Positions 1 through 27,580 of a stretch of DNA of 27,580 bases are shown in pieces. Position 1 is the stretch's first letter. Each line of letters begins with the position of its first letter. A program made the translations under genes and the position numbers. The DNA comes from a virus. The notes beneath the pieces are model-generated. The model was not told the origin of the DNA, ran no database searches, and saw only the letters and a program-made list of their open reading frames with translations. Where the stretch lies: the IMG/VR virus record IMGVR_UViG_3300031722_000916, positions 1-27,580 of that record. One strand, written 5' to 3'.

Positions 1-1
1 C

Positions 2-1738
2 GAGGCATTCAAGCAACTGGCCGACGTCTTCGTCTCAATACAAGACCCTCAGGAGCGCGCAGCGTTTGGCGCTGCAGCGCTTGGCAAGTCGTGGGCCGGG
101 ACGGCGCCGCTGCTTGCAGAAGGCGGCAAGTCAATTGGCGAGATGGTCGAGAGGGGGACAAGGCTCTCAAAGGTTACCGCCGATTCAGCAAAAGCTGCTG
201 ATGAGCTGAATGACCGGCTGGAAGATCTACAGACCGCCTCGCAGGGAACGAAAACGGCATTCGTTAATCTGGTAATCCCCGCGATGATCGAAACTCTTAG
301 GATTATGGATCAAATGCGGGAGTCAGGCAGCATCCTGGCACCGCTATTGTCTGGGATTGGCAGGCAGCGATTTTCGTTCGATCCGAATTTTGCAAGTTCA
401 GAGACGCAGTTTAAAGATTTGAAAGCGAAGTTGTCAGGTCTTGAAACGGACCGCGCCAATCTCGTCGCCTCTGGAGGGGGGTTGATCAATATTTGGCTGT
501 ACGGAAACAAGGATGATCTTGACCAAAAGATACTGATCACTCGTAACCAGGTCGATGCACTCAGCAAAATGGGCGATAAGCTGGTCAAGCCGGCTGAAAC
601 TCAGGTCGGTCGCAGCGCGCTATCGGCGGCCGACGTCCGAAAATTCCTCGACGGTGACAAAAGTACTCCAAAAGTCACCACCCAGATCAGCGACGGGCAG
701 CGCCTGATCCAGCAGCTCCGGGACCGAATGTCGACTCAGGAACAGCTCACCGAGGTCGAGAAGCTGCAGCTCTCGTTTGCTGACAGCCGCTACAAGATCA
801 TTAGCTTTGGCGAGAAGGACATCGCGCTATCGCTGGCCGCGCAGATCGACGCGCGCGGCGCGATCAACAAGGAACTCGACGCCGAGCTGGTGATGGTCAA
901 GGAACTGACCAAGACCTACGACGCGCAGGAGGCGCGCCTGCAATCGCTCATCGCCAGTACCGATCATGGAAAGAATGCCCAGACCATGCAGGATGAGGCG
1001 CTAGCCGAGTCGGCGCTGTTTTCTGGAAAGATCGATAGCAGCACCTATGACCAGATCATCGAGAAGCTGCGCGAGGTCAAGGACGAAGGAAAAGACACTT
1101 TCAAGGAACTTCAGGACGCCATCGACGGTTGGGGAAAACAAGGCGCTTCAGCCATTGCGGACTTTGCGGTGGACGGGTCCGCATCATTCTCGGGAATGAC
1201 CAAGTCGATCATCAAGGATATGGTCGCCATGGTGGCCCAGCAGAACATCACGGGACCCCTTGCGAAATCCATCGGGAGCTTCGACTGGAAAGGCCTGTTC
1301 GGCGGGTCGGCCGGGACGACGGGAACGACCAACAGTTTCATGACCAACGGTGTCGCCCTCGGTTCGGCCAAGGGCAATGTTTTTACTTCACCAGGCCTGT
1401 CCGCCTTCTCCGGTCAAGTAGTCTCGTCGCCGACGGTATTTCCGTTTGCGCGCGGCATCGGCTTGATGGGCGAGGCCGGACCGGAAGCCATCATGCCGCT
1501 TAGCCGGGGATCTGACGGAAAACTCGGCGTCCGGGCCGGTGGCGGTACGCCAAACGTCAGCATCGTCGTGAACAACACCGTCTCGGACAAGGTCCAGGCC
1601 ACGGTCCAGCCGAGAATGAATAACGGCAAGCTTGAATTCGAGGTATTGATTCAGCAGGCTGTAGCGAAGGACCTGCGCAGTAACGGCCCGATGGCGCAAG
1701 GGCTTTCAAGCACCTTCGGCCTGGCGAGGGCGATATGA
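2..1738 (+). CDS. Phage tail tape measure protein (C-terminal part; runs off left edge)
   Basis: The frame is open from base 2, so the N-terminus lies outside the window; the ATG at 143 is internal. Tape measure proteins set tail-tube length and are ejected into the host on infection. The upstream segment (FGKSW-like 'AALGKSWAGTAPLL') and the region around 180-300 (ADELNDRLEDL) resemble the tail of a tape-measure core repeat. Long charged coiled-coil stretches follow. The C-terminus has the motif GLMGEAGPEAIMPLSRG (about nt 1462-1510), a hallmark of lambda gpH-type tape measures. The stop overlaps the next gene, as usual in tail operons. The assignment is strong; total length is unknown. Confidence 0.9.
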   Translation, partial: EAFKQLADVFVSIQDPQERAAFGAAALGKSWAGTAPLLAEGGKSIGEMVERGTRLSKVTADSAKAADELNDRLEDLQTASQGTKTAFVNLVIPAMIETLRIMDQMRESGSILAPLLSGIGRQRFSFDPNFASSETQFKDLKAKLSGLETDRANLVASGGGLINIWLYGNKDDLDQKILITRNQVDALSKMGDKLVKPAETQVGRSALSAADVRKFLDGDKSTPKVTTQISDGQRLIQQLRDRMSTQEQLTEVEKLQLSFADSRYKIISFGEKDIALSLAAQIDARGAINKELDAELVMVKELTKTYDAQEARLQSLIASTDHGKNAQTMQDEALAESALFSGKIDSSTYDQIIEKLREVKDEGKDTFKELQDAIDGWGKQGASAIADFAVDGSASFSGMTKSIIKDMVAMVAQQNITGPLAKSIGSFDWKGLFGGSAGTTGTTNSFMTNGVALGSAKGNVFTSPGLSAFSGQVVSSPTVFPFARGIGLMGEAGPEAIMPLSRGSDGKLGVRAGGGTPNVSIVVNNTVSDKVQATVQPRMNNGKLEFEVLIQQAVAKDLRSNGPMAQGLSSTFGLARAI

Positions 1739-2094
1739 TGTCGGTCTTTCCGTCCTATGCCGAGCTGCTGATCAGCGGCTACGGCGAGAAGCGCGAATCG
1801 GCGCTGCTGCGCACCGAGATGGAGTCCGGCCCGCCCAAACAGGCCAGGATCAAGTCGCGCGTGATGGTCGAGCGCGCCGTCGCGATCCGCCTCATGAGCC
1901 TGGCCGACTATCAGGCCTTTGTCGCCTGGTTCGCGCTCGATCTTGACGAGGGCGCCGGCTGGTTCGATTTCAATGATCCGGTCTCAGGAGTGTCCAAGCC
2001 AGCGCGTTTTGTCGGCGGCGGGTTGGAGGCTACGCCGACGACGGCGCGTTTAAACGGCTGGACGATCAACGCCAAAATAGAAACCTGGGGCTGA
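1735..2094 (+). CDS. Minor tail protein (gpM position)
   Basis: This 119-residue protein starts with ATGATG overlapping the end of the tape measure gene. It lies between the tape measure and a DUF1833 protein, the place of lambda gpM/gpL-type tail-tip components. Visible features are an N-terminal PSYAELLISGY segment, a central aromatic WF stretch (VAWFALDLDEGAGWFDFNDP) and a C-terminal beta-rich part ending NAKIETWG. There is no signal peptide or membrane segment. Function is inferred from position and general similarity to siphophage tail-tip proteins. Confidence 0.65.
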   Translation: MMSVFPSYAELLISGYGEKRESALLRTEMESGPPKQARIKSRVMVERAVAIRLMSLADYQAFVAWFALDLDEGAGWFDFNDPVSGVSKPARFVGGGLEATPTTARLNGWTINAKIETWG

Positions 2095-2095
2095 C

Positions 2096-2572
2096 ATGGC
2101 CCGCGCCTATTCCGCTGAGTACAAATCGACGCTGGCCTCTACTGCCGCGCCCGAAGCGCCCATAACGCTGCTCGAAATCGATCACGCCGACCTGTCGCAG
2201 CCTGTCCGCGTCGTCAATGACACATCGAATGTCATCAGCAATGGCGTCGAGTACATCGCCTGCCAGTTCCGTTGCGACATGCCTTCGGACTTTGAAAACC
2301 AATTGCCGAAAGCCACGCTTTCCGTTGATAACGTCGGCAAGGAGCTGATGTATTGGGTCGAGACCAGCGGCGGCGGCAAGGGAGCGGCGGCGCGATTCAT
2401 TCAAATCATGCGATCAAGGCCCGATCAGATCGAGTGGGAAATAAGCATGGACCTGACCAACATCAAAGCGACGACTTCCGAAGTCACCGCCGACATGGGC
2501 TACGACAACATCTTCACGCGCCCGGCAATCTCGATGCGCTTCGACAAATTCACCGCGCCGGGGATCTTCTGA
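2096..2572 (+). CDS. DUF1833-family minor tail protein
   Basis: This 158-residue protein has the DUF1833 pattern: an early LLEIDHADLSQPVRVVND segment (about residues 23-40), a central LPKATLSVDNVGKEL segment, and a C-terminal TEVTADMGYDNIFTRPAISMRF-like region ending PGIF. DUF1833 proteins occur in siphophage tail cassettes between the tape measure and the NlpC/P60 protein, matching the position here. They are thought to be tail-tip components (the gpL position). The stop overlaps the next start (TGATGATG). Confidence 0.8.
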   Translation: MARAYSAEYKSTLASTAAPEAPITLLEIDHADLSQPVRVVNDTSNVISNGVEYIACQFRCDMPSDFENQLPKATLSVDNVGKELMYWVETSGGGKGAAARFIQIMRSRPDQIEWEISMDLTNIKATTSEVTADMGYDNIFTRPAISMRFDKFTAPGIF

Positions 2573-2964
2573 TGATGCACTGGTGCGAGCCGTACATCGG
2601 CCAAGCCTATTCACGCGGCGATGCCGACTGTGCTCGCCTGGTGTGCAGGGTGCGCGCCGAGGTGTTCGGGCTGCCGGTGCCGACCGATGCCGAAGCCGAG
2701 CGCGCCGCGTCTAGACTGGGCCGTGTGGCGCAGATGGCCGATGGCGTCGAGGCGTTCGGGCTGCGAGTCAATGAGCCGAAAGAAGGCGATGCGGTGCTGA
2801 TGGTCTGCCGTGGGCGGCCGTCGCACATCGGCGTCTATTGCCTTGTCGATTCCGAGCCATGCGTCCTGCACGCAATGGAGAACGCCGGCATGGTCGTCAA
2901 GCATCGCATCCGCGATCTGTCGCAAGTCATGTTATCAGTCGAAGGGTTTTACAGATGGAAATGA
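2572..2964 (+). CDS. NlpC/P60-type tail-tip peptidase (gpK-like)
   Basis: The protein has 130 residues, starting at the ATG that overlaps the preceding stop (a second ATG follows at 2575). It has the NlpC/P60 layout: GDADCARLV with the catalytic cysteine near residue 18, PKEGDAVLMV, then RPSHIGVY with the catalytic histidine near residue 84, and CVLHAME after it. Such phage proteins are tail-associated cell-wall hydrolases of the lambda gpK type. It overlaps the start of the J-like gene by 10 bases. Longer upstream extensions of the frame overlap the DUF1833 gene and were rejected. Confidence 0.85.
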   Translation: MMHWCEPYIGQAYSRGDADCARLVCRVRAEVFGLPVPTDAEAERAASRLGRVAQMADGVEAFGLRVNEPKEGDAVLMVCRGRPSHIGVYCLVDSEPCVLHAMENAGMVVKHRIRDLSQVMLSVEGFYRWK

Positions 2965-5900
2965 CCGCGATCGCGCAAGCCCTGACGCTGACCTATAGCC
3001 CGCATCCGCTGCTGCCCGTTGATCGCGTCGTCATGCCCGCGCAATGGCAGGCCGGGCGCACGGTGCGCGAGTACCTGGTGGCATCCGGCATCGACGCGCA
3101 CCGCGAAATCGTCATCCGCAATAACAACACGCTGCTGACCGTGGCCGAGTGGGACATCATTTGTCCGGTCCCTGGCGACATCGTTAATGTTGAAGGCGTG
3201 GTATCGGGCGGCGGCGGCAAGGGCGGGTCGAACCCGATAGCGATGGTCCTGTCGATAGCGGTGATGGTTATGGCTCCGCAACTCGCCGCCATGATGTACA
3301 CGTCGATGGGCGGAACGATTGCGGCGGGCGCCGCAGGAATGGCGGCGTTCACCGGGTCAATGACCGGCATGGCGATGGTTGCCGGCATATCAATCGCCGG
3401 CAATCTGGTAATAAGCGCTCTATTCCGTCCTTCGCAAGCATCAACGAACGCTGCAGTAACCGGCCAAGGCGCTGCCGAAAGCCCAACATACAGCCTATCA
3501 GGTGGATCGAACAGAATGCGCCCCTATGAGCCGCTTGCGGTCGTCATGGGCAACCATCGCATATTCCCCGACTACGCGGCCAAGCCATACACGGAGTACG
3601 AAGGCGAAGACCAATATCTTTACCAGGCCTTCAATTTTGGCATTGGCGACCTCGAACTATCCGACCTGCGTATCGGCGAAACGCTGCTGTCGTCCTACGC
3701 CGATGTCACGATCACCCGCGCAGTTAATGGCGTCCTACCGGGATTCTTTGGCAACGTAGATACCACGGAGGGCGCTGAATTAACTGCAGCGACCGGATGG
3801 GTCGTTCGCACGTCGGGAACGGATACGACGAAACTCGCCGTCGACATTGGCGTTTCTCTGTTTTACGCGAATGACTCAGGCGGGATTGATGGGAGAACTG
3901 TCAATCTTGCTATTGAGTACGCCGTGGCAGGGTCCGGCGTATGGAAAACATTCTTTCCGACGCTTGGCGAATCAACGTTCTATCACCCGGCAACCCACGA
4001 ATTTACCCTGTGGAACGCCAAGACGAAGCCAATGCGGGTCACGTATGCGCTCGATGTTCCGATCGGTCAATACGACGTTCGGGTAAAGCGCGCAAGCCCT
4101 GACGAGACGGATATCAAAGCAACGTCGACGGCAGCATGGGCTGTGTTGCGATCATACCAAGATGGTATAGCCGACTACAGCAACCAGACCGTAATCGGCA
4201 TCAAGATCAAGGCCAGCGGCCAGCTAAACGGCGCGCTGCAACAACTCTCCGCAATCGCCGACAACAAGGCGAGGGTCTGGACGGGTAGCGCATGGGCGAT
4301 GCAAGCCACCACAAACCCGGCCTGGTGGTATCTCGACTTCATCCGCGGCCGAAAAGACGACGAAGGGCATTTGCTCTATGGCTGCGGGCTGTCTGACGAA
4401 AAGATCGACATCGAGGCAATCAAAGCCTTTGCCGTGTTCTGCGATGCCAACGGACTGACATTCTCCGTTGTGTTGGATAGACAACAGAACGCCGCAGACG
4501 TAATGAACATGATATGTCGCTGCGGTTTCGGCTCGCCTTCGCGGGCCTCTGGCAAACTCGGCGCGGTATGGGATGCGGTCAATCAATCGCCGGTCATGGC
4601 GTTTGGCATGAGCAACATCTGCAAGGGATCGTTCGAGGTCGCGTATGTCACGGAAAACCTGACCGACGAAATCGTCATCAACTACACGAACCGGGATACG
4701 TGGGAGACGGATCAGGTTCGCGTCACCGTTCCCGGTACGATAGGCACGCCGCTACGCCCTAGCACGATTGAACTGATGGGCTGTACCGTCGATGCCATGG
4801 CCGCGAAGTTCGCCCACTACATCGCTGGGCAACAACTCTATCGCCGTCGCATGATTACGTGGGAAACGGATTTCGAGGGCTTCGTGTGTCAGCGCGGCGA
4901 TGTTGTTCTTTTGGCTCACGATCTGACGCAATGGGGTTACTCGGGGCGAATCGTCAGCGTTGACGGGCTGACCATCACGCTTGACCGCACCGTTCCGCGC
5001 TCGGGCGCTGCGGAATACCTGATGATGCAATCGCCCGATGGTGACACGCAGGTTTTCACCATCGCTGCCGGCGCCGAAGATTCCGACACGATCACGCTGC
5101 CGTCCGCCTTCGCGCTGCAAGACGGTTATCCCGCGGTCGATCATAAATGGTATTTCTCGCCGATGGCCACGCCGGGCAAGAAGGTGAAAATCGTATCCGT
5201 CCAGCCGCTGTCGGAATCCCGCGTTCGCCTGATCGCCACCGACGAAGACCCGGCCTACTATGCCTCATGGGACGGCGAATTTACTGCGCCAGCGGTTCAA
5301 ACGCTGCTGACGAATGTAGCGAGCGTCACCCGCTTATCGCTGAAACTACATCAAGTCGTCATCGACAATTTCCAAGTCAATCGCGTCACGGCATCATGGC
5401 GACAGACGGGTGGCACGCAGTATTGCACCGTCCGCGCCTGGTTGGATGGCGTAGCGATTGGCACATGGACGCGGGTTACGGATGCGGCGATAGAGATTGA
5501 TCTATCTGCCAGCGTCGGCACAGTCTCGGTTGAAGTAACCCCGTTCGGTGCGCAGGGCTCGGGTGTATCGGTATCGTCGTCGCTCTCGCTGTCGATGCTG
5601 CCCGCGCCTGCTGCGCCTGTTGTCGTCGCTACCCCGGCACTGTTCGCTATCGATGTTAAATGGCTGTTCGGTGATGCCCGGCAGGATGTGCGCTACACCG
5701 AATTGTGGTTCTCGCAGACCAATAGCCGCGCTGCTGCGTCTCGTGTTACCAGTGAACCTTATCCTGGCGCACGCTATCTGCACATCGGCATAGAGCCGGG
5801 CGAGGGTGGCTACTATTGGGCGCGGGTTATTGATACGCGAGGGAATCCGTCCGAGTGGTCATCGGCGTCGAATGCAGGCGTCTATGCAACGGTCAGCACT

Positions 5901-7475
5901 GATCCTGCCGATCTGCTGACGCAACTCCAAAGCGCACTGGGGATGCCACAGCTCGCCGCCGAGCTAGCTGCGCCGATATCCCAGATCAGCGGAATGGCGA
6001 CCGACATCCTGCAACGCGCTATCGACATTGACGGGTTGAGCGAGCGCGTTCTATTTGAGCGCGCAGTTACAGATGCGACAATCGCTATCGATCCGACCAC
6101 AGGAAAGATCAAGCTACTGGCGACGGCAGTAACGACGACCGATGTCGAAGCAAGGCTGACGCAAGCCGAAGTCGACATCAACGCGGCAGAAGGCACGCTG
6201 ACCAGCACCGTCGCAACGCTTTCGTCAGTGTCCGGCGAGCTATCATCGGCTCAATCGCAGATCGCGCAGCTTGCCAACTCTGTCGCACTCGGCGTCTCGG
6301 ATGTTAAAATTTCCGAGATTGCCGGGCAAGTTGCCGGCTCGATAACGGTCGAATCAGCGGCAGCAGCTCAGGCGCTCGCTGAAACCGCGCTGCGTCAGGC
6401 GTTAGGGCTGGACTCCGCAACTGACGCTGACCTGCTTTCGCGCAGCAATGTCGCCCTCGCGCAATTTGACATCAAAGCTAATTCGGATGCGGTTAGCGCG
6501 GAAGCAACGGCACGGCTTGTACTTGCGGCGGCTGTCGCATCAAATCTAGCGATTCTCACTATCGAGCAGACAGCCCGCGCAACCGCCGACAGCGCCGAGG
6601 CATCTGCCCGCGAAACGCTCGCCGCAACGGTCGGGCAGAACACAGCAGCAATTCAAACCGAGCAGACAGCCCGCGCAACAACTGACGGAGCGCTGGCCTC
6701 GCAGATCAGCACGGTTCAGGCGAGCCTTAACGGAAGCATTGCCAGCGTGCAAGAGACCGCCAGCGCAGCCGCCAGCGCCGTCGGTGGCGTCGAGGCTAAG
6801 TGGGGCGTCAAGGTTCAGGCGATGGCTGATGGTCGCCGCGCGATGGCCGGCGTCGAGCTGCTCGCCGGTACGGACGGCGAGAGTGTCTTCGCGATCCTCG
6901 CGGACAGACTGCTGATCTATAAACCAGACGGCAGCGGTGCGCCACGGCAGATCGTCACGCTCGGCACGGTCAATGGCGTCACGGCGCTGGGTTTAGACGG
7001 CAGCCTGATCGTCGACGGCAGCATCGTCGCCCGCTGCCTCGCCGTTAAAACGATCACCGCAGAAAGCGGCGTAATTGGAGACCTCGCTGTCGGAACCCTA
7101 CAACTGGCAGGCCATGCCGTAACGGTTCCGTTCGTAACATCAGCAGTAACGGGCGTGGCGGGGGCGGGGATAGGGACCAAACACCCCATAGTCAGCGGGA
7201 CCATTGCGATGGCTCAGCCCGGCGTTCTATATGCGTCATTCATGGCGCCACAGGGGTACTCATCAGGAATCAGAGAGTCGTACACGACTCTTTCTATTGA
7301 CGGGCTTCCCCCTGTAGTTGTCGGCGGCGCAATGGCCTACCAGACCAACGTTGCAGTATCCACGGGCGCCTATGTTTCTGCGGGCAATCACACAGTGTCA
7401 ATCGTGTGGGAGGGGCAGGACGGGACGGTTAGCCTATCCCCCGGAACGCTATTCATTCAAGGAGCAATGAAATGA
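2955..7475 (+). CDS. Tail tip host-specificity protein (gpJ-like)
   Basis: About 1506 residues from the ATG at 2955 (MEMTAIAQALTL). An upstream in-frame ATG at 2838 would add 39 residues but lies deep inside the peptidase gene. The N-terminal 180 residues include a glycine-rich linker (GVVSGGGGKGG) and a hydrophobic stretch (IAMVLSIAVMVMAPQLAAMMY). From about residue 187 (MRPYEPLAVVMGNHRI) comes a typical J core. Near 457 is WWYLDFIRGRKDDEG, part of the tip-attachment domain. Beta-rich FN3-like regions follow, then an Ala-rich coiled coil (about 980-1280) with repeated QTARAT modules, and a DUF1983-like end (about 1282-1390). The C-terminus probably contacts the host receptor. Confidence 0.9.
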   Translation: MEMTAIAQALTLTYSPHPLLPVDRVVMPAQWQAGRTVREYLVASGIDAHREIVIRNNNTLLTVAEWDIICPVPGDIVNVEGVVSGGGGKGGSNPIAMVLSIAVMVMAPQLAAMMYTSMGGTIAAGAAGMAAFTGSMTGMAMVAGISIAGNLVISALFRPSQASTNAAVTGQGAAESPTYSLSGGSNRMRPYEPLAVVMGNHRIFPDYAAKPYTEYEGEDQYLYQAFNFGIGDLELSDLRIGETLLSSYADVTITRAVNGVLPGFFGNVDTTEGAELTAATGWVVRTSGTDTTKLAVDIGVSLFYANDSGGIDGRTVNLAIEYAVAGSGVWKTFFPTLGESTFYHPATHEFTLWNAKTKPMRVTYALDVPIGQYDVRVKRASPDETDIKATSTAAWAVLRSYQDGIADYSNQTVIGIKIKASGQLNGALQQLSAIADNKARVWTGSAWAMQATTNPAWWYLDFIRGRKDDEGHLLYGCGLSDEKIDIEAIKAFAVFCDANGLTFSVVLDRQQNAADVMNMICRCGFGSPSRASGKLGAVWDAVNQSPVMAFGMSNICKGSFEVAYVTENLTDEIVINYTNRDTWETDQVRVTVPGTIGTPLRPSTIELMGCTVDAMAAKFAHYIAGQQLYRRRMITWETDFEGFVCQRGDVVLLAHDLTQWGYSGRIVSVDGLTITLDRTVPRSGAAEYLMMQSPDGDTQVFTIAAGAEDSDTITLPSAFALQDGYPAVDHKWYFSPMATPGKKVKIVSVQPLSESRVRLIATDEDPAYYASWDGEFTAPAVQTLLTNVASVTRLSLKLHQVVIDNFQVNRVTASWRQTGGTQYCTVRAWLDGVAIGTWTRVTDAAIEIDLSASVGTVSVEVTPFGAQGSGVSVSSSLSLSMLPAPAAPVVVATPALFAIDVKWLFGDARQDVRYTELWFSQTNSRAAASRVTSEPYPGARYLHIGIEPGEGGYYWARVIDTRGNPSEWSSASNAGVYATVSTDPADLLTQLQSALGMPQLAAELAAPISQISGMATDILQRAIDIDGLSERVLFERAVTDATIAIDPTTGKIKLLATAVTTTDVEARLTQAEVDINAAEGTLTSTVATLSSVSGELSSAQSQIAQLANSVALGVSDVKISEIAGQVAGSITVESAAAAQALAETALRQALGLDSATDADLLSRSNVALAQFDIKANSDAVSAEATARLVLAAAVASNLAILTIEQTARATADSAEASARETLAATVGQNTAAIQTEQTARATTDGALASQISTVQASLNGSIASVQETASAAASAVGGVEAKWGVKVQAMADGRRAMAGVELLAGTDGESVFAILADRLLIYKPDGSGAPRQIVTLGTVNGVTALGLDGSLIVDGSIVARCLAVKTITAESGVIGDLAVGTLQLAGHAVTVPFVTSAVTGVAGAGIGTKHPIVSGTIAMAQPGVLYASFMAPQGYSSGIRESYTTLSIDGLPPVVVGGAMAYQTNVAVSTGAYVSAGNHTVSIVWEGQDGTVSLSPGTLFIQGAMK
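6564..6679 (+). repeat. Direct repeat in the coiled-coil region of gpJ
   Basis: A 20-base sequence beginning GAGCAGACAGCCC occurs at 6564-6583 and again at 6660-6679, exactly 96 bases apart. It encodes the repeated peptide EQTARAT of a 32-residue coiled-coil module. Such repeats are common in phage fibre shafts and can change shaft length by recombination. Confidence 0.7.
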
Positions 7476-7771
7476 CCCCGTTCGTCGTTAGAAATTTGAG
7501 CGGAGAGGTGATTCGGTACGGTCGCGCACCGGAGTCTCAAGTCCCATTACAGGCACAAGAAGGCGAAATCGTTACCGTTGAGGAGTTCACTCCTGCTCCT
7601 GTTGCCATACGGGGAAAGACCTACGTTGAATATCGGGTTACTGCGTACCCGCCAATCGGAGACCAGCTTGACGCGCTCTGGAAAGGTGGCGAAGCCCTCG
7701 CTGCGATGCAGCAACAAATTCTTGCGGTGAAGGCCGCGCATCCGAAACCCCAAGAAGGAGAAACAGTATGA
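7472..7771 (+). CDS. Small tail-region phage protein, unknown function
   Basis: A 99-residue protein whose ATG overlaps the gpJ stop (ATGA), and whose own stop overlaps the next start (ATGA). The C-terminal half has YPPIGDQLDALWKGG, a motif I recall from small proteins next to phage tail fibre genes. It has no signal peptide or membrane segment. A tail-fibre-associated or chaperone role is possible from its position between gpJ and the fibre, but nothing in the sequence proves it. Confidence 0.65.
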   Translation: MTPFVVRNLSGEVIRYGRAPESQVPLQAQEGEIVTVEEFTPAPVAIRGKTYVEYRVTAYPPIGDQLDALWKGGEALAAMQQQILAVKAAHPKPQEGETV

Positions 7772-8958
7772 GTTGGACACGGAACGGCACGGTTAGCCTG
7801 AGCAACGGCAGCGCGATAGTCTACGGCGCAGCGACTACCTGGGCATCGAGCGGCGTGGTTCGCGCTGGCGATACGTTCAAAGCACCGGACGGCAGGGATT
7901 ACGAAGTGTTGAGCATCCAGAGCAACACACAACTGACGCTTGCTTCTCTTTACCTTGGTGTCACCGCTAGCGCACAGAGCTACGCGATGATCCACACGGG
8001 CCTGCTGCCGGCCGAGCTGGCGGTTGAGCTGTCTGATCTGCAGAGCAAATACCTGACAACAATCAGCCAACTTTTCGGATGGGAAACGTCAAGTGCTGAC
8101 ACCGTCCCAATGACCAACCCCGCGACCGGATTTATCGCCGAAGTGATGCCGTTGCTTCGATTCCTTGCCCTCGCATCGGGAACGAACACCGGAGACCAGA
8201 TCGCTGCAACGACTCCGAATACCCCAGCAGGAAACATCGCCGCAACAACGGTGCAAGCGGCGCTCAACGAATTGGACAGCGAGAAAGCATCTCTGCTGGA
8301 CGTTGCAAAGCAAACGGGCGTTTATGTCGGCGCCCAAGGCGGGCCTGCCACCTATACGGCATTGGTTACTGGTGTTGTCGCATACAGCGATGGACTTACC
8401 ATTGATATTCAGCCAGCGACCACATGCGGGGCGTCACCGACGATCAATGTCAACAGCCTTGGGGCAGCGTCGATCTTCCGAGAGCTTACGTCAGGTGTGT
8501 ACTCGCTTGTCGCGGCGGGCGAAATCCAGCAGTACCACAATCAGCGGCTTACGTACTTGGGGACATTGGGTGGTTTTCTGATTCGCGGATCAACGGCTAG
8601 ACGCATAAAGCGGCTAAATGCGACTCGCAACATGCAGGCGGGGTCTGGGGTTGTCGCTTACACCGGGGCTGGGTTTAGACCGACGAAGATCACAGCTTAT
8701 GCCGCCGTCGCAGGCGCGCGACCCTTTTCAGTCGGAACAAGTTCGGCAGTTGCAGGGGGCGGATACTCATGCGGACAGGATGACGCGCACATGAGTATCG
8801 GCGGCAGTTTGTTTATCTGGATTCAATCCTCCATACCTGGACAAAGTCAAACAGCGTCCGTCCTTTATATGGACGCCGATGGATTCACTCTATCCTGGGT
8901 GAATTCTGGATCTCCCGCCGCCGGTAGTGCTGACATCGTTTTCATCTGCGAGGAATAA
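7768..8958 (+). CDS. Putative tail fibre protein
   Basis: A 396-residue protein with the composition of a fibre: rich in Ser, Thr, Ala and Gly and low in charge. The N-terminal SWTRNGTVSLSNGSAIVYGAAT (about residues 2-23) resembles the attachment domains of siphophage tail fibres, followed by a shaft containing QAALNELDSEKA (about residues 166-177). The C-terminal 130 residues look like a beta-rich tip. It follows gpJ and a small protein with ATGA overlaps. Its 3' end shows no similarity to the DGR template repeat, so it is not a target of that system. Confidence 0.7.
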   Translation: MSWTRNGTVSLSNGSAIVYGAATTWASSGVVRAGDTFKAPDGRDYEVLSIQSNTQLTLASLYLGVTASAQSYAMIHTGLLPAELAVELSDLQSKYLTTISQLFGWETSSADTVPMTNPATGFIAEVMPLLRFLALASGTNTGDQIAATTPNTPAGNIAATTVQAALNELDSEKASLLDVAKQTGVYVGAQGGPATYTALVTGVVAYSDGLTIDIQPATTCGASPTINVNSLGAASIFRELTSGVYSLVAAGEIQQYHNQRLTYLGTLGGFLIRGSTARRIKRLNATRNMQAGSGVVAYTGAGFRPTKITAYAAVAGARPFSVGTSSAVAGGGYSCGQDDAHMSIGGSLFIWIQSSIPGQSQTASVLYMDADGFTLSWVNSGSPAAGSADIVFICEE

Positions 8959-8961
8959 ACC

Positions 8962-9363
8962 ATGCGAATTCTGACAAACAAAGAAACGGGCGAACTTATC
9001 GAGGCCCAATCTGACGCGACCGAAGGTACGCTGATCGCCAACGCAGTCGCTGCGGGAATGTCTGCGTCCGATGTGGTCGAGTCGGTGGTTTCAGATGAGG
9101 AATACGCGGCGCTGCGGAAATCAATGGAGCCGAAGCCCGTTATCAGTGTGTCTCCTTGGCAGATTCGCAAGGCGCTCACCGTAACTAACTTGAGAGATTC
9201 TGTGGAAGCTGCGGTTGCTGCATCGGATCAGAACACCCGCGATGCGTGGCAGTACGCCACTGCATTCGTGCGTGATGATCCGCTGGTGATTGCCATGAGA
9301 GAGTCGCTCGGTAAGACAGTAGAAGAAATCGATGCGTTGTTTGAACTGGCGGCGTCGCTATGA
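8962..9363 (+). CDS. Phage protein of unknown function downstream of the tail fibre
   Basis: A 133-residue soluble, acidic protein with a good ribosome site (GAGGA, 7 bases before the ATG). The N-terminus MRILTNKETGELIEAQSD is followed by mostly helical sequence, then VSPWQIRKALTVTNLRDSVEAAVA (about residues 61-84), typical of small proteins encoded beside tail fibre genes. It overlaps the next gene by ATGA. It could be a fibre-assembly protein; function is not established. Confidence 0.6.
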   Translation: MRILTNKETGELIEAQSDATEGTLIANAVAAGMSASDVVESVVSDEEYAALRKSMEPKPVISVSPWQIRKALTVTNLRDSVEAAVAASDQNTRDAWQYATAFVRDDPLVIAMRESLGKTVEEIDALFELAASL

Positions 9364-9827
9364 GAATCCAGGAGATCAGGCACCCTGGTGAGTGGTGGCT
9401 GATGTACGTCATCGGCAACCTCTCCGCGATTGATTCAGATTACGTCCGGTCGTTCGCTGTTGCCTGGTTGTTCAAGGAGAACGGGAAATGGGTGCTCACC
9501 CCGCGATTCACCGGGAACACGGCGCTCTACTACAACGCGGTTTTCTTCGTGCGCTGGACCACGACGCCGCTGATCATCCTGCTCCCAATTATTACGGCAT
9601 TGGTCGGTAGCAATTGGCCAGCGCTGTTTTTACTACATGGCCTGTTCTGGTCATTCCGCTGGTCAGCCAGCAGCACCTCAAAGGCGCTGTGGCAGGCAGG
9701 TATCGGCTGGAAACTTAACGGGCGCTTTGCCCCGCTATTCCGCTTCCAGTCTGACGAGAGTTCCGCCACGGGAGTGACCGGGCCGAACTTCGGCCAGGCA
9801 ACAGGTTTTAACTACGGGACGCACTGA
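9360..9827 (+). CDS. Phage membrane protein of unknown function
   Basis: A 155-residue protein starting with an ATGA overlap. It has hydrophobic segments at about residues 62-82 (TTTPLIILLPIITALVGSNW) and 84-95 (LFLLHGLFWSF). A polar C-terminus contains FRFQSDESSATGVTGPNFGQATGFNYGTH, which I recall from conserved small phage membrane proteins. It sits between tail fibre and lysis genes, so a role in lysis, exclusion or internal structure is possible. No catalytic motif is visible. Confidence 0.6.
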   Translation: MRIQEIRHPGEWWLMYVIGNLSAIDSDYVRSFAVAWLFKENGKWVLTPRFTGNTALYYNAVFFVRWTTTPLIILLPIITALVGSNWPALFLLHGLFWSFRWSASSTSKALWQAGIGWKLNGRFAPLFRFQSDESSATGVTGPNFGQATGFNYGTH

Positions 9828-9828
9828 C

Positions 9829-10149
9829 ATGCCAGAGCATCGATGGAGTGACGAGCGGCTCGAGCAGTTCTATCGAGATTTCAAAGATCACGCGCTGCTC
9901 GAGAAACTGGAGCAAAAGCAGAATCAGGAAATTTACGATGCGGTTTTTCAGAAAGCCGATACCGATACCAACACCCCCCCCGGGCTTCTGCAAAGTACGG
10001 CACAGATTGCCAAGCAGCTTCACGACATGCGGGTCTGGCAGGACCGGCAGAAAACTTTTGTTGGCGGCGCGATCTTCGCTTGCAGCGCAGTCTGGTTCGT
10101 TTTAACGGGGGCGGGGCAAAAGTTGTTAGTGCTTTTGCAGAAGCTGTGA
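9829..10149 (+). CDS. Small tail-anchored membrane protein in the lysis region
   Basis: The protein has 106 residues, starting one base after the preceding stop. The N-terminal three quarters is charged and helical. One membrane segment lies near the C-terminus (about residues 79-96, TFVGGAIFACSAVWFVLTGAG), followed by a short tail. A single C-terminal anchor beside the holin and lysozyme suggests a lysis accessory protein or membrane tether. It lacks the N-terminal anchor or lipobox of a spanin, so I do not call it Rz. Function unknown. Confidence 0.6.
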   Translation: MPEHRWSDERLEQFYRDFKDHALLEKLEQKQNQEIYDAVFQKADTDTNTPPGLLQSTAQIAKQLHDMRVWQDRQKTFVGGAIFACSAVWFVLTGAGQKLLVLLQKL

Positions 10150-10210
10150 TCTCGCTCGCCCAACTCAAGAAAATCGAACGATCAACCGTAGCAATCAGGA
10201 GGATCAAATC

Positions 10211-10675
10211 GTGATGACAATCCTGTCATTCCTTGGCGGAAATGCCTTTCGACTGATATTCGGCGAGGTCGCCGCGTATTTCAGCAAGAAGCAGGAGCAC
10301 GCGCAGGAGGTTGAGCGGATGAAGACTCAGGGCGATCTCGACGCCGCACAACACGCTCGCAATCTTGAGGCCATCAAAGTGCAGGCCGATCTTGGCGTCA
10401 AGACGATCCAAGTGCAGGCGGAGGCCACGCTCGATCGTATTGATGCCGATGCTTGGGCCGCTGCGGTTACCGATGTTGGAAAGCAGACTGGGATTAAGTT
10501 CCTCGACATTTGGAACGGTAGCATCCGGCCTGCACTGGCGTCGATGGCCATGGCAATCGTAATCTTTGAGGTACTGCAGAACGGTTTTATATTGAGCGAT
10601 TGGGATCGCGAGCTCGTCGGCGCGATCCTCGGCATCTACGTCGCTGATCGTAGCCTGGCCAGGCGGGGTAAATGA
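10211..10675 (+). CDS. Holin-like membrane protein (possible 3-TM holin family)
   Basis: About 154 residues, starting at GTG 10211 (AGGAGG lies 8 bases upstream) or ATG 10214. The N-terminus is hydrophobic (ILSFLGGNAFRLIFGEVAAYF). A charged coiled coil follows at about residues 25-75. Then come two hydrophobic segments (about 102-120 and 135-146) with the motif WNGSIRPALASMAMAIVIFEV, which resembles the W..RP motif of the 'holin of 3TMs' family. It directly precedes the lysozyme gene with an ATGA overlap. It would make the membrane lesion that releases or activates the endolysin. Confidence 0.65.
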   Translation: MMTILSFLGGNAFRLIFGEVAAYFSKKQEHAQEVERMKTQGDLDAAQHARNLEAIKVQADLGVKTIQVQAEATLDRIDADAWAAAVTDVGKQTGIKFLDIWNGSIRPALASMAMAIVIFEVLQNGFILSDWDRELVGAILGIYVADRSLARRGK

Positions 10676-11118
10676 TCGAGCTTGCCGTCGCCGTTGCGAC
10701 TGCACTGGCCAGGCGGTTCGAGGGCTTGTTCCTCGTGCCGTACCTGTGTCCCGCCGGTGTGCCGACGATCGCCTACGGCGCCACGTATTATGAAGACGGT
10801 AGGGCGGTCACCCTGCTCGATCCGGCGGTCACCCGCGAGCGCGCCGAGGTGCTGCTGCTTTGGATGGTCCGCACCCGCTACCTGCCTGCCGTGCTCAAGC
10901 TATGCCCCGGAATTGATAACCCGCAACGCCTGGCGGCGTTGATCGACTTCGCGTTCAACCTTGGCGCCGGCCAGTTGAAAGCCAGCACGCTACGCAAGAA
11001 GGTCAATGCCGGGGCGTGGGGCGATGTTCCCGCAGAGCTTCGTAAGTGGGTCAAGGGCGGCGGAAAGGTGCTGCGCGGGCTGGTCATTCGGCGTGATGCT
11101 GAAGCGTCGTTGGTGTAA
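10672..11118 (+). CDS. Endolysin, GH24 (T4/P1-type) lysozyme
   Basis: A 148-residue muramidase that cleaves peptidoglycan at lysis. The active site matches the phage lysozyme layout: RRFEGLFLVPYLCPAGVPTIAYG gives E17, C26 and T32, with the E-8-D/C-5-T spacing of T4 and P1 lysozymes. Cys in place of Asp, as in P1 Lyz, is known in active family members. The RLAALIDFAFNLGAGQLKASTLRKKVN segment (about 84-110) is the usual second conserved block. The N-terminal IELAVAVATALA is weakly hydrophobic, so a signal-anchor-release mechanism is possible but not clear. No spanin gene is evident nearby. Confidence 0.9.
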   Translation: MIELAVAVATALARRFEGLFLVPYLCPAGVPTIAYGATYYEDGRAVTLLDPAVTRERAEVLLLWMVRTRYLPAVLKLCPGIDNPQRLAALIDFAFNLGAGQLKASTLRKKVNAGAWGDVPAELRKWVKGGGKVLRGLVIRRDAEASLV

Positions 11119-11439
11119 GCACGCAGCGCATTGATCACAAAAAGTAATCTGTACCTGCTACGTCAAGTCGTTTTAATGATGTAGGTAGTTTTGACGGTAT
11201 CTATATAATACAATGCCTGTAAGACCTACAAATAGGATGTTATCGAATCCCTCCGTCTCCGCCAGTAGCATGCAGCAATAAGCAATTGTTGCGAACCGTA
11301 AAGCACCGAAGCCCTGTAGAATCAAGGCTTCGGTGTTTTTTTTCGCCCATCGTTTGCCTACGTTCCCCACTCAAAAAGGCGGTTCCACACCGCGAGTGTG
11401 TAGGTAGATATGTGGTACGGAATGAGGGGAGTAGCGGAG
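11119..11439 (+). other. Intergenic region between lysozyme and integrase; candidate attP
   Basis: No convincing gene lies here. It is AT-richer than its surroundings and holds a strong terminator hairpin at 11304-11343. It also has repeated short motifs that could be integrase arm sites: TGTAGGTAG at 11180 and 11399, CCTACAAAT at 11225 and 11443 (the second just inside int), and GCCTACG at 11356. A phage attachment site next to int is expected. The core sequence cannot be fixed without the host attB. Confidence 0.5.
11304..11343 (+). terminator. Intrinsic terminator after the lysis genes
   Basis: A perfect 10-bp stem (CACCGAAGCC at 11304-11313 pairing with GGCTTCGGTG at 11326-11335) encloses a 12-base loop and is followed by eight T. 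It would end the late (tail-lysis) transcript and shield int from it. Being so close to int, the palindrome could also overlap the att core. Confidence 0.85.
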
Positions 11440-12684
11440 ATGCCTACAAATTGCCTGCGGGATAGTGATTGCAAGGCCGCCCGGCCAGCGGAGAAGCTTT
11501 TCAAGCTGTTTGATGGCAATGGCCTGCACCTGGCTGTGCTACCGACTGGCGGCAAGGTCTGGCGCGCTGCCTACCGATATGCCGGCAAGCAACAGACCAA
11601 GAGCTTCGGGCCCTACCCGGAAGTCTCGCTAGCCGAGGCGCGGCAGAAACGCGACGAGCTGCGGGCGGCGTTACGCGATGGCCTGGATCCGATGGCGGAT
11701 AGGAAGGCAACGCGCAGCGAGAACCGGCTGCACGGCAAGTCGCGCAAGTGGATCACCTTGCGCGAGGCATCAGAAGAATATTGGGAGGGCCGCAAGGATC
11801 TTTCGTCGTCCTACCTGGCAAACGCCAGGCGCGGCATTGCCATGCACCTGTGTACAGCGCTTGGCGATCGCGACATTGCCAGCATTACCCGCGTCGACCT
11901 GCTGGCCGAACTAAAACGCATGGACGCCGCCGGCCTGCACGTCTATGTGCGCAAGGTCCGTATGTGGGCCGATCAGGTCTTCGAGTGGGCCGTTGAAAAC
12001 GAGAAGGCGACGATCAACCCGGCCAAGCTGATCAACCCGAAGAAGGCCTTTGGCCAGTCGAAGGTCGAAAGCTTTTCCGCGCTGACCCTGCGCGACGTGC
12101 CGGCCTTCCGCCAGCGGCTGGCCATGGAGGGCGAACTGCAGAGCGTACTGGCCTGCAAGCTGCTGGCCCTGACCTGGACGCGCACGATCGAGCTGCGGAT
12201 GATGGAGTGGTCGGAGATCGATGAGGCCGAGGCGCTGTGGCTGATCCCCGAGGGGAAGATGAAGCGGGCCAAGGATCACCTGGTGCCGCTGTCTCGCCAG
12301 GCCGTGGTGTTACTGAAGGAATTGAAGGCCCGTAGCCGCAGGAGTCGCTACGTCTTTCCGTCAGATCGGACGCTGGAAAGGCCGATGTCTGAGAATGCCG
12401 TGCTCTATCTGATCCACCGCATCGGCTACAAGGGGAAATTGACGGGCCATGGCTTCCGGTCGATCGCCAGCACCTGGGCCAATGAGCGGGGATATACGCC
12501 GGATGCGATCGAGCGGCAGCTGGCTCACGTGCCGGAGAACAAGGTCAGGTCCATTTACAATCGAGCCGCGTACCTGCCCGAGCGGCGCGCCATGTTGCAG
12601 GCGTACGCCGACTGGATGGACTCATGCGATGTTGACGCCGGCGTTGCGCAGGGTCGAGACACGCCAGCCGAGCGTCTTGCGTGA
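11440..12684 (+). CDS. int: Tyrosine recombinase integrase (P4-type, DUF4102 N-terminus)
   Basis: 414 residues from ATG 11440, which has a purine-rich site (GAGGGGAG) upstream; the frame also contains an ATG at 11410. The N-terminus has the DUF4102 pattern (KLFKLFDGNGLHLAVLPTGGKVWRAAYRY, KSFGPYPEVSLAEAR). The catalytic domain shows the first Arg in WTRTIELRMMEW, Lys in KMKRAKDHLVPL, HGFR for H-x-x-R, and a final LAHVPENKVRSIYNRAAY with the Tyr nucleophile near the C-terminus. It integrates and excises the phage at att. Its 3' end overlaps the convergent excisionase gene by about 60 bases, so int and xis transcripts are antisense there. Confidence 0.93.
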   Translation: MPTNCLRDSDCKAARPAEKLFKLFDGNGLHLAVLPTGGKVWRAAYRYAGKQQTKSFGPYPEVSLAEARQKRDELRAALRDGLDPMADRKATRSENRLHGKSRKWITLREASEEYWEGRKDLSSSYLANARRGIAMHLCTALGDRDIASITRVDLLAELKRMDAAGLHVYVRKVRMWADQVFEWAVENEKATINPAKLINPKKAFGQSKVESFSALTLRDVPAFRQRLAMEGELQSVLACKLLALTWTRTIELRMMEWSEIDEAEALWLIPEGKMKRAKDHLVPLSRQAVVLLKELKARSRRSRYVFPSDRTLERPMSENAVLYLIHRIGYKGKLTGHGFRSIASTWANERGYTPDAIERQLAHVPENKVRSIYNRAAYLPERRAMLQAYADWMDSCDVDAGVAQGRDTPAERLA

Positions 12685-12810
12685 CATCCTGACGTCGGGC
12701 AGTGGGAGCTTCCCGGCAACCATCCAGCGCCGAATGCTCTCGCTGGTGACACTCATCAGGGCCTGCAACTCGGGGCGAAAGATCACCCGGTCTTTTTCGT
12801 CGATAGTCAT
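12622..12810 (-). CDS. AlpA-family excisionase / DNA-binding protein
   Basis: A 62-residue protein with a MerR/AlpA-type winged helix-turn-helix (FRPELQALMSVTSESIRRWMVAGKLPLPDVRM, about residues 11-42). Proteins of this size beside a tyrosine integrase usually act as excisionases, bending att DNA and directing Int towards excision. It is the last gene of the leftward operon, starts with an ATGA overlap, and its 3' end overlaps the convergent int gene. The role is inferred from family and location. Confidence 0.75.
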   Translation of the reverse strand: MTIDEKDRVIFRPELQALMSVTSESIRRWMVAGKLPLPDVRMSRKTLGWRVSTLRNAGVNIA

Positions 12811-13442
12811 TTATTGATCGCTTTCTTGAATTCAATAACCCATACATACGGATTGGCTGCCCATGAGCCGGGGCCGTTGATCGACTGCCAAAGGTTCGCA
12901 TACCCGAGCCTGTACGACTGACGTCCGATCTCGGATACATCCCACGCAGACAGGCAGCCAGCGCTGACGCAGGCGTTCAGACTTATTCCTTCTGCCATAC
13001 AGTCTTTCTCGCTGATGTCCTGCAGGCGCTCGACGCGGACGCTGACGATTTCGAGCGTGATGCGGCTGGCCCATCGCGGCATGTGGATTGACGGCCGGCA
13101 CTTGAATCCCCATTGCTTGAAGTCAGCGCGATCTTGTTCGTCCCAACCGTACGCGTCGTAATAGTAAGGAGCCCAGGTATCGGCGCCCTCGCGCATCATC
13201 TTCGGCGTGCGTTCGGGGCGTTCCCATCCATTTTCGCGCACCCAAAGGCGATCGCCGGGCTGGCCGTATGGAGAGTTCTCGTAGCTTCCGTTATTCACCT
13301 CGCCGGCGAGTTCTCCAGGGACCAACAGGCAGCCAAAGCCAAGGTCCTTGCGCGGCTTCACATTTCTCCGAGTCTGCGTTTTCTTGCCGGCGAGCAGCGC
13401 GCGCACCATCGGCGCCGAGAATAAAATCGGTCGTTCTTTCAC
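12807..13442 (-). CDS. ASCH/PUA-like phage protein
   Basis: 211 residues from GTG 13442, chosen because AGGAG lies 6-7 bases upstream and GTGA overlaps the methyltransferase stop. Longer starts would reach well into the methyltransferase. Motifs typical of phage ASCH-like proteins are visible: KERPILFSAPMVRALLAGKKTQTRR at the N-terminus, PYGQPGDRLWVRENG in the middle, HMPRWASRITLEIVSVRVERLQDIS further on, and NPYVWVIEFKK at the end. ASCH domains belong to the PUA fold and are thought to bind RNA or modified nucleotides. Adjacency to a DNA methyltransferase suggests a link to modified bases, but that is speculation. Confidence 0.75.
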   Translation of the reverse strand: MKERPILFSAPMVRALLAGKKTQTRRNVKPRKDLGFGCLLVPGELAGEVNNGSYENSPYGQPGDRLWVRENGWERPERTPKMMREGADTWAPYYYDAYGWDEQDRADFKQWGFKCRPSIHMPRWASRITLEIVSVRVERLQDISEKDCMAEGISLNACVSAGCLSAWDVSEIGRQSYRLGYANLWQSINGPGSWAANPYVWVIEFKKAINK

Positions 13443-15241
13443 GCTGCTCTCCTGATAGCCAGTTCGGCAAGGTTGGCAAACACCAGCGCGGACGCCACCG
13501 GTGGACAAACAGAATTTCCAACCATGCGCACCTGTGCTGTCTTCGTGAGGGTTAGGCCTTGCGCCGGGTCGTCGCCGATGATGTAGCGCTCGGGGAATCC
13601 CTGCGCGCGGTAGAGCTCACGAGGGGCAAGCATACGCAGGCCGATGTCGCTGATCTGGTATTGCTGTCCGGCGACTATCACCAGGCCGAAGCGGTCGCGC
13701 GCGGTAATCGTGTGCAGCGGGTCTTCCATTCGAGGGTCTTGGTCGACGCCGTAGTAGGCGGTCAGGAAGGCGCGAACCTCCGCGAAGTGGTTGCCCTGCG
13801 CGCTGATGGTATGCAGCGGCTCAGTGGGCTCTTGCCCGGGGGCGTGCGTTCCGGCGTCGCCGCGCATCTTGACTAGGCTGCTGGTGACAACGCCCGCGAC
13901 TGCTCCGCTTGCTGTGATTGTGTTCAGCGGCTGCTCGACGCTGCGGATGCCATGGCTGAATCGTGGTGCGCCGTTGGCCGACTGTTCGCCGTGGCCCATG
14001 TGCACAAGATTTGCGGCGACGATGCTGTTGTGGTCGACGCTAGTGACGGTCGGCACCGGGTTGCGCAGGTCATCGCCGACGACACCGGTGTAGTGCTTGG
14101 CGATGAACGCAGAAACGAGCGCATGCTTTGAGGATCCGACCAGCGTACCAATCGGCCTCTCAAGGTCGAGCGCCCTTGGCGACTGGCCGTCGCGCTCGCC
14201 GTAGCCGGTCTGGATCATCGTCGGCGCGATCAGCGCGTGGTGACCGCCTTTGGTCTGGGCGCAAATCGTTCGCAAAGGTTCGTCAATGGGCATGCAGCGC
14301 GGGCTTGAGGCGTTGGCGTGCTCGGTAAGCACTGGCGCGACGAGCGCATGATTTCCACCGCCGGCGTGAATCGTCCGGAACGGCTCGGCCATGCTGTAGC
14401 TGCGGTCGCCTCCGGTGCGCCCCTTGTGCTCACCATGAGCCAGCCCGACGATGAACGGATCCGCCGCATTGACCACATAGCGCATGATCCCCTTGGCGAT
14501 CCGGCGCAGAGTGGCATCGGCCAGCGGCCGGGCGCGTTCAAAGATCGACGGGCAGGGCAGGGTGAAGTCGATGCATTCCGCCGCGGTGCGCCACGGTTTC
14601 AGCTTCTTGGCCTTAGCCGTCTTCGGGTCAGCATGGGTCGGCGCCGGCCAGACAATCGACTGACCGTCACAGCGCGCGATCAGAAACAGGCGTTTGCGGA
14701 TCGTCGGTGTGCCGTAATCGCAAGCCTTGAGCACCTTCCATTCGACGACATACCCCTGGCGGCGCAACGCATTGACGAACACGTTGAACTCGCGCCCCTT
14801 CTGCTTGGCGTCCGGCCGCATACTGCCGTCGGCGCCCTCGACCAGCGGCCCCCAGGTAATGAATTCCTCGACGTTCTCGAGCATGATCACGCGCGCCTTG
14901 AGCGCGGCCCAGCGCAGCGTCACCCAGGCCAGCCCGCGAATCTTCTTCTCGACCGGCTTGCCGCCCTTGGCCTTGGAAAAGTGTTTGCAGTCGGGCGACA
15001 GCCAGACGAGGCCGACCGGGCGGCCCTGCGTCACCTCGCGCGGGTCGACGTCCCAAACGCTCTCGCAGTAGTGTTTCGTCTCGGGGTGGTTCGCCTTGTG
15101 CATCGCGACAGCCTCCGGGTCGTGGTTGATCGCGACGTCGACGCGCCGGCCAAGCGCCAGTTCGATTCCTGTGCACGATCCGCCACCGCCAGCGAAATTG
15201 ACGACCAGCATTTCCTTATGGATGTCGAGGTTGAGTTGCAT
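13439..15241 (-). CDS. C5 DNA cytosine methyltransferase (Dcm-like)
   Basis: A 600-residue enzyme adding methyl groups to C5 of cytosine from SAM. Motif I is NFAGGGGSCTGIE (about residues 15-27). Motif IV is SPDCKHFSKAKGG with catalytic Cys85 (PDC rather than the usual PC). Motif VI is ENVEEF (122-127), motif VIII YGTPTIRKRLFLIA (about 176-189), and motifs IX-X are near QVRMVGNSVCPPVASALVFANL at the C-terminus. The target-recognition region holds about seven degenerate repeats (see findings). There is no restriction enzyme beside it apart from the HNH protein three genes upstream. It likely protects phage DNA from host restriction. The start follows the previous stop by two bases. Confidence 0.9.
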   Translation of the reverse strand: MQLNLDIHKEMLVVNFAGGGGSCTGIELALGRRVDVAINHDPEAVAMHKANHPETKHYCESVWDVDPREVTQGRPVGLVWLSPDCKHFSKAKGGKPVEKKIRGLAWVTLRWAALKARVIMLENVEEFITWGPLVEGADGSMRPDAKQKGREFNVFVNALRRQGYVVEWKVLKACDYGTPTIRKRLFLIARCDGQSIVWPAPTHADPKTAKAKKLKPWRTAAECIDFTLPCPSIFERARPLADATLRRIAKGIMRYVVNAADPFIVGLAHGEHKGRTGGDRSYSMAEPFRTIHAGGGNHALVAPVLTEHANASSPRCMPIDEPLRTICAQTKGGHHALIAPTMIQTGYGERDGQSPRALDLERPIGTLVGSSKHALVSAFIAKHYTGVVGDDLRNPVPTVTSVDHNSIVAANLVHMGHGEQSANGAPRFSHGIRSVEQPLNTITASGAVAGVVTSSLVKMRGDAGTHAPGQEPTEPLHTISAQGNHFAEVRAFLTAYYGVDQDPRMEDPLHTITARDRFGLVIVAGQQYQISDIGLRMLAPRELYRAQGFPERYIIGDDPAQGLTLTKTAQVRMVGNSVCPPVASALVFANLAELAIRRAA

Positions 15242-15243
15242 TC

Positions 15244-15561
15244 CTACCGCATCCGGTGCGTGGTGATTGATCCGCCGGGGACCAGGTCGAGGTGCTTGAC
15301 GCCGCTTCCGGTAACCTGGTCGCCGCTGCGCAGCGTGCGCACGGTCTCGCCCTGGTTCTGTGTTGCTTCGGTCTCGGTAAAGAACCCGCTGCCGCTGACC
15401 TTGTTGGCTACGCGCATGAAGTCGACCTCGACCTTGGCGGTATTGACGACGACTTGGGCAGTGTCGTTGATGGCCTTCGCCTTATCGGGCGTGATCGAAC
15501 CGTCTTTCAGGCCGGCGAGGGTGGCGAACAGATGGGCCCTGAGTGCTTTGATGTCAGACAT
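15244..15561 (-). CDS. Small phage protein of unknown function
   Basis: 105 residues from ATG 15561 (MSDIKALRAHLFATLAGL), with GGAG about 11 bases upstream. The frame opens further upstream, but that part overlaps the HNH gene. The first 60 residues are helical (KDGSITPDKAKAINDTAQVVVNTAKVEVDFMRVAN), a pattern common in small early phage proteins. The C-terminus is polar and Gly/Thr-rich. Function unknown. Confidence 0.7.
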   Translation of the reverse strand: MSDIKALRAHLFATLAGLKDGSITPDKAKAINDTAQVVVNTAKVEVDFMRVANKVSGSGFFTETEATQNQGETVRTLRSGDQVTGSGVKHLDLVPGGSITTHRMR

Positions 15562-16204
15562 TGCTTTGTGATCTCCGGTTGATTTGACGACTGACCACAC
15601 CGCGCAGCTGCACCAGCGCGGAGATCTCGGTGCCATATTGGTGATACGAATTGCGCAGCATCAGCGCACTGCGGGTAATGACCTCCAGATTCCCGATCGT
15701 GCAGTTCTGCTTGTTCCCATCTTTGAAAACGAGGGCCATTCCGGCTGGCGGATAGCTGCCGTGATTCTCCTTCCAGACCACTCGGTGCATCTGGGCCCAC
15801 TTGCGCGGCTCCTCAATCTTGATTTCGATGTAGCCATCGACCGTAATGCGCGTGCTTCCGACCGGCCGGTGGTTGGCCACCGATTGACCTGGCTTGAACT
15901 GCGTTTCAGCTGACCTTCCCCCTGCTTTCCAGCCCTTGATTCCCTTGTTGAAAGGGGTTTGTCCGGGCTTGAATTGCGTTTTGACGCCGTGATTTTTTTC
16001 CCGAGACACTGCCGATAGATAGGCATGGCTCTTCTTGATGCCGTGGATATAGGCACAGTTGTTCATGCTGTTGATCGAAATCCCCATTTCATTGGCCAGA
16101 TTGGCCGTCGGAATATCCGGGTAGCGATCGCGCATGATCTGCAGTTCGGACTCTGTCCACCGGTGCTTTGGCTGCTTTCTCGGCGGTGAAAAGGCGCGGG
16201 TCAT
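15554..16204 (-). CDS. HNH endonuclease with N-terminal DNA-binding region
   Basis: The 216-residue protein starts with an ATGA overlap. Residues 15-58 (RWTESELQIMRDRYPDIPTANLANEMGIS...) look like a helix-turn-helix of the kind found in phage HNH proteins. Residues 76-120 contain two copies of TQFKPGQ, an NUMOD-like segment. The HNH core is MHRVVWKENHGSYPPAGMALVF (about 139-160) followed by NCTIGNLEVITRSALM, where H140 and N172 are likely catalytic or structural. It may be a free-standing homing endonuclease or a phage early nuclease. It overlaps the next gene by 8 bases. Confidence 0.85.
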   Translation of the reverse strand: MTRAFSPPRKQPKHRWTESELQIMRDRYPDIPTANLANEMGISINSMNNCAYIHGIKKSHAYLSAVSREKNHGVKTQFKPGQTPFNKGIKGWKAGGRSAETQFKPGQSVANHRPVGSTRITVDGYIEIKIEEPRKWAQMHRVVWKENHGSYPPAGMALVFKDGNKQNCTIGNLEVITRSALMLRNSYHQYGTEISALVQLRGVVSRQINRRSQSNV

Positions 16205-16536
16205 GGCGCCTCCCTATTGCGTCTGCGCTGAACCATCTCAAGGCAGTGCGCGGCCATCGCCAAATCTTCGGCGGCATATTTCTCTTTCGGCTTCCGGTGA
16301 TACTTGCGCAGCAGCCACATGGCCAGGCAGATCCCGATCGGGCCACCAGATAGAAAACCGGCGATCTCCCAGCCGCTGGCGTCGGGTACCAGCTTGTAGA
16401 GCGTCAAATTGCCGACGCCGATCAGTGAGCTGTTGAAGAAGGCCCCGACGTAGCGCCCGTTATTGACGAGTAGCGACTGCGCACCAAGCGCGGTGACCAA
16501 GGCCAGGGTCGACGCGAAGATGGCCAGGGCGGTCAT
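16201..16536 (-). CDS. Small phage membrane protein
   Basis: 111 residues with three hydrophobic segments (about 2-22, 36-48 and 57-75) and a charged C-terminal tail (RKYHRKPKEKYAAEDLAMAAHCLEMVQRRRNREAP). It overlaps both neighbours by ATGA. It has no lipobox or known motif. An inner-membrane protein expressed early could act in superinfection exclusion or host takeover, but that is only a guess. Confidence 0.65.
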   Translation of the reverse strand: MTALAIFASTLALVTALGAQSLLVNNGRYVGAFFNSSLIGVGNLTLYKLVPDASGWEIAGFLSGGPIGICLAMWLLRKYHRKPKEKYAAEDLAMAAHCLEMVQRRRNREAP

Positions 16537-17093
16537 AGCGTCGTCTCGCCGGCGATCTCGAACACGAAGCCAAGCGCCGCATCGATCTGTTCATAGAGCT
16601 GCTCAAGCGTTCCATTGTTGACCAGACCGCGGTCGACCGTGATGGCGGACTGTTCGATCTCGCTTTGGTGCGCACTGTGCTCGGTTGTTGCGGCGCCGGG
16701 GCGGATTACGCGCCAGACCTCGCCGCCCAGCCGCTTGACCAGACCCGCCTCGCTCAGAAACCGAACGTCAGTGATTACGACATCCTCGCCGACGTGCGCC
16801 GCGGCGCGCAGCCGGCGCGCCATGATGTCGGTCCAGAGCCCATCGGCGATCATATGGCGGCCCCAGTCCGTGCCCAGCGTCTGCATCAGTCGCCGTGGAC
16901 TGCAGTTGAGCTGGGAAATAACCGATTCCTTGTTTTCCGGCCGAAAGTGGTACGGCTCGAGATCGAGGCCGGCGATCAGCATGGCGCGTATTGGGTCGGC
17001 GAAGGCGGTCGGTGCGAAGCCATGCGCTTTATTCAGATAGGCGCTGACGGTGTCTTTTCCAGACATTGCCGCGCCGGTGAGTCCAATAATCAT
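16533..17093 (-). CDS. Deoxynucleoside monophosphate kinase (P-loop)
   Basis: A 186-residue protein with a clear Walker A (LTGAAMSGKDT, residues 5-15) and a second conserved ITDVRFLSEA segment (about 106-115), the pattern of phage T4/T5-type dNMP kinases. FADPIRAMLIAGL and LMQTLGTDWGRHM are also typical. It would phosphorylate dNMPs (dTMP, dGMP or modified dCMP) towards dNTPs for phage DNA synthesis. It overlaps the RT stop (ATGA), so it is translated from the same message as the DGR. More dNTPs could help reverse transcription, but that is inference. Confidence 0.85.
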   Translation of the reverse strand: MIIGLTGAAMSGKDTVSAYLNKAHGFAPTAFADPIRAMLIAGLDLEPYHFRPENKESVISQLNCSPRRLMQTLGTDWGRHMIADGLWTDIMARRLRAAAHVGEDVVITDVRFLSEAGLVKRLGGEVWRVIRPGAATTEHSAHQSEIEQSAITVDRGLVNNGTLEQLYEQIDAALGFVFEIAGETTL

Positions 17094-18409
17094 TTTTTTC
17101 TCCGGTAGGTTTTGGTTAAATCACCCTTGATGCAGTGGCCGCGATAGCGAAGGGTATTGGCGAGCTGCGCCCGGTCATGATGACTATGCCCCGACTGGCG
17201 AAACAGCCCGAAATAGCTGTTGGCCGTCTCGAAGAGCTTGTCTGATTCGATCTCGCGCACACGGCGCAGTGCATCGTTGAACGTACGCCGCCGGGTGACG
17301 CGCCGCCACGGCTTGATCACCTGGCCAATGAAGTCGATGCCGCGATCAACAGGCTGCAGGATCGTCTTGGTCGGGTTGAGCCTGGCGTGCAGCCGGTTAG
17401 GAAGAAACGTTTCGATCGCTTCGTGCGCGGCATTGAGCCACTGCGGCGACTCGTGGAGTAGAACGAAGTCGTCGACGTAGCGGATGTAGTGCCGCGCGCC
17501 GATCCTGTGCTTGACGAACTGGTCGAGCACGTCGAGATAGACGTTGGCGAAGAACTGGCTTGACAGGTTGCCGATCGGCAGGCCGAGGTTCGCCGGCTGA
17601 CTGGTCAGTCGCTTGTGCGCGGGAACACGCTCAAGCAACGCTGCATTGCCGCGCAGTTCGTAGTTCTGGCGCGGGTCATGAAACAGCACCAGGTCAGCCA
17701 GCCAAAGCCACCATGGCTCGCTGACGCGCTTGGCGACCAGGTCGTGGACGATGTGCTTGTCGATGCTGACAAAGAAGTTCGCCAGGTCGAGCTTGAGATA
17801 CCACGCCGGCCGGGACCAGTTCTGCGAGACGCTGCGGACCTTCGCTTCGAGCCGTTGCGCCGCATAGAGCGTTCCGCGCCCTGGAATGCAGGCGCAACTG
17901 TCGGCGATGAAGGAAGCGTAGAACCGCGGCGAAATCCGGTTGTAGAGCAGGTGGTGCACGATCCGATCGCGGAAGTCTGCAGCCCACACTTCGCGCGGTT
18001 TTGGTCGGGTGATGACAAAGCAGATCGATCGACCGGGGCGATAGGTGCCGCGCTGCAGCTCGTCGAACAGCGCGCCGAGGTTGCGCTCGAGGTTCTGCTC
18101 GAAAGCCAGTGCACTGGCGCTGTTGCGCTTCGACTGGCGACAGTCGAAATACGCTTGCACCAGTTCATGGAAGGAAAAATCAGGTTGGGGTGCTGCGCAT
18201 TGATCTGCGGACGGCTCGGGCGCGGAGCTTGTTGTTGATGTCGTTGTTGTTCTGGTTGCCGTTGTTGAAGTTCTGATACCAGGCGTAGCCAGAATCCGAG
18301 GCGTTGTGTGCTCGCTATCGATGTCGCAACCGCGAAGGCTTTCGCCGATCAGGGTTGAAACTGCGCCAGACCGGTCACGGCGGCTGCCGTCGGTATCTGC
18401 GATGCGCAT
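17090..18409 (-). CDS. Diversity-generating retroelement reverse transcriptase
   Basis: The RT copies TR RNA into cDNA with adenine-directed errors, which then replaces a VR. With the start at ATG 18409 (AAGG about 8 bases upstream) it has 439 residues. Motifs are RSICFVITRPKPREVWAADFRDRIVHH, WYLKLDLANFFVSID (Asp of motif A, about 200-212), the DGR-type GLPIGNLSSQFFANVYL (about 276-292), catalytic YVDDFVLL (311-318), then DRGIDFIGQVIKP. SQ after GLPIGNLS marks DGR and group II-like RTs. The start is uncertain: the frame is open from 18511 and runs through the TR (18203-18304). The conserved RT region begins only at about 18190 (DFSFHELVQAYFDCRQ), and the first usable codon after TR is GTG 18160. 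Confidence 0.92.
   Translation of the reverse strand: MRIADTDGSRRDRSGAVSTLIGESLRGCDIDSEHTTPRILATPGIRTSTTATRTTTTSTTSSAPEPSADQCAAPQPDFSFHELVQAYFDCRQSKRNSASALAFEQNLERNLGALFDELQRGTYRPGRSICFVITRPKPREVWAADFRDRIVHHLLYNRISPRFYASFIADSCACIPGRGTLYAAQRLEAKVRSVSQNWSRPAWYLKLDLANFFVSIDKHIVHDLVAKRVSEPWWLWLADLVLFHDPRQNYELRGNAALLERVPAHKRLTSQPANLGLPIGNLSSQFFANVYLDVLDQFVKHRIGARHYIRYVDDFVLLHESPQWLNAAHEAIETFLPNRLHARLNPTKTILQPVDRGIDFIGQVIKPWRRVTRRRTFNDALRRVREIESDKLFETANSYFGLFRQSGHSHHDRAQLANTLRYRGHCIKGDLTKTYRRKK
18203..18304 (-). repeat. DGR template repeat (TR)
   Basis: A 102-bp copy of the target 3' ends, lying between avd and the conserved part of the RT gene. Read in the target frame it has nine AAC codons and 27 adenines in its diversifiable part. 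Its low-coordinate end (complement of CTGCGGACGGCTCGGGCGCG) is GC-rich and identical in all three copies, as expected for the initiation-of-mutagenic-homing end. The homology ends just before the VR stop codon, so TR is not itself an intact target end. In the RT frame it reads as a Ser/Thr-rich tract. Confidence 0.95.
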
Positions 18410-18477
18410 GTCGGTGGCCTTGTGAGCCAGCGGCGAGACCAGATTAATAAATCGCTCAGTCATGGTGGTCGTGACCA

Positions 18478-18831
18478 TCAGGAAGCGGGCGATGCGGAGG
18501 CGCGGCGCCATCCTGACGCTTGCTTGCCGACGCTGTTGGTGAGCTCGATGGCCTTCGCGTATTGGGCGGTCGAAATCAGCCGCTTGTCCCGTGAAAGCCG
18601 CAACAGCAGTTCGGCGACTTGAAGGCGCTCGATCAACTCGCCGAGGTGTGGTGCTTTATCCCGCGCGCAGTTGGCGCGAAAGATCAGCACGACGATCTCA
18701 ACGCATTCGGCGCTGATCTTGCCGCCGATGCTCTGCTTGAAGTCGCGCGGCATGCTCCTGACCGAGTCCGTAACGGAATCGAGCAGGTCGTAGGCGACCT
18801 TGTAGATCGGGAGTTGATTCGTGAGGGCCAT
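18478..18831 (-). CDS. avd: Avd-like DGR accessory protein (four-helix bundle)
   Basis: The 117-residue, nearly all-helical protein has the pattern of DGR accessory variability determinants: LPIYKVAYDLLDSV, MPRDFKQSIGGKISAECVEIVVLIFRAN, HLGELIERLQVAELLLRLSRDKRLIS, QYAKAIELTNSVGKQASGWRRA. In Bordetella phage BPP-1, Avd forms a basic pentamer that binds the RT and the TR RNA and is needed for mutagenic homing. The gene lies between target 1 and TR-RT, the usual place. It starts 14 bases after the target 1 stop without an obvious Shine-Dalgarno, so it is probably coupled to the target gene. Confidence 0.9.
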   Translation of the reverse strand: MALTNQLPIYKVAYDLLDSVTDSVRSMPRDFKQSIGGKISAECVEIVVLIFRANCARDKAPHLGELIERLQVAELLLRLSRDKRLISTAQYAKAIELTNSVGKQASGWRRASASPAS

Positions 18832-18842
18832 GATAAATAGCT

Positions 18843-18861
18843 AAATTACTGAATAATTAAT
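18843..18861 (-). other. AT-rich hairpin downstream of VR1
   Basis: TAAATTACTGAATAATTAA forms a small stem (AATTA pairing with TAATT around CTGAA/TTCAG) directly after VR1 and spans the stop codon. The same 19 bases follow VR2, but TR lacks them. In BPP-1 a hairpin just after VR is needed in the target DNA for homing, so this may be the equivalent element. Confidence 0.6.
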
Positions 18862-19211
18862 CTGCGGACGGCTCGGGCGCGGAGCTTGCTGCCGACGCCG
18901 TAGCTGAGCTGGCGGCCGTTGTCGAAGTACTGACACCAGGCGGAGCCAGAACCCGAGGCGTAAAGTTCGCCTGACCAGTACCAGTCGCTCTTGAACTGGG
19001 TCTTGCAGTTGGCGTACAGAAGGGCTTGTTCCTGGCGCGTCGGCAGCTCGCCGCCGGCCTTCTGAGCGAACGCCTTGGCCTTCTCCCAGGTGAGCGACTT
19101 GTCGCCCGCCAGCAGGATCAGGTGATGGCTCGGCGCGCCGTCCTCATTGAGGATCAGGCCGGCATAGGTCTCACCGGCGGCGAGTGTGGGAAGGGTGATG
19201 GTTTGTTCCAT
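18846..19211 (-). CDS. DGR variable target protein 1 (DUF1566/C-type-lectin-like)
   Basis: 121 residues from ATG 19211, with GAGG 6 bases upstream; the open frame extends further, but this start matches the paralogue. The pattern is DUF1566/CLec-like: TWEKAKAFAQKAGGELPTRQEQALLYA (41-67), DWYWSGELYAS (76-86), AWCQYF, and RARAVRRL (111-118). The last 37 codons are VR1. Residues 87-108 carry the diversified positions (G87, S90, C93, Y95, D97, R100, L102-S108). CLec folds show variable residues on a ligand-binding face. It has no signal peptide or fibre domain and sits in the early operon, so its ligand is unknown. It is about half identical to target 2 outside the VR. Confidence 0.9.
   Translation of the reverse strand: MEQTITLPTLAAGETYAGLILNEDGAPSHHLILLAGDKSLTWEKAKAFAQKAGGELPTRQEQALLYANCKTQFKSDWYWSGELYASGSGSAWCQYFDNGRQLSYGVGSKLRARAVRRLIIQ
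18860..18961 (-). repeat. DGR variable repeat 1 (VR1)
   Basis: 102 bp aligning without gaps to TR 18203-18304. I count 16 mismatches, all at positions where TR has A on the coding strand. The 3' end (conserved RARAVRR codons) is unchanged. The sequence continues into the target stop codon and the shared hairpin. Confidence 0.95.
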
Positions 19212-19234
19212 GGTGTTCCTCGAGGAAGAAGTGA

Positions 19235-19339
19235 TTAACGGGCGGACATGGCCCACGCCAGACGGCGCGAGTAGTTGAGCCGACGCATGTAGCGCCAGGC
19301 GGTGACCGCGCGTGCCGCCAGGGCGATCAGGCGCGGCAC
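19235..19339 (-). CDS. 34-residue basic phage peptide
   Basis: A small ORF from GTG 19339 to TAA. It overlaps the previous stop by 11 bases, with AAGGA about 9 bases upstream. The peptide has the segment WRYMRRLNYSRRLAWAMSAR, which looks like short basic Trp/Arg-rich phage proteins I recall (LGYSWRLAWA-type). It fills the gap between the 65-residue protein and target 1. A moderate call; function unknown. Confidence 0.45.
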   Translation of the reverse strand: MPRLIALAARAVTAWRYMRRLNYSRRLAWAMSAR

Positions 19340-19524
19340 GGCGCGACATCCTTGACGAGTCTCGCGGCGAACAGCGCCCAGCCCTTAACCGGCTTGGGCA
19401 GCAGGGCGAACTGGCGGCCGTTGGTGTAGAGACGCAGGCCGGCCAACATGGCCGCGTTAGCCTGCTGCACCAGGTCGAAGGCCCGGGCCTCGGGATCAAC
19501 GGGGAAGAAGACGGCGGAGATCAT
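19327..19524 (-). CDS. Small phage protein (65 aa), unknown function
   Basis: It starts with ATGATC overlapping the stop region of the preceding gene. Sequence features are an N-terminal MISAVFFPVDPEARAFDLVQQANAAMLAGLRLYTNGRQFALLP and a C-terminal basic end. There is no motif I recognise. Tight coupling supports a real gene in the operon between the two DGR targets. Confidence 0.6.
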   Translation of the reverse strand: MISAVFFPVDPEARAFDLVQQANAAMLAGLRLYTNGRQFALLPKPVKGWALFAARLVKDVAPCRA

Positions 19525-19526
19525 GA

Positions 19527-19970
19527 TCAGGCGGCCTGCTGGAGGTCGCCGGCGCCGGTGGCTTCCTGCACGATGTCCAGTGCAATGACCGGGCAGTCGA
19601 AGCCGACCAGCGTTAACGTCATCTCACTCATGCAGGGCGTGCCGGTCGGGCTGACGCCGGCGTATTTCGCGTCCTCACAATAAATGTTCAGGCCGGCTCT
19701 ATGGATTGCGTTGCGAACAGTCGACAGCTTCTTGTTTCCGACTTGAACCCATGCGGTGATGCTGTTGAGGTGCACAGAAACTACAGGGTTTCCTGTGACA
19801 CCAAGGGTATCGCTGGCCCTGAGCAGCGCTGACAGCGTCTCGCACTTAGTGATTTGTAGATGGTTTTCTTCAATGGCTTTGAGTTTCTTTCCGCACTCCG
19901 CCATCACCTCGCGCACCAGTTTTTGCTGCAGTGTCAATTCTGCGGCCGGGGTTTCAATCATTTCGAACAT
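19527..19970 (-). CDS. Phage protein of unknown function between the DGR targets
   Basis: A 147-residue protein starting at ATG 19970 (MFEMIETPAAELTLQQKLV). It is mostly helical in the first half and beta-like in the second (MSEMTLTLVGFDCPVIALDIV). It contains four cysteines (residues 26, 43, 98 and 113) and a fifth at 125, without a zinc-finger spacing. It separates target genes 2 and 1, so the two targets are not a simple tandem duplication. No function can be assigned. Confidence 0.65.
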   Translation of the reverse strand: MFEMIETPAAELTLQQKLVREVMAECGKKLKAIEENHLQITKCETLSALLRASDTLGVTGNPVVSVHLNSITAWVQVGNKKLSTVRNAIHRAGLNIYCEDAKYAGVSPTGTPCMSEMTLTLVGFDCPVIALDIVQEATGAGDLQQAA

Positions 19971-20021
19971 GGTCAGATCCTTAGGATTCCACGTCTTGTA
20001 GCGGTCGGAGATCGAATTGAT

Positions 20022-20040
20022 AAATTACTGAATAATTAAT
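20022..20040 (-). other. AT-rich hairpin downstream of VR2
   Basis: The sequence AAATTACTGAATAATTAAT is the same AT-rich hairpin as after VR1 and includes the stop codon of target 2. It is identical to the VR1 element but absent after TR, so it marks targets rather than template. Confidence 0.6.
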
Positions 20041-20384
20041 CTGCGGACGGCTCGGGCGCGGAGCTCGCCGTAGATGCCGTGGTCGTACTGGTAGCCGTAG
20101 TCGAAGTACTGAGACCAGGCGAAGCCAGAAACCGAGGCGTAGAGCTCGTTCGACCAGTAGCCGTATTCCTCGAATTCATCCTTCGCCGTGGCAAAGAGCA
20201 GCGCCTGCTCGACGCGGTTCGGCAGGTCGCCGCCGATGCTGGCTGCCCACGTCTTGGCGGCTTTCCATGTGGCTTTTGGGCTACCGGGCAAAAGGATGAT
20301 GTGCGTGGCGACGCCGGCGGCATCGACGATCGCGCCGATATAGCGCTCGCCGTTGGCGAGTTCTGGTTTGGTGATGGGTGTCAT
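20025..20384 (-). CDS. DGR variable target protein 2 (DUF1566/C-type-lectin-like)
   Basis: 119 residues from ATG 20384 with AGGGA 7 bases upstream. The frame continues to 20432, but that extension crosses a hairpin. Like target 1 it has TWKAAKTWAASIGGDLPNRVEQALLFA (39-65), GYWSNELYAS (75-84), AWSQYF and RARAVRRL. The last 37 codons are VR2, with variable residues V85, F88, S91, Y93, D95, Y96, Y98, Y100-G103, Y105, G106 and E107. Tyr-rich variable positions are typical of DGR binding surfaces, because AAC changes easily to TAC. It follows the DUF2303 gene after a terminator-like hairpin. Confidence 0.9.
   Translation of the reverse strand: MTPITKPELANGERYIGAIVDAAGVATHIILLPGSPKATWKAAKTWAASIGGDLPNRVEQALLFATAKDEFEEYGYWSNELYASVSGFAWSQYFDYGYQYDHGIYGELRARAVRRLIIQ
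20039..20140 (-). repeat. DGR variable repeat 2 (VR2)
   Basis: 102 bp aligning without gaps to TR. I count 15 mismatches, all at TR adenines on the coding strand. Outcome bases at these sites are mixed (T, G and C), the pattern of random misincorporation rather than drift. Confidence 0.95.
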
Positions 20385-20396
20385 TGTTATTCCCTG

Positions 20397-20421
20397 GAAA
20401 AGGCCCGCCTCGCAGCGGGCC
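20397..20421 (-). terminator. Terminator-like hairpin upstream of DGR target 2
   Basis: On the minus strand GGCCCGC-TGCGAG-GCGGGCC is followed by TTTTCC, directly after the DUF2303 stop and before the target 2 ribosome site. The 7-bp GC-rich stem with only four T looks like a weak terminator or attenuator that would lower or regulate DGR transcription. Confidence 0.55.
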
Positions 20422-20428
20422 GTGGTCA

Positions 20429-21283
20429 TCAAGCGACGAAGGGGTTGCCGAAGAAGAACGGGTTGCCTGTCTTCTCGCGGATCTGTGCGATCAGCGTCTG
20501 CGTCGCGGCTTCAAGAACCTTGTCCTGGCGGATCAGCTCGAACCAGAACGTCAGCTTCCCTTCGCGCACGCGGTAGCGCAGGCGCGCATCAACCTGGTAG
20601 GCGTCGCCGCTCCAGAAGACCGGGAAACCCAGCGTGAAGCGGTCGAAGACCTGCATCTTCTGCAGCGTCGCCGCATCGTCGTCCTGCGCGAAGCTCATCG
20701 TCACGCCGCCGCTCTGCAGCCGGATCGCGCTCTTGAAGCGCATGTCCTGGTTGGCTTCGAAGGTCAGCGCCATTTCCAGCATCTGGCCGCCGGTCGGGCT
20801 GTCGTTGACGCTGACGATGTCCTTGAGGTTATCCTCGATGAAGGCGGCGAAGTCGCCCTGCGAGAACGGTTTCTTGTGCTGCGCGCGCCAGCGATTCCAT
20901 TCCTCGGAAAACTCGGGCGAGAACGTCGCGCGGTGGTCGCGCCAGTCGGCCTGCGTCGCTTCTTCGCCGTGGTCGTTGATGATCGCGGTGAAGTCGACCT
21001 TGCCGGCTTTATAGTCGGCGACGCACCAGATCGTGCTGTCGGTCAGCGATCCGTGCCGCTTGACGTAGGCGATGAAGCTGTCGGGATCGCGCAGGTCGAC
21101 GCGCGCCTTCTTGCGGCGCGGCACGGCGAGCAGCTTGGCGTCGTCGTCCTTCTCCTGCAGCGTCCAGCCCGGTGGCAGCGCGACGCGCTTGAAGTTTCCG
21201 CCCGGCTCGCTGATGATCTCGATCGGCGTCTTCATCTCGCGCGCCAGCGTTTCGGCGATGTTGGTGGTTTCGATGTTTTCCAT
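20429..21283 (-). CDS. DUF2303-family phage protein (YfdQ-like)
   Basis: A 284-residue protein matching the DUF2303 pattern: LPPGWTLQEKDDD, RRKKARVDLRDPDSFIAYVKRH (about residues 56-77), INDHGEEATQADWRDHRATF (about 101-120), EWNRWRAQHKKPFSQGDFAAFIEDNLKDI (128-156), then beta-rich sequence. DUF2303 includes E. coli CPS-53 prophage YfdQ and is common in early phage operons; its function is unknown. Its start follows the preceding stop closely. Confidence 0.85.
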   Translation of the reverse strand: MENIETTNIAETLAREMKTPIEIISEPGGNFKRVALPPGWTLQEKDDDAKLLAVPRRKKARVDLRDPDSFIAYVKRHGSLTDSTIWCVADYKAGKVDFTAIINDHGEEATQADWRDHRATFSPEFSEEWNRWRAQHKKPFSQGDFAAFIEDNLKDIVSVNDSPTGGQMLEMALTFEANQDMRFKSAIRLQSGGVTMSFAQDDDAATLQKMQVFDRFTLGFPVFWSGDAYQVDARLRYRVREGKLTFWFELIRQDKVLEAATQTLIAQIREKTGNPFFFGNPFVA

Positions 21284-21285
21284 GA

Positions 21286-21633
21286 TCAGGCCTGCGCAGT
21301 CTTGAGTTGGCTGAAGGCGACGTCGACCGCACCAGGTGCGACCTTGAGGTCCAGCTTCTGTTGATGGGGATCGTCGGCGACTAGGTTGCCTTCGGGGGTG
21401 GCAAAGAGCAGCGCTTCCATGGGCTCTTCGGCCGGCTTGGTCAGGCGCATCGTGCCGGTGATGTGCATCGCACCGCCGCGGGTCGCCTTCTTGACCTTGA
21501 CTTCAAGCGTCAGCTTCCCGGACTTGCCGGAGGCATCTACGGCAGCGACGAGCTCGTTCATCTTGTCGCTGGCGATGTCGATAAAAACACCGCCGCCGAT
21601 GTGGCGCAGGGTGTCGGTGATGGGACGGATCAT
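21286..21633 (-). CDS. Conserved early phage protein of unknown function
   Basis: 115 residues (MIRPITDTLRHIGGGVFIDIASDKMNELV...). The central part, KLTLEVKVKKATRGGAMHITGTMRLTKPAEEP, is beta-rich and is followed by MEALLFATPEGNLV. It is two bases upstream of the DUF2303 gene, a pair I have seen in phage early operons. No known domain. Confidence 0.7.
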   Translation of the reverse strand: MIRPITDTLRHIGGGVFIDIASDKMNELVAAVDASGKSGKLTLEVKVKKATRGGAMHITGTMRLTKPAEEPMEALLFATPEGNLVADDPHQQKLDLKVAPGAVDVAFSQLKTAQA

Positions 21634-21648
21634 GTGATCTCCTGGTGG

Positions 21649-21834
21649 TTAACGATGACTGGCGCAACGACGCACCAGCTGCTGCAGCGCTTCTTCGGTC
21701 TTGCTGCGACCGAGGAAGACGCGGGTGGTCGGCATGCGCCGATAAAGGGTGAAGCCGGAACCGTCGGCCAGGAAGAAGAGGCCGGCCGCTTTGGCGGTGG
21801 CGAGGGCTTTTTCGAGGGCGGTGGCTGGTGTCAT
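21649..21834 (-). CDS. First gene of the leftward early operon, 61-aa protein
   Basis: A 61-residue small basic protein (MTPATALEKALATAKAAGLFFLADGSGFTLYRRM...). It lies about 25 bases downstream of the predicted PL start, with no clear Shine-Dalgarno. In lambda this position holds regulators such as N, but I see no arginine-rich N-like region. Function unknown. Confidence 0.6.
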   Translation of the reverse strand: MTPATALEKALATAKAAGLFFLADGSGFTLYRRMPTTRVFLGRSKTEEALQQLVRRCASHR

Positions 21835-21857
21835 GGGGTGTGTTTTTGTGACTTGAA

Positions 21858-21901
21858 GTAACTATAGTTACATTGTTTAAACGTAGTGTCAACTATGGTT
21901 G
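21858..21901 (-). promoter_or_regulatory. Leftward early promoter PL with operators OL1 and OL2
   Basis: On the minus strand a consensus -35 (TTGACA, 21892-21887) lies 16 bases from a TAACTAT -10 (around 21870-21864). Two operators overlap it: CAACTATGGTTG at 21890-21901 on the -35, and the perfect 14-bp palindrome GTAACTATAGTTAC at 21858-21871 on the -10. The repressor would therefore block PL directly. Confidence 0.75.
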
Positions 21902-21910
21902 CAGTTTAGG

Positions 21911-21936
21911 AAACAAAAAACCCGCCGAAGCGGGTT
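21911..21936 (-). terminator. Intrinsic terminator of the cI-zinc ribbon operon
   Basis: On the minus strand AACCCGC-TTCG-GCGGGTT is followed by a T-rich run (TTTTGTTT). It comes just after the stop of the zinc-ribbon gene and before PL, so the lysogenic transcript ends before reaching the early operon. Confidence 0.85.
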
Positions 21937-21953
21937 CTCTTTGCTGGTTTATT

Positions 21954-22310
21954 CTATTTGACTAGGTCATGAGCGCAGTATCGACAAGATCCATATCCAA
22001 CCTCTGTGATTTTCTTGCATCCTGGACACTCTCTCGTGGCTCCGTTGTAAGGGATCAACGCTGCTCCACAGTGTTTACATTTTCTGGCATCTCTGAAAAC
22101 CAATTCCTTACAGTCAGGACATTTTACATGGGTCTTTTCCGTTGGGAGTAAGGCCACATTTTTTATATTTGGCATCAGGCCTACTGCAATCAATGCCAAA
22201 AAATTGAATATGGCTCCCAGGATAAACCAGCCGAAGGTGTTTCGACCCTTAGCCTCAGCAACTCCTCCTGTAAAGAAAGCGACGGCTATCCAGAAAATAA
22301 AATAAAAGAT
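21954..22310 (-). CDS. Zinc-ribbon membrane protein in rex-like position downstream of the repressor
   Basis: The frame encodes two hydrophobic segments (about residues 2-15 and 27-45, joined by GGVAEAKGRNTFGWF) and then two zinc ribbons with cysteines at about 64/67/78/81 (CPDC, CKHC) and 95/98/109/112 (CPGC, CRYC). This is a recurring membrane plus double-zinc-ribbon design. No ATG, GTG or TTG lies at the proper start. A strong AAGGAGG (22325-22319) points to ATC at 22310, a rare start codon; TTG 22199 would lose the membrane part. The stop TAG at 22328 limits upstream extension. It follows cI, is probably co-transcribed with it, and ends at a terminator. It could be a lysogenic exclusion gene like lambda rex. 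Confidence 0.6.
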   Translation of the reverse strand: MFYFIFWIAVAFFTGGVAEAKGRNTFGWFILGAIFNFLALIAVGLMPNIKNVALLPTEKTHVKCPDCKELVFRDARKCKHCGAALIPYNGATRECPGCKKITEVGYGSCRYCAHDLVK

Positions 22311-22361
22311 AAATCGACCCTCCTTCTAGTTATCCCTTCACCAAGCGCAGGGCGGGTCGGG

Positions 22362-22757
22362 TTACTGTATCTCGCTGCGCTTGTGAAAAAGCTGCTTTTC
22401 TGTTGCCTTACGAGCAATTTCGAGCATCATTTCCTTAACCTCGATCGATGCACTCCGAAACCCGAGTATAAGCTCGTTTTCGTCTGTCACACTCTGATTT
22501 GCTGCGGCGGACTGATCTGGAGGCGGTAATACATACGGTTCGTGTCGAGCCATTGCACTGCGTAGCAGACCCTCTAGTTCGATGTTGTATTTTTCACAAA
22601 AATTCATCAGATTACCGATTTTCATATTTTCGGTAGCCCCATTCTCCCATTTCATGAATGCCTGGCGAGAGATTTGCAATTTGTCCGCTGCTTTTTGAGG
22701 CGTATCGCCGGCAGCTTCGCGTATCTCTCGTATGCGCTTAGGAAGGGAAAAAAACAT
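22362..22757 (-). CDS. CI-type repressor without peptidase domain
   Basis: 131 residues from ATG 22757. The open frame extends to 23111, but that part crosses the operators and cro. The N-terminal HTH_3 (residues about 5-65: LPKRIREIREAAGDTPQKAADKLQISRQAFMKWENG) resembles CI/XRE repressors. The C-terminal half is helical and charged, with no Ser-Lys LexA/S24 peptidase motif. It is divergent from cro, with OR between them. It would hold lysogeny by binding OL and OR. Induction cannot be by RecA-driven self-cleavage and must use another route, such as an antirepressor. Confidence 0.8.
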   Translation of the reverse strand: MFFSLPKRIREIREAAGDTPQKAADKLQISRQAFMKWENGATENMKIGNLMNFCEKYNIELEGLLRSAMARHEPYVLPPPDQSAAANQSVTDENELILGFRSASIEVKEMMLEIARKATEKQLFHKRSEIQ

Positions 22758-22782
22758 CCGAGCATCGTTGCATTCCGATGTG

Positions 22783-22822
22783 CAACTATGGTTTGCGTTT
22801 ACTGTGCAACTATGGTTACAAT
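22783..22822 (+). promoter_or_regulatory. Rightward early promoter PR with operators OR1 and OR2
   Basis: Operators lie at 22783-22794 (CAACTATGGTTT) and 22807-22818 (CAACTATGGTTA). A TTGCGT -35 at 22793-22798 and a TACAAT -10 at 22817-22822 (18-base spacer) read towards cro. The predicted start falls within 1-2 bases of the cro ATG. PRM for the repressor must lie on the other strand, but its hexamers are unclear. Confidence 0.65.
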
Positions 22823-22830
22823 GCTCTCCC

Positions 22831-23028
22831 ATGGAACACGACTCCAAGAAAATTATCGACGAATTAGGCGGGAACACTGCAGTTTCAAAGCTGTTCTGTA
22901 TCTCATCCCAAGCTGTGTCGAAGTGGCGCAGGGAGGGCATCCCTAGTTCTCGATTGATGTACCTGAAACTGGCTCGTCCCGAGATTTTCCATTGCAAGTC
23001 ATCCGTCAAACAGCAGAAGGCCGCTTGA
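22831..23028 (+). CDS. Cro/YdaS-like repressor
   Basis: A 65-residue protein from ATG 22831. Its HTH covers residues 5-36 (SKKIIDELGGNTAVSKLFCISSQAVSKWRREGIP), typical of YdaS/Cro-type regulators. It is divergently transcribed from the repressor gene. No ribosome site precedes the ATG, and PR would start within a few bases, so the mRNA may be leaderless. It would bind the same YAACTATRGTTR operators and favour lytic growth. Confidence 0.8.
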   Translation: MEHDSKKIIDELGGNTAVSKLFCISSQAVSKWRREGIPSSRLMYLKLARPEIFHCKSSVKQQKAA

Positions 23029-23029
23029 T

Positions 23030-23173
23030 ATGACCATTCCCTTCTGGAACAGCGTCTCTCTCCCCAGCCATTTTTTGTGTTCTGCAGACAGCTCGCCGCG
23101 CATCGGACCAAGCGTTATTGGTTTTGGTTCCATGGTGTTCATTACAGTTGCTGATCAGAAAGAGGCTGCCTGA
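23030..23173 (+). CDS. 47-residue ORF in the rightward early operon
   Basis: An ATG at 23030 lies one base after the cro stop (TGATATG) and runs 47 codons to TGA at 23171. The next gene begins one base later with the same TGATATG junction. The peptide starts MTIPFWNSVSLPSHFL and is uncharged in the middle. The repeated spacing supports translation, but composition does not prove it. Confidence 0.45.
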   Translation: MTIPFWNSVSLPSHFLCSADSSPRIGPSVIGFGSMVFITVADQKEAA

Positions 23174-23174
23174 T

Positions 23175-23621
23175 ATGTCCAGAACCATCAGCATCGAAAA
23201 AGCGCTTCTGGTGATCCCGGTCGGCATAGAGCTGATCGACGTCACCGGCATCGCGGATGCCCAGAGGAAGTTCCTGGTGAGCAGCACGCCGCCCACGCGG
23301 CGACCGGTAGAGACCGCGATCGGGATACCGGACGACGTGAATACTGCGGCAGTCATTCTGCTCGAAGAAATCCGATCGTGTGTTGGCCGGTGCCTTGAGT
23401 ATCGATTATCAGAAGAATTTCGCTCAAAGGGATTCCAAGTTTTTGTGTTGAAGGCGCGGATGGAACTTCTATCCATTGAACTGTCGCTTGCACAAACGGG
23501 CCGTCGACTTCCAGAGAATGACAGGCCAGTACCGGAATTTGTTGATCCGACGACCCTGTCATCTGCCACGCCCGGTGCTTCGTTATCGGCACCAGCGCAG
23601 ACTCCGGCCGCAACAAAATGA
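23175..23621 (+). CDS. Early phage protein of unknown function
   Basis: 148 residues from ATG 23175 (TGATATG junction). The N-terminus is MSRTISIEKALLVIPVGIELIDV. A helical middle follows, with a Pro/Ala-rich C-terminal tail (SSATPGASLSAPAQTPAATK). No domain is recognised. It sits between cro and CII, where lambda would have O/P regulators or small host-takeover genes. Confidence 0.6.
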   Translation: MSRTISIEKALLVIPVGIELIDVTGIADAQRKFLVSSTPPTRRPVETAIGIPDDVNTAAVILLEEIRSCVGRCLEYRLSEEFRSKGFQVFVLKARMELLSIELSLAQTGRRLPENDRPVPEFVDPTTLSSATPGASLSAPAQTPAATK

Positions 23622-23878
23622 AATGCGAGAATTTTTCCATGGCGATTCCTTTCGATAAGGGTTGATGACGTGAGAATCAGCAATTCTACATTGTCAGGAG
23701 TCGCCACCCCTATTACCGCCCCTCCCTCGGTAATCGCGCTGTCATCCAAGGCCAGCGCGCTTTGCGCCTCGCTCTGCATCCGCAGGGCGGGGCGTTTCTT
23801 TTCGAGGGGCTTTCTGTTTTGCATGATCGCAGTATCGGTAGTTATTCAAACATCATCAACGTTTGCCCGGGAGGGCGC
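23622..23878 (+). other. Gap before the CII gene, with a weak ORF
   Basis: About 257 bases with no strong gene. A GTG-started frame at 23670-23882 (70 codons, overlapping CII by ATGA) has a hydrophobic stretch (GFLFCMIAVSVVIQTSSTFA) and could be a small membrane protein. Composition is unconvincing, and the reverse frame is also open. I would not call it a gene without expression data. Confidence 0.3.
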
Positions 23879-24325
23879 ATGAACATTATTGATGCAGCAC
23901 ATCGGGTTGGCCACGAAGCACAAGGCGGCGTTGCCGCGTTGGCGCCGCGCATGGGGCTGAAAGAAGCGGTACTCAACAGCAAGATCAACCCCAACACTCT
24001 GACGCACCACTTGACCATTGCCGAGATGGTGCGCATGGAGCAACTGACAGGGCGATCGGACATGCTCATCGCCCACGCCACGGCGCTGGGATATGTCGCG
24101 ATCCCGGTCCCATCGATCGATGATGAAGACATCGGCAGCGCGTTGACGCGCACTTGCGCCGAGTTCGGCGACTACTTGCGCACGGTCGATGGGGCCATGC
24201 GTGATCGGAAGGTCACACGCAACGAGGTCGTCAAGCTGGAGAAGGAACTCGTCGAGATGATCTCCGCGGCGACACGGCTGCAGGCGCTGCTGGTGTCGCA
24301 CGGCAAGAATAAGCAGGCTAACTAG
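23879..24325 (+). CDS. Phage regulatory CII-family protein (CP76-like)
   Basis: 148 residues from ATG 23879 with GGGAGG 4 bases upstream. Residues 1-75 match the phage CII/CP76 pattern: IDAAHRVGHEAQGGVAALAPRMGLKEAVLNSKINPNTLTHHLTIAEMVRMEQLTGRSDMLIAHATALGYV. This HTH protein family occurs after cro in P2-like and other prophages and steers the lysis-lysogeny choice. The C-terminal half is helical. Its stop overlaps the next GTG start by one base. Confidence 0.85.
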   Translation: MNIIDAAHRVGHEAQGGVAALAPRMGLKEAVLNSKINPNTLTHHLTIAEMVRMEQLTGRSDMLIAHATALGYVAIPVPSIDDEDIGSALTRTCAEFGDYLRTVDGAMRDRKVTRNEVVKLEKELVEMISAATRLQALLVSHGKNKQAN

Positions 24326-24531
24326 TGGATGACATCGACCGCGCCAGTGAGCGTGAGCAACTGGATCGAGACTCCGCCATTGCTGCGGCAGCGCGCATGC
24401 TGCCAAGCCTCCCAGAGAACGGCCAGTGCTACTACTGCCTGGCCTCCGTTGCACCAGGCGCGCGCTTCTGCGATAGCGACTGCCGCGACGACTACGACGC
24501 CCTCAAGAAGGCCGAGGCGCGCCGTGGATGA
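24325..24531 (+). CDS. Small zinc-finger protein
   Basis: The 68-residue product starts at GTG 24325, overlapping the CII stop by one base. The C-terminal half has four cysteines as CYYC-9-FCDSDC, a compact treble-clef-like zinc site. The N-terminus is acidic. It may bind DNA or RNA polymerase, or simply be structural. Confidence 0.7.
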   Translation: MDDIDRASEREQLDRDSAIAAAARMLPSLPENGQCYYCLASVAPGARFCDSDCRDDYDALKKAEARRG

Positions 24532-24739
24532 ACGCAAGATCGAGCGCCTGCACCGGCGGCTCAGGGCGCGGGAATATCCGCAGGCGGTCATGGCCCTGCC
24601 CAATGAAAAATTCACTCTGGTTCCGTTCGACTCGCCGCGCTTTCATTCGATGCTTGCTGACCAACGCTGGTCGTCGCGTGTCCTTGGGGTGTTTTCTCAG
24701 GATGTCGAGTATTCAGTGTTGTGCGCGGAGGTCTTATGA
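24524..24739 (+). CDS. 71-residue phage protein, unknown function
   Basis: Starts at GTG 24524, overlapping the zinc-finger gene by 8 bases. The sequence VDERKIERLHRRLRAREYPQAVMALP is basic and helical, followed by beta-like LVPFDSPRFHSMLADQRWSSRVLGVF. The stop overlaps the next start (ATGA). Tight coupling supports a real gene; function unknown. Confidence 0.55.
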   Translation: MDERKIERLHRRLRAREYPQAVMALPNEKFTLVPFDSPRFHSMLADQRWSSRVLGVFSQDVEYSVLCAEVL

Positions 24740-25305
24740 GCACCCGAAGGTCGCCGGCCTATGCTCGCGAGCTATCCGCCCGGCGCCAGAATGGCGAGCG
24801 GATCGGCCTGCTGATCGTTTCCGTTCATGACTGGCAGGCGGGAAGATGGTTTGACGGCCGGCCGGAAGTGGCGCGCATCGTCATCCCCGAAGACCAGCCG
24901 CTGAACGCCGTTCGTTTCGACTGCGCCCATGCGCTGGATGTGTTGTTGTGCGGCGCCGGGACGACCCCAGATTTCAACACCGTAGCCGACGAGCTGGCCA
25001 AGGCGGAGCCCGCTTCGGTGTGGGCCGAATATGTGGATGGTATTTGGCGCATGGAACCGTCCTCCAGCGGCTGGCTGGCGGTCGATGGGCCGTTCCCGGT
25101 GCAGTGGCTGGCCCGTGCGATTCAGACGAATCGTTCGTGGTGCCTGATGCAGGGCAAGGGGATCTATGGCCGCCCGGTATTCGCTGCAGCGCGCTTGGCG
25201 GCCTATACGGAATTGTTCGGTGACGAAGCGCCCTCGGTGATGCGCGACGTGTTCCAGGCGCGCACCAGCGACTTGCTCAGTGTGCTGATCGCGAAGGCGG
25301 CTTGA
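24736..25305 (+). CDS. Phage replication-region protein of unknown function
   Basis: 189 residues from ATG 24736 (overlap with previous stop). Early residues RLSARRQ..GERIGLLIVSVHDWQAGRWF (about 9-36) include a hydrophobic beta strand and aromatic motif. The second half is helical (LAAYTELFGDEAPSVMRDVFQAR). It lies directly upstream of the VapE helicase (TGATG overlap), so it may be a helicase loader or primase-related partner, but no motif proves this. Confidence 0.6.
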   Translation: MSTRRSPAYARELSARRQNGERIGLLIVSVHDWQAGRWFDGRPEVARIVIPEDQPLNAVRFDCAHALDVLLCGAGTTPDFNTVADELAKAEPASVWAEYVDGIWRMEPSSSGWLAVDGPFPVQWLARAIQTNRSWCLMQGKGIYGRPVFAAARLAAYTELFGDEAPSVMRDVFQARTSDLLSVLIAKAA

Positions 25306-26723
25306 TGGCAAACGACAAGACCATGGACAACGCGCTCGCCTCGGCGCAGGCGGCGGCTTTCCAGCAGATGCAGTGGCAGGCGATGTTCAAGAAAACGGAC
25401 AAGGGCACAATCTTGCCCACGCTCTTCAATTCGCTGCTCGTCTTTGATAACGACGCAGCCTGGCGCGATGTGATCGCCTTCGATGAGTTTGCGTATCGCA
25501 TCGTCAAGCGCAAGACGCCGCCAACGCGCGTGGTTCGAATCGGCGAGTGGTCGGACCTCGATGACGTCCAGGCGCTGGTCTATATCGCCGAGGAGCATGG
25601 CTTTGAGCCGAAGAAAACGACGGTTATGGATGCCGTCCTCTCGGCAGCGCATCAAAACGCCTTCCATCCGGTACGTGAGTGGCTGCGTTCCCTTTCCTGG
25701 GATGGAACGAAACGGCTTTCATCGTTTGCCGGCCAGTATCTTGGCGGCATTTCTACCGCTGGCTCAGCTTCGCTGGAAGACGCGGAACGCATCGAACTCG
25801 GGATCTATCTCAAACTGCTCTCCGTTAAATGGCTGGTTGGGGCTGTGGCACGCATCATGCAGCCCGGGTGCAAGCTCGATACCATGCCAGTGCTCGAAGG
25901 CGGGCAGGGCGCGTTCAAATCAACGGCGCTGCGCGTGCTATTCGGGTCGGATTGGTTTTCAGATTCGAAGCTGGTGATCGGCGACAAAGATGCGCTGGCC
26001 AATATGCAAGGGAAGTGGTGCAGCGAGATGGCCGAAATGGACAGCCATCGCAAGGCCGACGATACCGCGTTCAAGCAGTTCCTGTCGACGCAGACCGATC
26101 GCGTGCGCTGGCACTACGGACGGCGGGCCGAGGATGTGCCGCGGCAGAGTGTTTTCGTCGGCACCACGAACATGGATGAGTACGGCAAGGACGAAACCGG
26201 TATGCGCCGCGTCTGGCCGTTCGCTGTGGGAAAGATCGATATCGCGGCCATCAAGGCGGACCGCGATCAGCTCTGGGCCGAAGCGGTTCATCTGTACGAT
26301 CGAGACGTGCCGTGGTGGGTTTCCGGGGAAAAGATCGTTCTCGACCCTGCCGCCAGCCCAAGCCTTTCAAAACTATTCAGCGCGCCGGTGACTGAGCGCG
26401 ACCTGTTCGATCGCCAGGCGGAAGACCGCATGCAGATCGATGCCTGGATCTATCCGATTGTCGAGTGGTGGGAGCAGAACAATGGCTTGCCCTACATTAC
26501 GACCGCGCAAATCCTGGGGAGCGCCCTAAGCCTGGAAAAGGCGAGATGGAGCAAACCCGAACAGATGCGCGTGGCCGCAATTTTGAAGCGTCTCGGATTC
26601 GTTCGTCGCAAGGTGGGACCAAGAACGGCAAGGATTTGGGGATTTGTTCCGAAGGACGTAGCAAATGCTGTGCCATGCGCCAGCCAAAACTCGATGGAGA
26701 GTGACGATGACCTGCCCATTTGA
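25305..26723 (+). CDS. VapE-family (virulence-associated E) P-loop helicase/ATPase
   Basis: The 472-residue protein starts at ATG 25305. The VapE domain (PF05272) is clear: the Walker A-type loop LEGGQGAFKSTALRVLFG (about 197-214), GKWCSEMAEMD (Walker B region, about 237-247), the QSVFVGTTNMDEY sensor segment, and the conserved GMRRVWPFAVGKID with arginine residues. The N-terminal half includes VREWLRSLSWDGTKRL and KWLVGAVARIMQPGCKL, usual in these proteins. VapE proteins are the replicative helicases of many temperate phages and islands. No primase domain or separate primase gene is visible. A 180-bp palindromic region follows the stop. Confidence 0.9.
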   Translation: MANDKTMDNALASAQAAAFQQMQWQAMFKKTDKGTILPTLFNSLLVFDNDAAWRDVIAFDEFAYRIVKRKTPPTRVVRIGEWSDLDDVQALVYIAEEHGFEPKKTTVMDAVLSAAHQNAFHPVREWLRSLSWDGTKRLSSFAGQYLGGISTAGSASLEDAERIELGIYLKLLSVKWLVGAVARIMQPGCKLDTMPVLEGGQGAFKSTALRVLFGSDWFSDSKLVIGDKDALANMQGKWCSEMAEMDSHRKADDTAFKQFLSTQTDRVRWHYGRRAEDVPRQSVFVGTTNMDEYGKDETGMRRVWPFAVGKIDIAAIKADRDQLWAEAVHLYDRDVPWWVSGEKIVLDPAASPSLSKLFSAPVTERDLFDRQAEDRMQIDAWIYPIVEWWEQNNGLPYITTAQILGSALSLEKARWSKPEQMRVAAILKRLGFVRRKVGPRTARIWGFVPKDVANAVPCASQNSMESDDDLPI

Positions 26724-26771
26724 CCCTGCGCGCAGTCAAAATCGCCTCGAATCGTGTCCGGATGGGGCTTT

Positions 26772-26952
26772 GGTGGTGCCACAGGTAGGACGCACGGAAG
26801 CACTGCAAAGACTGGATGTGTCCCCCCGTCCCACCTGCTTTGCGCGCTCGCGGGTGCGCGTATACACACGCACACACCTGAGGGTAGAGGTAGGACGGTG
26901 GGACACATCAAGCAACGCCAACGGTTTGCCGTGTCCTACCTGTGGCACCACC
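26772..26952. repeat. 180-bp concentric imperfect inverted repeat with five GGTRGGAC iterons
   Basis: The outer arms (26772-26791 and 26933-26952) are a perfect 20-bp inverted pair. A 22-bp pair lies inside (26815-26836 and 26888-26909, 20 of 22 matching). A near-palindrome sits at the centre (26854-26873). All three are centred within two bases of 26862. GGTRGGAC occurs at 26784, 26889 and 26897 (+), and inverted at 26828 and 26933. It lies just after vapE and before the next gene, and is a candidate replication origin or large regulatory hairpin. Confidence 0.8.
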
Positions 26953-26972
26953 TTAAAAATAGTGGGGCCACA

Positions 26973-27206
26973 GTGAAGGCGCTCTCGATGCGCGATCAGA
27001 TGCCGGTATCGACCGCCTTTGTTGATGCCTTTCGGGCCGTCTTTGGCGCATCCGAAATCAATCAAAGCATCAAGGCCTCACTGACTGGCCTGCCCACGTT
27101 TTACGCCTCGGAGAATGGTCATACCATCGGCACGCCGCAGCATGCCCCAGGGTTTAGCGTTAGTGGCAGCGCGCTCATGATTCGGCCGGGAAAGGTAGGC
27201 CGATGA
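26973..27206 (+). CDS. Small phage protein, unknown function
   Basis: 77 residues from GTG 26973 (or ATG 26988 with GAAGG before it). An upstream frame exists, but it crosses the inverted repeat. The conserved-looking segment is AFVDAFRAVFGASEINQSIKASLTGLPTFYASENGHTIGT, which I recall from small proteins near phage replication or morphogenesis genes. The stop overlaps the next start by ATGA. Confidence 0.5.
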   Translation: MKALSMRDQMPVSTAFVDAFRAVFGASEINQSIKASLTGLPTFYASENGHTIGTPQHAPGFSVSGSALMIRPGKVGR

Positions 27207-27580
27207 AGATCTCTGTAAAGATTGTCGGCCTGGAGGCGCTCAAGTCCAACATGGCTGGGAAGGCGAAGCAGATCCGTTTCGCCGTCGCAAGCGCACTGAC
27301 CAAGACGGCAAAGAACGTCGAGGAGGCCGAGCGCCGCGAAATGCGCGACGTGTTCGATCGCCCAACACCGAACACGCTGAATAGTCTCTACGTCAAGCCC
27401 GCCACCAGCGCTTCGCTTACAGCAACGGTTGGCATCAAGGATTTTGCGGGCAAGGGAATCGCAGCGAGCAAGTACCTGGCATCTCAGATCAACGGGGGAA
27501 GCCGGCGCGTGAAGCGCTTTGAGAAGGCTCTTCAAGCCGTAGGCGCACTACCGGGAGGATACCGGGCGGTGCCTGGATCG
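27203..27580 (+). CDS. Probable head/tail morphogenesis protein (runs off right edge)
   Basis: 126 codons are open to the window end. The sequence is basic and helical (VGLEALKSNMAGKAKQIRFAVASALTKTAKNVEEAE). It is followed by EMRDVFDRPTPNTLNSLYVKPATSASLTATVGIKDF and a Gly-rich ending. The N-terminal pattern resembles phage minor tail or head-tail connection proteins (gpZ or gp10-like), which often start with a short helix pair. The call is low-confidence because the C-terminus is missing. Confidence 0.45.
   Translation, partial: MKISVKIVGLEALKSNMAGKAKQIRFAVASALTKTAKNVEEAERREMRDVFDRPTPNTLNSLYVKPATSASLTATVGIKDFAGKGIAASKYLASQINGGSRRVKRFEKALQAVGALPGGYRAVPGS

Follow-up and report, generated by a model that had tools for sequence, protein, structure and literature searches.

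The Rep helicases of staphylococcal pathogenicity islands (SaPIs) recognise, through their C-terminal domain, iterons that immediately follow the gene encoding them (PMC7581432). In the origins of Gram-negative PICIs two sets of iterons surround an AT-rich region, and the rep-ori segments replicate autonomously (PMC6092414). In open-access text we found no paper joining VapE with iterons or an origin, and none combining Z-DNA or alternating tracts, iterons and phage in this context. In this study we analyse a large inverted repeat that follows a VapE helicase gene in a 27.6 kb stretch of viral DNA (referred to as the window). The window is a fragment of a temperate, siphovirus-like phage and encodes a tape measure protein, tail fibre J, an integrase and a CII-like regulator. 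As in SaPIs and PICIs, we found a VapE/PriRep-type helicase, a putative origin directly downstream of it and two iteron sets flanking a core. We consider it probable, at about 0.86, that the element serves as a rep-ori replication origin of the SaPI/PICI type in a temperate phage. As the core is not AT-rich, we place it as a variant and not as a typical member of that group. The features on which this reading is built are the following:

25302 to 26723, plus strand: vapE, predicted initiator helicase (PF05272; Pfam 4.4e-68)
26772 to 26952, no strand: candidate replication origin, a concentric inverted repeat between vapE and the next gene, called from the dyad, the iterons and the layout in relatives
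26784 to 26791, plus strand: left outer iteron GGTAGGAC, inside the perfect 20-nt arm 26772-26791
26820 to 26827, minus strand: left tandem iteron 1, degenerate, GGGGGGAC
26828 to 26835, minus strand: left tandem iteron 2, GGTGGGAC
26836 to 26888, no strand: core separating the two tandem pairs, 53 nt, 38% AT
26854 to 26877, no strand: alternating purine-pyrimidine tract of 24 nt, GTGCGCGTATACACACGCACACAC, Z-DNA-prone
26889 to 26896, plus strand: right tandem iteron 1, GGTAGGAC
26897 to 26904, plus strand: right tandem iteron 2, GGTGGGAC
26933 to 26940, minus strand: right outer iteron GGTAGGAC, inside the perfect 20-nt arm 26933-26952
26973 to 27206, plus strand: next gene, a short conserved phage protein, its start placed after the repeat as in relatives

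A preliminary description of this DNA had noted three nested inverted pairs sharing one centre near 26862. For the outer arms (26772-26791 and 26933-26952, complementary at 20/20 positions) and the middle arms (26812-26836 and 26888-26912, 88% complementarity over 25 nt) this is exact, both being centred at 26862.0; the small inner palindrome around GTATAC (26854-26873) lies about 1.5 nt off. When every possible centre of the window was scored over ±95 nt, 26862.0 came out as the best dyad centre (52/95 paired, mean 24.5, z 6.0), the runner-up reaching z 4.3. The similar peptides that had been noticed on both strands are a by-product of this symmetry. All five GGTRGGAC copies reported before are exact and within the element (26784+, 26828-, 26889+, 26897+, 26933-), and a near copy with one mismatch (26820-) fills the left tandem pair. 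A sixth copy is found within vapE, at 26612. In total the motif occurs 8 times in 27.6 kb against 0.96 expected, a number reached in no shuffle. The iterons start 61 nt past the vapE stop. Read from left to right, a plus-facing unit at 26784 is followed at a distance of 36 by two minus-facing units (26820, 26828), the core (26836-26888), two plus-facing units (26889, 26897) and, again at 36, a minus-facing unit at 26933.

An open reading frame (26754-27206) runs through the repeat, and we therefore considered the element as coding sequence. This candidate was rejected: a single frame is not kept among relatives, being broken in L003, and what is conserved is the DNA sequence itself. Relatives start the next gene beyond the repeat, the equivalent in the window being a GTG at 26973, and because of this placement we regard the element as non-coding.

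By sequence and by fold, VapE is a SaPI-Rep-like helicase and a structural relative of the self-loading initiator PriRep1 of SaPI1. It matches the DNA helicase family of PHROG (1.5e-90) and, in the PDB, entry 7pds (1.6e-84), the record of which reads ‘PriRep1’ and ‘Similar to D. nodosus vapE’ and which we take to be the SaPI1 protein. The AlphaFold model (pLDDT 91.7) superposes on 7pds over residues 20-454 with a VIA-align Z of 33.4, compared to 13.7 for the second-best structure. No primase domain was detected in the VapE reading frame of the window with Pfam or PHROG. In the predicted model, residues ~383-454 (roughly the last 80 residues) form an H-H-H-beta-beta unit resembling a winged helix. 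Searched alone against the PDB, this C-terminal domain matched for the most part DNA-binding proteins of the winged-helix type, along with PriRep1, every match being weak and none below E 0.001, so that the winged-helix assignment rests on fold class. A Zalpha (Z-DNA-binding) domain was among these weak matches; we do not count it as evidence.

The preliminary description had read the position after the replicative helicase as a hint of an origin. This reading is supported by the other phages, many of which show the same nested layout following vapE. Two scans using the VapE protein as the only query yielded 160 loci, found in viral contigs as well as bacterial genomes; most come from Proteobacteria and a few from other groups (Myxococcota, Terriglobia). 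De novo repeat clusters were present within 0-1 kb 3' of vapE in 94/157 loci; the control stretches gave 1/149 upstream, 0/157 inside vapE and 2/145 at 1-2 kb downstream. With an alternative scoring, 115/161 loci exceeded the 99th percentile of the coding control. Depending on the scoring, about a quarter to two fifths of the VapE-anchored loci stay under the threshold for de novo repeats. In the reverse direction, a search with the 16-bp double iteron alone recovered at least 119 viral loci, 98 of which encode VapE on the fetched stretch. Since many of the double-iteron loci are near-identical Pseudomonas prophages, the later statistics were carried out on a dereplicated set of 40 loci with C-terminal domains less than 85% identical. 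When phage records were searched at the DNA level with the element as query, no match was obtained, probably since rapid divergence of the iterons and their flanks leaves too little similarity over the element as a whole.

Clusters of GGTRGGAC were also seen near genes other than vapE: at 7385-7602 in L023 beside a weak DUF3987 match, at 3129-3458 in L088 beside an AAA_25 protein, and at 885-1256 in L008 beside a weak small-terminase match, the last on a contig that is possibly cut before vapE. GGTRGGAC may serve as an iteron for other initiators too.

In the window the order at the element is VapE helicase, element, short gene and start of a minor tail protein. The same gene order recurs in the Pseudomonas phages U5 and Haddon, where CII-like and DksA-like genes precede VapE and a stretch with little or no annotation separates it from the minor tail and then the small terminase genes; in U5 this stretch contains iterons of the same type. 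A site between early and late genes might also be where terminase begins packaging (pac or cos), as had been suggested before, and the small terminase subunit is indeed the next gene in some relatives (L276), and the motif cluster of L008 adjoins a weak match to it. However, the next gene is inconstant (minor tail, Q-like antiterminator, unknown or small terminase), the small terminase is located further on in U5 and Haddon, and the end of the Haddon record falls not at the repeat but between the genes for terminase and minor tail. The constant neighbour is vapE. We think that a packaging function is very unlikely.

Elsewhere in the window two further gene groups were noted. One is a diversity-generating retroelement, in which a single template repeat is accompanied by two variable ones:

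17090 to 18511, minus strand: RT gene (PHROG 1423, 2.4e-121)
18199 to 18304, 18856 to 18961 and 20035 to 20140, all minus strand: retroelement repeats, template and variable
18302 to 18494, minus strand: RT-15 RNA (RF03018; Rfam, 166 bits)

The differences of the variable repeats fall at template A positions in 16/17 and 15/16 cases. From the position of the RT-15 RNA, which directly adjoins the template repeat, RT-15 seems to be a template-region RNA of a retroelement of this diversity-generating type. The other group consists of a long DNA cytosine methyltransferase gene (13439-15241, minus strand) beside a reading frame (15554-16204, minus strand) with weak resemblance to homing endonucleases.

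Across the 40 dereplicated loci the iterons share a common geometry. Tandem units are spaced by 8 or 9 bp in 76/80 cases, and between the two unit groups, which point away from each other, lies a core of 45-116 nt (median 93). The next outward opposed unit is found at 32-37 bp for 34/59 half-sites, against 3.2 expected under a uniform spread. Because the same geometry recurs across loci, the concentric picture represents a conserved plan that happens to be unusually symmetric in the window. Could the symmetry instead reflect an RNA, that is, a regulatory or structural hairpin in the transcript of vapE and the late genes, as was also proposed at the outset? The single strand of the element folds much more stably than shuffles do (z -8.6 as RNA, z -7.6 as DNA), as such a hairpin would. 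However, this stability follows from inverted DNA sites as well. The numbers of left and right units are unequal in most loci (2 versus 3 and so on), and the similarity between units paired across the dyad does not significantly exceed that between unpaired ones (2.40 versus 2.69 mismatches, p 0.14). The element is without an Rfam match, and the region is without a terminator-like site, in agreement with the earlier remark that this is not a simple terminator. A hairpin function therefore seems very unlikely to us.

The iteron sequence itself varies by lineage: besides GGTRGGAC we found TTGGGACA, GGTTGGGC, GGTAGGAAC, GGTGTGGCC and others. Within the set of 40, loci with more identical VapE C-terminal domains also have more similar iterons when the helicase domain is controlled for (partial Mantel r 0.35, p 0.0005, a test that removes shared ancestry only in part), and iteron similarity does not follow the helicase domain when the C-terminal domain is controlled for (r -0.13, p 0.94). 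These statistics support the view that the C-terminal domain of VapE might read the iterons. Such covariation with a protein domain speaks further against an RNA hairpin. It also bears on the possibility that the iterons are the target of some other phage regulator, an activator of late genes or a repressor, and govern transcription or copy number without marking a start site. The location at the junction of early and late genes and the Q-like gene that comes next in some relatives would suit such a regulator. However, the Q-like gene is not constant, a promoter-like site was not found in the element region, and the iterons track the VapE C-terminal domain. We judge a role of this kind to be highly improbable.

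A further putative VapE origin, at ~2917-3320 of a Polyangiaceae MAG (L276), holds 12 GTAGGAAC iterons with a perfect DnaA-box-like TGTGGATAA beside them.

For the core we considered an AT-rich melting region and rejected it, as AT content is raised neither in the window (38% versus 41% locally) nor significantly in the group (mean 45% versus 43%, p 0.13). What the core does contain is the 24-nt alternating purine-pyrimidine run, the longest in the 27.6 kb window, where the next one measures 11. Tracts of this type are prone to form Z-DNA under negative supercoiling. Alternating runs in the cores of the group have a mean length of 16.4 nt compared to 6.8 in shuffles (p 5e-8), and in 27/39 loci the longest such run of the fetched locus falls into the core (0.5 expected). 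The tract is absent from some alphaproteobacterial loci and from the Staphylococcus phage; it is thus a feature of a large subset and not of all VapE origins. Possibly, and we put this forward tentatively and with less than even odds, the origins of proteobacterial VapE phages are built on a plan of their own: between two VapE rings, kept at fixed positions by iterons in the arrangement >, ~34, <<, core, >>, ~34, <, it would be an alternating, Z-DNA-prone tract and no AT-rich stretch that becomes opened or twisted.

If the element is a rep-ori origin, the phage's own VapE would be the initiator, its predicted winged-helix C-terminal domain binding the 8-bp GGTRGGAC iterons. As suggested by the symmetry and by the work on SaPIs, two VapE rings might assemble head-to-head on the two half-sites. 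The rings could then open the core with its 24-nt alternating tract, and two forks would start, making replication bidirectional and independent of DnaA. We also considered a DnaA-dependent origin and rejected it: the window element has no DnaA boxes, and DnaA-like boxes occur in just 3/40 loci. With a self-loading helicase this rarity is to be expected. A GC-skew switch had been named in the preliminary description as a further sign of an origin. A shift at the element is indeed seen in 8-10 phages, where the skew is near +0.12 towards vapE and drops to near +0.02 past the iterons. The direction of this change is opposite to that of a simple bidirectional origin with G-rich leading strands, and gene content confounds it, so that the skew gives no support. 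In L292-L299, L128 and L129 the skew is about +0.1 on the vapE side even with reversed genes and about 0 past the iterons.

As a sequence signature, the double iteron after vapE could locate the origin in many temperate phages and prophages, and it would be useful where the origin stretch has no annotated gene. The roughly 40 natural pairs of initiator and iteron offer material for studying how the VapE C-terminal domain reads DNA. The element also raises a question about origin opening: why does a Z-DNA-prone tract occupy the core in place of an AT-rich one?

Among known systems, phage P4 with its alpha protein and ori-crr likewise combines iterons with an initiator helicase bearing a C-terminal DNA-binding domain; its helicase belongs to a different family, and it uses two separate cis sites. 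In Staphylococcus phage JS02 (L290) a VapE homologue is directly followed by inverted TGATGCAACA repeats at 4332-4676, which are likely an origin of the same general type, although the units are spaced by 11-12 bp in AT-rich surroundings and without an alternating tract. The Gram-negative PICI origins (EcCICFT073 and others) have the same succession of rep gene and ori (PMC6092414); judged from their published description, they are set apart by belonging to satellites and not to phages, by core composition and by iteron sequence. The SaPI rep-ori (SaPI1 PriRep1, SaPIbov1 Rep) shares the VapE-type self-loading helicase, the iterons directly 3' of its gene and, putatively, the C-terminal domain as their reader (PMC7581432). 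In contrast to it, the loci described here belong to autonomous phages of Proteobacteria, with tandem 8-9 bp units and opposed outliers at a fixed distance, a core that is alternating purine-pyrimidine and not AT-rich, and, in the window, a VapE in which a primase domain went undetected.
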